Origin: an uncultured Pelagibacteraceae bacterium
Lineage (GTDB): Bacteria; Pseudomonadota; Alphaproteobacteria; Pelagibacterales; Pelagibacteraceae
Length of the DNA: 64,000 bases
Direction of reading: 5' to 3'
Assembly: GCA_902521805.1 (NCBI GenBank)
Contig: CABYTL010000002.1
Span: 1-64,000, forward strand
Shown: one piece after another, positions 1 to 64,000 of the stretch
How the letters are laid out: the number at the start of each line of letters is the position of its first letter
Position numbering within the stretch: the stretch's first letter is position 1
Made by a program: the position numbers and the translations under genes
The notes under the pieces: model-generated
The model's database searches: none
The model's input: the letters and a program-made list of their open reading frames with translations, nothing else
Told to the model about the DNA's origin: nothing

Positions 1-662
1 AACAAACATACAGCTAAAAAAATTGTTCCAACAAGTACATGGAACCCATGGAATCCAGTTGCCATATAAAATACTGATCCATAAATATGATCTGAAAAAG
101 AAAATGATGCATGTTGATACTCATAAATTTGTAGAAGAGTAAAACAAAACCCTAATATTACAGTCAACCACAAACCTTGAATAAAACTTTTTCTATCATC
201 TTCTAGAAGAGCATGATGAGACCATGTAACTGTAGTTCCTGATAATAATAAAATTAATGTATTAATTAACGGAATATCCCAAGGATCAAATGTTTCGATA
301 TCTTTAGGTGGCCAAACATTTCCTACAAATTCATTTGGAAAAAGACTTACATCAAAGTACGCCCAAAACCATGCAACAAAAAACATGACTTCAGATGCAA
401 TAAATAAAGTCATTCCATAACGATGATGAATTTGTACAACTGGTGTGTGATGTCCTTGATGTTCAGCTTCGATGACCACATCTCTAAACCACATATATGC
501 TCCATAAATTAAGAGAGCAAAACCAAGGTACATACCCCATGATACTTCTGCATGCATGTAATAAACTGCTCCTAATGCTAAAACTAAACAGGAGAAAGAT
601 ACATAGATCGGCCAAGGACTTGGGTCTACTAAATGATAATCGTGTTTTTTTTCAGCTGACAT
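1..662 (-). CDS. coxC: Cytochrome c oxidase subunit III (partial, runs off window start)
   Basis: Minus-strand translation from 662 begins MSAEKKHDYHLVDPSPWPIYVSFSCLVLALG, a typical COX3 N-terminus; it sits downstream of ctaG in a cox operon. Confidence 0.93.
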   Translation of the reverse strand, partial: MSAEKKHDYHLVDPSPWPIYVSFSCLVLALGAVYYMHAEVSWGMYLGFALLIYGAYMWFRDVVIEAEHQGHHTPVVQIHHRYGMTLFIASEVMFFVAWFWAYFDVSLFPNEFVGNVWPPKDIETFDPWDIPLINTLILLLSGTTVTWSHHALLEDDRKSFIQGLWLTVILGFCFTLLQIYEYQHASFSFSDHIYGSVFYMATGFHGFHVLVGTIFLAVCL

Positions 663-670
663 TTTTTGAA

Positions 671-1204
671 TTATGATTGTTTATAGTATTCTGTCGAGAA
701 AAAAGTATACGACATAGTTACATCTTCTAAATTTTTAACAGTTGGATCATTTACCATCTCTGGATCTAAATAAAAAGTCATTACATATGTTGCTTTTTCA
801 CCAGGTTTTAACTCTTGTTTTTCAAAACAAAAGCAACCTAATTTGCTATAATATTTTCCAAAACTAGAGGGAGAAACATTAAAACTTGCAACTCCAGCTG
901 TTGTTTCTTTGCTGTAATTAATTACCTCAAATTCAATTTTATTTACCTGTCCTACTTTAACATCAATTACGTTAGATTTTGCCTTAAATTCCCATGGTAA
1001 ATTATTTACATTTGTATCGAACCTGACGCTCACAACTTTATCTAACACTATTTTTGGAGAATTACTTGCAATTTGAGTCGTGCCACCAAAGCCGGTAACC
1101 CTACAAAAAAGATCATACAAAGGAACTGCTGCATAGGATAAACCCAACATGAAAACAAAAATACCACCTAGTATTAATGGAGTTAATTTTTTTTTTTCAA
1201 TCAT
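671..1204 (-). CDS. ctaG: Cytochrome c oxidase assembly protein CtaG/Cox11
   Basis: Single N-terminal TM, VPLYDLFCRVTGFGGTTQ and KLGCFCFEKQELKPGE copper-binding motif. Confidence 0.95.
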   Translation of the reverse strand: MIEKKKLTPLILGGIFVFMLGLSYAAVPLYDLFCRVTGFGGTTQIASNSPKIVLDKVVSVRFDTNVNNLPWEFKAKSNVIDVKVGQVNKIEFEVINYSKETTAGVASFNVSPSSFGKYYSKLGCFCFEKQELKPGEKATYVMTFYLDPEMVNDPTVKNLEDVTMSYTFFSTEYYKQS

Positions 1205-1326
1205 ATTGCTCTATCAAATACTCCAGTATTATATAAAGTAAACAAGAAAAGAAATACCATAAAAATAATTATAGCTAGTGCTGTAAGGATATTTTTTTTT
1301 TTTGTTTTTTTATCAGGTATAATCAT
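1201..1326 (-). CDS. Small CoxF-like single-TM protein (41 aa), absent from the supplied ORF track
   Basis: Translation MIIPDKKTKKKNILTALAIIIFMVFLFLFTLYNTGVFDRAI*; ATGA start/stop overlaps with both ctaB (1323-1326) and ctaG (1201-1204); conserved position between ctaB and ctaG. Confidence 0.85.
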   Translation of the reverse strand: MIIPDKKTKKKNILTALAIIIFMVFLFLFTLYNTGVFDRAI

Positions 1327-2234
1327 AAAATCTTATCTATCAGAAAAAGTACAAAAACCAAAAATAAATAAAGTATTGAATATCCAAATATAGATTTTGC
1401 TTTTTTTGGACTAAATTTATTTTTCTTAAAGTTATAAAGTTCATAACATAAGAAATTATAGTAAATTGTTAATAATAATGATGGAATAAGAAATGTTAAT
1501 CCAACAAAATTTATCAAATATGGAAAAACAATAACAGGCAACATTAATAAGGAGTAAACAAATATATTAATTTTTGTGCTTTCTACACCATTAGTCAATG
1601 GAAGCATTGGAATATTAGCTTTTTTATAATCATCTGATTTATATAGGCTCAAAGCCCAAAAATGAGATGGTGTCCAAAAAAATATAATTAGGAAAAAGGC
1701 TAATGGCTCAATTGATAATGAGCCTGTAGCAATCGTCCATCCAATTACAGGAGGAAAAGCTCCAGCGGCTCCACCGATTACTATATTTTGTGGTGTCCTT
1801 CTTTTAAGCCAAATTGTGTATACAAAAACATAAAATAGAATTGTTAAAAGTAATATGCATGCAGAAATTCTATTTGTAAAATAGTCTAAAGCCACCACTG
1901 AAATGATTGACAATGTAACACCAAAAATCAATGCTTGATTTCTATTCACTTTTCCAGTTGGTATAGGTCTTAAACAAGTTCTAGTCATCAAAGCATCAAG
2001 ATCAGACTCATACCACATATTTAACGCTCCTGCAGCTCCTGCTCCTAAAGAGACTAACAAAATTCCAATTATAGCATCTTTAGTTGATACAAGGTTTGGC
2101 GCTGTCAATAATCCTACAGCACAAGTAAAAATTACCAATGACATCACCCTTGGCTTCATTAGTTTAAATAATTCTGATAAATTAAATAAATCTTCCTGAG
2201 ATAAACTTCTTTTTTTTAATTTTGAACTATCCAT
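1323..2234 (-). CDS. ctaB: Protoheme IX farnesyltransferase
   Basis: UbiA-family prenyltransferase with NMWYESDLDALMTRTCLRPIPTGK; located in the cox operon. Confidence 0.95.
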   Translation of the reverse strand: MDSSKLKKRSLSQEDLFNLSELFKLMKPRVMSLVIFTCAVGLLTAPNLVSTKDAIIGILLVSLGAGAAGALNMWYESDLDALMTRTCLRPIPTGKVNRNQALIFGVTLSIISVVALDYFTNRISACILLLTILFYVFVYTIWLKRRTPQNIVIGGAAGAFPPVIGWTIATGSLSIEPLAFFLIIFFWTPSHFWALSLYKSDDYKKANIPMLPLTNGVESTKINIFVYSLLMLPVIVFPYLINFVGLTFLIPSLLLTIYYNFLCYELYNFKKNKFSPKKAKSIFGYSILYLFLVFVLFLIDKIL

Positions 2235-2254
2235 TAGTTTTCTTAGCTTTGATT

Positions 2255-4704
<2,450 letters not shown>

Positions 4705-4764
4705 TTTTAATAGTTATATAAAGCTCTTTTGTTAAAATTACACTTTAGTTTTCGCGACAATTTA

Positions 4765-5466
4765 TCAATTAATCACATAATTTATGATCGAAATTGCAGA
4801 TATGACGGCTGTTTCTGATCTTAAAATATTTTCATTAATCTTGATTGCTTGAACCCCGCTAAACGACAGAATCTTTTTCCTCTCAATTTCTGAAAAATCA
4901 CCCTCAGGACCTATAATAATACAAACTGGGCTGTCTATAAGTTTTGATTTATCAATTTTATTATTATTCGAATTTAAATCTGTAAAAATTAAATTTATTG
5001 AATTAGTTTTTAAAAAATTATTTAAACTTTGAGACTCTTCAATCATAGGCACATTTATACGGTTTGATTGTTCACTTGCTTCAATAACAATTTTCTCTAA
5101 TCGCTCTTTATTGATTTTTCTAACTATCGTTCTATCAAAAATAATTGGTACAAATTTTGTTACACCTAATTCTGTTGCCTTTTGAATCATAAAGTTTTGA
5201 TAATTTGATTTAATAGGAGAAAAAGCTAACCATAATTCTTTAATGTTTTCTTTTTGTCTTATTTGCATAGTTATTTTAAATTCAATAATGCTTTTTGATA
5301 TACTCAAAACTTTTGCTTCCCATTCACCATTGCTATTAAATAAAGAAAAAACCTCATTTTCTTTTACTCTCATTACTTTGCTTAAATAGTGTGATTGGGA
5401 CTTGTCTAATTTATCAGTCGTGTTGGTCGATAATGCCCCTGAAAAAAATAATCTTATATTGCTCAT
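4765..5466 (-). CDS. rsmE: 16S rRNA (uracil1498-N3)-methyltransferase RsmE
   Basis: IIGPEGDFSEIE and LRSETAVISAI motifs of the RsmE SPOUT family. Confidence 0.92.
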   Translation of the reverse strand: MSNIRLFFSGALSTNTTDKLDKSQSHYLSKVMRVKENEVFSLFNSNGEWEAKVLSISKSIIEFKITMQIRQKENIKELWLAFSPIKSNYQNFMIQKATELGVTKFVPIIFDRTIVRKINKERLEKIVIEASEQSNRINVPMIEESQSLNNFLKTNSINLIFTDLNSNNNKIDKSKLIDSPVCIIIGPEGDFSEIERKKILSFSGVQAIKINENILRSETAVISAISIINYVIN

Positions 5467-5483
5467 TTATGTTAAGTTAGTTT

Positions 5484-6146
5484 ATGAAAAATATTAAAGC
5501 AATAATTTTTGATGCTTATGGAACATTGTTTGATGTCAATTCAGCTGCTGAAAAATGTAAAGATAAAATTGGAGATAAATGGGAAGGTTTTGCAAACTTT
5601 TGGAGAGTTACACAATTAGAATATACTTGGCTTAGAAGTTTAATGAAAAGACACAAAGATTTTTGGCAAGTTACAGAAGATAGTTTAGATAAATCTATGA
5701 AAGCTTTTAACATAAATCCTTCGATGAAAAAGGAGTTATTAGATTTATATAAAGTTCTCTCACCCTTTGAAGAAGTTCCAGAAACTTTAAAAATATTAAA
5801 AGAAAAAAATTTTAAATTAGCTATACTTTCAAATGGAACTCCTTCTCTCTTAAATGAGTTGGTTATGAGTAATAACTTAAATGATTTATTTGATGATTTA
5901 TTTTCTATTGAAGAGGTAGGAATTTATAAACCAGATTCAAAGGTTTACGACTTAGTTATTAGAAAATATAAAATTGAAAAAAACGAAGTTGCTTTCTTGA
6001 GTGCAAATACATGGGATGTGTCAGGTGGAGGAAATTATGGTTTTAACTCGATTTGGGTAAATAGATATAATAGTGTTTTTGATAATTTGGATTATAAACC
6101 TCATTACAAAATAAAAGATATAAGTGAATTAACTAAATTAATTTAA
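5484..6146 (+). CDS. HAD-superfamily, haloacid dehalogenase type II-like
   Basis: IIFDAYGTLFDVNSA, LSNGTPSLL, YKPDSKVYDL, SANTWDVSGGGNYGF. Confidence 0.88.
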   Translation: MKNIKAIIFDAYGTLFDVNSAAEKCKDKIGDKWEGFANFWRVTQLEYTWLRSLMKRHKDFWQVTEDSLDKSMKAFNINPSMKKELLDLYKVLSPFEEVPETLKILKEKNFKLAILSNGTPSLLNELVMSNNLNDLFDDLFSIEEVGIYKPDSKVYDLVIRKYKIEKNEVAFLSANTWDVSGGGNYGFNSIWVNRYNSVFDNLDYKPHYKIKDISELTKLI

Positions 6147-6154
6147 GGGTATAA

Positions 6155-6370
6155 ATGACTAAAGGAGAAAGAGCGGGAGAAGGAGCAATTGCAGTAGACG
6201 TTGAACAAGGTAAAACTTATTTTTGGTGCAGTTGTGGTAAAAGCTCTAAACAACCATTCTGTGATGGCTCACATAATGGAACTGAATTTAATCCTGTGGT
6301 ATATAAAGCCGAATTAACCAAAAAAATGTTTTTTTGTGCTTGTAAACTGACTAACAATCAAACCTTTTGA
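6155..6370 (+). CDS. CDGSH iron-sulfur domain protein; ORF ends at an in-frame TGA at the expected second-motif Cys (frame continues DGSHNKK* to 6394)
   Basis: First motif FWCSCGKSSKQPFCDGSH intact; second reads FFCACKLTNNQTF-TGA-DGSHNKK-TAA. Confidence 0.85.
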   Translation: MTKGERAGEGAIAVDVEQGKTYFWCSCGKSSKQPFCDGSHNGTEFNPVVYKAELTKKMFFCACKLTNNQTF

Positions 6371-6432
6371 GACGGTTCACATAACAAAAAGTAACATTGA
6401 AAATTTAAATTTAACAATTACTCTAGTAGAAT

Positions 6433-7266
6433 ATGACAATAGAAGTAGATAAAATTATAGACCCAATTTCAGCCTCTGATGGAGCTGGAGTAAAGTTAAA
6501 AAGAAGTATAGGTGTTGAACCAAATTATTTTGATCCTTTTTTAATGTTAGACGAATTTGGATCTGAAAATAGTGAAGATTATATTGCTGGCTTTCCTGCT
6601 CATCCACATAGAGGTATAGAAACAGTTACTTATATGCTCGCAGGCGACTTTGAGCATAAAGATAGTGCAGGTGGCAAAGGAAGAATGACTGCAGGTGATG
6701 TACAATGGATGAAGACTGGAAGTGGGGTAATTCACTCTGAAATGCCTGCAATGAAAGAAGGTAAACTTCACGGATTTCAATTATGGATAAATATGCCAGC
6801 TAAATTAAAAATGAGTAAACCAGAATACATTTATTTAAATGCAAATAAAATGAGTGTTCATAAAGATAACGATAAGCATGTAAAAGTTATCGCTGGTAAA
6901 TTTGAAAAAGCTGAAGGTCCTATTAAAGAACATAATGTTGAACCTACTTACTTTGATGTTGAGTTGATAAAAGAAAAAGAATTTAATCATAGCCTACCCT
7001 CTGCTCACAACACATTTATATACTTAATCAACGGTGAAATAAAAATTGGAGAAAAAAAACACGATAAACTTAAAGATAGTACTTTAATTTTACTATCAAA
7101 AGGTAAAGCTTTAAAAATCACAGCACAAACTAATGCGAAATTCTTGTTAATTTCAGGAAAACCTATTAATGAGGAAATAGCTAGAGGTGGCCCATTTGTG
7201 ATGAATACTAAAGCTGAAATTTTGCAAGCTGTTCAAGATTATCATAATGGTACTTTCGTAAAATAA
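6433..7266 (+). CDS. Pirin family protein
   Basis: DPFLMLDEFG, FPAHPHRGIETVTYMLAG, GDVQWMKTGSGVIHSEMP. Confidence 0.95.
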   Translation: MTIEVDKIIDPISASDGAGVKLKRSIGVEPNYFDPFLMLDEFGSENSEDYIAGFPAHPHRGIETVTYMLAGDFEHKDSAGGKGRMTAGDVQWMKTGSGVIHSEMPAMKEGKLHGFQLWINMPAKLKMSKPEYIYLNANKMSVHKDNDKHVKVIAGKFEKAEGPIKEHNVEPTYFDVELIKEKEFNHSLPSAHNTFIYLINGEIKIGEKKHDKLKDSTLILLSKGKALKITAQTNAKFLLISGKPINEEIARGGPFVMNTKAEILQAVQDYHNGTFVK

Positions 7267-7269
7267 ATA

Positions 7270-8241
7270 ATGAAATCGATAAAGATAGAAAAGTTTGGAG
7301 GACCAGAAGTTCTTGAAATTAAAGATATAGAAATCGGTAAACCTGGACCTAAAGAAGTGTTGATAAAAAATAATTCTATTGGTCTAAATTTTATAGATAT
7401 CTATCACAGATCCGGTCTTTACCCCATTCCACTTCCTAGCGGTATTGGTCTTGAAGCTTGTGGAATAATTGAAGAAATTGGTTCTGAAGTAAATTTATTC
7501 AAAGTTGGTGATAGAGTAACTCATGCATCAATGCCTATTGGGGCTTATTCAGAAAAACAAATCTTACCAGAAGATAAATTAATTTTTGTACCCGATGGTA
7601 TTTCAGATGAAATAGCTTCATCTATTACATTAAAAGGAATTACTGCTGAATATTTATTACATAGGGCTTACAATTTAAAAAAAGGTGATAAAATTTTATA
7701 TCATGCAGCTGCTGGTGGACTTGGTCAAATTTTATGCTCATGGGCAAATGCTTTAGGAGCCGAAGTGATTGGAACAGTTGGTTCAAAAGCTAAAGAAGAA
7801 ATCGCAAAAAAAAATGGGTGTCATCATGTGATCAATTATTCTGAGAAAAATTTTGTTGATGAGGTAGAAAAAATTGTAGGAAAAAATGGTATAGATGTAG
7901 TTTACGATGGTGTTGGTCAAAAAACATTTAAAGGATCAATTGAAACATTAAGGATAAGAGGGATGATGGTAGCTTTTGGAAATGCATCAGGGTATGTTGA
8001 TACTATTGATGTTAAAAAAGATATTAATGCAAAAGGATTGTTTTTTACAAGACCATCAATTGCACATTATACTGTAACAAGGGAAGAGCTTATCGAGTCT
8101 GCAAAGAAAGTATTTGAAGCAATTTTATCAAAAAAATTCAAAGTTGAAATTTCAAAAAAATATTTTCTTAAAGATGTTGCTCAAGCTCATAAAGATTTGG
8201 AAGCAAGGTTGTTAACAGGGCCAGCTATAATTATTCCCTAG
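7270..8241 (+). CDS. qor: NADPH:quinone oxidoreductase (zeta-crystallin-like MDR)
   Basis: HAAAGGLGQILCSWANALGAEVIGTVGS Rossmann motif; IDIYHRSGLYPIPLPSGIGLEACG. Confidence 0.9.
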   Translation: MKSIKIEKFGGPEVLEIKDIEIGKPGPKEVLIKNNSIGLNFIDIYHRSGLYPIPLPSGIGLEACGIIEEIGSEVNLFKVGDRVTHASMPIGAYSEKQILPEDKLIFVPDGISDEIASSITLKGITAEYLLHRAYNLKKGDKILYHAAAGGLGQILCSWANALGAEVIGTVGSKAKEEIAKKNGCHHVINYSEKNFVDEVEKIVGKNGIDVVYDGVGQKTFKGSIETLRIRGMMVAFGNASGYVDTIDVKKDINAKGLFFTRPSIAHYTVTREELIESAKKVFEAILSKKFKVEISKKYFLKDVAQAHKDLEARLLTGPAIIIP

Positions 8242-8663
8242 TCTACCTTAACATCCATATCAGACATATGAAGCTTTAGGGCATTAGTTGAAATATGTAT
8301 TTCTCTAATAAAAAAAAGTATCGAGATTATCATTGATAAACAACATGAACCAAAAATTACTCTAGCCATAAAGACTTCATCAAGATATAGAGCGAAAACT
8401 GTTAACATATTAAATAAAAAACCAAAAGCTGCAAACAAAATTGTAAATCTCAAAAGACTTATTCTAGAGCTGAGATTTAAAAATTGATTTTTCCATTCAG
8501 GAGGTATGTGTTTTTCATAAACGTGTTCGTCATGTAATTTTCTTACTAAGTTGCTTAAAGTATGAAACCTATTACTGTAAACTCCCATTAATAGAGGAAT
8601 AGCTGGAAACATCAATGCTGTTACTGTGTAATCGATATTCATTCGAATCAATTTGATTATCAA
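8238..8663 (-). CDS. DUF2721-type membrane protein
   Basis: Small protein with FPAIPLLMGVYSNRFHTLSNLVRKLHDE and three hydrophobic segments. Confidence 0.7.
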   Translation of the reverse strand: MIIKLIRMNIDYTVTALMFPAIPLLMGVYSNRFHTLSNLVRKLHDEHVYEKHIPPEWKNQFLNLSSRISLLRFTILFAAFGFLFNMLTVFALYLDEVFMARVIFGSCCLSMIISILFFIREIHISTNALKLHMSDMDVKVD

Positions 8664-8693
8664 TCTTGTGTTTGTTATTTACAAGTAATTTTT

Positions 8694-9557
8694 ATGGAAC
8701 AAATTAAACTTTTTATTGAATTAACGCGACTAAAAAAACCAATAGGCTTCATGCTATTATTTTGGCCTTGTGCATGGGGTTTAACAGCAGCTTACGATTT
8801 TTCTAATGATAAAAATACTTATTTTTATTATCTAACATTATTTTTTTTAGGCTCTGTTCTGATGAGATCTGCTGGCTGTATCGTCAATGACATAGCAGAT
8901 AGAAAATTTGATAGCAAAGTATCTAGAACTAAAGATAGACCTATTGCATCAGGTAAAATTAATATAATACAAGGAATTTTTTACTCTATAGTTTTGTGCT
9001 TTATTGCATTTATAGTTTTAATCCAATTTAATAATTTAACAATTATCCTAGCTTTAGTTTCTATGCCCCTTGCTTTCACATATCCTTTAATGAAAAGATT
9101 TACATATTGGCCCCAATTATTTTTAGGGATTACATTCAATTATGGATTAATACTTGGATGGACAGCTATTAATGATAAAATAGATATTATACCATTCATT
9201 TTTTATTTGGGAGCCATATTTTGGACACTGGGCTACGATACTATATACGGATATCAAGATATAAAAGATGACGAAATAATTGGACTAAAATCAACTTCAA
9301 TAAAATTTAAAGATAATCCTTATAACTTTCTTACATTATGTTATTCATTTTTTTTATTAAATCTTTTAATCATAGGATTTTATATGAATTTGAACAATTT
9401 TTTTTACTTCATAATAATATTAATAATTATACAAATGTTTTATTTTCAGATTAAAAAACTTAATATAAAAAATAGTATAAATTGTTTAAAAATATTTAAA
9501 TCTAATAATTTTTTAGGTTTTTTAGTTTTGATTAGTTTAATTGTTGGTAAATTATAG
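8694..9557 (+). CDS. ubiA: 4-hydroxybenzoate polyprenyltransferase
   Basis: MRSAGCIVNDIADRKFDSKVSRTKDRPIASG and GYDTIYGYQDIKDDEIIGLKSTSI motifs. Confidence 0.95.
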   Translation: MEQIKLFIELTRLKKPIGFMLLFWPCAWGLTAAYDFSNDKNTYFYYLTLFFLGSVLMRSAGCIVNDIADRKFDSKVSRTKDRPIASGKINIIQGIFYSIVLCFIAFIVLIQFNNLTIILALVSMPLAFTYPLMKRFTYWPQLFLGITFNYGLILGWTAINDKIDIIPFIFYLGAIFWTLGYDTIYGYQDIKDDEIIGLKSTSIKFKDNPYNFLTLCYSFFLLNLLIIGFYMNLNNFFYFIIILIIIQMFYFQIKKLNIKNSINCLKIFKSNNFLGFLVLISLIVGKL

Positions 9558-11300
9558 ATGAATACAGACTTCGAGATTCTAAAACGGCTTTATAATGACT
9601 ATACTAAAAAATATGTAAAAAAAATTATAGTTTCAGTTTTTTTTACTTTGCTTTTAGCGGGTAGCACTTCATCCGTTGCATATTTATTAGATCCGGCAAT
9701 AAAACAATTGTTTATTAAACAAGAAAAAAATTTAATATTAGTTATACCAGGTTTAATTATATTAGCTTTTACTATAAAAGCTGCATCTTTATATATTGCA
9801 AAAGTAATAATGATAGGTGTGGCTGTCGATGTAACTAAAGATATACAGTTTGATGTTTTTTCCTCAATATTAAATGCTGACACAAAGTTAATTGAAAATA
9901 AACACTCCGGACAATTTATTAGTAATATATCAAATGACGTCGGAATGATTACTAATCTTGTTAGTACTGGAATTTTAAATCTTTTTAAGGACAGTCTTAC
10001 TTTAATTGGTCTATTATCAGTAATGTTTTATCAAAATTGGAAGTTATCATTGTTCGCTATAATAATGATTCCTATTGCATCTATTGCTGCAAAGTCACTT
10101 GGTAAAAGGATAGGAAAAGTAACAAATCAACAAATGCGAAAAGCTGGAATTCTCAATTCTTATCTTATGGAAATTTTAAAAAATCATAAGCTAGCTAAGA
10201 TATTTCAAAGAGAAAATTATGAACAAGATAGAGCAAATAAGATGATTGAAGATCTTAAAGAAACCTCCCAAAAAATAAGTGTTGTTTTTATTAGACCATC
10301 ACCAATAATGGAAGTTCTCACGGGAATTATGATTGCAATTTTAATCTATATATCTGCAATATTAATTTCAAATAATGAACTTGAAGTAAGTAACTTTTTT
10401 TCTTTTTTAGCTGCAATGATGTTAGCTTACCAGCCGGTTAGATCTTTAGCTACATTAAACATAGCTATCCAGCAAGGTTTATCTGGTGCTAGAAGTGTAC
10501 TTCCACTTATTGACCATGTTCCAGAAATTAAAAATAAAGAGAATGCTAAGGATCTAATAGTAGATAAAGGTGAAATTGATTTTGAAAAAATAAATTTTAA
10601 TTATATCAAAAAAGGTTCAACAGTACTAAACTCAGTGAATTTAAATATTCCTGGTAAAAAAATGACCTCTTTAGTTGGTCTTAGTGGAGCAGGAAAATCA
10701 ACAATTTTAAACCTTATCCCAAGATTTTATGATGCAGACACAGGTGATATTAAAATTGATAACCAGTCGATTTACAATTCGTCAATTTATTCTTTAAGAA
10801 AAAACATATCTTTAGTGAGTCAAGATACTACTTTATTTGATGATACAATTTTTAATAATATTGCTTACGCAAATTTAGATGCTTCCAAAGATGACGTTAG
10901 GGAGGCAGCAGAATATTCTTTCGCAAGTGAATTTATAGAAAAATTACCAGATAAATACGATACCATAATCGGTGAGAATGGAATAAGACTTTCTGGTGGG
11001 GAGAAACAAAGATTATCTATAGCTAGAGCTATTTTAAAAAAAAGTCCAATTATTTTATTGGATGAAGCAACCTCATCTCTTGATGCTGAAACTGAAAGTA
11101 AAATTCAAAAAGCAATCAGTTTCTTGACTAAAGGCAGAACTTCAATTGTTATTGCACATAGACTTTCAACAATACTTAATTCTGATGTGATATATGTTAT
11201 AGACAAAGGTCAGGTCATTGATAGCGGTAAACATGATGATTTAGTAAAAACTTCTAATACATATAAAAACTTTTATGAAAAACAAATAAAAAGATCTTAA
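9558..11300 (+). CDS. msbA: Lipid A export ABC transporter/permease
   Basis: Six-TM domain plus NBD: GLSGAGKSTILNLIPRFYD, LSGGEKQRLSIARAILKKSPIILLDEATSSLD; next to kdtA and lpxK. Confidence 0.9.
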   Translation: MNTDFEILKRLYNDYTKKYVKKIIVSVFFTLLLAGSTSSVAYLLDPAIKQLFIKQEKNLILVIPGLIILAFTIKAASLYIAKVIMIGVAVDVTKDIQFDVFSSILNADTKLIENKHSGQFISNISNDVGMITNLVSTGILNLFKDSLTLIGLLSVMFYQNWKLSLFAIIMIPIASIAAKSLGKRIGKVTNQQMRKAGILNSYLMEILKNHKLAKIFQRENYEQDRANKMIEDLKETSQKISVVFIRPSPIMEVLTGIMIAILIYISAILISNNELEVSNFFSFLAAMMLAYQPVRSLATLNIAIQQGLSGARSVLPLIDHVPEIKNKENAKDLIVDKGEIDFEKINFNYIKKGSTVLNSVNLNIPGKKMTSLVGLSGAGKSTILNLIPRFYDADTGDIKIDNQSIYNSSIYSLRKNISLVSQDTTLFDDTIFNNIAYANLDASKDDVREAAEYSFASEFIEKLPDKYDTIIGENGIRLSGGEKQRLSIARAILKKSPIILLDEATSSLDAETESKIQKAISFLTKGRTSIVIAHRLSTILNSDVIYVIDKGQVIDSGKHDDLVKTSNTYKNFYEKQIKRS

Positions 11301-12550
11301 TGGTTTTTATTTATAGAATTTTCATTAATTTAATTTTAATCATATCACCGTTCATAATCTTAATTAGATTAATTAACAAGAAAGAGGATTTAACAAGATT
11401 TCAAGAGAAAATAGGTTTTTTTAAAAAAAATATATCCAAAGGTAAAACAGTATGGTTTCATGGGGCAAGTGTTGGTGAAATTCAGAGTATAGTTCCTCTT
11501 TTGGAGAAATATGATAAATCAAAAAATATTGATCAAATATTAATTACTTCAAACACACTCAGTTCTTCAAAAATTATTTCAAGAATCAAACTTAAGAAAA
11601 TAAGACATCAGTTTTTTCCTGTTGATAGTAATATTATCGTAAAAAAATTTCTTAAACACTGGAAGCCATCTATTGCATTTTTTATTGATTCTGAAATTTG
11701 GCCAAATATGTTAATAAACTTAAGTAAAAAAAATATTCCTATAGTTCTTATTAATGCTAGAATTACTAAAAAATCCTATTACAGGTGGAGCAAATTAAAA
11801 AAATTCTCAAAATTAATTTTTAATAAATTTAATCTTTGTTTATCATCAAATAAAGAAACAGTTTTTTTTTTAAAAAAACTTGGTGCAAAAAATATAAAAT
11901 ATTTCGGTAATTTAAAATATTCTCAATCTGAAACTGAAAAAAATGAAATCGACAATCAGACTAAAAAATTTATTTCAAAAAGAACTGCGTGGTGCGCCTC
12001 TAGTACTCATAATTCTGAAGAGAAATTTGTTGGTCTTGTCCATAATAGATTAAAAAGGAAATATAATAATCTCTTAACTGTGATTATTCCTAGACATATA
12101 GATAGAGTGGAACAAATAGGAAATGAGTTATCAAATTTAGGTTTAAAGGTTCATTATCATGAACCAAAAAGTAAAATCCATAAAGATACTGATATTTACT
12201 TAGTAAATTCATTTGGTAAAACAAAATCATTCTACTCATCATTAAAAAATATATTTTTAGGCGGATCTCTTATAAATCATGGTGGTCAAAATCCACTAGA
12301 AGCAGTCAGATATAATTGTAATATCTTACACGGCCCAAATATTTCAAATTTTAGTGAAATATTTCAATTTTTGAGCAAACAAAAAGTTTCGAAAAAAATA
12401 ACAAATATAAATCAAATGACAAATATTCTAGATAAATTGTTTTCTTCTCAAAAAAGTCAAAAAAATATAAAGAATAAAATAAACGCTATTGGACAAAAAA
12501 TTTTAAAAAAAAATATGCAAGAAATTAATTCAATTTTTGAAAAATTATGA
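11300..12550 (+). CDS. waaA: 3-deoxy-D-manno-octulosonic acid transferase
   Basis: VWFHGASVGEIQSIVPLLE, SEIWPNMLINLSKKNIPIVLINARI, GGSLINHGGQNPLEA. Confidence 0.95.
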   Translation: MVFIYRIFINLILIISPFIILIRLINKKEDLTRFQEKIGFFKKNISKGKTVWFHGASVGEIQSIVPLLEKYDKSKNIDQILITSNTLSSSKIISRIKLKKIRHQFFPVDSNIIVKKFLKHWKPSIAFFIDSEIWPNMLINLSKKNIPIVLINARITKKSYYRWSKLKKFSKLIFNKFNLCLSSNKETVFFLKKLGAKNIKYFGNLKYSQSETEKNEIDNQTKKFISKRTAWCASSTHNSEEKFVGLVHNRLKRKYNNLLTVIIPRHIDRVEQIGNELSNLGLKVHYHEPKSKIHKDTDIYLVNSFGKTKSFYSSLKNIFLGGSLINHGGQNPLEAVRYNCNILHGPNISNFSEIFQFLSKQKVSKKITNINQMTNILDKLFSSQKSQKNIKNKINAIGQKILKKNMQEINSIFEKL

Positions 12551-13479
12551 ATTTGAAAAAACCCTTATTTTGGAATCTGCCAAAGCCAAATTTTATTTCT
12601 TTTTTATTGATCCCATTTTCTTTTCCAGTAATGCTTAGAAACTATCTATATAAATTTATAAAGAAAGAAAAAAGCTCAAAAATTAAAACTATTTGTGTTG
12701 GTAATATTTATTTAGGTGGAACAGGAAAAACACCTCTTACCATATCTATTTATGAAATGTTAAAAGAGCATGGTTACAATGTAGCAACAGTAAAAAAATA
12801 CTACTCTAATCAAAAAGATGAGCAACTTTTGCTGAAACAAAAAACTTCTTCGATTATTACAAATTCAAGAAAAGAAGCACTAAAGATAGGTTTAAATAAA
12901 AAATATGATACTTTAATATTTGATGATGGTCTTCAAGATATAGGAATTGAATTTGACATCAAACTTGTTTGTTTTAAGGCAATTAATTGGATTGGAAATG
13001 GGCAACTAATTCCAGCTGGACCTCTTAGGGAAAAAATTTCAAGTTTAAAAAAATTTGATGCTGTATTCTTAAATGGTTATTCCAAAGATCTAGAAAATAT
13101 TGAAAATGAAATTAAAAAAGTAAATCCAAATATTCAAATATTTAGAACTTATTATAAAATATCAAATATAAATAAGTATGATTTAAGTAAAAAATATTTA
13201 ATATATTCTGGAATAGGTAATCCATTAGATTTTAAAAACATTCTTGTAGAAAATAATTTCAATGTATCAAAAGAAATGGTTTTTTCGGATCATTATAAAT
13301 ATAATATCAAAGATTTTGAAAAAATTATAAAAGAAGCTAAAGGGGAAAATCTTAAGATTTTAACTACTGAAAAAGATCATGTAAAAGTTCCAGCAGAATT
13401 TAAAAAAGAAATAGATTTTTTAACTATTGATTTAGTTATTGAAAACAATAAAAATTTAATTGAATTATTAAATAATTAG
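12547..13479 (+). CDS. lpxK: Tetraacyldisaccharide 4'-kinase
   Basis: VGNIYLGGTGKTPLTISI, FDDGLQDIGIEFD, LIPAGPLREK. Confidence 0.94.
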   Translation: MNLKKPLFWNLPKPNFISFLLIPFSFPVMLRNYLYKFIKKEKSSKIKTICVGNIYLGGTGKTPLTISIYEMLKEHGYNVATVKKYYSNQKDEQLLLKQKTSSIITNSRKEALKIGLNKKYDTLIFDDGLQDIGIEFDIKLVCFKAINWIGNGQLIPAGPLREKISSLKKFDAVFLNGYSKDLENIENEIKKVNPNIQIFRTYYKISNINKYDLSKKYLIYSGIGNPLDFKNILVENNFNVSKEMVFSDHYKYNIKDFEKIIKEAKGENLKILTTEKDHVKVPAEFKKEIDFLTIDLVIENNKNLIELLNN

Positions 13480-13480
13480 T

Positions 13481-14341
13481 ATGAAAACTATAAAATATTT
13501 TTGTCAATTTTTTATTATAGGTTTGTTATTTATAATTTTTAAGATCTTAGGTATCAGACTGTCTAGAATTGTCGCTAGTAAATTGTTTTTGATATTTGGC
13601 CCTTTTTTCAGATCCCAAAAAATTATTGATAGGAATATCTCATATGCTTTTTCTGACTCAGATAAAAAATTTAAAAAAAAAATAAAAAAAGGAATGTGGG
13701 AGAGTTATGGAAAAATACTTGCTGAGTATATGTTTATAAAACATTTTAGAAAAATAAATTCAGAAAAATTTTTAGAAATTAACGGCCAAGAAATTTTAGA
13801 AAAAATCAAAATTTCAGATGAACCTGTAATTTTTATATCAGGTCACTTTGATAATTTTGAATTAATGGCAATGCACATTGAAAAATCAGGAATTGATTTA
13901 GCAGCAATTTATAGGCCACTTAATAATAGTTTTTTGAATCCACTCATGGAAAATATTAGAAAAAAATATATTTGTAAAAAACAAATAAAAAAAGGAGTTT
14001 CGGGTACTAAAGAAATTTTAAAACATTTTAAGACTGGTACCTCAGTGGCTTTAATGATCGATCAAAGAGTTACTCAAGGTATTAAATCATTATTATTTAA
14101 TAAATATGCATATACGACAACTATTCCAGCTCAATTTGCTAAAAAATTTAATTGTAAGATTATTCCAATTCACATTAAACGAAAAAAAAATGAAAACTTT
14201 ATCTTGGAAATAATGGAGCCAATAAAATTTAATAATGATAAAACAATAGAAAACATAACTTTAGAATTGAACCAATTATTGGAAAAAATGATTACCGGAA
14301 ATCCTTATCAATGGATTTGGTCTCATAATAGATGGAAATAA
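13481..14341 (+). CDS. Lysophospholipid/lauroyl acyltransferase (LpxL/HtrB family)
   Basis: ISGHFDNFELM (HX4D/E type motif), AAIYRPLNN, WIWSHNRWK C-terminus. Confidence 0.9.
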   Translation: MKTIKYFCQFFIIGLLFIIFKILGIRLSRIVASKLFLIFGPFFRSQKIIDRNISYAFSDSDKKFKKKIKKGMWESYGKILAEYMFIKHFRKINSEKFLEINGQEILEKIKISDEPVIFISGHFDNFELMAMHIEKSGIDLAAIYRPLNNSFLNPLMENIRKKYICKKQIKKGVSGTKEILKHFKTGTSVALMIDQRVTQGIKSLLFNKYAYTTTIPAQFAKKFNCKIIPIHIKRKKNENFILEIMEPIKFNNDKTIENITLELNQLLEKMITGNPYQWIWSHNRWK

Positions 14342-14342
14342 A

Positions 14343-14549
14343 TTAATTTTTTTCCCTTTTGATAGCGGCTTCAACGTAAGAGAAATATGCCTCTTGCTTA
14401 TCGACATTCCAGTAAGTTAAATTTTGAAGAGCAATTTTCTTTCCCGAAACTGCGCAAATAACATGATCACCATCTTGGATAACTTTAAAATTATTTGGTA
14501 AATATTTTATTTTCGCTAATTTTTTGTACATTTTTAGTTTATATATCAT
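14343..14549 (-). CDS. DUF2093 family protein
   Basis: GDHVICAVSGKKIALQNLTYWNVDKQEAYFSYVEAAIKR; listed ORF start 14591 overlaps purD, so starts at 14549 or 14531 are more likely. Confidence 0.8.
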   Translation of the reverse strand: MIYKLKMYKKLAKIKYLPNNFKVIQDGDHVICAVSGKKIALQNLTYWNVDKQEAYFSYVEAAIKREKN

Positions 14550-14552
14550 TAT

Positions 14553-15815
14553 ATGAAAATAGGAGTAATAGGAAGTGGAGGAAGAGAACATGCACTATGT
14601 TTGTCCCTAAAAATTTCAAAGAAAATAAAACAAATTTATTGTTTTCCAGGTAATGCAGGTACTAATTTAATAGCAACAAATATAAACATTGATATAAACG
14701 ATTTCAAAAGATTAAAAGACTTCTTAAAAAAAAATAATATAAACTCTGTAATTATTGGTCCTGAGGAACCTTTAGTAAATGGGATTGTCGATTATTTAGA
14801 GCAGTTTAATATTAAAGCATTTGGACCAAATAAAATAGCTTCTCAACTTGAAGGATCAAAAATATTTACAAAAAATCTTTGTGAAAAATATAAAATTCCA
14901 ACTGCTAAATTTGGGGTTTTTTCAACCGCAAAAACTGCTTTCTCATTTCTTCAAAAATGCAATTTTCCTATAGTAATTAAAGCTGATGGACTAGCTGCTG
15001 GCAAAGGTGTTTATATTTCAGAAAATATTAATGAAGCATCAAAAGCTGTTGATGAGATATTTAATGGTAAATTTGGAAAAGCAGAAAATTTACTTATTGA
15101 AGAATTTTTAAATGGCGAAGAGATGAGTTTTTTTATTATCTCTGATGGTAAAAGTTACCAGACTTTTGGAACTGCCCAAGACCATAAGAGAGTTTTCGAA
15201 GGTGATAAGGGTAAAAATACTGGTGGAATGGGTGCATACTCCCCTTCTAGACTAGAAACAAAAGAATTAAATCAAAAGATAATTAGTAGAATTATAAAGC
15301 CAACTCTTAAAGGTTTAAAAGAAATTAATTGTGAATATAAAGGTTTTTTATATGCAGGGCTTATGGTTGTTAAAGGAGAGCCTTTCTTGATTGAATATAA
15401 TGTAAGGATGGGTGATCCTGAGTGCCAAACACTACTACCAAAGTTAAAAACAGATTTTTCAACTATAATAGATAAGTGCATGGAGCAAAAACTTCATGAA
15501 ATAGAAATTGAGTGGCTTGAAGATAAGACTATTTGCATTGTATTATGTTCAAAAGGTTATCCAGATACATATGAAAAAAATGTTGAACTTAACTTAGAAA
15601 AATTAAGATTTAATAATAATCAGTTTATCTTTCATGCTGGTACTAAAATAGTTGGTAATAAAATTTTATCAAATGGAGGTAGAGTATTAAATATTGTAAC
15701 TAGATCGAATGATCTCAAAGAAGCAAGAGAAATTTCATTAAAGCTTCTTGACGAAATCAATTGGGACAATGGATTTTACAGAAGAGATATTGGTTATAAG
15801 GTTATAAAAAAATGA
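14553..15815 (+). CDS. purD: Phosphoribosylamine--glycine ligase
   Basis: MKIGVIGSGGREHALC, GPEEPLVNGIVD, KADGLAAGKGV, EYNVRMGDPECQ. Confidence 0.98.
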   Translation: MKIGVIGSGGREHALCLSLKISKKIKQIYCFPGNAGTNLIATNINIDINDFKRLKDFLKKNNINSVIIGPEEPLVNGIVDYLEQFNIKAFGPNKIASQLEGSKIFTKNLCEKYKIPTAKFGVFSTAKTAFSFLQKCNFPIVIKADGLAAGKGVYISENINEASKAVDEIFNGKFGKAENLLIEEFLNGEEMSFFIISDGKSYQTFGTAQDHKRVFEGDKGKNTGGMGAYSPSRLETKELNQKIISRIIKPTLKGLKEINCEYKGFLYAGLMVVKGEPFLIEYNVRMGDPECQTLLPKLKTDFSTIIDKCMEQKLHEIEIEWLEDKTICIVLCSKGYPDTYEKNVELNLEKLRFNNNQFIFHAGTKIVGNKILSNGGRVLNIVTRSNDLKEAREISLKLLDEINWDNGFYRRDIGYKVIKK

Positions 15816-16378
15816 GAATAATATCAGGTTCTTTCAAAGGTAAAAAAATCTTAGAACCGAAAGATTTTAAAACTAGACCTTTGAAGGATCTCACAAAAGA
15901 ATCTATTTTTAATATTATCAAGCATTCTAATAAATTTAAAATAAATTTATCTAATTCATCAATACTAGATTTATTTTCAGGAGTGGGTTCATTTGGAATA
16001 GAATGTTTATCGAGAGGAGTAAAGAAAGTAATTTTTATTGAAAATTATCAAGGTGTTTTGCCTTTATTAAAAAAAAATCTGAATAATTTAAATTCTATTG
16101 AAAATTATGATGTAATTGAAAAAGACATTTATAATGAAAAAACACTTCTTAATTTAAATTATAAATTTGATATTATTTTTTTGGATCCACCTTACAAGAA
16201 TAAAAATTTAAATAAATTATTATCTATAATTTTTAAAGAAAAAATACTTAGTAAAAATGGTGTACTTATAATACATAGACATATAGATGAGATTGATGAT
16301 TTTACGTCTTACTTTAAATCTATTGAACAAAAAAAATATGGAATATCCAAAATAATCTTTTTATCTCCATTATATTAA
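15812..16378 (+). CDS. rsmD: 16S rRNA (guanine966-N2)-methyltransferase RsmD
   Basis: MRIISGSFKGKKIL, TRPLKDLTKESIFNI, LDLFSGVGSFGIECLSRG, FLDPPY. Confidence 0.95.
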   Translation: MRIISGSFKGKKILEPKDFKTRPLKDLTKESIFNIIKHSNKFKINLSNSSILDLFSGVGSFGIECLSRGVKKVIFIENYQGVLPLLKKNLNNLNSIENYDVIEKDIYNEKTLLNLNYKFDIIFLDPPYKNKNLNKLLSIIFKEKILSKNGVLIIHRHIDEIDDFTSYFKSIEQKKYGISKIIFLSPLY

Positions 16379-17530
16379 TATTTTTTTTGTCTCCTTTTTT
16401 ATTAACTCAACAGCTGGTTGATCGTAAGGATTTAAACCTAATAGTTTTCCCAATAAAATAGTTTCTAAAATAAAAAAACTAAATAATACACCCAAAGATT
16501 TTTCGTCTCTTTGATTTATTTCAAAGCTTCGAAACGGAATATTTTTTTTATTAAATATGTTTTCAGTAGCTATTTTTTGAGCATAGATAATATCGGAGAT
16601 TTTTTTATTACCCAGGTAATTATGAGATCGCAATGATATTTTTTTAATTCTATCTGCATTATTATCATGTGTATAAAAAAAGGTAAAAAAATTATTCCGG
16701 GAGCCATCTAAATAAAGCTGCATGACACTGTGATTGTCGCTTGGCATTGTTGAAATTATTGGAAGCAATCCTTTTCTTTTTTTCCCTAAACTCTCTGCAA
16801 TTAATTGTTGATACCATTTAAATAGACTTTCTGATTTTTTATCATAATTTATTATAACTGAATTAAATTTTTTTTTTTTGATTAAAAAAAAAGTTGAGGC
16901 AACATTTTTAACTAGAGAATTAAAAAATTTCTTATTCTTAATTAGATAATTGAGTTGTTTAAAATTATTAGTTTTGAGACCCATCAGTTCAGCTGGCAAC
17001 ATTCCGACTTCTGATAAGACTGAGTATCTGCCACCAATAAAATTATTATGATCAACAATTTCAGCTTTTAATTTTTCGGCTAAAATTTTAAGATAACTTT
17101 TTTTATTTTCTGTTATAAAAATATTATTATCACGTTTTTTTATCAAAATATTTGAATTAATTATTGTTTCAATTGTATTACCAGATTTCGAGACAATTAA
17201 ATTTGTAAAAGTTTTATCTTTTTTATCCTGTAGATTCTGAAGATTATCTACAAAATAAAAATTTTTTTTAATTTTATGTTTTAAAAAATCATATATAGCT
17301 TTTGTTCCAAGTGAAGATCCTCCCATACCAATTACTCTAAAATTTATTTTATGTTTATATTTAAAAAGTTTTTTATTTTTATAACTATAAATATATTCAT
17401 CTGTTAATGATTGAATAATATGGTTATTTTCCCTCAAAAGATCATTAAGAATTATAAGAGCCTTTTTTATATCTAATTTTTTAGAAAATTTATTATGAAA
17501 GTTCTTTAAAAAAAAAAAATTTTTTGACAT
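16370..17530 (-). CDS. pgi: Glucose-6-phosphate isomerase, short divergent form
   Basis: GMGGSSLGTKAIYDFLK, VSKSGNTIETI, MQLYLDGSRNNFFTFF, NPYDQPAVELIKK; only 386 aa. Confidence 0.85.
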   Translation of the reverse strand: MSKNFFFLKNFHNKFSKKLDIKKALIILNDLLRENNHIIQSLTDEYIYSYKNKKLFKYKHKINFRVIGMGGSSLGTKAIYDFLKHKIKKNFYFVDNLQNLQDKKDKTFTNLIVSKSGNTIETIINSNILIKKRDNNIFITENKKSYLKILAEKLKAEIVDHNNFIGGRYSVLSEVGMLPAELMGLKTNNFKQLNYLIKNKKFFNSLVKNVASTFFLIKKKKFNSVIINYDKKSESLFKWYQQLIAESLGKKRKGLLPIISTMPSDNHSVMQLYLDGSRNNFFTFFYTHDNNADRIKKISLRSHNYLGNKKISDIIYAQKIATENIFNKKNIPFRSFEINQRDEKSLGVLFSFFILETILLGKLLGLNPYDQPAVELIKKETKKILI

Positions 17531-17535
17531 CCAAA

Positions 17536-17832
17536 TTAATTTATCTTTTCAAGAACAGATTGTTCAATGTTTGTTTTCTTTATCTTTTTTTTTGTGTCTT
17601 TAGTTTTTGAATTACTTATAATCTTTTCAAACTCGCTATCACTATCATTTTCTTGTTTTTTGAAATCACCGGGAGTGGGCAAATTACCATAATCAGGGGG
17701 CATGACTAATGGATTCTTTTTTTCAATTAAAAATTCATCAGTTTCTCTTTTTTTTAGAGTGAAACCTTCTTTAGCCGACTCGCATGAACTCAATAAAATT
17801 ATAAACAAAAAATATACTAAAAAAAATCTCAT
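17536..17832 (-). CDS. Small lipoprotein, DUF3035-like
   Basis: Lipobox-like LLSSC near N-terminus; FLIEKKNPLVMPPDYGNLPTPG. Confidence 0.7.
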   Translation of the reverse strand: MRFFLVYFLFIILLSSCESAKEGFTLKKRETDEFLIEKKNPLVMPPDYGNLPTPGDFKKQENDSDSEFEKIISNSKTKDTKKKIKKTNIEQSVLEKIN

Positions 17833-18302
17833 GTTTTTTTTCTAATTCGAAACTCTAACATGATTAATATTATAACACCTAAGCTAATAAATATATCTGC
17901 AATATTAAAGATAAACCAATGAATATTATTAATGTGTATATCTATAAAATCGACAACAGCTGAATAATATAATCTATCAAATATATTCCCTAAAGATCCC
18001 CCCAAAATCATTGAAAAACATATTTTTTCTACTCCATTAGATTTAATTGCTAAGAATAAAATAATTAAGGTTATTATAATTATTATTAATGTGATGATAT
18101 TATAATAAAATTGATCGTTAAATGAAAAAAGACCAAAAGCTATACCACTGTTCCAAATAAGATTTAAGTTAAGAAAGGATGTAACAGAAATATTAAAGTT
18201 ATCATCTGAACCTGACAATTCTAAAATAAAATATTTACTTAATCTATCAAAAATAAATATTATACTTGATATATAAAAAGTAATTATTTTTTTTTTTAAC
18301 AT
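17829..18302 (-). CDS. lspA: Signal peptidase II (lipoprotein)
   Basis: NSGIAFGLFS, GGSLGNIFDRLYYSAVVDFIDIH, FNIADIFISLGV catalytic Asp motifs. Confidence 0.97.
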   Translation of the reverse strand: MLKKKIITFYISSIIFIFDRLSKYFILELSGSDDNFNISVTSFLNLNLIWNSGIAFGLFSFNDQFYYNIITLIIIIITLIILFLAIKSNGVEKICFSMILGGSLGNIFDRLYYSAVVDFIDIHINNIHWFIFNIADIFISLGVIILIMLEFRIRKKT

Positions 18303-18306
18303 TTAT

Positions 18307-21039
18307 TTAGTTTTCAGAAACACATTTTTTTCCATTTCTTAAACATGACCCAACACTTATTTTCCAACACAAGGGGCATTTAGTTCCTTCTGCTTTAAAT
18401 GTTTCGGCTGAAATTTTATTATCTTTACTTTCTTCCATTTGCACATTTGAAGTAATACATAATTCTGCAAAATCAATATCGCTAAAAAATTTTAACTTTT
18501 CTTTATCTAATCTAATCTTGATTGATGCTTCCAAACTTGATCCAATTATTTTTTCTGCTCTTTTTTCTTCTATACTAAGATTACACACATCTCTTATTTC
18601 AATTAACTCCTTCCATTTAGCGTTTAAATTATCATTTCTAAAATTTATTGGAAAATCAATAAATTTTTCCAAATGAATACTTTTTTTACTACCTACAATT
18701 TTATAAATTTCTTCAGTTGTAAAAGATAAAATTGGTGCAAACCATCTTAACAATGAACTTAAAATAACTTTTAATAATAATATTGATGATTGTCTTTTTT
18801 CTGATTCTAAAGGATCACAATATAAACAATCTTTTCTAATATCAAAATAAAATGCAGAAAGATCAACTGTGCAAAAATTTAAAAGCTCTTTATAAAGATT
18901 ATGAAAATCGTAGTTTTTAAAATATTTTTTAAAATTTTCATTTAATAAATAAATCTTGTGAAGCATAAATTGCTCCAGTTCTGGTAGAGAGTCAGCATCT
19001 ATTTTTTTTAGATCTACTTCTTCTTTATTGTCATTAATATTTCCCAATAAATATCTGAAAGTATTTCTAATTTTTCGATAAGACTCAGCATGTTGATCAA
19101 GAATAGAAAAGTCTATTCTCAAATCCTCGGCATAATTTGATGATGCTACCCAAATTCTTAAAATATCAGCTCCATATTTTTTTAAAATGTCTTCAGGGGC
19201 AATAACATTTCCTAATGATTTAGACATTTTGAGACCTTTTCCATCAACTACAAATCCATGGGAAAGAATAGACTCGAATGGTGCCTTCCCTCTTGTTCCA
19301 CATGACTCTAAAAGTGATGAATGAAACCAGCCTCTGTGTTGATCTGATCCCTCTAAATACATAGAAGCAGGCCATTGTAAATCTTCTCTTTTTTCTAAAA
19401 CAAATGAATGAGTGGAGCCACTATCAAACCAAACTTCTACGATATCACTTAATTTTTCATATTCTTCAGCATTATATTTGTCTCCTAAAAATTTTTGAGG
19501 ATTGTCTGAAAACCAGCAATCAGAACCCTCTTTTTCATAAATTAAAGCTATATTTTCAATTACTTCATCATCTACTAAAATTTCTTTAGTTTTCTTATTC
19601 TCAAAAATTGGGAGTGGGACCCCCCAAACTCTTTGTCTTGAGACACACCAATCTGGTCTAGTCTCAATCATAGATTTTAATCTCTCTTTTCCTTTGCTTG
19701 GATAAAAATCTGTTTCATCAATTGCTTTTAAAGCCTTATCTCTTAATTGATGACTTTCCATCGAAATAAACCATTGCGGAGTTGCTCTATGTACAAGTGG
19801 AGCTTTGGATCTCCATGAGTGTGGGTAAGAATGAACTAATTCACCATTAGATAATAAATTTTTTTGTTCTTTAAGTTTTTCAATTACAATTGGATTAGCT
19901 TTAAATATATGAAGTCCATTAAATAATTTTACATAATTAGTATATTTCCCGTCTCCATCAACAGTTTCAATTGCTTTAATTCCATTATTTGCACATAAGT
20001 TGAAGTCATCAGGTCCGTGACTAGGAGCACAATGGACTATTCCAGTACCTTGCTCAATTGTTACAAATCTTGCTTGAAGCATTGGGATATCAAGCTCATA
20101 TCCAAGTTTTAAAAAAGGATGATTACAGATTGTATTTTTAAATTCTTTCCCTTTAAATGTATGGAGTTTTATATAATCTTTTATTTCACAATCTTTAACA
20201 ACTGAATCTACTAATCCTTCTGCGACAACTATTTTTCTATTTTTAAAATCTCCATTATTATTTAATTGAAGCACTACATAATCAAGAGACTCGTTGTATG
20301 CTAGCGCCTTGTTTGCTGGAATTGTCCAGGGTGTTGTCGTCCAAATAATAATTTCACAACCAACTAGTTCTTTTAAATCAGAAGATTTTACTTTAAAAGA
20401 CGTATAAATTGTATCTGACTTCCGGTCTTGATATTCTACTTCTGCATCTGCTAGTGCTGTCTTTTCAACTGTTGACCACAAAACTGGTTTAAAACCTTTG
20501 TATAAACTTCCTTCCTTTAAAAATTTTCCAAGTTCTCTGACAATTTGAGCTTCAGCATCAAAGCTCATCGTAGAGTAGTAATTCTCCCAATCTCCTATAA
20601 CACCTAATCGTTTGAATTGAGATTTATGAATTTCTATCCATTTTTCTGCAAATGCTCTACACTCTTTTCTAAACTCAACTATTGGAACATCATTTTTATT
20701 TTTTTTATCTTTTTTGTATTGTTCCTCGATTTTCCATTCAATAGGTAAACCATGGCAATCCCATCCTGGAACATAAATACTATCTTTACCATCCATTTGG
20801 TGAAATTTTACAATTATATCTTTTAAAATTTTATTAAGAGCAGTGCCCATATGAATATTACCATTTGCATAAGGAGGGCCATCGTGAAGAATAAATTTTT
20901 CTTTTCCTTCACTGGAATTTCTTAATTCACCATAAAGATTTATTTTTTTCCAATGTTCTAAAATTTCAGGCTCTCTTGTTGGTAAATTAGCCTTCATAGA
21001 AAAAACTGTTTTGGGTAGGTTAATTTGTGATTTACTCAT
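18307..21039 (-). CDS. ileS: Isoleucyl-tRNA synthetase
   Basis: DGPPYANGNIHMGTALNKILKD (HIGH-type), GLKMSKSLGNVIAPEDI (KMSKS). Confidence 0.98.
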   Translation of the reverse strand: MSKSQINLPKTVFSMKANLPTREPEILEHWKKINLYGELRNSSEGKEKFILHDGPPYANGNIHMGTALNKILKDIIVKFHQMDGKDSIYVPGWDCHGLPIEWKIEEQYKKDKKNKNDVPIVEFRKECRAFAEKWIEIHKSQFKRLGVIGDWENYYSTMSFDAEAQIVRELGKFLKEGSLYKGFKPVLWSTVEKTALADAEVEYQDRKSDTIYTSFKVKSSDLKELVGCEIIIWTTTPWTIPANKALAYNESLDYVVLQLNNNGDFKNRKIVVAEGLVDSVVKDCEIKDYIKLHTFKGKEFKNTICNHPFLKLGYELDIPMLQARFVTIEQGTGIVHCAPSHGPDDFNLCANNGIKAIETVDGDGKYTNYVKLFNGLHIFKANPIVIEKLKEQKNLLSNGELVHSYPHSWRSKAPLVHRATPQWFISMESHQLRDKALKAIDETDFYPSKGKERLKSMIETRPDWCVSRQRVWGVPLPIFENKKTKEILVDDEVIENIALIYEKEGSDCWFSDNPQKFLGDKYNAEEYEKLSDIVEVWFDSGSTHSFVLEKREDLQWPASMYLEGSDQHRGWFHSSLLESCGTRGKAPFESILSHGFVVDGKGLKMSKSLGNVIAPEDILKKYGADILRIWVASSNYAEDLRIDFSILDQHAESYRKIRNTFRYLLGNINDNKEEVDLKKIDADSLPELEQFMLHKIYLLNENFKKYFKNYDFHNLYKELLNFCTVDLSAFYFDIRKDCLYCDPLESEKRQSSILLLKVILSSLLRWFAPILSFTTEEIYKIVGSKKSIHLEKFIDFPINFRNDNLNAKWKELIEIRDVCNLSIEEKRAEKIIGSSLEASIKIRLDKEKLKFFSDIDFAELCITSNVQMEESKDNKISAETFKAEGTKCPLCWKISVGSCLRNGKKCVSEN

Positions 21040-21959
21040 TAAGTTTCTTTTGCAATATTTAAATCAGCTTTTATCTGAGCTCTTAATTGATTAACATTCT
21101 TAAATTTTTTTTCTTTTCTAATAAACTTTATAAACTCTACTGATAAAAGCTTATTATAAAGATTTCCAGAAAAATTAAATAAATGAACTTCTAATAAGAT
21201 TTTTTTTTGGTTAAATGTAGGTCTATATCCAAGATTTGCAATTCCTCTAAGATATTTAGTATTATTTTTTCTTAAAACTTTAACGGCATAAACGCCGGGT
21301 TTTGCTAAAACATAATCTTGAATGTCTATATTACATGTTGGAAAACCAATTTTCTTTCCAACTTGTCTTCCTTTTTTAACAATTCCCTGTATCGCCCAGT
21401 TTCTATTCAAAAGTTTATTTGCCTTTTTTAAAAATCCATTTTCTAAAAGATTTCTAATTAAAGATGATGATACAATCTTTTTATTGCTGATTAATGGTTT
21501 TGGTTTAACAACTTTATATTTATAATTTTTTTCATTTTTAATTAAGAGACTAACATTTCCCTCTCTTTTATTTCCAAATCTAAAATTATTACTAACAAAA
21601 ATAAATTTAGAATTTATTTTTTTATTTAAAATTTCTTTAATGAAGTTTATTGATTTTATTTTTGAAAATTTATAATCAAATTTTTTTGTTATTACAAAAT
21701 CTACTTTTAAATTACTCAGTAATTTAATCTTTTGATCAATATTTGAGATTCTAAAGTTTTTCAAATTTTTATTAAAAAACATTTTAGGCATTGGATTAAA
21801 ATTTATCACTCCTATTTTTAAATCATATTTTTTTTTATAAGATTTTGCTAATCTAAATAATTTTTGATGGCCAAGATGCAAACCGTCGAAATTACCAATT
21901 AAAATAATTGATCCTCTATGTTTTTTTTCAATATTAAAATTAGAATAATGTTTTACCAT
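21039..21959 (-). CDS. ribF: Riboflavin kinase / FAD synthetase
   Basis: IGNFDGLHLGHQKLF, KKGRQVGKKIGFPTCNI, PGVYAVKV, GIANLGYRPTF. Confidence 0.95.
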   Translation of the reverse strand: MVKHYSNFNIEKKHRGSIILIGNFDGLHLGHQKLFRLAKSYKKKYDLKIGVINFNPMPKMFFNKNLKNFRISNIDQKIKLLSNLKVDFVITKKFDYKFSKIKSINFIKEILNKKINSKFIFVSNNFRFGNKREGNVSLLIKNEKNYKYKVVKPKPLISNKKIVSSSLIRNLLENGFLKKANKLLNRNWAIQGIVKKGRQVGKKIGFPTCNIDIQDYVLAKPGVYAVKVLRKNNTKYLRGIANLGYRPTFNQKKILLEVHLFNFSGNLYNKLLSVEFIKFIRKEKKFKNVNQLRAQIKADLNIAKET

Positions 21960-22771
21960 TTTAAGTCCGACTGAATAAAATTAATTATTGTTTCGTATTC
22001 TTTCGAAACTTGTTGAATTCCTTTATCTTTAATTTCATCCCTATGTATTCCATTAGAAACTAATAAAGAATCATAATTTAAAAGATTAGCACCTTTAATA
22101 TCTGTATTTAAATTATCTCCGATCGCTAAAATTTTTTTATTATTGTTATCAATTGATTGATTATAAACTTCTGGGTACGGTTTTCCAAAATAAACTACTT
22201 CACCTCCCATTTTTTCAAAAACCATAGCGATGGAACCTGCACATAATTCTCTTTTGTTACCACGATCAACGATTAAATCTGGGTTTGTACAAATCATTTT
22301 TTTATTTATGTGATTATCAAATAAATTTTGATAATAAATTAAATCTTTGTCATATTCATCAAATAAACCAGTGCATAACAAATATTCACTTCCTTTAATA
22401 TCTTCAGACCTGTTATTTTTAAACAAATGAAATAAATCAAAATCTCTTGGTGGGCCTATATGATAAAATTTTTGTGATAAAAAATATTTTTTTAAATAAT
22501 TCAATGATGCTTCACCTGATGTAAATACATGATCTCTCAGTTCTTCACACATCCCCATTTTTTCCAAAAAATCTTTAACTGTTTTATTTGGTCTTGGTGC
22601 ATTTGTTAAAAGTACAAAAGATTTATTTTTTTTTGAGAGTTCTTGTAGAACAATCATTGCTTTTTCATTGAGTTTAATTCCATTATGAATTACACCCCAG
22701 AGATCAATGTAAAATAGATCATAATTATCAGCGATTGATTGTAGGCCATTTAAATCTAAATTTTTGGTCAT
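21953..22771 (-). CDS. HAD-superfamily hydrolase (NagD/TIGR01459-like)
   Basis: FYIDLWGVIHNGIKLNEKA, LLTNAPRPN, YFGKPYPEVYN, AIGDNLNTDIKGAN. Confidence 0.9.
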   Translation of the reverse strand: MTKNLDLNGLQSIADNYDLFYIDLWGVIHNGIKLNEKAMIVLQELSKKNKSFVLLTNAPRPNKTVKDFLEKMGMCEELRDHVFTSGEASLNYLKKYFLSQKFYHIGPPRDFDLFHLFKNNRSEDIKGSEYLLCTGLFDEYDKDLIYYQNLFDNHINKKMICTNPDLIVDRGNKRELCAGSIAMVFEKMGGEVVYFGKPYPEVYNQSIDNNNKKILAIGDNLNTDIKGANLLNYDSLLVSNGIHRDEIKDKGIQQVSKEYETIINFIQSDLKW

Positions 22772-22837
22772 ATTTTAAGGTATAACCCAAAAAATCAAGA
22801 ATTTACTATCAATATTAATATTCTCTAAGGTTTCTAT

Positions 22838-22865
22838 CTTGAAATAGACGTCGAAATATCTATAT
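22838..22865 (+). promoter_or_regulatory. Putative sigma32 (RpoH) promoter upstream of groES
   Basis: CTTGAAA (22838-22844), 14-nt spacer, TCTATAT (22859-22865), close to the CTTGAAA/CCCATnT consensus. Confidence 0.65.
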
Positions 22866-22902
22866 GAAGCACATATTTATAAAGATTTATAAAGGAGAAT
22901 TT

Positions 22903-23193
22903 ATGAAGTTTAAACCGTTACACGATAGAGTTTTGATAGAAGTTTTAGACAGCAGCGAAAAAACTGCTGGAGGAATAATAATCCCAGACACCGCTCAGGA
23001 GAAACCTCAAGAGGGAAAAGTTGTTGCAATTGGAGGAGGTGCAAAAACTGAAGATGGGAAAAAAATTCCAATGGATGTCAAAGTTGGCGACAAAGTTTTA
23101 TTTGGCAAATGGTCGGGGACTGAAGTCAAAATAGATGGGAAGGAATACAACATAATGAAAGAGTCAGACATTATGGGTATCTCGAGCAAATAA
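22903..23193 (+). CDS. groES: Co-chaperonin GroES
   Basis: [46 protein letters not shown]; native start MKFKP with upstream GGAG rather than the longer ORF start at 22864. Confidence 0.98.
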
Positions 23194-23202
23194 TTTAATT
23201 AA

Positions 23203-24879
<1,677 letters not shown>

Positions 24880-24907
24880 TACTACTCATCATTATATTTA
24901 AAAATTC

Positions 24908-24938
24908 AAAAAGGGCAGTTCAGACTGCCCTTTTTTTT
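24908..24938 (+). terminator. Rho-independent terminator after groEL
   Basis: AAAGGGCAGT-TCAG-ACTGCCCTTT followed by a T tract. Confidence 0.93.
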
Positions 24939-24963
24939 ATCTAAATTAAAAATTTTAAAAAAA

Positions 24964-27024
24964 TTATTTTAATTCAAGCTCTATTTTTTCTATTTCATTA
25001 ATAATAAGCTCATTTATAAAATTACTTCCTTTTAAAGATGGGTGATGCTCATCAACATAAAAAACTATTTTATCATTGTGTGTAATACATCTGTCTTTAA
25101 CAGTTGTATCGCAAAACAATTTATGTGGATAAGCCCTATAAATATTATCACCATCGATAGAGTCTAGTAGTTTAAAGCTTGATTCTGTTCTGCTTTGATA
25201 AGCTTTATAAGAGGTAGTAAAATACTCTAAATGAAAATTTTGAGAAAATTTGTTTTTTCTATTTATCCATTGAGAATAAATTTTCTTATTTGGATCAAAA
25301 TCAACTTCTGGTATAGGATAAAGAAGTACTATTTTATTATTATTTGAAAGCTCCATAACCTCATTTTTAAATGAACTTTGAATACTTTCGTATTTACCTA
25401 CAGGGACATAATCCCTATGCCATTTAATTTTTGATCCATCCTTATTTTTATAAAACTCAAACTTTGTCAAATGTGCAGGAAATCTTACGACGAATATAAT
25501 AATTGCGTCTTTCTCTTTAGATAAAATTTTTTTTAACTTTTGAAAATATTCATCAGTGCATTTATCGTCTATCTTTCCTGTTTTAGGAATAATCATATTA
25601 AAACCAGGATAATACGAACAAGCTCCAATAACAGATGTAATAAATTGATAATCCTTTTTTATAATTTTATCTCTTAAATCATACATTAATGATCCTGCAT
25701 GGCTATCTCCTACAAGGTAAACTTTTTTATTTGATAAAGAATTAAACTCACATCTATTTTCATTATTAAAACAATATTCACCATTCGAGTCTGTTAATAA
25801 ATGCCAAAATCTCCACGACTCTTTAAAAATATTTTCCTCAAAAATGTCTTGTTCTAAATTTTTAGCTAATATTTCTGGCATTCTATTTTTGTAACCACTT
25901 TGGCTAATAACATTGAGACTAAAAACAATTGATATTAAAAAAGAAATTGTAATAGAACTCAGTATTTTATTAAATTTATAGTTCATATTCCTAGCAGGAC
26001 GTTCAACAAAATAATAGGTAATAATAGATAGTACTGTTATTAAAATAATTAAAAAATTTATTGATAAACTATCTTCGGTAATTTCATTAGTTCTTACAAA
26101 AGCAAAAATAGGATAATGCCAAAGATATAAAGAATAAGAAATCAATCCAATTCCAACAAATAACTTTGTTGATAAAATTCTTGTAACTATTTCATTTGAG
26201 TTAGCAAACCATATAATCAAACATACTCCTAAAATGGCAGGTAATGAGTAAAATGATGGATGTGGAAAATGTAATTTAAAAAAAATAATTGTAAGAATTA
26301 TTAAAAATAAACCTACACTTGGTAATATTAAATTTAGCAATTTGTTTTGACTTCTGTGTCCTCTTTTTATTTCAAAGTATGCTAAAACCGAACCAGCTAA
26401 TAATTCCCAAATTCTAGTATGAAGAAAATAAAAGGAAACAGACGGATAATTTTTACTGCTCCAGTCTGCTAAAACTAAACTTATTACGAAACTAAATACA
26501 AAAAAATGAATTAAATATCTTCTTAAATATTTAAATATTATTAACAAAACTATGGGAAAAAAAATATAAAATTGCTCTTCAACAGCTAATGACCATGTAT
26601 GGAGAAATGGTTTTAATAAACCATTTTCCGCACCATATTCTTGGCCTGAGAAATGAAAGTAAAAGTTAGAGGTAAAACCAAGTGAATAAAGAATTGATTT
26701 TGAAAAATCTATAAAACTACTTGGAAGTAAATACATCCAAGCAAATGGGAGTGAGGACAGTATAACTATTGTCAAAGCAGGTAATATTCTTCTTACTCTT
26801 CTTTCATAAAATCTTTTAAAAGAAAAAGAGCCTGTCGAATTCAATTCTTTTAGGATAATTAAGGTAATTAAGTAGCCAGAAATTACGAAAAAAATATCAA
26901 CCCCAATGAAACCTCCTTTGAAAGGTTTTTCACCTAAAATAGTAATTTGAGCGTGATAGAAAATTACCGCCCCAACTGCAATTGCTCTTAATCCATCAAT
27001 TTCTGGACGGTAAGTAAGTTTCAT
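24964..27024 (-). CDS. Acyltransferase-3/SGNH O-acyltransferase (OafA-like)
   Basis: YRPEIDGLRAIAVGAVIFYHA, FIGVDIFFVISGYLIT, multi-TM, then C-terminal SGNH domain with VGDSHAGSLMYDL and DEHHPS. Confidence 0.92.
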   Translation of the reverse strand: MKLTYRPEIDGLRAIAVGAVIFYHAQITILGEKPFKGGFIGVDIFFVISGYLITLIILKELNSTGSFSFKRFYERRVRRILPALTIVILSSLPFAWMYLLPSSFIDFSKSILYSLGFTSNFYFHFSGQEYGAENGLLKPFLHTWSLAVEEQFYIFFPIVLLIIFKYLRRYLIHFFVFSFVISLVLADWSSKNYPSVSFYFLHTRIWELLAGSVLAYFEIKRGHRSQNKLLNLILPSVGLFLIILTIIFFKLHFPHPSFYSLPAILGVCLIIWFANSNEIVTRILSTKLFVGIGLISYSLYLWHYPIFAFVRTNEITEDSLSINFLIILITVLSIITYYFVERPARNMNYKFNKILSSITISFLISIVFSLNVISQSGYKNRMPEILAKNLEQDIFEENIFKESWRFWHLLTDSNGEYCFNNENRCEFNSLSNKKVYLVGDSHAGSLMYDLRDKIIKKDYQFITSVIGACSYYPGFNMIIPKTGKIDDKCTDEYFQKLKKILSKEKDAIIIFVVRFPAHLTKFEFYKNKDGSKIKWHRDYVPVGKYESIQSSFKNEVMELSNNNKIVLLYPIPEVDFDPNKKIYSQWINRKNKFSQNFHLEYFTTSYKAYQSRTESSFKLLDSIDGDNIYRAYPHKLFCDTTVKDRCITHNDKIVFYVDEHHPSLKGSNFINELIINEIEKIELELK

Positions 27025-27120
27025 ATACTAGTTTATTATCAAAATTAATTTAATTTTACAAAATAATAGATTAATCTGTTTAAAAATGACTTTTAATTGT
27101 AAAATCTCAAAATAAACAAA

Positions 27121-27237
27121 ATGTCTAAACGATATAGCGGAAAATCTTTTAAAGACTCAAGTGTTAAAAAAAAATCAAGATTTAGTCTAAAAGAAAAAAG
27201 AAAAATTAAGAAAGATAAACAAAAAAAATCTAATTAA
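27121..27237 (+). CDS. Small highly basic protein (38 aa), unknown function; absent from the supplied ORF track
   Basis: MSKRYSGKSFKDSSVKKKSRFSLKEKRKIKKDKQKKSN*, 17 of 38 residues K/R; followed by a terminator-like hairpin. Confidence 0.5.
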   Translation: MSKRYSGKSFKDSSVKKKSRFSLKEKRKIKKDKQKKSN

Positions 27238-27246
27238 TTTAGCATC

Positions 27247-27282
27247 GATCTTCAAAATCAAGATTTTTAAAGGTCTTTTTTT
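27247..27282 (+). terminator. Terminator-like hairpin between small basic ORF and typA
   Basis: GATCTT-c-AAAATC-aa-GATTTT-ta-AAGGTC (one G:U) followed by TTTTTTT. Confidence 0.65.
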
Positions 27283-27324
27283 AAGTTTTCAAATCAAGGA
27301 ATTAATGTATAAGAGCCAGAATTT

Positions 27325-29151
27325 ATGACCAATAATATCAGAAACATAACAATTATTGCACACGTAGATCATGGAAAAACAACATTGATAGACAACTTAA
27401 TGAAGCAAAGTGGTTCATTTAGAGAAAACGAAGTTGTTGATGAAAGATTGATGGACTCAGGAGAGTTAGAGAAAGAGAGAGGTATCACAATTTTAGCTAA
27501 ACCCGCGTCTATAAATTGGAAAAATACAAGAATAAATATTATTGATACTCCTGGACATAGAGACTTCGCAGCCGAAGTTGAGCGTGTTTTAAGTATGGCG
27601 GATGGAGCATTGCTATTAATTGACTCTGTTGAGGGTGTGATGCCACAAACTAAATTTGTTTTAGCTAAAGCCTTAAAACAAGGTTTAAAACCAATTGTAG
27701 TCATAAATAAACTAGATAAAACTGATCAAAGAGCAAATGAAGTTTTGGATGAAACATTTGATTTATTTGTAAGTCTTGATGCTGATGAGGAACAATTAGA
27801 TTTTCCAGTTTTATATGCAAGTGGTAGATCTGGCTGGGCTGATAAAGAAGTCGATGGTCCAAGAGAAAACCTTAATCCACTTTTAGATCAAATCATAGAT
27901 CATGTGAAGCCAACAAATCTAGATAAATCAAAACCATTCGCGATGTTGTCTACGTTGTTATATTCAGATAGTTTTCTAGGCCGAAGTTTAGTTGGAAGAA
28001 TAAATCAAGGTACAGCCAAAGCTAATCAATCGATTAAAGCAATAAATCTTAAAGGTGAAAAAATTGATGAAGGAAGATTAACTAAAATTTTTAGATATGA
28101 AGGTACCAAAAAAGTTCCAATAGAAATAGGTGGAGCAGGTGATATTGTAGTGATTGCAGGTTTAGAAAAAGCAAATGTAGCTGATACAATTTGTGATTTA
28201 GAGGTTATGGAGCCGATACCGGCTACACCAATAGACCCTCCAACAATGTCAATTACCATTACAGTAAATACATCTCCACTAGCTGGAACAGAAGGAAAAA
28301 AACTTACTAGTACTCAGATTAAAGATAGACTTATGCAAGAAGCACAAAACAATGTTGGTATTACATTTTCCAAAAATAATCAAATCGACTCATTTATCGT
28401 AAGTGGTAGAGGTGAATTAATGTTAGAAATCTTACTCACCCAAATGCGGAGAGAAGGATTTGAACTGACAGTTAGTCCTCCTAAAGTTTTATTTAAAAAT
28501 GATGAGAGCGGAAATAAATTGGAACCTATTGAAGAAATTACAATAGATGTAGATGAAGAGTATTCTTCAAAAATAATTGATTCAATGAATAGAAGAAAAG
28601 GTAAATTGATAGAGTTAAAAGACACAGGTAAGGATAAAAAAAGACTTTTATTCCATGCTCCAACAAGAGGATTAATGGGATATACAAGTAGATTTTTAAC
28701 ACTAACAAAAGGTAACGGGGTAATTAATAGAATTTTTCATTCTTATGGACCATTTGAAGGAGAAATGGAAGGTAGACGAAAAGGAGCGTTGATTTCAATG
28801 GAAAAAGGCAAAGCGGTAGCTTTTGCGATTTACAATCTTCAAGCTAGAGGAGAAATGTTTGTGACTCATAATGATCCTGTTTATCCAGGTATGATTGTTG
28901 GCTTATCTCCAAAACCTGGTGATATGATTATTAATGTTATGAAAGGTAAAAAATTGACTAATATGAGAACCCAAGGAACTGATGAAAATGTAGTTCTCAC
29001 TCCTGTAAGAAAAATGTCAATCGCAGAGCAATTAAGTATTCTGAATACAGATGAAGCTCTTGAAATTACTCCAGAGTCATGCAGATTAAGAAAGGCTATT
29101 TTAGATCCTCATGAAAGAAAAAAAAGTGAGAAATCTGGAGCAGCAGCCTAA
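27325..29151 (+). CDS. typA: Ribosome-associated GTPase TypA/BipA
   Basis: IIAHVDHGKTTLIDNLM, ERGITILAK, DTPGHRDFAAEVERVL, VINKLDK. Confidence 0.98.
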   Translation: MTNNIRNITIIAHVDHGKTTLIDNLMKQSGSFRENEVVDERLMDSGELEKERGITILAKPASINWKNTRINIIDTPGHRDFAAEVERVLSMADGALLLIDSVEGVMPQTKFVLAKALKQGLKPIVVINKLDKTDQRANEVLDETFDLFVSLDADEEQLDFPVLYASGRSGWADKEVDGPRENLNPLLDQIIDHVKPTNLDKSKPFAMLSTLLYSDSFLGRSLVGRINQGTAKANQSIKAINLKGEKIDEGRLTKIFRYEGTKKVPIEIGGAGDIVVIAGLEKANVADTICDLEVMEPIPATPIDPPTMSITITVNTSPLAGTEGKKLTSTQIKDRLMQEAQNNVGITFSKNNQIDSFIVSGRGELMLEILLTQMRREGFELTVSPPKVLFKNDESGNKLEPIEEITIDVDEEYSSKIIDSMNRRKGKLIELKDTGKDKKRLLFHAPTRGLMGYTSRFLTLTKGNGVINRIFHSYGPFEGEMEGRRKGALISMEKGKAVAFAIYNLQARGEMFVTHNDPVYPGMIVGLSPKPGDMIINVMKGKKLTNMRTQGTDENVVLTPVRKMSIAEQLSILNTDEALEITPESCRLRKAILDPHERKKSEKSGAAA

Positions 29152-29795
29152 TTGAAAATTTTATCTACAAAATATAATCCTAAAGCTACACATGGACCAA
29201 TACCAAAGGCAAATAATAAAGTTCCAACTCCTGCAATTCCACCTAAATACCATCCAATACTTACAACAGAGATTTCTAAAAATGCTCTTACAGCAGCAAC
29301 TGGCAAGTTTGTTTTTTTTTGTAGACCAATCATCAAGCCATCTCTTGGTCCTGCCCCAAGATTAGATACTAAATAAATACCTCCACCAATCCCGACCATA
29401 ATTACTGAAATTATTGCTAAAATTAATTGATACTGGTATTTAGATGGAGTTGGAACAAATTTTATACAAAGATCAATCATCAATGCAATAATGATTGCAT
29501 TTAGTATTGTCCCCATCCCTGGTTTTTGACCAAGCGGTATCCACAAAATTAAAACTGCAAAACTAATCAAAAATGTTATCGTTCCTATACTTAAGTTAAC
29601 ATTTAACGAAATACCTTGTGCTAAAATACTCCATGGAGAAGCACCAGTAAAAGATACAATTAATAAACCTTCTCCAAGACCAAATAACATCAGACCGAAA
29701 CATAAAAAAAAGAACGTAGAGAATTTTGGTTTAAAATTATAGGGCTTATCGGAACTCCATTTAACCCTAGGTATTTTCTTAATTTTTAAAAACAT
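29148..29795 (-). CDS. YczE-like integral membrane protein
   Basis: FGLGEGLLIVSFTGASPWSILAQGIS and NLGAGPRDGLMIGLQKKTNLPVAAVRAFLEI. Confidence 0.75.
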   Translation of the reverse strand: MFLKIKKIPRVKWSSDKPYNFKPKFSTFFFLCFGLMLFGLGEGLLIVSFTGASPWSILAQGISLNVNLSIGTITFLISFAVLILWIPLGQKPGMGTILNAIIIALMIDLCIKFVPTPSKYQYQLILAIISVIMVGIGGGIYLVSNLGAGPRDGLMIGLQKKTNLPVAAVRAFLEISVVSIGWYLGGIAGVGTLLFAFGIGPCVALGLYFVDKIFN

Positions 29796-29844
29796 TTAAT
29801 AAGTTATTTCTATTATTAATAAAGTCTAATAAACTAGCCGTTAA

Positions 29845-30525
29845 ATGAAAAAAATTATAGTTATCTTATTTCTCTTAATTTATCCAACAAGTTCAATTGC
29901 TCATATTGGACATTACATTAAATACAAGAAAATTGAGATGGAGATTTTTCGGAATGGTGAGCTTATTGGCTATAATCATTATTTTTTCAATAGAAATGGA
30001 GCAGAAACTATTGTTACTAATCAAATTAAGTTTGTAGTGAAACTTTTGGGAGCAACAGTTTTTCAGGTCGAGGGTTATAGCGAGGAAAGGTATCTCAAAG
30101 ATCAATTAGTTTCTTATAATTCTAAAACTTTACAAAATAATAAAAAAAAATTTGTAAATTTAACATTTAATCAAAAAAATCAAAAATTTGATATTAAAGG
30201 ATCTTCTTATAATGGAGAGGCCTCAACTGATAACGTGATTGGAAATTGGTGGAATCATAAAATTTTACAAGCAAGTTCTCAAATTAGTCCGATTTCAGGA
30301 AGTATTAAAGATCAAGTGGTAACTTTTGTAGGTAAAGAAAAAATAGATCTTTATGGAAAAATTTATGATGTTGATCATTTTATACTGAGATCTAAAGACA
30401 TGAGTATACCTAAAAATAAAAGATTAGATTTTGATGTTTGGTATGATCAAAAAAATTTAATAATATTAAAAGTATCCTATTCAAGAATGGGTAATTGGGA
30501 ATATAAATTAAAGACTTTTAACTAA
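29845..30525 (+). CDS. Secreted DUF6134-like protein
   Basis: Signal peptide; MEIFRNGELIGYNHYFF and QVEGYSEERYLKDQLVSYNSKT. Confidence 0.6.
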   Translation: MKKIIVILFLLIYPTSSIAHIGHYIKYKKIEMEIFRNGELIGYNHYFFNRNGAETIVTNQIKFVVKLLGATVFQVEGYSEERYLKDQLVSYNSKTLQNNKKKFVNLTFNQKNQKFDIKGSSYNGEASTDNVIGNWWNHKILQASSQISPISGSIKDQVVTFVGKEKIDLYGKIYDVDHFILRSKDMSIPKNKRLDFDVWYDQKNLIILKVSYSRMGNWEYKLKTFN

Positions 30526-30526
30526 T

Positions 30527-31498
30527 TTATCTTGAAATTTTTTTAAATAAATCATGTGCACTTATCCATCCTGACTCTAATCTAGGTCCTACAAACCAAT
30601 CTGCACAAACACCTAGTTTTTTTTTTGAATCCCAATAACTCTTAATCCTAAATGATTTAGAATTTGAAGAATATTTCCAACCATGATTAAGCGAATAATA
30701 AATTTTTGTTTTTTTAATATTTGAAAGTTTAAAAAATTTATCAATCATAATTTTTGAATTCTCTTTTTTATTGTTTTTGTTTTTATTAATCTTTTTATTA
30801 GCCCAGTTAAATGTACTTTGAAGGGTCCATAAATCATATTTTGATTGAAATCTTTTTTTTGAATTTTCGTTACCAGCCCATCCAAGAATTGGATCTTCAA
30901 AGAGATAACTGCTATTTGATTTCTTATTTTTTTTTATAGCAATCATAGTAGTAATATTTGCATCCATTTTTATAGGTTTATTTAAAAAGGGATTGTTTAT
31001 GAATTTTTTAGAAAGCTTTTTTAATTGTGGAAATGGACAGGTCAAAATTAAGCTTTTAAAAGATCTTAATTTTCCATCATCAAATAATAAATGCCACAGT
31101 TTATTTCTATAATAGATCTTTTTTAATTCATTATGGTAGTTGCAATTAATTTTATCAAGTAAATGTTTACTAATATCATTATTCCCATTTTTACCTATTA
31201 TTTTTAGATGTTTTATATCTTCTTTTTTTTTTGAATTAAGGAAAACATGTTTGCCACCCCATACTTTTAAAATTCTTTTTTTTATTAAGTCTTTAGCAAA
31301 TTTTTTAAATTTTCTTGTTTTTGGTGAAATATATTGAGTACCATGATCGAAACCTGTTTTTCCTTTAATTCGTTTAAAAGATGCACGACCTCCTGGGCCT
31401 CTTGCTTTGTCAAACAAAATTACAGAATGTTTTTCGTTAAGAAGATTTGCAATTGTGGACCCAGAAATTCCTGAGCCAATTATGCAAAATTCACTCAT
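30527..31498 (-). CDS. FAD-dependent amine oxidase-like (renalase-type) oxidoreductase
   Basis: CIIGSGISGSTIANLL dinucleotide fold; FDKARGPGGRASFKR; CADWFVGPRLESGWISAHDL. Confidence 0.85.
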   Translation of the reverse strand: MSEFCIIGSGISGSTIANLLNEKHSVILFDKARGPGGRASFKRIKGKTGFDHGTQYISPKTRKFKKFAKDLIKKRILKVWGGKHVFLNSKKKEDIKHLKIIGKNGNNDISKHLLDKINCNYHNELKKIYYRNKLWHLLFDDGKLRSFKSLILTCPFPQLKKLSKKFINNPFLNKPIKMDANITTMIAIKKNKKSNSSYLFEDPILGWAGNENSKKRFQSKYDLWTLQSTFNWANKKINKNKNNKKENSKIMIDKFFKLSNIKKTKIYYSLNHGWKYSSNSKSFRIKSYWDSKKKLGVCADWFVGPRLESGWISAHDLFKKISR

Positions 31499-32811
31499 TT
31501 ACCAGCAACAACCATTCCCTCTATCATCATGGTTGGTGAGTTGGTTGCATATTTGAACTCCAAGTCATTTGCTAAGGTAATATTTTGAAACATGTCTTTA
31601 AAATTACCTGCTATAGTAATTTCATTTATTGGATACTTAAACTCTCCGTTTTCTACTAAAAACCCAGCTGCTCCTACTGAATAATCTCCGGTTACAATAT
31701 TGCTTCCATGACCTATGGTTTCTGTAATATAGAGACTTTTTGAATTTAAATTCAATAAATCTTTAAAACTAATATTTCCATTTTCAAAAAAAAGATTACT
31801 TGATCCACCGCATCTTCCATTAGATTTAAGATTTAATTTTTTTCCATTGTAGGTATCAATCAGATAATGTTTCAAAATTCCTTGACTCACTAATTTTAAT
31901 GTATTGGTCTTTACTCCCTCGCTATCAAAATTTCTTGAGCCTAAACCTTTGAGTATATCAGGTTTATCAAATACATTAATTTTATCTGGAAATATTTTTT
32001 TATTAACTTTATCTTTTAAAAAAGAAGTTCCTCTTGATATCGCTGATGAAGAAATAGCACTCACAAAGGTACTTAATATCCCTTTAGCTATTCTTTTATC
32101 AAATATTATAGCAATTTTTTCGCTCCCAATTTTTTTTGGACTTAATTTTCTAATAGTTTGATTAGCGGCTAATTTGCCTAATTCAACAGCATCTTCTAGG
32201 TCTTTAAGAAAACATTTGCTTGAATATTCATAATCTCTTTCCATGCTTTTTTCATCTTTTGCAACCGTTACACTTGATGCTGAAAATGAAGATGTTTTGT
32301 AACCATCACAAAAACCCTCGGTATTAGCCAAAACAAAATTGGATTTATTCTGAGTAAAACTAGACTCAGTATTGACAATTTTTTTATCACTGGAAGCAGC
32401 TGTTTCTAATTTCTTTAAATAATTTATTTTTTGATCGTTCTCTATATGGGTATCGTCATAAAGATCTAAATCTTTAACTTCTTTTGCTAATAAATCTCTA
32501 TCTGGTAAAGAATTAAATTCATCCTCAGGAGTATTTTTTGTAGTCTCAACACATTTTTCGATCAAAATATCAAGATTATCATTAATTAAATTGGAAGAAA
32601 ATATTGATGATTTTTTTTTACCAATGTAAGTAGTTATACTTATGCCTAGATCATCTGACCTATTAGATTCATCTAATTTTTTATTTCTAAAATTAACAGT
32701 TTCTGAAACTGAGTTCTTTACAATCACACTTGACTCAGTTGCACCTAATTTTTTTGCTAAACCTAAACAATATGATGCTTTTTTCTCTAAAAATTCTTGA
32801 TCTTTAATCAT
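31495..32811 (-). CDS. pmbA: Metalloprotease-related protein PmbA/TldE
   Basis: TldD/PmbA family; GRCGGSSNLFFENG, GDYSVGAAGFLVENGE; paired with tldD. Confidence 0.92.
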   Translation of the reverse strand: MIKDQEFLEKKASYCLGLAKKLGATESSVIVKNSVSETVNFRNKKLDESNRSDDLGISITTYIGKKKSSIFSSNLINDNLDILIEKCVETTKNTPEDEFNSLPDRDLLAKEVKDLDLYDDTHIENDQKINYLKKLETAASSDKKIVNTESSFTQNKSNFVLANTEGFCDGYKTSSFSASSVTVAKDEKSMERDYEYSSKCFLKDLEDAVELGKLAANQTIRKLSPKKIGSEKIAIIFDKRIAKGILSTFVSAISSSAISRGTSFLKDKVNKKIFPDKINVFDKPDILKGLGSRNFDSEGVKTNTLKLVSQGILKHYLIDTYNGKKLNLKSNGRCGGSSNLFFENGNISFKDLLNLNSKSLYITETIGHGSNIVTGDYSVGAAGFLVENGEFKYPINEITIAGNFKDMFQNITLANDLEFKYATNSPTMMIEGMVVAGK

Positions 32812-34224
32812 TTAAAGTTTCGTACCACCTACAGTCATCTTATTGATTAATATAGACGGTTGTGCAACACCTACGGGGACGCCCTGTCCTGCTTTACCAC
32901 ATGTTCCAATACCAGGATCCATCATCATATCATTCCCTACCATAGAAACTTCTTTTAAAATTGAAGGACCATCTCCAATTAATGTTGCACCTTTAATTGG
33001 TGATCCAATTTTGCCATTAACAATTTCATAAGCTTCAGTGCAATTGAATACAAATTTTCCAGATGTAATATCAACTTGTCCACCACCAAAACTAACTGCG
33101 AAAATACCTTTGTCGACACTTTTAATCATTTCTTCTTGAGTCCGATTACCGCTAAGCATCATCGTATTTCTCATTCTTGGTAGAACTATATGTCTGTAAT
33201 TTTCTCTTCTTCCACTTCCAGTAGATCTTGTTTTCATTAAGCGTGCATTTAGCCTGTCTTGCATAAAATTTTTTAAAATTCCATTTTCAATTAAAACAGT
33301 TTTTTCTGTTGGTGTTCCCTCATCATCAATTGTAAGACTACCTCTTCTATTATCAATAGTACCATCATCAATGATTGTAACTCCCTCACTTGCAACTTTT
33401 TGGCCCATCAAATTATGAAAGGCTGAAGTTTTCTTTCTATTGAAATCTCCTTCCAAACCGTGACCAACAGCTTCATGAATTAATATTGCTGGCCAACCAG
33501 GTCCTAGAACAACCTTCATTTCACCAGCTGGTGCAGGTTTACTCTCTAAATTTACCGATGCTATTCTTAAAGCCTCATCACAAACAATTTTCCAATTTTC
33601 GTCTTTTAAATACGAGTCGTAGGATTGTCTTCCACCAACACCATATACTCCTGTTTCCATTCTGCCATTTTTCTCAAGCATGACTGATACATTAAATCTT
33701 ATCAAAGGACGAACATCCGATAAAGTCTCTCCACCGGATCTAATTATTTCTACAGACTTTTGCTCTCCCAAAAAATTAGCAGTTACTTGTTTAACCTTAT
33801 CACCTTTAGATCGTAAATAATTGTTTACATCGTTAAGTATTTTAATTTTTTCATTAAGGGATTTTTGTTCAATAGGATTTATATTTTCGTAATATTTCTT
33901 ATTAGTTTTAGGAATTTCATGATTGTAAGTACCTTTGATAGATTTTAGTGTTGACTTTAAGTTTTCTGAAGATTGTTTCAAAGAATTCTTTGAAATTTCA
34001 TTAGAATGAGAATATGCGACCACTTCATCAGAGATAGCTCTAAATCCAAATCCTAAATCTGAATTATAGCTAGAATTTTTAATTTTATTATCATCTAATA
34101 AGATTGATTCGGATTTCGAATCTTCTAAGTACAATTCACCATCATCACATTTTTGCAAAGTCTCTGAAATAATGTTTTCAGCCTCACTTCTAGATATGTC
34201 AGATTTTTTAAAGAATTCACTCAT
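32812..34224 (-). CDS. tldD: Metalloprotease TldD
   Basis: [18 protein letters not shown] (HExxxH), [38 protein letters not shown]-like end; start MSEFF (34224) or 34233. Confidence 0.95.
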   Translation of the reverse strand: [470 protein letters not shown]

Positions 34225-34318
34225 AAAAAACATTAAATAGATTGTTTCAAAGAATTTTCAACTAGAGTATTTTACGCATGTACATATATGAGACAAATTA
34301 GTAATAAATTCACTTAAT

Positions 34319-34669
34319 ATGAAAGTATATTTTAATAATTCTTGTAAAATTTGTAAGGCAGAAATTGATCTATATAAAAAAGAAAAAATAGATCAAATAA
34401 ACTGGATCGATATTACTAACAATGAAGAGGCTGAAAAGGATACCAACAAGAATGATAAGGAGCTTTTAAGAAGATTGCATGTCAAAAAAGACGGAAAAAT
34501 ATTTAGTGGAGCCTCGGCATTCTTATTAGTTTGGAAAAATATCCCAAAATATAAATTTTTATATTTACTTTTGAGACTACCAATTATATTTCAAATTTTT
34601 TCTTTAATTTATGAAATTGTTGCTTTTTTTCTTTATGTTAAGAATAAAAAACAATTGAAAACTAATTAA
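34319..34669 (+). CDS. DUF393/DCC-family thiol-disulfide oxidoreductase-like
   Basis: MKVYFNNSCKICKAEIDLYKK, HVKKDGKIFSGASAFLLVWK. Confidence 0.85.
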   Translation: MKVYFNNSCKICKAEIDLYKKEKIDQINWIDITNNEEAEKDTNKNDKELLRRLHVKKDGKIFSGASAFLLVWKNIPKYKFLYLLLRLPIIFQIFSLIYEIVAFFLYVKNKKQLKTN

Positions 34670-34955
34670 GGAAAAGTATCAAAAGTTTACTTAACCAAGA
34701 CATAAAAGCCACAAACATAATTAAAAAAATTGAATACATAATTGTTACTAATTTATTTTTTTTTCTTCTAAGTCTTATAAAATCTTTATCATCTAAATCT
34801 GAATAGTCTCTTTCACCAATTACTTGATAGTCATATGTCCATCTCCATGTACTATCGCCTAGTCTTGAGTCTAATTTGTTTACATATGCTATCCAGGCTA
34901 ATACGTATTTTAATATTATATACATTACTATAAGAAAGATAGTGCCAAGCAACAT
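34662..34955 (-). CDS. Hypothetical two-TM membrane protein
   Basis: Intact ORF with N- and C-terminal hydrophobic helices flanking a charged region. Confidence 0.65.
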   Translation of the reverse strand: MLLGTIFLIVMYIILKYVLAWIAYVNKLDSRLGDSTWRWTYDYQVIGERDYSDLDDKDFIRLRRKKNKLVTIMYSIFLIMFVAFMSWLSKLLILFLN

Positions 34956-34982
34956 GATTAATCTTACAATTATTCTAAAAAA

Positions 34983-36176
34983 TTAGTTAGTGTTTTTTTC
35001 TCTTTTTTTAGCAATCAATTGGGTAAGTGCATCAACCATTGTGTCAGAAGCTTTAAAAATTTCATTATTTTTAAATTCATGGGAAAAATTTTTATCAGGG
35101 TTTGTTTTATCTTCTATTATAATTCCTTCATCAGGTGTATTATCTTTTATGTAAATTAGTAATAACCATTCTTCATCTTCCGATTCATCCCATTTAACAA
35201 AAATTTCACCAGTTTCAAATCTTCGATCGATGCAACGTAGTATAGACATGTTTCTTGTAATATGTCTTTTATTTAATTGAAAAACTAGACTGCTTGCGCT
35301 TCTGTAAAAACTTTCAAGAGCAAATTCAATTTTTTGTCGAGCAATTGTATAATCTTTTTCCTTTTGTAATAATGTTTCTCTATTCTCATCTCCTTGTATT
35401 TTTACTCCTAATGCTTCTACTCTCTCTCTAATTTTCTGATCTCTAATTTCCCTATATTTTTCCTTAAGATTTTCTATTCTTTGTTGTAAGCCCGCATAAT
35501 CATCTCGTTTTTCTTTTAAAGAAATTTTTTCTAACTTTTCAAGCTCTTTTATTTCTCTTACTCTAAATTTTTCTATTTGCTTTTCTAATTTTAATTGCTT
35601 TAAAAATTGTTTTTGTTTCTCTGCTTGTTCAATTCGAATTAGAGCCTGCTCTTTTCTTAAAAATAATTTAATATCTTTATTTCTTTGCTTTTCTAATTTA
35701 ATCTCGTCTTTAATCTCTTTTTCTTTGAGCTTAAATGAAAGTTCTTCTTCTTCTTTTATTCTTCTTTGAATTTCTAATTTATCTAATCTTTCTTTTTCTA
35801 ATTGTTCTAACTTAATTCTTCTTGTCTCGTCTTTTTTAAGAGTCTTATAATTTGTTATAGTATCAGAAATTTTATCAAAAAATGATTGAATATACTTTTC
35901 AAGACTAAAATTGATATTTATCTTAAAATTAGGTTTTATAGATAACTGTAATTTAATTATCTTAAAAATTAAACTTTTACTTTTTTTTTTATTTTCTTTT
36001 AAATTATATCTTAGCTTTTTAAAATCAGTAAAATTTTTCTTGAATGTCTTAATCTTTTTTTTTCTTTTGTTTTTTTTGATATTTAATTTTTTTGTTCTAG
36101 ATTTTTTAGTTTTTCTAGATTTAATTTTTTTTCTCTTTAATTTATTGATCTTTGATTTTTTATTTTTTTTTTTCAT
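34983..36176 (-). CDS. Polylysine/coiled-coil protein with acidic C-terminal domain, unknown function
   Basis: N-terminal about 50 residues almost all K/R, long E/K/L/R coiled coil, then C-terminal globular-looking domain (SILRCIDRRFETGEIFVKWDESEDEEWLLLIYIKD). Confidence 0.8.
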   Translation of the reverse strand: MKKKNKKSKINKLKRKKIKSRKTKKSRTKKLNIKKNKRKKKIKTFKKNFTDFKKLRYNLKENKKKSKSLIFKIIKLQLSIKPNFKININFSLEKYIQSFFDKISDTITNYKTLKKDETRRIKLEQLEKERLDKLEIQRRIKEEEELSFKLKEKEIKDEIKLEKQRNKDIKLFLRKEQALIRIEQAEKQKQFLKQLKLEKQIEKFRVREIKELEKLEKISLKEKRDDYAGLQQRIENLKEKYREIRDQKIRERVEALGVKIQGDENRETLLQKEKDYTIARQKIEFALESFYRSASSLVFQLNKRHITRNMSILRCIDRRFETGEIFVKWDESEDEEWLLLIYIKDNTPDEGIIIEDKTNPDKNFSHEFKNNEIFKASDTMVDALTQLIAKKREKNTN

Positions 36177-36205
36177 TACGATGAGATTGTTAATTTATCA
36201 ATTAT

Positions 36206-37393
36206 TTATTGATAAATATAGTCTCTTGTAACTGGTGTTGATCTGTAATTCTTTGCAAGCTGAAATTGATAAACAACTTGATCTCCCCATTTAAAAGCCA
36301 TTTCACATCCAGCTAAATAGAACTCCCACATTCTAAAAAATTTTTCATCAAACATTTGTATAATTTTTTCCTTATTTTTGATGCAATTTTCCTTCCAATG
36401 CCTCAGTGTATGAGCGTAATGTAGTCTTAAAACCTCAATATCAGTAACTATCAAACCAGCATTCTCTATTGGTGTTGTCACTTCACTTAGACTAGGTGTA
36501 TAACCTCCGGGAAATATATATTTTGTCATCCATGGATGTGGGTCTCTAGGAGGATTTACAGATCCTATTGTATGTATTAATGAAATTCCATCATCTTTTA
36601 ATAGTTTTTCAACTTGATTAAAAAATTTTTTATAAAACTTTCTTCCAACATGTTCAAACATTCCTACACTTACTATCCTATCAAATTTTTCTTCTAGTTC
36701 GCGATAATCCATTAATCTAAATTTAACCTGATTTTCAAGATTCATTTCTTTTACTTTTCTATTGCAATAATCAAATTGATTTTTTGAAAGTGTAATACCG
36801 GTTACCTCGCATCCTGCACTTTTTGCAATATCAATAGCTAATGAACCCCATCCAGACCCAATATCTAAAACTTTTTGATTAGATTTGATATTTAACTTTT
36901 TAATAATATGTTGGATTTTATCATTTTGAGCTGTTTCAAGACTATTGTTTTCGTTTTTAAAATATGCACAAGAATATTGTCTCTTGGGATCTAAAAATAA
37001 ATCATACAAATCATCTTTAATATCATAGTGATGGGATACATTATTTTTAGATTTTTTTATAAAATTGAAATTTGTTAAATATCTATAAGATCCTCTCAAT
37101 CTATTTAGTATGTAACTAAAAAAATTCAGTTCTCCTCTACCAATGTTCATTAAAGCTAAATCTAAAAAATCTGTTAAAGAACCATTTTCAATTAATATTT
37201 CTCCGTTAGTATAAGCTTCACCAAAATATAAATCTGGATGAAATAATAATTTATAATGAAGACTCTTATTTAAAATTTTTACTTTAATAGGTTTATCTTT
37301 AGGCTCACCAATGATGTACTCTTTTGAGTTGGCATCGATTAAAATGAAACCACCCTTTTTGAACATTTTGTTTAAAAATCTTGCTAGTTGCAT
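36206..37393 (-). CDS. cfa: Cyclopropane-fatty-acyl-phospholipid synthase-type SAM methyltransferase
   Basis: VSHHYDIKDDLYDLFLDPKRQYSCAYF, VLDIGSGWGSLAIDIAK, MFEHVGRKFY, FPGGYTPSLSE; internal ATG at 37393 avoids overlap with the upstream gene. Confidence 0.93.
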   Translation of the reverse strand: MQLARFLNKMFKKGGFILIDANSKEYIIGEPKDKPIKVKILNKSLHYKLLFHPDLYFGEAYTNGEILIENGSLTDFLDLALMNIGRGELNFFSYILNRLRGSYRYLTNFNFIKKSKNNVSHHYDIKDDLYDLFLDPKRQYSCAYFKNENNSLETAQNDKIQHIIKKLNIKSNQKVLDIGSGWGSLAIDIAKSAGCEVTGITLSKNQFDYCNRKVKEMNLENQVKFRLMDYRELEEKFDRIVSVGMFEHVGRKFYKKFFNQVEKLLKDDGISLIHTIGSVNPPRDPHPWMTKYIFPGGYTPSLSEVTTPIENAGLIVTDIEVLRLHYAHTLRHWKENCIKNKEKIIQMFDEKFFRMWEFYLAGCEMAFKWGDQVVYQFQLAKNYRSTPVTRDYIYQ

Positions 37394-37394
37394 A

Positions 37395-38279
37395 TTAAGC
37401 AGCCAATTTTGAATTAATTTTAAAATTAAGTTTTTCAAGGTTTTGGATCAAATCATTTTTATGATTATCATATAAAACATCTAAAGGGGGCAAAACATTT
37501 TGATAAATCTTATCTTCTTTAGATTTTAATGTGTGTAAAGCTGATATCAAATTATACTTTTCAAATTCAGTTCTAACATCTTTCAGTTTTTGATTATAAA
37601 TTTGATCTTTATTAGAGAGATAATCATTATAAACTCTTCTTGAGAGTTGAGCAGTTACATTACAAGTTGCGCTAATTATACCTGAACAGCCAATTTCTAA
37701 ACCTTTCAATAATTTTAACTCGGAACCAGGTAAAATAGAAAAGTTTTTTAATTTTAAATTCTGGAATAAATTGTAAGAACTATCCTTAACACCTACTATC
37801 TGTTGTGGAAACCTTTTTGCAAGTTCTTCAACACATTCAACACTAAATTTGTATCCACATAATTCCTCAAAATTATATAATAAAATTTTGCATCTCGGAA
37901 TTGACCCTACTATTCTTGCATAAAAATTAATTACACTCTTATCATCATATTTATAGTAAGCGGGCGGCATTATTAAAAATTTCTCCAAGTTTAAGGAAAT
38001 TGCAATTTTAAGAAAGTTGACTGTTTCATTCAGTGAATTTAATCCAGTTCCAATTATATGCTTATCTCTGTATTTTGAGCCTGATAGTTTATTTAATAAT
38101 CTTATTTTTTCAGAAATCGGAATTAATTGTGCCTGACCAGTACTTCCAAAAATAACTGTTCCATGACAACCTTGATCTATTAATTTTTCTGCATGTTCTA
38201 TAGTTTTTTCAATATTAAGGCTTAAATCAGAATTTATAACTGACATTGATGCCGCGAAAATTCCACTTATTTTTGTCAT
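37395..38279 (-). CDS. Dihydrodipicolinate synthase/N-acetylneuraminate lyase family protein (DapA-like)
   Basis: GCHGTVIFGSTGQAQLIPISEK, PPAYYKYDDKSVINFY, GVKDSSYN, GCSGIISATCNV. Confidence 0.87.
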   Translation of the reverse strand: MTKISGIFAASMSVINSDLSLNIEKTIEHAEKLIDQGCHGTVIFGSTGQAQLIPISEKIRLLNKLSGSKYRDKHIIGTGLNSLNETVNFLKIAISLNLEKFLIMPPAYYKYDDKSVINFYARIVGSIPRCKILLYNFEELCGYKFSVECVEELAKRFPQQIVGVKDSSYNLFQNLKLKNFSILPGSELKLLKGLEIGCSGIISATCNVTAQLSRRVYNDYLSNKDQIYNQKLKDVRTEFEKYNLISALHTLKSKEDKIYQNVLPPLDVLYDNHKNDLIQNLEKLNFKINSKLAA

Positions 38280-38328
38280 AATAAAAATTTATATAAAAAA
38301 TATACTTAGTAATGATTATAAATACTAT

Positions 38329-39291
38329 ATGAAAATTTTAGTAATCCAAAATAGAATGGGTATTGGGGATAATATTATTTTTTTACCCTATATAAAGGCT
38401 TTGTACAAAAAATTTAATTCGCCTATTAGTTTACTTGTTAAAAAAAATACAAAGGCTGATCAATATTTACATCAAACAGATTACATTGATAAAATTTTAT
38501 TTTTAGATAGGGATCAAAAATCAGATAGTAGACATAATGGTATTCTTGGAATTTTTAATTTAATAAATGATTTAAAAAAACACAGTTTTGATAAAATTTT
38601 TATTTTTAATTCATCCATAAGATTTAACTTAGTTGCTAAAATATCTGGTATTCCAAAAATTTATCAATATCCATTATTCACAAAAAATAAACAACACATA
38701 ATAGAGACGCCTAAGAAATTCTTAAAAGAAAATTTGCATTTGGACATTAATGAAGATCCTGAGGTACAAATCGATAGTGATTTAATTTCTAAAGCAGCAC
38801 AAAAATTTCAAATAGATAAAAATACTACTAATATTCTCTTAGGCATAGGTGGCTCTGGACCTACAAAAAGGATTCCTGCAAAAACTTTCTTAAGTGTAAT
38901 TGATAAAATATCAAATACGAAAAATTGCAGATTTTTTCTTGCAACAGGTAAGGTAAATGAAGAACAGGAAGTGCTAAACGAAATTTTACAATCTAAGTTT
39001 AAGAATTTTTGTACTCGTTTAGATAATTTAACAATTAGTGAAATTTTACCGTTAATTAAGAATTGTAATGTATCAATTTGTAATGATTCAAGCTTTAGCC
39101 ATTTATCCTCAGCTTTAGGTATTAAAACGATTACTTTAATGGCCGATACTCCCTTAATTTATGGAAATTATAGCTCAAAAATGTTTCCAATAATTCCAGA
39201 GGGAGAAAAAACGGTAAAACATAATACTTTAGGTAAAGATAAAATTGATCCGCAAAAAATTTTTGAGAGATTTTTAGAAATTATTGATTAA
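38329..39291 (+). CDS. Glycosyltransferase family 9 (heptosyltransferase-like)
   Basis: ILVIQNRMGIGDNIIFLPYIKALYKKF, LLGIGGSGPTKRIPAKTF, CNDSSFSHLSSALGIKTI. Confidence 0.87.
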   Translation: MKILVIQNRMGIGDNIIFLPYIKALYKKFNSPISLLVKKNTKADQYLHQTDYIDKILFLDRDQKSDSRHNGILGIFNLINDLKKHSFDKIFIFNSSIRFNLVAKISGIPKIYQYPLFTKNKQHIIETPKKFLKENLHLDINEDPEVQIDSDLISKAAQKFQIDKNTTNILLGIGGSGPTKRIPAKTFLSVIDKISNTKNCRFFLATGKVNEEQEVLNEILQSKFKNFCTRLDNLTISEILPLIKNCNVSICNDSSFSHLSSALGIKTITLMADTPLIYGNYSSKMFPIIPEGEKTVKHNTLGKDKIDPQKIFERFLEIID

Positions 39292-39791
39292 GAAATATCG
39301 TTCAGAACAATATCTTTAGCCTCATTAACAATTGAGGATAATTTTGAAGTTTCAGGAGAAATGTCAGGATGAATCTTTTTTTGGATATTTATATATGCTT
39401 TATTGACATCCTCTTTTGTAACTTTTTTATTCATATCTAAATTTAAAATTTTGTACGCCTCTGAAACTGATATTGAAGATACATTATTGGTACCTGTTTG
39501 ATTAAAAGAAAAGCGACCAGATCTTCTTAATGTTTGAATAAGTCTAAAAAGAGAAATTAATTGGAAAATAGATAAACCTTTTAATTTTAACAAAGCTAAA
39601 CTTGCCAAAGTAAGAGGTAGGGTTAATAAAAATTTTCCACCAATAGCAAACAAGACTGCTAAAGCAATCAATCCTAATATAATTAGAAATCTTAGGCCTT
39701 TTGAAATTTTCCTAGATGAAATTTTGGTTATTAAACCTAGTAGAAAATAAAAAATGGTTAATATAACCACTGTATAAATTATTATATTCAT
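39288..39791 (-). CDS. Membrane-anchored DnaJ-domain protein
   Basis: N-terminal TM segments; C-terminal J-domain-like with HPD (NIQKKIHPDISPETSK). Confidence 0.8.
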   Translation of the reverse strand: MNIIIYTVVILTIFYFLLGLITKISSRKISKGLRFLIILGLIALAVLFAIGGKFLLTLPLTLASLALLKLKGLSIFQLISLFRLIQTLRRSGRFSFNQTGTNNVSSISVSEAYKILNLDMNKKVTKEDVNKAYINIQKKIHPDISPETSKLSSIVNEAKDIVLNDIS

Positions 39792-39805
39792 ATATTTTTA
39801 ATCTA

Positions 39806-41887
39806 ATGAAAATACCACAACTTAAAAAAAAACCAGAGTTTAAATCTTGTCACAATACGACGTGGGAAGATAATTATAGTTGGATCCATCAGGATAATAT
39901 TCTTGAAGTTTTAAAAGATAGTTCTAAGCTACTTCCAGATGTTAGGAAATATCTTGAAGAAGAAAACAATTTCACAGAACATAATTTAAAAGACACAAAA
40001 GAATATCAGAAAATCTTATTTGATGAAATTAAAGGTAGGATAAAGTTAGATGATGAGTCATTAAAATTTAAAGACAAAGAATATGAATATTGGACTAAAA
40101 CAACTTCAGTAGGAAATTATTCAATAAAACTTAGAAAGAAAATTGGAAGCGATAAAATTGAAGAATTTTGGAATGGCGATTTAGAAAAAGAGAAATTAAA
40201 AACTGAATATTTTGGTATAGGTGATTTAGAGGTAAGTTATAATGACAAACTTTTAGGTTATTCTTTAGATTTAAAAGGATCTGAATATTATACAATTTAC
40301 ATAAGAAATATTACCTCAGGAAAATTAGTCACTGAGAAAATAGAAGAAACAAGTGGAAGTATTGCTTTTAGTTTGGACGACCAATATTTTTTTTATTCAA
40401 AGCTTGATGAATTCCATAGACCAAGAAAAATATTTAGACACAAAATCGGATCATCAGTTAAAGACGATACGCTTATTTTTGAGGAGAAAAGTGAGGCATT
40501 TACCGTAGGTATAAATTTAAGTTCAGATGAAAAATTTTTTTTTATAACAACATCAGATCATAATACATCTGAGCAATACTATTTTGAGGTAACGGAAAAA
40601 AATCCAAAGCCAAAATTAATTAAAAAAAGAAAAAAGGGTGTAATTTATTCAGTCAATTCTTGGGGTGGATATTTTTATTGTCATACTAATGATGATGCAG
40701 AGGATTTCAAAATCGAAAGATGTGATGATTTATCAAATCAAAATTGGGAAATTTATATAGCTGCTAAAGATGAAGTTTTAATTGGAGGATTAATATTTTT
40801 AAATGATTGGATCATCAGAGGGGAAAAATCGAATGCATTGGGAAAATTATTTGTAAAAAATAAACAAACAGGAATTGAGGAAGAATTAAAGTTTACTGAT
40901 GAATCTGTGATTGTGCCTAGTGTTTCATTGATACAAAGAAATAAAAATACTGATTCAGTATACTTGTCATATTCATCTCCGAAAACACCAGGTAAAACTT
41001 ATTTATACAATTTAAAAACAAAAGAAAAAAAATTAGTAAAAGAACAAGAAATTCCATCTGGTCATAATCCAGATGACTATATAGTCGAAAGACTAGAGTG
41101 CCCTTCTCATGATGGAAGATTAGTTCCACTTACAATTACCAGACACAAAAAAACTAAAATCAATGGGTCAGCAAATTTACTTTTATATGGTTATGGATCA
41201 TATGGAAGTTCAATGACTCCAGATTTTTCCTCAATTAGATTAAGTTTAATTGACAGAGATATTATTTGGGTAACCGCACATATTAGAGGAGGAATGGAAA
41301 AAGGAATGAAATGGTGGAAAGAGGGAAAACTTCTTAATAAAAAAAATACATTTGAAGATTACATACACGTAGCAAAGTTTTTGATTGAAAAAGGATACTC
41401 ATCGAAAGGAAAAATTATTGGTATGGGTGGATCAGCTGGTGGTTTATTAATGGGAGCAGTAGTTAATCAATCCCCAGAATTATTTCTTGGAATTGTAATG
41501 GCTGTACCATTTGTTGACTCGTTAACAACTAACTTGGATCATTCTTTGCCCCTTACTGTTGGAGAATTTGATGAATTTGGTAATGCTAAAGATAATAAAG
41601 ATCACTTTGATTATATTCATTCTTATGCTCCATATAACAATATTAAAAAAATGGATTATCCTCACATATTAATTACTACAAGCTTAAGTGATAATAGAGT
41701 GCTATTCGATGAACCAGCAAAATTTACAGCTAAACTTAGAGATTTAAAAACTGATAACAACTTGCTTTTGTTAAAAACTGAAATGAATGCAGGCCACGGA
41801 GGTAAGTCTGGTAGAGATGGTGCCATTGAAGAAATAGCTTTTGACTACACATTTATTTTAAAGATCTCTGAAAAAATTAAAATTTAA
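39806..41887 (+). CDS. ptrB: Oligopeptidase B / prolyl oligopeptidase family (S9A)
   Basis: GYGSYGSSMTPDFS, AHIRGGMEKGMKWWKEGKLLNKKNTFEDYI, GMGGSAGGLLMGAVVNQ, catalytic H in NAGHGGKSG. Confidence 0.95.
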   Translation: MKIPQLKKKPEFKSCHNTTWEDNYSWIHQDNILEVLKDSSKLLPDVRKYLEEENNFTEHNLKDTKEYQKILFDEIKGRIKLDDESLKFKDKEYEYWTKTTSVGNYSIKLRKKIGSDKIEEFWNGDLEKEKLKTEYFGIGDLEVSYNDKLLGYSLDLKGSEYYTIYIRNITSGKLVTEKIEETSGSIAFSLDDQYFFYSKLDEFHRPRKIFRHKIGSSVKDDTLIFEEKSEAFTVGINLSSDEKFFFITTSDHNTSEQYYFEVTEKNPKPKLIKKRKKGVIYSVNSWGGYFYCHTNDDAEDFKIERCDDLSNQNWEIYIAAKDEVLIGGLIFLNDWIIRGEKSNALGKLFVKNKQTGIEEELKFTDESVIVPSVSLIQRNKNTDSVYLSYSSPKTPGKTYLYNLKTKEKKLVKEQEIPSGHNPDDYIVERLECPSHDGRLVPLTITRHKKTKINGSANLLLYGYGSYGSSMTPDFSSIRLSLIDRDIIWVTAHIRGGMEKGMKWWKEGKLLNKKNTFEDYIHVAKFLIEKGYSSKGKIIGMGGSAGGLLMGAVVNQSPELFLGIVMAVPFVDSLTTNLDHSLPLTVGEFDEFGNAKDNKDHFDYIHSYAPYNNIKKMDYPHILITTSLSDNRVLFDEPAKFTAKLRDLKTDNNLLLLKTEMNAGHGGKSGRDGAIEEIAFDYTFILKISEKIKI

Positions 41888-41890
41888 TAT

Positions 41891-41918
41891 CTTGAAAAAA
41901 ATAAAATAGTTCCCATAT
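41891..41918 (+). promoter_or_regulatory. Putative sigma32 (RpoH) promoter upstream of hsp20
   Basis: CTTGAAA (41891-41897), 14-nt spacer, CCCATAT (41912-41918); same spacing as the groES candidate. Confidence 0.8.
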
Positions 41919-41922
41919 AAAT

Positions 41923-41951
41923 ATTGTTGGTCGCCTAATGGGGCTAACAAT
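41923..41951 (+). ncRNA. 5'UTR hairpin I of hsp20 leader
   Basis: ATTGTTGGTCGCC-TAAT-GGGGCTAACAAT pairs along most of its length with G:U pairs and one internal G x G mismatch. Confidence 0.65.
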
Positions 41952-41959
41952 AAATAAAC

Positions 41960-41976
41960 TTGCTTAACAAAGGAGG
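41960..41976 (+). ncRNA. ROSE-type RNA thermometer hairpin masking the hsp20 Shine-Dalgarno
   Basis: TTGCTT (41960-41965) - AACA - AAGGAG (41970-41975): U:G, U-A, G x G, C-G, U-A, U-A, the signature pairing of ROSE elements; immediately before the ATG at 41982. Confidence 0.8.
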
Positions 41977-41981
41977 ATATT

Positions 41982-42428
41982 ATGACAAGTAAGGATTTAT
42001 CTATTTTTAACTCACTGAGACCTTTTTCAATTGGTTTTGACGATATGTTTGATCAGTTCGAAAATATGCTGGATAACGGTCATTTGACTATGCAGTCAAA
42101 CTACCCACCATACAACATCAGAAAAACAGATAAAGATAATTATGCAATTGAGGTTGCTTTAGCTGGATTTTCAAAAGATGATGTAGAGGTTGAATTTGAA
42201 GATAATTTATTAACTGTAAGAACTAAACAAGTTAATAAATTAGAGGATAATAACTCTAATGGAGAAATAATTCATAAAGGAATATCTCAAAGACAATTTG
42301 CTAGATCATTTACAATTGCAGATGATGTAAAAGTAGGTGATGCTCAGCTTAAAGACGGTCTTTTAACAATTTCTTGTGAAAGAATTATCCCAGAGCATAA
42401 AAAGAAAAAACTTATAAAAATAAAATAA
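41982..42428 (+). CDS. ibpA: Small heat shock protein Hsp20/IbpA family
   Basis: YPPYNIRKTDKDNYAIEVALAGFSKDDVEVEFEDNLLTV alpha-crystallin domain, FARSFTIADDVKV. Confidence 0.96.
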   Translation: MTSKDLSIFNSLRPFSIGFDDMFDQFENMLDNGHLTMQSNYPPYNIRKTDKDNYAIEVALAGFSKDDVEVEFEDNLLTVRTKQVNKLEDNNSNGEIIHKGISQRQFARSFTIADDVKVGDAQLKDGLLTISCERIIPEHKKKKLIKIK

Positions 42429-42437
42429 GCGAAAACC

Positions 42438-42468
42438 TTACTTGCGGAGATTATTTCTCCGCGAGTAA
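42438..42468. terminator. GC-rich hairpin between convergent hsp20 and lipoprotein gene
   Basis: TTACTTGCGGAGA-TTATT-TCTCCGCGAGTAA near-perfect inverted repeat just past both stop codons. Confidence 0.7.
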
Positions 42469-42469
42469 T

Positions 42470-42775
42470 CTAAAAACATCCATTAGAAACAAATCCAACA
42501 ACAACAGAATTTGAATTAATTTCAAACTTTCTTTCACAAGGAATTCCATATTTTTTAGTCTTATAAACTAATTCAAAATTGCCTTTTACATTTTTGTAAT
42601 CCTCATCTGGTTTACCCAAATCTAATCTTAATTCATTTGCAGATTTACCGATGTATTTACTTAATTTTTCATTTTCTTTTTCAACAATCGAATCAGTTTT
42701 TTTTTTAATAGCTTGACAACCGGTTAATAAAAATAATGTCACAAAAAAAAAGACTAAAAAATTTATTTTTTTCAT
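42470..42775 (-). CDS. Small lipoprotein, unknown
   Basis: Signal with lipobox FLLTGC; 101 aa. Confidence 0.7.
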   Translation of the reverse strand: MKKINFLVFFFVTLFLLTGCQAIKKKTDSIVEKENEKLSKYIGKSANELRLDLGKPDEDYKNVKGNFELVYKTKKYGIPCERKFEINSNSVVVGFVSNGCF

Positions 42776-42901
42776 ATTTGATAATAATAATACAAATATG
42801 GCATAAATATAAACTTATAAGTTGAATTATGTGAATAAATCTGAATTAAAAAGAGTATAATTTTTAAGAATCTAATAATTATTGAATAACTAGGAGGAAT
42901 T

Positions 42902-44212
42902 ATGCTCGATAATTATTTTAATTATAAAAAACACAAAACAGATTTTAAAACTGAAGTAACTGCTGGAGTAACTACATTTTTGACAATGGCATATATAATG
43001 TTTTTAAATCCATTTATTTTATCTGGTGAATTTGCTGGACCAGAGAAGGGCTTTTTTGATTTTGGAGCCGTTTACACAGCAACAATTTTAGCTACTGCCT
43101 TAGCTTGTTTTATTATGGCTTTCTATGGAAAAACTTGGCCAATTGGTCTCGCACCGGGAATGGGAATTAATGCTTTTGTAGCCTTTGGGGTCTGTGCTGG
43201 AATGGGTTATACACCCCAAGAAGCTTTAGGTGCAGTGCTTGTTGCAGGTGTTTTATTCTTAATAATATCTCTTACACCAATTAGAGCATGGTTAATTAAC
43301 TCCATTCCAAAAAGTTTAAAACTTGGGATCGGAGCTGGCATAGGACTCTTTTTAGCTATAATTGGACTACAAATAATGGAGGTTGTTGTTGATAACCCAG
43401 TGACATTAGTTCAATTAGGTGATCTTAGCAATCCACTTGTTTTACTAGGTTGTGCGACTTTCATAGCGATTATTGTTTTAGAGAAAATGAAAATAAAAGG
43501 AAATATTATTATTGGTATTTTAGTATTTAGTATTATTGCATGGGCTACTGGACTTGCTAAGTTTAATGGTCTTGCAAGTTCGCCTCCACCAATGACTTAT
43601 TTGTTCGAATTTGATTTATCTGCTGCGATGACTGCGGGAATGTCTACGGTAATATTTACTTTATTGTTTATTGATTTTTTTGATACCGCTGGAACTTTAA
43701 CTTCAGTTGCAAATGTAGCAGGTAAAGTTGGAAAAGATGGTAAAGTTCAAGACATCAATAAAGCTATGTTATCAGATAGCGTTAGTTCTGTTGCTGGTGC
43801 AATGATGGGAACCACTACTGTTACCAGTTATGTTGAGTCAGGAGCTGGAGTAAAAGCTGGTGGAAAAACTGGAATGACATCTTTAGTAATAGGCTTGTTA
43901 TTCTTAGCATGTATATTTTTTGCTCCTTTAGCAACAAGTTTACCAAAACAAATTGATGGTGCTGCGTTACTTTTTGTATCTGTTCTTTTCATTAGAAATA
44001 TTACAGATATTGAGTGGAACGATATTTCAGAGTCAGCCCCTGCTATACTTGCAATGATTGCTATGCCACTTACCTACAGTATCAGTAATGGTATTGCTTT
44101 AGCGTTTGTTTCATATGCATTAATAAAAATATTTACTGGTAAGTTTTCTACCACTTCACCAGCCATATGGGTTGTTGCTATTCTTAGTGTAGTAAGTTTT
44201 GCAGTTGCTTGA
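42902..44212 (+). CDS. NCS2/AzgA-type purine (adenine/guanine/hypoxanthine) permease
   Basis: TEVTAGVTTFLTMAYIMFLNPFILS, GLAPGMGINAFVAFGVC, FIDFFDTAGTLTSVA, TTTVTSYVESGAGVKAGGKTG. Confidence 0.94.
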   Translation: MLDNYFNYKKHKTDFKTEVTAGVTTFLTMAYIMFLNPFILSGEFAGPEKGFFDFGAVYTATILATALACFIMAFYGKTWPIGLAPGMGINAFVAFGVCAGMGYTPQEALGAVLVAGVLFLIISLTPIRAWLINSIPKSLKLGIGAGIGLFLAIIGLQIMEVVVDNPVTLVQLGDLSNPLVLLGCATFIAIIVLEKMKIKGNIIIGILVFSIIAWATGLAKFNGLASSPPPMTYLFEFDLSAAMTAGMSTVIFTLLFIDFFDTAGTLTSVANVAGKVGKDGKVQDINKAMLSDSVSSVAGAMMGTTTVTSYVESGAGVKAGGKTGMTSLVIGLLFLACIFFAPLATSLPKQIDGAALLFVSVLFIRNITDIEWNDISESAPAILAMIAMPLTYSISNGIALAFVSYALIKIFTGKFSTTSPAIWVVAILSVVSFAVA

Positions 44213-44222
44213 AAACGTATTT

Positions 44223-44250
44223 AATAGGGCTAGATTTAACTAGCCCTATT
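44223..44250. terminator. Bidirectional terminator between azgA-like permease and phosphoribosyltransferase
   Basis: AATAGGGCTAG-ATTTAA-CTAGCCCTATT followed by a T-rich tract. Confidence 0.85.
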
Positions 44251-44782
44251 TATTATTCTTAATTATCTCCTCTATACTTAATTCTTCATAATGTTCTGTA
44301 GGCTGAACAATCCAAGGATCAGAGTCTAATCTTACAGGACAAAAATCAGGTTCAAAAGTTGAAGATTTTTTTTTCCACAAACAAGCTGTTTTAACTTCAT
44401 TAATAAAATTTTTTGTAGGCCCGTAATTTTTTAGCCAATCTATACTTTTATTTAAAGTAAGACCTGTGTCTGACAAATCGTCAATTAATAAAACTTTACT
44501 GAAATCTTTATCTACAGCTAATGAGCTAATTTCCCTGGCAAACATAAGCTGACCTTGTTTATCTTCTATGCTTTTACCTGAATAACTTTGAATCACAATA
44601 TAGGCTATTGGAAGTTTTAAAATTCTTGACAAAATATCTATAATAGGAGCAGCCCCTCTCATTATACCCACTAAAACAGTCGGTTTGTAATTATTGTGAA
44701 TTTGAATCGCTAATTTTTCAACTATTTGGGTATATTCTTTAAAAGAAATAATTAATTTATCTGCCATGAATTCATTTATCAT
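44246..44782 (-). CDS. Purine phosphoribosyltransferase (Gpt/Hpt-like)
   Basis: PTVLVGIMRGAAPIIDILSRIL, VLLIDDLSDTGLTLNKSI PRPP motif; convergent with a purine permease. Confidence 0.88.
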   Translation of the reverse strand: MINEFMADKLIISFKEYTQIVEKLAIQIHNNYKPTVLVGIMRGAAPIIDILSRILKLPIAYIVIQSYSGKSIEDKQGQLMFAREISSLAVDKDFSKVLLIDDLSDTGLTLNKSIDWLKNYGPTKNFINEVKTACLWKKKSSTFEPDFCPVRLDSDPWIVQPTEHYEELSIEEIIKNNK

Positions 44783-44815
44783 ATTAAAAATAATAAAAAA
44801 GATTAAAAAGTAGTT

Positions 44816-45706
44816 ATGAAAATATTTGATTGTTTCATGTATTTTGATGAAGATACAATATTAGAGGTAAGGCTAAATACATTAAATGATATAATTGATT
44901 ATTTCGTAATTGTCGAAAGCAAATTCACTCACAAAGGTGAAAAAAGAGATTTAAAATTTGATTATAACAAATTTCTTAAATTTAAAGATAAAATAATATA
45001 TTTGGTCTATGACAATGAGCCAAGTAAAATAGAGAGTGTTAAAGAAAATGATACTGATTATGAAAAATCAACAAAATATATTTTTAATGCTATACATAGA
45101 GAAAACGGTCAGAGGAATTTCATAGCAAAGGGTCTTGGAAAGGCTGCAGATGACGATTTTATTTTAGTTTCTGATGTAGATGAAATTCCAAATATTGAAC
45201 AAATTAATTTAAAAGATTTTAAAGAAAAATTTATTTTTTTTAATCAGGAAATGTTTTATTATAAATTTAATCTTCAATTACCTAATCATAATTGGGTTGG
45301 AACTAGATGCTGTAAAAAGAAATACTTGCAATCTCCACAATGGTTAAGAAATATCAAGGTAAGAAATTATCCTTTTTATAGAATAGACACTTTTTTTTCA
45401 AAGACTAGATATTCAAATATTAAGTTTATCAATAATGGAGGTTGGCATTTCACAAATTTAAAATCTCCTGAAGAAATAAAATATAAGCTTAAATCTTATC
45501 TCCATCATAGAGAGTTTGAAATAAATCCTTTAACAATTAAAGAAATTGAAAATTTGATTAAAAACAAAAAGGCTATCTATGATTTGACAATTGATAAAAG
45601 AAATCAAAAGATAGGTGAAGGAAATAAGTTAGAAAAATATGAACTAAAGAAATTACCATCATATATCAATGATAATTTAGAAAAATTTAAAGATTGGATA
45701 GATTAA
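44816..45706 (+). CDS. Glycosyltransferase family 17-like protein
   Basis: IFDCFMYFDEDTILEVRLNTLNDIIDYFVIVESKFTHKG, DFILVSDVDEIPN, NNGGWHFTNL. Confidence 0.87.
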   Translation: MKIFDCFMYFDEDTILEVRLNTLNDIIDYFVIVESKFTHKGEKRDLKFDYNKFLKFKDKIIYLVYDNEPSKIESVKENDTDYEKSTKYIFNAIHRENGQRNFIAKGLGKAADDDFILVSDVDEIPNIEQINLKDFKEKFIFFNQEMFYYKFNLQLPNHNWVGTRCCKKKYLQSPQWLRNIKVRNYPFYRIDTFFSKTRYSNIKFINNGGWHFTNLKSPEEIKYKLKSYLHHREFEINPLTIKEIENLIKNKKAIYDLTIDKRNQKIGEGNKLEKYELKKLPSYINDNLEKFKDWID

Positions 45707-45721
45707 TATGAAAGGAAAATT

Positions 45722-46009
45722 ATGAAAGGTTATATCGTATGTGTATATGAAACTATCAAAGATGATGATGCATTAAATAACTACGCAATTAAAGCCAGAT
45801 CAGCTGTAGAAAAATATGACGGTAAATTTTTAGTAAGAGGTGGAAAAAATATAGTCACTGAAGGTAAAAATTTTGTGAGGACAGCTGTCATAGAATTTAA
45901 TTCTTTTGAGAAGGCTAAGGAGTTTTTCTATTCATTAGAATATCAAGCTGCTCATGGATTATTGAAAGATACTGTAATTAGAAACCATCAAATTATAGAA
46001 GGAAGTTAG
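45722..46009 (+). CDS. DUF1330 family protein
   Basis: YAIKARSAVEKYDGKFLVRGG, AVIEFNSFEKAKEFFYSLEYQAA. Confidence 0.9.
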   Translation: MKGYIVCVYETIKDDDALNNYAIKARSAVEKYDGKFLVRGGKNIVTEGKNFVRTAVIEFNSFEKAKEFFYSLEYQAAHGLLKDTVIRNHQIIEGS

Positions 46010-46641
46010 TATTGAATTGGTTCTGGATCAATACTTCTCCATAAGTACCATGTTGCTACTGAACAATAAGGTGAAAATCTTTTTTGTAAAAGTTTTATAA
46101 ATCTCTCTGAGGGTAAATATTTTTTTTTATAGTTTTTTGAAATTGCTCTTAAAAGACCAATATCTTGGATAGGCCAGATATCTGGTCTGTTATATGTGAA
46201 GAGCAGTATCATCTCAGCTGACCATCTCCCAATTTGTCTTAAATTAGACAAATAAATTATTGCATCTTCATCGCTCAATGTAATTATTATTTTTGGATTA
46301 AATGATTTATTAATAATTTGTTTAGCTAAACTTTTAATTCCTAAAACTTTTTGACGACTTAAACCACAACTCTTTAACTGTCTAAAGGTTAATTTTGAAA
46401 CATTTTTAGCATTGATTCTATTTTTACATTTCTTTTTAAACTTTGAAAAAACTGAATTAGCAGCTGCAACACTAATTTGTTGTCCAATTATACTTTTACA
46501 TAGTGAAAAAAATATATTTTTTCGAGATGTAAGGATGGTTTCGGAGGGGCTTTCATAATTCTTAATTAATTTAGACATTATCTTATCTTTTTTAGATAAG
46601 TATTTTTTTGCTTTAAACCAGTATTTTGGAACTTTAGTCAT
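46006..46641 (-). CDS. DNA-3-methyladenine glycosylase II-like (HhH-GPD)
   Basis: SIIGQQISVAAANSVFSKF, LRQIGRWSAEMILLFTYNRPDIWPIQDIGLLRAI. Confidence 0.92.
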   Translation of the reverse strand: MTKVPKYWFKAKKYLSKKDKIMSKLIKNYESPSETILTSRKNIFFSLCKSIIGQQISVAAANSVFSKFKKKCKNRINAKNVSKLTFRQLKSCGLSRQKVLGIKSLAKQIINKSFNPKIIITLSDEDAIIYLSNLRQIGRWSAEMILLFTYNRPDIWPIQDIGLLRAISKNYKKKYLPSERFIKLLQKRFSPYCSVATWYLWRSIDPEPIQY

Positions 46642-47518
46642 TAAACGTTTTTGAAGTAATAATGTTTTTTTTATAAATTTCCCGTCTAAAAATTATTAAT
46701 GTAGAGATTATAACTAAAAATGCTCCAGCTAATGTCTTTATTGTGGGAACTTCTCCCCAGATAAAATATCCAAAAATTATTGCAAAAACTAGAGCAAGAT
46801 ATTTTAAAGGAGTTACTAGTGAAACTTCAGCATATTTATATGACTGACTTAACCATAAATTTGCTACTCCACCAAAAATTCCAATTAATGATAATAATAT
46901 AAAATGATTAAAGCTAGGTATTACCCACCCTTGAGGAATAGTTGTAAAACTTAATAAGGTTATAGATAAAGAAAAATAAAATGAAATTAACCAGACAGGT
47001 TCAGTAGTAGAAAGCTGTCTAATCGATATGGCTACATAAGAAAGACCCAAACAAAAAATTATTGGAAAAATATAATAAATATTTAACTGACTAATTCCAG
47101 GCTCTGTTATAATTATAATTCCAATAAACCCAATTATAACTGCGAGCCACCTAAAAATACCAACCTTTTCATTTAATAAAAAAATTGAAAAAATCGTTGT
47201 AAATATTGGTGCAGCAAAAGATATGCTTACTACGGTTGCTAAAGGTAGTTTTCTTAATGCTATAAAAATTGCAATTAATGCTATTAAACCTGAAAGACAT
47301 CTCAAAAAATGAAGCCCTGCTCTATTGGTTTTGTAAAAATTATGAAATCTGTCTTTTGGAATGATAAAAAAGTAAAAAACTATTCCAAAAAAACCTCTAA
47401 AAAATAAAACTTGTCCTAATGGATACTGGACAGACCACTTAACTATCAAATCCATTAAAGAAAATGCACAAATTGATAAAAACATGTACAAAAAACCCAA
47501 TTGATTTTTGCTTAACAT
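46634..47518 (-). CDS. EamA/DMT-family transporter
   Basis: Ten hydrophobic segments; LRKLPLATVVSISFAAPIFTTIFSIFLLNEKVGIFRWLAVIIGFIGI; start MLSKNQLGF (47518) avoids overlap with divergent msrA. Confidence 0.9.
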   Translation of the reverse strand: MLSKNQLGFLYMFLSICAFSLMDLIVKWSVQYPLGQVLFFRGFFGIVFYFFIIPKDRFHNFYKTNRAGLHFLRCLSGLIALIAIFIALRKLPLATVVSISFAAPIFTTIFSIFLLNEKVGIFRWLAVIIGFIGIIIITEPGISQLNIYYIFPIIFCLGLSYVAISIRQLSTTEPVWLISFYFSLSITLLSFTTIPQGWVIPSFNHFILLSLIGIFGGVANLWLSQSYKYAEVSLVTPLKYLALVFAIIFGYFIWGEVPTIKTLAGAFLVIISTLIIFRREIYKKNIITSKTFND

Positions 47519-47553
47519 ATGAATAATTAGTAAATTAATTTCAGGTATTATCA

Positions 47554-47997
47554 ATGGAAATAGCAATTTTAGGTTTGGGGTGTTTTTGGGGTCCAGAAAT
47601 TAAATTTAGTAAAATTAATGGAATTAAAAGCACAGAAGTAGGATACTGTGGGGGAGATGATCCTGACACAACATATAAAAAGGTATGTTCTGGTGACACT
47701 AATCATGCAGAGGTAGTAAAATTAGAATTTGATCCAAATATAATTTCCTATGAAGATATAGTAAAAATATTTTTTGATTTACATGACCCTACAACACTGA
47801 ATTCACAAGGTCCTGATTTTGGCACTCAATATAGAAGTGAAATTTTTTATAATAATCAAATTCAGAGAGAAATAGCTGAAAAAGTTTTAAAACAAACAAA
47901 TAAAAAACTCTCAGGTAAAATTGTTACAAAAATTTCACCCATTCATAACTATTGTAAAGCAGAAGAATACCATCAGAAATATTTAGAAAAATATTAA
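47554..47997 (+). CDS. msrA: Peptide-methionine (S)-S-oxide reductase
   Basis: LGLGCFWGPEIKF active site, VGYCGGDDPDTTYKKVCSGDTNHAEVV, YRSEIFY. Confidence 0.95.
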   Translation: MEIAILGLGCFWGPEIKFSKINGIKSTEVGYCGGDDPDTTYKKVCSGDTNHAEVVKLEFDPNIISYEDIVKIFFDLHDPTTLNSQGPDFGTQYRSEIFYNNQIQREIAEKVLKQTNKKLSGKIVTKISPIHNYCKAEEYHQKYLEKY

Positions 47998-47998
47998 A

Positions 47999-48814
47999 AT
48001 GACTTTAATTGAAACAGATGAACTTGAGGCAAATCTAAATAAGTTTAAGGTCATTGATTGCTCCTGGCATATGCCTCAAACAAATAGAAATGGATTAAAA
48101 GAATATGAGGAAAAACATATACCAAATTCTATTTTTTTTGATCTTGATAAAAATTCAAATAAGGAGACTGACTTACCTCACATGCTTGTCAGTTTAAATG
48201 AATGGGGAAAAATTGTATCTAATATGGGAATTAATAATGATGATCAAATAATAATTTACGATAATTCAGATGTTATAAGTGCATGTAGATGCTGGTATAA
48301 TTTTATATATTTTGGTCATAATCCAAAATTAATAAAAATTCTTAATGGAGGTTTTGAAAAATGGATTAATGAAAATAGAATTACAAATAATAAAATCCCT
48401 AAGGTAAAAATTACAAAATACATTGCAAATGAAATAAATAATTTAGTTAAAAACAAAAAAGAGATAAATGAAAATATCCATAAAAAAGAATTCAACATTA
48501 TTGATGCAAGAAGTATCGAAAGATTTAAGGGTGAAGTAAATGAACCAAGAGAAGGTTTGAGAAGTGGAAATATTAAAAATTCAAGCTGTATACCATTTGG
48601 TCAATTAATTAACAAAAATAAAACTTTTAAAAATAATAAGGAATTAATTGAAATATTTAAGAGGAATTTAAAAGATATCTCCTCAGTTAGTGTTGTATTT
48701 TCCTGTGGTTCTGGAGTTACTGCTTGTGTTTTAGCGCTAGCTTATTCTTTAATAAATGATAAATATTTGCCGAAAATATATGATGGTTCCTGGGCGGAAT
48801 ACGGAAAAATTTAA
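47999..48814 (+). CDS. Rhodanese-type sulfurtransferase (3-mercaptopyruvate/thiosulfate)
   Basis: VIDCSWHMP, HIPNSIFFDLD, FSCGSGVTACVLALA active-site loop, YDGSWAEYGKI. Confidence 0.93.
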   Translation: MTLIETDELEANLNKFKVIDCSWHMPQTNRNGLKEYEEKHIPNSIFFDLDKNSNKETDLPHMLVSLNEWGKIVSNMGINNDDQIIIYDNSDVISACRCWYNFIYFGHNPKLIKILNGGFEKWINENRITNNKIPKVKITKYIANEINNLVKNKKEINENIHKKEFNIIDARSIERFKGEVNEPREGLRSGNIKNSSCIPFGQLINKNKTFKNNKELIEIFKRNLKDISSVSVVFSCGSGVTACVLALAYSLINDKYLPKIYDGSWAEYGKI

Positions 48815-49684
48815 ATGAAAAGATCTACTAAAATTATAACTATTGTCACAACTTTTTTTCTAATTATTGCAGTAGTAATCATCGCTAGAACGATGATTGG
48901 AAATCATTTCAAAAAAAAATTTAGTAAAATGCCTCCCCCAGGTATAATTGTTACTAACGTAATAAATGAGCAATTTGCAGAAAAATTAGAGACATTTGGG
49001 ACTGCAATTTCAAATAAAAGTAAAACTTTTAAAATTAAAAAAAATGATGTTGAAGGAGATTTATCATTAAAAAATATCGTTCAAAAAGGTGATTTAATTT
49101 TAAATCTTAAAAGTGGTAATATAACTGCACCGTTTAATGGGGTCTTGGGATATACGGGTCTTACAGAAGATATTTTTGTGTCTGATAATATATTTATTGT
49201 AACTTTAGATGACAATTCGACAATTTTTTCTGATATTAAAGTCCCTGAAAGTTATGCTTCATTTATAAAAAAAGGATTGCCAGTAGAGGCAAGAGTTTCA
49301 AGTTTTAAAAATAAAATTTTCAAGGGTGAGATTGATTTTATTTCTAGTAGAATAAATGCTGATACTAGAAGTTTATTATCTAGAGTTAAAATAGATAATA
49401 AAGATCTTAAATTATTATCAGGTTCCTTATTAGAAATAACTGTAAAATTTAAATTAAGAAACTCATTAAGTGTCCCGGATACCAGCATCATGATGGAGGG
49501 CGATAAATCGTATATTTATAAAGTTTCAAATGATGATATTACAAATAAAATTGAAGTAGAAATAGGAATAAGAAGTGATGGAAGAGTTGAAATTCTCTCA
49601 GGGCTGAGTGAAGGAGATAGAATAGTAGCTGAAGGATTAAAAAAAGTTAGACCTAACGGAAAAATAAAAGCTTTAAAGAAATAA
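48815..49684 (+). CDS. RND efflux periplasmic adaptor (membrane fusion protein)
   Basis: N-terminal TM, lipoyl-like ITAPFNGVLGYTGL, beta-barrel; directly upstream of the RND pump. Confidence 0.88.
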   Translation: MKRSTKIITIVTTFFLIIAVVIIARTMIGNHFKKKFSKMPPPGIIVTNVINEQFAEKLETFGTAISNKSKTFKIKKNDVEGDLSLKNIVQKGDLILNLKSGNITAPFNGVLGYTGLTEDIFVSDNIFIVTLDDNSTIFSDIKVPESYASFIKKGLPVEARVSSFKNKIFKGEIDFISSRINADTRSLLSRVKIDNKDLKLLSGSLLEITVKFKLRNSLSVPDTSIMMEGDKSYIYKVSNDDITNKIEVEIGIRSDGRVEILSGLSEGDRIVAEGLKKVRPNGKIKALKK

Positions 49685-52600
49685 ATGTTTATAACTGAAT
49701 TGAGTATAAAAAGACCGGCAGTTTCATGGGTAATGTCATTAATATTAATTGTCTTTGGTCTTTTTGTTTTTTGGAAACTACCTGTAAGAGAACTGCCAGA
49801 TGGTATACAGCCACCAGTAGTTCAAGTGCAAGTTGATTACAAATCTGCTGCTGCCTCAATAGTAGATCAAGAAGTTACTCAAGTGATGGAGGACGTGATA
49901 GGAGGAGCGGAAGGTATAAAGAATATAGACTCTAAATCTGAAAATGGCAGAAGTACCATTAATATAGAGTTTGATACAAGTATTAATTTAGATAATGCTG
50001 CAAATGATATTAGAGAGAGAGTTGCAAGAGTTGTCGATAATTTGCCTGATGAGTCAGATCCACCCCAAATTTTAAAAAGAGCTGCTGGATTTACAACCAC
50101 TATGTGGTTATCACTCTCCTCAAAAACATGGAGTGATTTAGAATTAGGTGATTATGCTGAAAGATTTTTAATAGATCAATTTTCGAGTGTAAAAAATGTT
50201 GGGAGAATACGTGTTGGTGGTCTAAGAGAATTAAGCATAAGAATTTGGGTTAATCCAATAAAATTAGCTGCAAATAACTTAACAATCCAGGATATTGAAA
50301 GTGCGCTCAGAAGCGAAAATATAAGACTTCCAGCTGGAACATTAGAAGCAGATAACGTTGATTTAACTTTAAATCTTGATAAATCATATAATAATATCGA
50401 TACAATTAAGCAATTACCTATTAAAAAATCAAACAACAAGGTCATAATACTTTCAGATGTTGCTAAAATAGAATTTGGCCCAGTGTCTGAAAAAACTCTT
50501 TTTAAAGCACAAACTAAAGATCAATTAAATTTAAAAACTGTTGGCATTGGAATATATGCAAAAAGTGGGGCCTCTACCGTTGAATTATCTAATGATATAA
50601 AGAAAAAAATATCTGAAGTTCAAAAATCTTTACCTGAAGCCCTAAACTTAAGAGTGGCATTTAATAGAGCAAATTATGTTGAGGCAGCGATTGAGGAAGT
50701 TTATAAAACACTTGTTATAGCTTTTGTCTTAGTTGTTATAATTATTTATTTATTTCTAGGAAACTTAAAAGCAGTAATTGTTCCTGCTATTGCCCTTCCT
50801 GTAAGTTTGATTGCATCTTTTTTAGGCTTATATATTTTTGGTTTATCTATTAATATATTTGTTCTTTTAAGTTTTATATTAGCTATTGGAATAATAACTG
50901 ATGACTCTGTCATCATGACAGATGCGATTTATAGAAGGGTAGAAAATGGTGAGTCCCCACTTGTAGCAGCATATAAAGGTTCGAAACAAATCACTTTTGC
51001 AATTATTGCTACTACTCTAATTTTGATTGCAGTTTTTCTTCCACTAATTTTTATTGAGGGAATCTCAGGCACTCTCTTTAGAGAGACAGCTATTGCTTTG
51101 TCGTTTTCGATTGTAGTTTCATCATTTGTTGCACTAACTCTATCCCCAATGTTAGGTAGTAAATTTCTTACAAAAAAAACTAAAAAAAATATAATTGTAA
51201 AAAGATTCGAAAAAATTTTCTTAGGTTTGTCGAGTTTTTATAAAGAAACTCTTGAATTAACTATAAACAAAACAAAAATTATTGGGACCTTCATTTTTTT
51301 TATTATAATTCTTTCTATATTTCTTTTTAATTTCTCTAAAAAAGAATTATTACCAATTGAAGATAGGGGGGCTTATCTTGTAATTGGTTTTACTGATGAG
51401 GGAAGTTCATTTGAATATACACAAGAACGTGCACAAGAAATTGAAAAAAGACTAATCCCATTATTACAATCTGAGGAGAGTCCATATTCAAGATTTATAA
51501 TGAGAGTACCTGGCTTTGGTAGTTCAGCAAATTCTTATAATAGTTTCATTATAATAGCTTTATTAGATGATTGGAAAAATAGAGACAAAAACTCACAAAC
51601 AGTTATGAGAGAAGCGATTGGTAAAATAGTTACTGTACCCCAGGCAGTTGCATTCCCAATCTCACCACAATCAATAAGAATTTCAAGTTATAATAAACCA
51701 GTTCAAATGGTAATCTATGGCCGTACTTACGAAGAATTAGAAGAAATTCAAAATAATGTAATTAAAAAACTTAGACAAAATAGAAATTTATCTAGAGTTG
51801 AGTCTGACTATAATCGTAACAAACCAGAGGTAAAATTAATAATTAATAAAAGTAAGGCTAAAGATCTAGGTGTTTCTACTCAATCAATTGGTAAAACTCT
51901 TGAAACTTTATATGGTGGCAAAAAGATTACAACCTTTAATCGACAAGGAAAAGAATATCCAATAATCGTTCAGCAATATCTCTCTGATAGAAGAAATAAA
52001 GATGGAATCTCAAAAATTTTTGTGAGATCAGAAACCTCAGGAAAACTTATATCTTTAGCAAATTTAGTTGAATTTAAAGAAGTTGGATCTGCCAAAGAAC
52101 TTGCTAGATATAACAGACAAAGAGCTGTAACAATTTCAGCAAATATTTCTGAAGGTTATACACTAACCGAGGCTATTTCATTTCTTGAAAATACTATGTC
52201 TAAAATTGCACCAGAGAATCAAATTACTTGGAAAGGAAAATCAGAGGAAATTAAAGAGACAAGCAATGAGTTATTCATTATTTTTGCTTTGGCTCTATTA
52301 ACCGCCTATTTGGTTATGACTGCTACTTTTAACTCTTTTATTCACCCATTTATAATAGTGCTTACTGTGCCTTTGGCAATTTTTGGTGGTCTTGTTTTTA
52401 TTTTATTTCTTAATACTTCTATTAACATTTTTTCACAAATAGCTCTTATAATCCTAATAGGTATATCTACTAAAAATAGTATTTTAATTGTAGATTACGC
52501 AAATCAAATCAGAACCTCAGGGAAAAATATAGAAATGGCTGTAAAAGAAGCTTGTAGCATGAGATTTAGACCTATTATTATGACCTCACTAAGTACAATG

Positions 52601-52813
52601 ATAGCAATGCTACCACTTGTGATTGGAAATATTGGACCTGGTGCAGGTGAAGGTTCCAGATTGGCCGTAGGAGCAACAATTTTAGGTGGGATGATAATAT
52701 CAACACTTTTTACACTTTATGTGACTCCCTCAATGTATTTAGCTTTAGCAAAAAATACTAAAAGAATAGATGCAGTTGATTTAGAATTAAATAAACAACT
52801 AATTAAAAAATAA
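49685..52813 (+). CDS. RND efflux permease (AcrB/MexF family)
   Basis: 1042 aa; SIKRPAVSWVMSLILIVFGLFVFWKLPVRELPD; ILAIGIITDDSVIMTDAIYRR; LIGISTKNSILIVDYANQ. Confidence 0.96.
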   Translation: MFITELSIKRPAVSWVMSLILIVFGLFVFWKLPVRELPDGIQPPVVQVQVDYKSAAASIVDQEVTQVMEDVIGGAEGIKNIDSKSENGRSTINIEFDTSINLDNAANDIRERVARVVDNLPDESDPPQILKRAAGFTTTMWLSLSSKTWSDLELGDYAERFLIDQFSSVKNVGRIRVGGLRELSIRIWVNPIKLAANNLTIQDIESALRSENIRLPAGTLEADNVDLTLNLDKSYNNIDTIKQLPIKKSNNKVIILSDVAKIEFGPVSEKTLFKAQTKDQLNLKTVGIGIYAKSGASTVELSNDIKKKISEVQKSLPEALNLRVAFNRANYVEAAIEEVYKTLVIAFVLVVIIIYLFLGNLKAVIVPAIALPVSLIASFLGLYIFGLSINIFVLLSFILAIGIITDDSVIMTDAIYRRVENGESPLVAAYKGSKQITFAIIATTLILIAVFLPLIFIEGISGTLFRETAIALSFSIVVSSFVALTLSPMLGSKFLTKKTKKNIIVKRFEKIFLGLSSFYKETLELTINKTKIIGTFIFFIIILSIFLFNFSKKELLPIEDRGAYLVIGFTDEGSSFEYTQERAQEIEKRLIPLLQSEESPYSRFIMRVPGFGSSANSYNSFIIIALLDDWKNRDKNSQTVMREAIGKIVTVPQAVAFPISPQSIRISSYNKPVQMVIYGRTYEELEEIQNNVIKKLRQNRNLSRVESDYNRNKPEVKLIINKSKAKDLGVSTQSIGKTLETLYGGKKITTFNRQGKEYPIIVQQYLSDRRNKDGISKIFVRSETSGKLISLANLVEFKEVGSAKELARYNRQRAVTISANISEGYTLTEAISFLENTMSKIAPENQITWKGKSEEIKETSNELFIIFALALLTAYLVMTATFNSFIHPFIIVLTVPLAIFGGLVFILFLNTSINIFSQIALIILIGISTKNSILIVDYANQIRTSGKNIEMAVKEACSMRFRPIIMTSLSTMIAMLPLVIGNIGPGAGEGSRLAVGATILGGMIISTLFTLYVTPSMYLALAKNTKRIDAVDLELNKQLIKK

Positions 52814-53405
52814 TATATTTTTTTTTATTTAAAGAATTTTTGCAATCAAATAACTGCTTTTTGTAAATTTGAGATTGTTTTTCAACTTTTTTAGCTAACC
52901 CAATTACTTTCATATTCTTTTTATAATTTTTATAATTTCCCCAACCCTCGTGGTAAGCTAAATATTGTTTGAAAGCATCATCAAGAGAAATATTTAAAAT
53001 TGTTTTTGATTTATTTGTATACCAGCCAATAAAATCTACACTATCTTTAAATCGAGCCCTTGTAGCAAATTTATTTCCTGTTTCATTTTTATACTGCTCC
53101 CAAGTTCCCTTAATAGCCTGTGAATAACCAAATGAACTTGAAGGCCGCTTAAAAGGAATTACTTTAAATAATTTTTGTCTTGGAGGCTTCGCAAGCCAAT
53201 CAAAATCGGACTCCATCTTGATAATAGCTAATTGAATATATATTGGTGTTCCCCATTTTTTCTCAACTTTTTTAGAATGTTTGTACCAAAGATATCTTTC
53301 ATCAAAGATTTTACAACTATTAGATGTACTTTGAGGGATAGAAGAACACGCTGATATATATATTAAACAAAGAATTGAAAAAATCTTAAAATAGAATCTA
53401 ATCAT
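52803..53405 (-). CDS. Lytic transglycosylase-like (SLT) lipoprotein
   Basis: Lipobox ISAC; IKMESDFDWLAKPPR, FGYSQAIKGTWEQYKNETG, YLAYHEGWGNY. Confidence 0.85.
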   Translation of the reverse strand: MIRFYFKIFSILCLIYISACSSIPQSTSNSCKIFDERYLWYKHSKKVEKKWGTPIYIQLAIIKMESDFDWLAKPPRQKLFKVIPFKRPSSSFGYSQAIKGTWEQYKNETGNKFATRARFKDSVDFIGWYTNKSKTILNISLDDAFKQYLAYHEGWGNYKNYKKNMKVIGLAKKVEKQSQIYKKQLFDCKNSLNKKKYIIF

Positions 53406-53793
53406 TTTTATTTTTTAAAAAATTGTTAAATTTAAATAATAGAAAAATTAATATAACACCCAAAAAATTACTAATTAAATCTTTATATTCAAAGTTTCTT
53501 AATGGAATTATAACATGACATAACTCTAAAAAAATAGAGATAAAAAATAAATATAAAAAAAGATCTTTAATTTTATCTTTATAATAAGAACCTATTCCCA
53601 ATAAAGAAAGAATAAGAAAAGCATAGAAATGGTTTGGTGAAAAATTTGAAAAATTTGAATTTAATTGTGGTTGAATACGAATATCTCCATAAAAAAACCA
53701 TCCTAAAATACTACCAGGATAGAGATATATCGAAATCAATACAATATTAGATATATGGAATAAGGTTTTTGTTAAAAAAGATATTTTTTTCAT
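53398..53793 (-). CDS. VanZ-like membrane protein
   Basis: Small multi-TM protein; NHFYAFLILSLLGIGSYY, ELCHVIIPLRNFEYKDLISNFLGV. Confidence 0.75.
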   Translation of the reverse strand: MKKISFLTKTLFHISNIVLISIYLYPGSILGWFFYGDIRIQPQLNSNFSNFSPNHFYAFLILSLLGIGSYYKDKIKDLFLYLFFISIFLELCHVIIPLRNFEYKDLISNFLGVILIFLLFKFNNFLKNKND

Positions 53794-53837
53794 TTAATTA
53801 ACAATTTTTTTTTTATATTAAATTAAGATTAATAAAA

Positions 53838-54551
53838 ATGAGTTATTTAATTTTAATTAGACATGGTCAAAGTAGTTGGAATCTTGAAAATAGGTTTACT
53901 GGTTGGGTTGATGTTGACTTAACTGAAAATGGTAAGTTGGAGGCAGAAAAAGCAGGTATTTTAATAAAAAAATCAAACATTCGAATTGATCATTATTATT
54001 CATCTATACAACTGAGGGCAAATAATACTCTCAAGATTATTCAGAAAACACTTAATGATAAAAAAGATTTTAAAAAAGCTTGGGAACTTAATGAGAGACA
54101 TTATGGTGCTCTCACTGGACTAAATAAAGTTGAAATGAGTAAAAAAATTGGTGAAGATAAAGTTCATAAATTTCGAAGATCTTGGGATTTAAAACCTGAA
54201 CCTTTAGATAAAAAGAGTAAATTTCACCCACTTAATATAAATGTTTTTAAAAATATCCCACATAAATTTATACCAGATACAGAGTCCTTAAAGGACACGT
54301 ATGAAAGAGTAATTAAATTTTTTAAATTAGAAATAGAAGTTAAAATTAATAAGGAAAATATTTTAATATCAGCTCATGGAAATTCTATTAGAGCTTTATG
54401 TAAATATCTGTTTAAACTTGATGAAATTCAAATTACTAAACTTGAAATTCCAACAGGAAATCCATTAATTATAGAAATAGATAAAAACTATAAAATTAAA
54501 AATTGCAAATACTTAGATAAAAGTAGAGCTAAAGATCTTGTAATTTTTTGA
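53838..54551 (+). CDS. gpmA: 2,3-bisphosphoglycerate-dependent phosphoglycerate mutase
   Basis: LIRHGQSSWNLENRFTGWVDVDLTENG, NERHYGALTGLNK, ISAHGNSIRALCKYL. Confidence 0.96.
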   Translation: MSYLILIRHGQSSWNLENRFTGWVDVDLTENGKLEAEKAGILIKKSNIRIDHYYSSIQLRANNTLKIIQKTLNDKKDFKKAWELNERHYGALTGLNKVEMSKKIGEDKVHKFRRSWDLKPEPLDKKSKFHPLNINVFKNIPHKFIPDTESLKDTYERVIKFFKLEIEVKINKENILISAHGNSIRALCKYLFKLDEIQITKLEIPTGNPLIIEIDKNYKIKNCKYLDKSRAKDLVIF

Positions 54552-55218
54552 AAACATTTAGATTGGTTGCGTGGTAAAATTTTAACTTACTCTCAAATCC
54601 GATTAGTTGATTACTTTTAATTAAATCAGACCAAATTTTATTAATTGAAAAATTATCTTTTTTTTCATTAATAAAAACTGATCTATTAAGTATTTGACAT
54701 CCGGTATAAATATATTTCTTGTCAAATTCATTGATTAGGTTTTTTTCTAATCCAAAATCACCTGTTAAAGTTTCATCGAAACTTAAATCTTTATCAGCTA
54801 AAAGAAGTATATTCTTAATTTTTTTTTCAAAATACATAGCAATTATTTGATTAATTTCTCTTAAATAGTTTTTACTCCAAATTGTGTCAGGATTTAAAAT
54901 TAAAAAATCTTCCTCGTTTCCAGACATTTTTATCATATTATGTATACCACCCCCAGTATCTAGAATCTGATCACCATCTTCTACAATTTCAATTTCTAAA
55001 TTAAAATTTTTTTTTTCAATAAATTTTTTTATTTGATCTTTCATATAAAAAGTATTTAATTTAATTTGTTTAATATCCAAATCTTTAACTAAATTAATTG
55101 TATTTTCTAATAAAGTTAAATTATTAATTTCTAAAAGAGGCTTTGGTATATTTAATGTAAGAGGGTTTAATCTTTTTCCAAAACCAGCACACATTATTAA
55201 TGCCGTATTTATTCTCAT
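54529..55218 (-). CDS. murU: Nucleotidyltransferase (MurNAc-1-P uridylyltransferase MurU-like)
   Basis: ALIMCAGFGKRLNPLTLNIPKPLLEINN, EDGDQILDTGGGIHNMI; adjacent to amgK-like kinase. Confidence 0.85.
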   Translation of the reverse strand: MRINTALIMCAGFGKRLNPLTLNIPKPLLEINNLTLLENTINLVKDLDIKQIKLNTFYMKDQIKKFIEKKNFNLEIEIVEDGDQILDTGGGIHNMIKMSGNEEDFLILNPDTIWSKNYLREINQIIAMYFEKKIKNILLLADKDLSFDETLTGDFGLEKNLINEFDKKYIYTGCQILNRSVFINEKKDNFSINKIWSDLIKSNQLIGFESKLKFYHATNLNVFKKLQDL

Positions 55219-56237
55219 TTTAAATTCCTAATTTTTTTAGAAAAATTTTTATCAAAAATATTTTTAAGTATTTGAAATTTTATATCATTTTTCATCCTTA
55301 ACTCTATTAATCTCCAGGCATAAGGTATTAGATTTAAATATTTTTTTTTTTTATCTCTAAGGGCAAGTCTTGTAAAAATCCCTATTATTTTCATATTTCT
55401 AAGTACTGAAAGAATTTTAAAATCATTTAAGAAATCACTACTATTAAAAGATTTTTTTTTTGATCCTATATAATAGTTATAAATTTTTTCCTTTAGCGTG
55501 TTATTTGATGCAAATCTTACATCATCTATCAAAGATGCCAAATCATAAGCTTTATTTCCACGTACAGCATCTTGTGAATCGATTACAGCGAACTGATTTT
55601 TATATTTCATTAAATTCGATACATGAAAATCTTTATGTACAAAAACTCTATCTTTTAATTTAATATTAGATAATAAAAAATTTATCTCTTTATGAATTGA
55701 ATAATTTAATTTTTTTAACTTTTTTTTTGGTATAAATTTTTTAGTATACCAGCTTGTAAATAATTTTGCCTCAGAAAATAATTTTTCCTGATTATAATCG
55801 GGAATTGTATAAATTTTCCCTTTAAAATTTTCATTTTTATATTCTTTTATTTTTTGTATTTTATTCAGAAGATCAATTGATTTTTTATATAATCTTAATT
55901 TGTTAACTGATTTTTTTTTTAAGAGATCATAAATAGTTTCATTTCCAAAATCTTCTATTTCTATAAAATTTTTTTTATATTTTTCATCAAATAATTTTGG
56001 AGCTAAAATATTATTTTTTATCAATAACTTATTTACAGCATCGTAAATTAGCAAGTTTTTCTTTTTTTCTTTTTTTGCAAAAATAATTATTGAGGAATTA
56101 TTATCACTGAATTTTCTGTAAAAAAATCTTAATGAAGCATCACCTTTAATTTTTTTTATTTTTGCTCCATTAAAATTCATTTTTTTAAAATCTTTGTATT
56201 TTAATAGATCTTCGATCAAAGTTATTTTCATATTCAA
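55215..56237 (-). CDS. amgK: Aminoglycoside phosphotransferase-family sugar kinase (AmgK-like)
   Basis: KGDASLRFFYRKF, FVHKDFHVSNLMKY, AVIDSQDAVRGNKAYDLASLIDD; alternative start 56180. Confidence 0.85.
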   Translation of the reverse strand: MNMKITLIEDLLKYKDFKKMNFNGAKIKKIKGDASLRFFYRKFSDNNSSIIIFAKKEKKKNLLIYDAVNKLLIKNNILAPKLFDEKYKKNFIEIEDFGNETIYDLLKKKSVNKLRLYKKSIDLLNKIQKIKEYKNENFKGKIYTIPDYNQEKLFSEAKLFTSWYTKKFIPKKKLKKLNYSIHKEINFLLSNIKLKDRVFVHKDFHVSNLMKYKNQFAVIDSQDAVRGNKAYDLASLIDDVRFASNNTLKEKIYNYYIGSKKKSFNSSDFLNDFKILSVLRNMKIIGIFTRLALRDKKKKYLNLIPYAWRLIELRMKNDIKFQILKNIFDKNFSKKIRNLK

Positions 56238-56634
56238 AAAATAAACTTATTCTGTTTTTAATCATTTTTTCAATTTTTTCAGGCCACTCTATTAGAGTTA
56301 AGTTTTTGTCAATATTCTCTAATAATCCGATATTATTTATTTCCTGAATGTTTTTTAATCTAAATAAATCATAATGATAAATTATAAAATCTCCACTATC
56401 ATATTCGTTAACTAAATTAAAAGTTGGACTCGTAACTTCTGTTAATTTAAGATCACTGTTCTTTTGAAAGTTATTAATCAAGTGTTTTATAAAGGTTGTT
56501 TTTCCAACACCAATTTCACCATATAAAAAAACCACATCACCTTTTTTTAAAATATGAGAAAATTTTTTAGCTAATTTGACAGTATCAACCTCTAAAGTTA
56601 TATCTATTTTTTCGCTATTAGTAGCGATACGCAT
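56185..56634 (-). CDS. tsaE: tRNA threonylcarbamoyladenosine biosynthesis ATPase TsaE
   Basis: [21 protein letters not shown]-loop, [34 protein letters not shown]. Confidence 0.96.
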
Positions 56635-57904
56635 CAGGTTTGTAGGGGCCGTCTGGGGCTACGCTTATGTAATCTGCTTGATCTTTAGACATTTTAGTTA
56701 GTTTTGCACCAACTTTTTCTAAATGTAATTTTGCAACTTTTTCATCAAGATGTTTTGGAAGAACATAAACTTTATTTTCATACTTATCTGAATTATTCCA
56801 TAATTCAATCTGTGCTGTAACTTGATTTGTAAATGAAGCACTCATTACAAAGCTAGGGTGTCCAGTTGCACAACCTAAATTTACAAGTCTACCTTCGGCT
56901 AATAAAATTATTCTCTTATCACTTGGTAATGTTATTTCATGAACTTGTGGTTTAATTTCGTCCCATTTATAATTTTTTAAAGCATCAACTTGTATTTCAT
57001 TATCAAAATGTCCAATATTACATAGAATAGCTCTATCCTTCATGTCTCTCATATGGTCTGCTGTTACAATATCTTTATTTCCTGTTGCTGTTACAACTAT
57101 ATCTGCCTCTTTAATCATTTCATCCATAAGAACTACCTCGTAGCCCTCCATGGCCGCTTGAAGCGCACAAATAGGATCTGTTTCTGTAACCATAACTCTT
57201 GCACCACTTTGTCTTAATGATGCTGCACTTCCTTTTCCAACATCACCAAATCCTGCGACTATTGCTACTTTACCTGACATCATAACATCTGTAGCTCTTT
57301 TAATTCCGTCTACTAAACTTTCTCTACATCCGTATAAATTATCAAATTTAGATTTTGTGACTGAGTCATTTACGTTTATCGCAGGAACCATTAATGTTTT
57401 ATTTTGTTCCATTTTCTTTAAAGCTAATACTCCTGTTGTTGTTTCCTCAGAAAGACCTTTTACATCTTTTAACAAATCTTTGTACTCCTTATGCATAAGG
57501 GCAGTTAAATCTCCACCATCATCAAGAATCATATTTGGTTTCCAATCTTTTTTTCCTTCAATTGTTTGTTTCACACACCACCAATATTCTTCTTCTGTCT
57601 CTCCTTTCCAAGCAAATACAGGTACACCAGCTTTTGCTATGGCTGCAGCTGCATGGTCCTGTGTTGAAAAAATATTACATGAAGACCATCTTACCTCAGC
57701 TCCTAAATCAATTAAGGTCTCAATTAGGACAGCAGTTTGAATAGTCATATGTAAACAGCCCAAAATTCTTGCTCCTTTAAGAGGTTTTTTTCCATTGTAC
57801 TCTTTGCGAAGAGCCATTAAACCTGGCATTTCTGTCTCTGCTAAAGAAATTTCTTTCCTTCCAAATCCAGCTTGAGAAATGTCTTTTACTTTGAAATCTT
57901 CCAT
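56618..57904 (-). CDS. ahcY: Adenosylhomocysteinase
   Basis: [71 protein letters not shown]. Confidence 0.99.
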
Positions 57905-57947
57905 GATGGGGGTTCTAACAATAATACTTTATTTAATCAATAAGTCT

Positions 57948-59492
57948 TTATGCCTTTGGAAATAATATTTCCAAATTTGCTCCATTTTTGTCCATCCTAT
58001 TTGATGCAGTTATAGAAGCCTTATGAAGTTCGACTAAATTTTTAACAATATTCAAACCAAGGCCAGAATGTTGTCCAAATTTATCGGGTCTATTACTGTA
58101 AAATCTATTAAATACTCTATTAGTGTCTCTCTCTTTAAATCCTGGGCCCTCGTCTGTAATATTAATTTGAACCTGATTATTAAAATTTTTTGTAACCTTA
58201 ACTTCAATCTTTTGATTAACTTTACTGAACGAAATTGCATTATCTAATAAATTTGCAATTATTTGCTCAACTCTATTTTCAATTCCATTAATGATATAGT
58301 TATTTTTTTCCTCATATTTGCATATTATTTTAATTCCTCCTTTAGCATGATGAATATTATTGTAATCATCAACAACTGATTGAATAATTGGAATTAAATC
58401 AATTTGTTTGAATCTTTCTTTACTTAACGCAACTTCATCTTTTAATATTTGAGAATAATCAGTAATCAATCTTTCAATTCTTTGAACATCATGACTTAAA
58501 ATATTTATTAATTTTAATCTTTCACCTGCCTCTTTAGTATCATTAAGTATCTCTGAAGCACTCTTTAGTGATGCTAAAGGATTCCTAATTTCATGAACTA
58601 AATCAGTTGAAAAATTTTCAGCATGGGAAATTCTTTTTTGAAGTTCTAAGGTCATATCATCAAGAGATTTAGAAAGTAGTCCTAATTCATCATTTCTTAT
58701 TTTGAGATTATCTATATTAATTTTTTTATTATCTTTATTTTTAATTTTATTGATATAATTCACTAAATTTTCAATTGGCTTTAAAAAATATCTATTAAGT
58801 ACATATGAGAAAATTAATATTACAATTCCAACAGCAAACGCAGTTCTTATTACAAATGTTTTTCTCTCGTTTATTGCTGCTATTACATCATTTGCATTTT
58901 CAGTAATGGCTATATATCCAATATTTTTATCTTCACTAAAAACATTTCTAATAGTTGTTAATTTGAAGTTATTAAACTCTTGCTGAGTGAATGTATGGGG
59001 AATTCCAAATTTTTTTGATCCTGCATAATTAAAAAGAATATCCTTTAAAGATACAAGATTATCTGTACCTATATTAATATTTTTTTCCTCTGTAATTTTT
59101 TTTGTTTTTTCTTCATTTAAGATTTCTAATTCAATTATATCTAATCTTGAGGAAAATGACCTAGGATCAAGATCAAGAGTATCAGTATCTCCTACTAAAT
59201 TAAATTCATTGTTAAAGAAAATTACCCTATCAAGACTTTGAAAAATAAATCTTGTAGAAAATAAAAATTTTCTTATATCCTCTTCATTAAATTTAATCTC
59301 CAGTCTATCCAAATTTTCAATAGTGTTATTAATTATTTTTATATGATTTGATGATTTCTTTTTAATTAGGTTTGGTTGAACATTTTTTAGATATATAAAA
59401 GTAAGTAAACCAATTATTGTAAAAAAAATTAAATTTATTAATAAAAATTTTTTTAATATTGATAAATTTTTTAAAAGATAACTAAACATCAA
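57948..59492 (-). CDS. Sensor histidine kinase, ChvG-like
   Basis: Two TM, HAMP-like region, [21 protein letters not shown]-box, [18 protein letters not shown]. Confidence 0.92.
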
Positions 59493-60196
59493 CTAACATT
59501 CCACCTATATCCACTTCCATACCTAGTTTCTATAGCTGAAAAATCAGCATCAACCTTTTTAAATTTTTTTCTAATTCTTTTGACATGACTGTCAATCGTT
59601 CTATCCTCAATATCGGTATCTTCTCTATATGCAATATCCATAAGTTGAGCTCTTTCTTTTATTATTCCGGGTCTTTTTGCTAGCTCTTTAACTATTAAAA
59701 ATTCTGTAGTAGTTAGTTTGTCTGGCAATTGTTTTCCATTCCACTCGCACTCCAATTGTGATGGGTCTAATTTCAACTTACCGTGAGAAATAATACTTTT
59801 ATTCTCTTCGATGCTATTATCTACCTCATTCTTTCTTAATTGAACTCTTATTCTTTCAATTAAAACTTTGATTGAGAAACCTCCTGATTTTTTAATAAAA
59901 TCGTCTGCACCAAGTTTTAAACCCAACAATTCATCAACTTCTTCATCTTTTGAAGTAAGAAATATAACTGGCAAAGAAGTTTTTTTTCTTAATTTTTTTA
60001 ATAATTCTTCACCATCCATTTTTGGCATCTTAATATCTATAACTGCTAGATCGGGAGGGGTTCTTGTCAAACCAATTAATGCACTTTCTCCATCTATATA
60101 TGTTTGAACCTTAAAACCCTCTTTCTCTAAAGCTATACTTAAACTTGTTAGAATATTTCTGTCATCATCTACTAATGCTATAGTTTGTTTCTGCAT
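59489..60196 (-). CDS. OmpR-family response regulator, ChvI-like
   Basis: [37 protein letters not shown], winged-helix C-terminus [23 protein letters not shown]. Confidence 0.93.
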
Positions 60197-60245
60197 GAAC
60201 TACTTTAAAAATACTAAATTGTTCTAATTTGGGCAATGAATTTAA

Positions 60246-63023
60246 TTAATGAAGTGCTCCCCAATTATCTCCACTATTTATATCTACTGTTAAAGGGATT
60301 GAAAATGAATGATAATCACTATTTGCAACACTCATCATTTCATCTTTGATGATCTTCATCATCTTTTGCATTTCACTTTTTTTAACCTCAAAAATCAGTT
60401 CATCATGTATTTGAAGTAACATTTTAGATTTAATAGATTTTTGCTCATTTAATTTATTATATAGCCTAATCATTGCTAATCGCATGATTTCAGAGGCAGA
60501 TCCCTGGATAGGAGCATTGATAGCTGCTCTTTCCTGAAAATTTCTTATGTTGTAGTTTTTATCATTAATAGAGTTAAAATGAGACCTCCTACCAAAAATA
60601 TTATTTACATATCCACTTTTTCTACAAAATTTAATTGTATTATCCATATAAACCTTAATTTCTGGAAATTTTGCAAAATATGAATTTAGAAACTCCTCTG
60701 CTTGATAATTTGAAACATTAATTTGTTTAGCTAAACCATACTGTGATATTCCATAAATAATTCCAAAATTTATAGCCTTTGCTTTTCTTCTTTGGTCTTT
60801 ATCTACTTTTTTAAGATCAATATTAAATATTTGGCTTGCAGTTAAAGAATGAATATCTTCATTATTTTTAAATGCTTTCTTTAATTCTTTTACATCTGCT
60901 ATATCTGCTAAAATTCTCATTTCAATTTGATTATAATCTGCAGAAATAAGAACATTATCTTTTTCGGCAATAAATGCTTTTCTAATGTCTCTGCCGTCAT
61001 CAGTTTTGATTGGAATATTTTGTAAATTTGGATCACTTGAGGCTAGTCTTCCTGTAGTAGTGGCTGCCAAGAGAAATGATGTATGAACCCTTTTTGTATT
61101 TGGATTTAAATGTTCTGGCAAAGAGTCCGAGTAGGTATTCTTTAATTTTGATAATTGTCTCCAATCTAAAACTAGTTTAGCAAAATCATGTCCCTTGAAT
61201 GCAAGATCCTCTAAAACAGAAGCACTAGTTGCAAAGCTTCCTTTTTTTGTTTTCTTAAGACCAGTTATTTTCAAATCATTATAAATTATCTCCCCAAGTT
61301 GCTTGGGAGATGCAATATTAAATTCTTTTTTTGAAATTTTAAAAATTTCATTTTGAATTTTTTCAATCTTTTTTCCAAATTTTAATGATAAGGATCTTAA
61401 AAATTTATTATCAACTTTAATGCCTTCTATCTCCATGAAAGCTAAAATTTTTATTAATGGTTTTTCAAAAATTTCATAAATATTTAATAATTTTTCAGAT
61501 TTAAGATTCTTATAAAACTTTTTATAAAGCCTATAAGTAACATCTGCATCTTCAGCTGCATAATCTTTTGCTTTTTCAATCTCAACTTCACTAAAATTAA
61601 TTTCTTTTTTACCTGTGCCAACTAATTCTTTAAATTTTATTGGTTTATGATTTAGATGAATTTCAGATAAAGTATCCATATTATGTCTATTTTTTCCAGC
61701 ATCGAGCACATAAGACATTAACATTGTATCTTCAATTGAATTTAAGATGATTCCTTGTTTATAAAAAACTATGAAATCAAATTTTATATTCTGACCGATT
61801 TTTTTTATACTAGAATCCTCTAAAAGAGGTTTAATTTTTTTTAAAACGTCTTTTTTAATAAGACAGCCTGTAGATTTGTGTCCTACTGGTATATAGCAAG
61901 CCTTACCAATCTTTGTGCTTAAAGAAATTCCCACTAAATTTGCTTGATGTGGATCAAGAGAGTCTGTTTCTGTATCAACAGCAATTTCGCCAATTTCTTC
62001 TGCTTCTTCTATCCATCTATCAATTTCATTTAAATTTTTAATTAACTGGTAATTCTTGTTATTTATTTCATCTACATATTTTTTTGTATCTTTTATTTCA
62101 CTGACAGATTTTTTTGAATTAGGTTCGCCATAAGCAGAAATAACTGAACTCAATAATCTATTAAATTCCATTTCTCGTAAAAATTCGTAAAGTTTGTCTT
62201 TGTCTATTTCTTTTAATCTAAATTCACTTAACTCTCTGTCAACTGGTACATTATGTTTTAAAGTTACAAGCTCTTTGCTTATTAACGCTTTATCTTGATT
62301 TTCAGTAAGAGTTTCTCTTCTTTTATTTTGTTTAATTTCATGTGTAGATTTTAATAGTTTTTCCAATGTTCCATATTTATTTATAAGCTCCGCTGCAGTT
62401 TTAACTCCTATGCCTGGAACACCAGGAACATTATCGCTACTATCACCAGCTAAAGCTTGAACATCTATAACTTTGCTGGCATCTACACCAAACTTCTTAA
62501 AAACATCATCTTCATTGATAAATTTATTTTTTAAAGGATCAAAAATTCGAACGTCTTTTTTATATAATTGCATCAAATCTTTATCTGATGAAACAATTGT
62601 TACTTTTGCTCCTATCTTTAAAATTTGATCAACATATGTTGCTATTAAGTCATCTGCCTCATAATTAACAAAATCCACAGAAGATAAATTAAATGCTAAG
62701 ACTGATTTTCTGATATACTTGAACTGTGGTGCTAAATCGTCTGGTGCTTCTGATCTATTTGCTTTGTATTCACTGTAAATTTCATTTCTAAAAGTTTTTC
62801 TTGCTGAATCAAATATTACTGCAAAATGTGTCGGTTTTTGTAAATTTTGATTAGATTTTGAATCTTCTAACAATTTAAATAACATGCTGCAAAATCCACT
62901 TACAGCTCCTGTTGGTAAGCCATCACTTTTTCTAGTCAATGGCGGCAAAGCATAATAAGCTCTAAAGATATATCCAGAGCCATCAATTAAATAAAAATGA
63001 TCTGTTTTTTGAATTTTATTCAT
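60246..63023 (-). CDS. polA: DNA polymerase I
   Basis: 5'-nuclease, 3'-exonuclease-like VDTETDSLDPHQANLVG, polymerase motif SADYNQIEMRILA and LQIHDELIFEV. Confidence 0.98.
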   Translation of the reverse strand: MNKIQKTDHFYLIDGSGYIFRAYYALPPLTRKSDGLPTGAVSGFCSMLFKLLEDSKSNQNLQKPTHFAVIFDSARKTFRNEIYSEYKANRSEAPDDLAPQFKYIRKSVLAFNLSSVDFVNYEADDLIATYVDQILKIGAKVTIVSSDKDLMQLYKKDVRIFDPLKNKFINEDDVFKKFGVDASKVIDVQALAGDSSDNVPGVPGIGVKTAAELINKYGTLEKLLKSTHEIKQNKRRETLTENQDKALISKELVTLKHNVPVDRELSEFRLKEIDKDKLYEFLREMEFNRLLSSVISAYGEPNSKKSVSEIKDTKKYVDEINNKNYQLIKNLNEIDRWIEEAEEIGEIAVDTETDSLDPHQANLVGISLSTKIGKACYIPVGHKSTGCLIKKDVLKKIKPLLEDSSIKKIGQNIKFDFIVFYKQGIILNSIEDTMLMSYVLDAGKNRHNMDTLSEIHLNHKPIKFKELVGTGKKEINFSEVEIEKAKDYAAEDADVTYRLYKKFYKNLKSEKLLNIYEIFEKPLIKILAFMEIEGIKVDNKFLRSLSLKFGKKIEKIQNEIFKISKKEFNIASPKQLGEIIYNDLKITGLKKTKKGSFATSASVLEDLAFKGHDFAKLVLDWRQLSKLKNTYSDSLPEHLNPNTKRVHTSFLLAATTTGRLASSDPNLQNIPIKTDDGRDIRKAFIAEKDNVLISADYNQIEMRILADIADVKELKKAFKNNEDIHSLTASQIFNIDLKKVDKDQRRKAKAINFGIIYGISQYGLAKQINVSNYQAEEFLNSYFAKFPEIKVYMDNTIKFCRKSGYVNNIFGRRSHFNSINDKNYNIRNFQERAAINAPIQGSASEIMRLAMIRLYNKLNEQKSIKSKMLLQIHDELIFEVKKSEMQKMMKIIKDEMMSVANSDYHSFSIPLTVDINSGDNWGALH

Positions 63024-63137
63024 GAAATTTAATTAAATATTACAATGCTAAAATAATCTGTACATAAAAAAATTTACTTTCATTTATTATAACAATAATA
63101 AGTAGATTATTTTTCATATTTTGAGTACTATTTCATA

Positions 63138-63689
63138 ATGGAACTAACAAAAAATCATTCACAAGCTAAATTAATTAAATCTCTGGTTGTTGTGATTCTT
63201 GGTTCGATAGCACTAACAATATCTGCTAAAATCAAAATTCCTTTTTACCCAGTTCCTATGACTATGCAAACATTTGTTGTATTATTTTTGGGATTAAGTT
63301 TAGGACATAAAATTGCACTAGCAACAATAGGATTATATTTAATTGAAGGTATTGCAGGGCTTCCTGTATTTTCAAATTCTCCTGAAAAGGGTGTCGGATT
63401 AGTTTATTTTACTGGACCAACTATGGGTTACTTAATCGGTTTTTTAACAGCTTGTTACCTAGCTTCCAAAGTAAAAGCCAGTGATAATTTCTTTTTAGTT
63501 TTATTTAAATTAATTTTCGCAACTTCAACAATATATATTTTAGGTCTAATTTGGCTTGGAATAATTATTGGATGGGATAAGCCAATTTTTACACTAGGTG
63601 CAAAACCGTTTTTATTAGCTGAAATTTTTAAGATTACGATTTTGGCAATTACGACTAAACAAATAATTAAAATTAAAAAATTTATCTAG
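63138..63689 (+). CDS. bioY: Biotin transporter BioY
   Basis: ISAKIKIPFYPVPMTMQTFVVLFLGLSLG, TGPTMGYLIGFLTACYLAS. Confidence 0.95.
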   Translation: MELTKNHSQAKLIKSLVVVILGSIALTISAKIKIPFYPVPMTMQTFVVLFLGLSLGHKIALATIGLYLIEGIAGLPVFSNSPEKGVGLVYFTGPTMGYLIGFLTACYLASKVKASDNFFLVLFKLIFATSTIYILGLIWLGIIIGWDKPIFTLGAKPFLLAEIFKITILAITTKQIIKIKKFI

Positions 63690-64000
63690 GAGATCTTTTA
63701 GATAGTATTCTTTGAAGAGTTCTTCTATGCATTTTAAGTCTTCTTGCAGTTTCAGAAACATTTCTATTACATAATTCAAAAACTCTATGAATATGTTCCC
63801 ATTTTACTCGATCAGCTGACATAGGATTTTCTGGCGGGGCAGCTTTTTTTAATGGATCTGCTAATAAAGCTTTTTCAACATCATCCGCATCGGCAGGTTT
63901 TGCTAAATAATCAATTGCACCTTCTTTAATTGCTGCAACTGCAGTAGGTATATTTCCATAACCAGTTAGCATAATTATTCTACTTGATGAATTTGAAGTT
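63682..64000 (-). CDS. regA: RegA/PrrA/ActR-family redox response regulator (partial; true start lies beyond window end)
   Basis: Frame open to 64000 (TSNSSSRIIMLTGYGNIPTAVAAIKEGAIDYLAKPADADDV); Fis-type HTH NVSETARRLKMHRRTLQRIL. Confidence 0.93.
   Translation of the reverse strand, partial: TSNSSSRIIMLTGYGNIPTAVAAIKEGAIDYLAKPADADDVEKALLADPLKKAAPPENPMSADRVKWEHIHRVFELCNRNVSETARRLKMHRRTLQRILSKRSPR

Follow-up and report, generated by a model that had tools for sequence, protein, structure and literature searches.

The window, as we call the whole 64,000-nucleotide stretch of Pelagibacteraceae DNA analysed here, contains an hsp20 gene encoding an Hsp20/alpha-crystallin protein of 148 amino acids. 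The ATG of this gene, read directly from the sequence, lies at 41982, and hsp20 is the single Hsp20 gene found in the source genome, which is 83% complete. The prolyl oligopeptidase gene upstream ends at 41887, so the entire hsp20 control region is packed into 94 bases. On the downstream side, an inverted repeat, ACTTGCGGAGA-TTATT-TCTCCGCGAGT, at 42440-42466 separates hsp20 from a convergent lipoprotein-like gene and is probably a terminator common to both. The initial annotation had described the leader as a sigma32-type promoter followed by a ROSE-like RNA thermometer, and direct reading shows that the layout it gave is correct base for base, including the position of G 41962. The features of the locus are as follows.

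41891 to 41897, + strand: -35 element CTTGAAA of sigma32 type, kept in 123 of 135 distinct SAR11 leaders
41912 to 41918, + strand: -10 element CCCATAT of sigma32 type, separated by 14 nt from the -35 element (spacing of 14 in 128 of 135 leaders)
about 41922 to 41952, + strand: hairpin I, with G 41933 unpaired or mismatched and the core G-CC-UAAU-GG, defined by covariation and folding
41959 to 41965, + strand: anti-Shine-Dalgarno strand CUUGCUU, carrying the ROSE motif U(U/C)GCU with the conserved G at 41962
41970 to 41976, + strand: Shine-Dalgarno sequence AAGGAGG, pairing with 41959-41965 in hairpin II
41982 to 42428, + strand: hsp20 gene (PF00011, E 2e-17)
41987 to 41993, + strand: AAGUAAG within codons 2-5, a hypothetical alternative partner of the anti-Shine-Dalgarno strand (7 bp)

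The sigma32-type promoter

We scored the promoter in 135 distinct scorable leaders, all from the same family as the source genome (Pelagibacteraceae). A perfect 14/14 match to CTTGAAA-CCCATAT is present in 56 of these, whereas shuffled controls never match at more than 11 of the 14 positions. Within the 1.02-Mb source genome the pattern CTTGAAA-N11-16-CCCATAT occurs once, and the reversed-pattern control not at all. The same genome carries a gene for an RpoH-family sigma factor (rpoH) that scores above the curated cut-off. The locus combines CTTGAAA and CCCATnT elements, at a spacing within the 12-15 nt range of sigma32 promoters, with the presence of RpoH, and both the conservation of the elements and the presence of rpoH bear out the promoter assignment of the initial annotation. 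The distance from the -10 element to the hairpin I stem is exactly 6 nt in 112 of the 135 leaders. Because this gap is near-constant, transcription is predicted to begin at the foot of hairpin I, an arrangement proposed in the initial annotation and supported, short of proof, by the constancy of the gap.

Two hairpins in the hsp20 leader

In a whole-leader alignment of SAR11 and phage sequences the 3' arm of hairpin I was out of place for many leaders, and we therefore counted pairs on fixed-register windows, with no fitting to structure. The outer pairs of hairpin I form in 85% of cases, compared with 66% when each 5' arm is matched with a 3' arm from another sequence (2000 swaps, none above 72%). 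Across 52 distinct SAR11 and phage sequences, 84% of hairpin I cells are paired, compared with 66.7% after shuffling (0 of 500 shuffles reach the observed value), and the covariation score is 0.524 as opposed to 0.228, both shuffle tests being inflated by the relatedness of the sequences. In the slide control, which preserves relatedness, moving the partner by 1-3 columns lowers the covariation to 0.06-0.19. The search for compensatory changes that the initial annotation had called for, run here on SAR11 and phage leaders, finds strong covariation in hairpin I, which provides the leader with at least one stable 5' hairpin, as in ROSE elements. The G-CC..GG core is constant in sequence while the remainder of the stem covaries. 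This constancy is partly imposed by the pattern used for extraction, and was rechecked by unbiased folding, which gives hairpin I one bulged G, in its 5' strand, in 121 of 133 SAR11 leaders; any such 5' bulge occurs in 11% of shuffled sequences, and the bulged base is G in 121 of 123 SAR11 cases. We rejected an intrinsic terminator as an identity for hairpin I, there being no T run after the stem.

In hairpin II the loop AACA joins CUUGCUU to AAGGAG (41970-41975), so that U(U/C)GCU faces the Shine-Dalgarno sequence in the 3'-most hairpin of the leader. The conserved order of the stem is C-G, U-A, U.G or C-G, the G, C-G and U-A. These core pairs are present in nearly all leaders, with changes between U.G and C-G, and because hairpin II varies so little, covariation lends it scant support. 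Of 253 hsp20 leaders, 239 contain U(U/C)GCU with GGA after it, all of the exceptions being viral. The motif is kept in 158/158 leaders of the same family and in the 19/19 usable leaders of the second family of the order, where UCGCU lies within a longer hsp20 leader. Loss of TTGCT in close relatives, which the initial annotation had named as evidence against its reading, was looked for and not seen, U(U/C)GCU being present in all SAR11 leaders examined. The leaders of the second SAR11 family (L245-L264) have extra stem-loops, with UAAUCGCUUAAGGAGGAUUA over the Shine-Dalgarno sequence and no linker between it and the anti-Shine-Dalgarno strand.

The pairing of hairpin II is imperfect, with G 41962 either opposed by another G or unpaired. 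We evaluated both registers, and for the source leader the energy model finds the G x G register more stable than the bulged-G register (-5.5 vs -2.8 kcal/mol at 20 C), so the register given in the initial annotation is the better fit to this sequence. Cyanophage leaders fit the bulged-G register. In cyanophages S-RSM4 and ACG-2014e, GUC-G-CUU/AAG-GAC replaces CUC-G-CUU/AAG-GAG, turning the outer pair from C-G to G-C, and this double change supports the bulged-G register there. The two registers have the same consequence. In a subset of viral leaders (L141, L145, L146, L156, L161, L165, L166, L169, L171 and L173), CUGUCU replaces U(U/C)GCU opposite AAGGAGG, which may be a different anti-Shine-Dalgarno solution.

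A covariance model built from 23 SAR11 leaders only, R1, gives one strong match in the source genome (E 1.6e-20, next 0.18; the source sequence is within the training set). Candidate further ROSE copies in that genome were rejected, none giving an R1 match above noise. Within a sample of the order, R1 matches directly before hsp20 in the 90 hsp20-bearing genomes of the source family, and of four same-family genomes in which no hsp20 was detected, three give no match and one a weak match. A chance origin of the leader was rejected on the basis of the arm-swap test, the covariation, the R1 match and the single occurrence of the promoter pattern. No Rfam family reaches its threshold within the window, the ROSE families RF00435, RF01832 and RF02523 included. 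The Rfam check proposed in the initial annotation does place Rfam ROSE (RF00435) nearest, at 19.7 bits where the gathering score is 45; this score serves for detection and does not define the element biologically, and the E. coli control exceeds the Rfam ROSE threshold. Automatic annotation misses the SAR11 leader because it scores below these thresholds. The description of the leader as ROSE-like is upheld by the motif, the conserved G facing the Shine-Dalgarno sequence and the covariation of hairpin I, but not at the level of the Rfam cut-off.

Proposed thermal opening and the competing readings

We consider it very likely that the 94 nt preceding hsp20 form a compact heat switch acting at two levels, a sigma32 promoter and a two-hairpin RNA thermometer of ROSE type. 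Transcription from the sigma32 (RpoH) promoter would begin at the base of hairpin I, which, by analogy with proven ROSE elements (PMC3669281), would stay folded. Hairpin II would hide the Shine-Dalgarno sequence in the cell through pairing of AAGGAG(G) with CUUGCUU around the conserved mismatched or bulged G. Warming would then loosen hairpin II and allow ribosomes to start, as in characterised ROSE elements.

When the leader is folded alone, the energy model keeps the Shine-Dalgarno sequence mostly closed, its mean unpaired probability rising slightly between 5 and 45 C, from 0.16 to 0.28. When 45 coding bases are added, the anti-Shine-Dalgarno strand also pairs with the coding start, this alternative pairing is favoured at all temperatures, and the Shine-Dalgarno sequence is more open throughout. 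RNAfold-type folding at several temperatures, another check put forward in the initial annotation, therefore shows no clean thermal switch once the coding start is included. The predictions are ambiguous because CUUGCUU can pair with codons 3-5 as well. Nearest-neighbour folding depends on the length folded and places noncanonical pairs outside the model; because the results shift with the stretch folded, we do not take folding as proof of a thermometer, and the model neither proves nor excludes the opening of hairpin II on warming.

Codons 2-5 of hsp20 are ACA AGT AAG GAT (41985-41996), and the same codons are kept in relatives. The alternative pairing raises the idea of a two-state switch, in which CUUGCUU pairs either with the Shine-Dalgarno sequence (closed) or with AAGUAAG in codons 3-5 (open), with the balance moved by temperature or by ribosomes. 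The seven pairs, including one G.U, are stabler than hairpin II in the energy model, although such predictions vary with the length of sequence folded. Codons 2-5 are near-invariant at synonymous sites across 138 SAR11 genes, and codon 4 is AAG in 97% of these compared with 19% of lysine codons further along, but other 5' codons are well conserved too. Comparison with synonymous random starts divides the leaders: pairing between coding start and anti-Shine-Dalgarno strand is 0.55 vs 0.16 in pelagiphage-like leaders, yet 0.36 vs 0.29 in SAR11, a small excess inside the replicate range, and cyanophages show no excess. On this balance we regard a two-state switch as unlikely.

The absence of a clear switch from folding alone, together with the position of hairpin I at the predicted 5' end, would also suit a leader that merely stabilises the 5' end of the mRNA and supplies a strong ribosome site, with no sensing of temperature. 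Such a role leaves unexplained both the near-invariant U(U/C)GCU facing the Shine-Dalgarno sequence and the GUC/GAC double change in phages, and we judge it very improbable.

A further proposal is that the leader serves in the main to bind Hsp20, free Hsp20 blocking its own translation until aggregates titrate it away. The switch would then sense misfolded protein and not temperature directly, though the two modes are compatible. This mechanism has been shown in E. coli and other gammaproteobacteria, where IbpA requires Tyr34 and Arg93 both for binding its leader and for repressing it (PMC10474464). When aligned with IbpA of E. coli, the source Hsp20 carries residues equivalent to both. Among the aligned SAR11 and phage Hsp20s the Arg93 equivalent is conserved, with Lys only in Paride, and the Tyr34 equivalent is kept as Tyr or Phe. 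The retention of sequence in the G-CC..GG core of hairpin I, while other stem positions covary, points the same way. Set against this, the residues may be conserved for other reasons, and the constancy of the core is partly selected by the search pattern, although unbiased folding agrees (121/123). As the chief function of the leader we hold autorepression to be possible but on the doubtful side; the presence of the Tyr34 and Arg93 equivalents in SAR11 and almost all phage Hsp20s makes it plausible as a second layer of control.

SAR11 bacteria, which possess few regulators, rank with the most abundant cell types on the planet. If the leader responds to temperature in transcription as well as in translation, it would offer a testable account of their heat response.

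Phage leaders and known RNA thermometers

We gathered viral hsp20 genes, from pelagiphage-like contigs and isolates, by protein search of viral collections. Of 50 viral loci, R1, with its training set of SAR11 leaders only, detects 43 with E no higher than 1, directly before hsp20, and 33 with E below 0.01. Inspected by eye, the Kyanoviridae and Pelagibacter phage isolates in the sample, 22 of 22, place U(U/C)GCU opposite the Shine-Dalgarno sequence, preceded by a hairpin that in cyanophages often has a UUCG loop. Pseudomonas phage Paride has the variant motif UUGCG, and by eye nothing alike is present in the hsp20 leader of Vibrio phage PWH3a-P1. Sigma32-like -35 and -10 elements in the same geometry, with at least 10/14 matches, precede 32 of 60 distinct viral leaders, compared with 5 of 600 shuffles. 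Examples are the leader of HTVC008M (CTTGAAA-14-ATTATAT) and that of phage Mosig, with CCCATAT as its -10 element. In cyanophages a TAAATA box resembling a T4 late promoter often occupies the promoter position instead.

In three checked viral contigs the neighbouring genes belong to phage DNA helicase, sliding clamp, clamp loader and endolysin families, and these contigs are therefore viral and not stray bacterial ones. In a quick protein tree, which is provisional and has several long branches, the Hsp20s of Pelagibacteraceae and pelagiphage-like genomes intermingle, one viral pair clustering with three SAR11 genera (support 96), while cyanophage Hsp20s form one group (support 92). The intermingling suggests that hsp20 has been exchanged between SAR11 and phages, in either direction. 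T4-like cyanophages have hsp20 as one of their core genes (PMC3037559). We think it rather probable that marine T4-like phages regularly carry ROSE-type hsp20 leaders, as part of a cassette exchanged with SAR11 whose output would be temperature-gated. In the same reading the sigma32-like promoter accompanies the leader in many pelagiphage-like genomes, Arg93-dependent autorepression may operate, and phage Hsp20 could act on host hsp20 mRNA. If the phage leaders work, RNA thermometers, so far known from a few phage examples, would prove common among the dominant phages of the sea, and the dose of phage chaperone in an infection would be set directly by warming. The phage leader set is the part most worth following.

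Marine phage hsp20 leaders of ROSE type seem to be previously undescribed. A search of open-access full text, with most subscription papers outside it, turned up neither a phage ROSE element nor an RNA thermometer from a cyanophage. The phage thermometers of lambda cIII and SP-beta blyA, and a sigma70 leader, are likewise temperature-responsive phage leaders but are of other classes (conformational switch, fourU), none being a ROSE element and none controlling hsp20; as of 2024 the SP-beta blyA thermometer was reported as only the second in a phage (PMC11182007). For the host, structured RNAs of Ca. Pelagibacter ubique were searched for in 2009, in a paper whose main text makes no mention of heat-shock genes (PMC2704228).

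Among characterised bacterial elements, the E. coli ibpA leader (RF01832, ROSE_2) resembles the SAR11 form in having UCGCU facing AGGAG before a small heat-shock gene whose product is an autorepressing sHsp with Arg93, but it is longer, with more hairpins, and R1 finds no match in it. In the part of this leader that precedes the Rfam ROSE_2 match lies GGACGCGCCUGAUGGGUGUUC, which is able to fold into the same G-CC-N4-GG hairpin as in SAR11 and phages. Rhizobial ROSE elements (RF00435) share the G-CC-N4-GG core of hairpin I and the UUGCU/AGGA core; of their three to four hairpins, those in the middle are absent in Pelagibacteraceae. The short ROSE-like thermometers of Pseudomonas ibpA, for which RF02523 (ROSE_3) is the nearest Rfam model, are proven two-hairpin elements (PMC3669281), and the leader of cyanophage P-RSM6 aligns to ROSE_3 over its full length at 23.7 bits. 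In common with these, the SAR11 leader is about 60 nt long, precedes a small heat-shock gene, and has two hairpins, the first stable and the second predicted to hide the Shine-Dalgarno sequence with U(U/C)GCU. It differs in being AT-rich, in falling under the Rfam cut-off, and in having an anti-Shine-Dalgarno strand that may pair with codons 3-5. Judged by the sequence features that define them, the SAR11 leader belongs with the known short two-hairpin ROSE thermometers.
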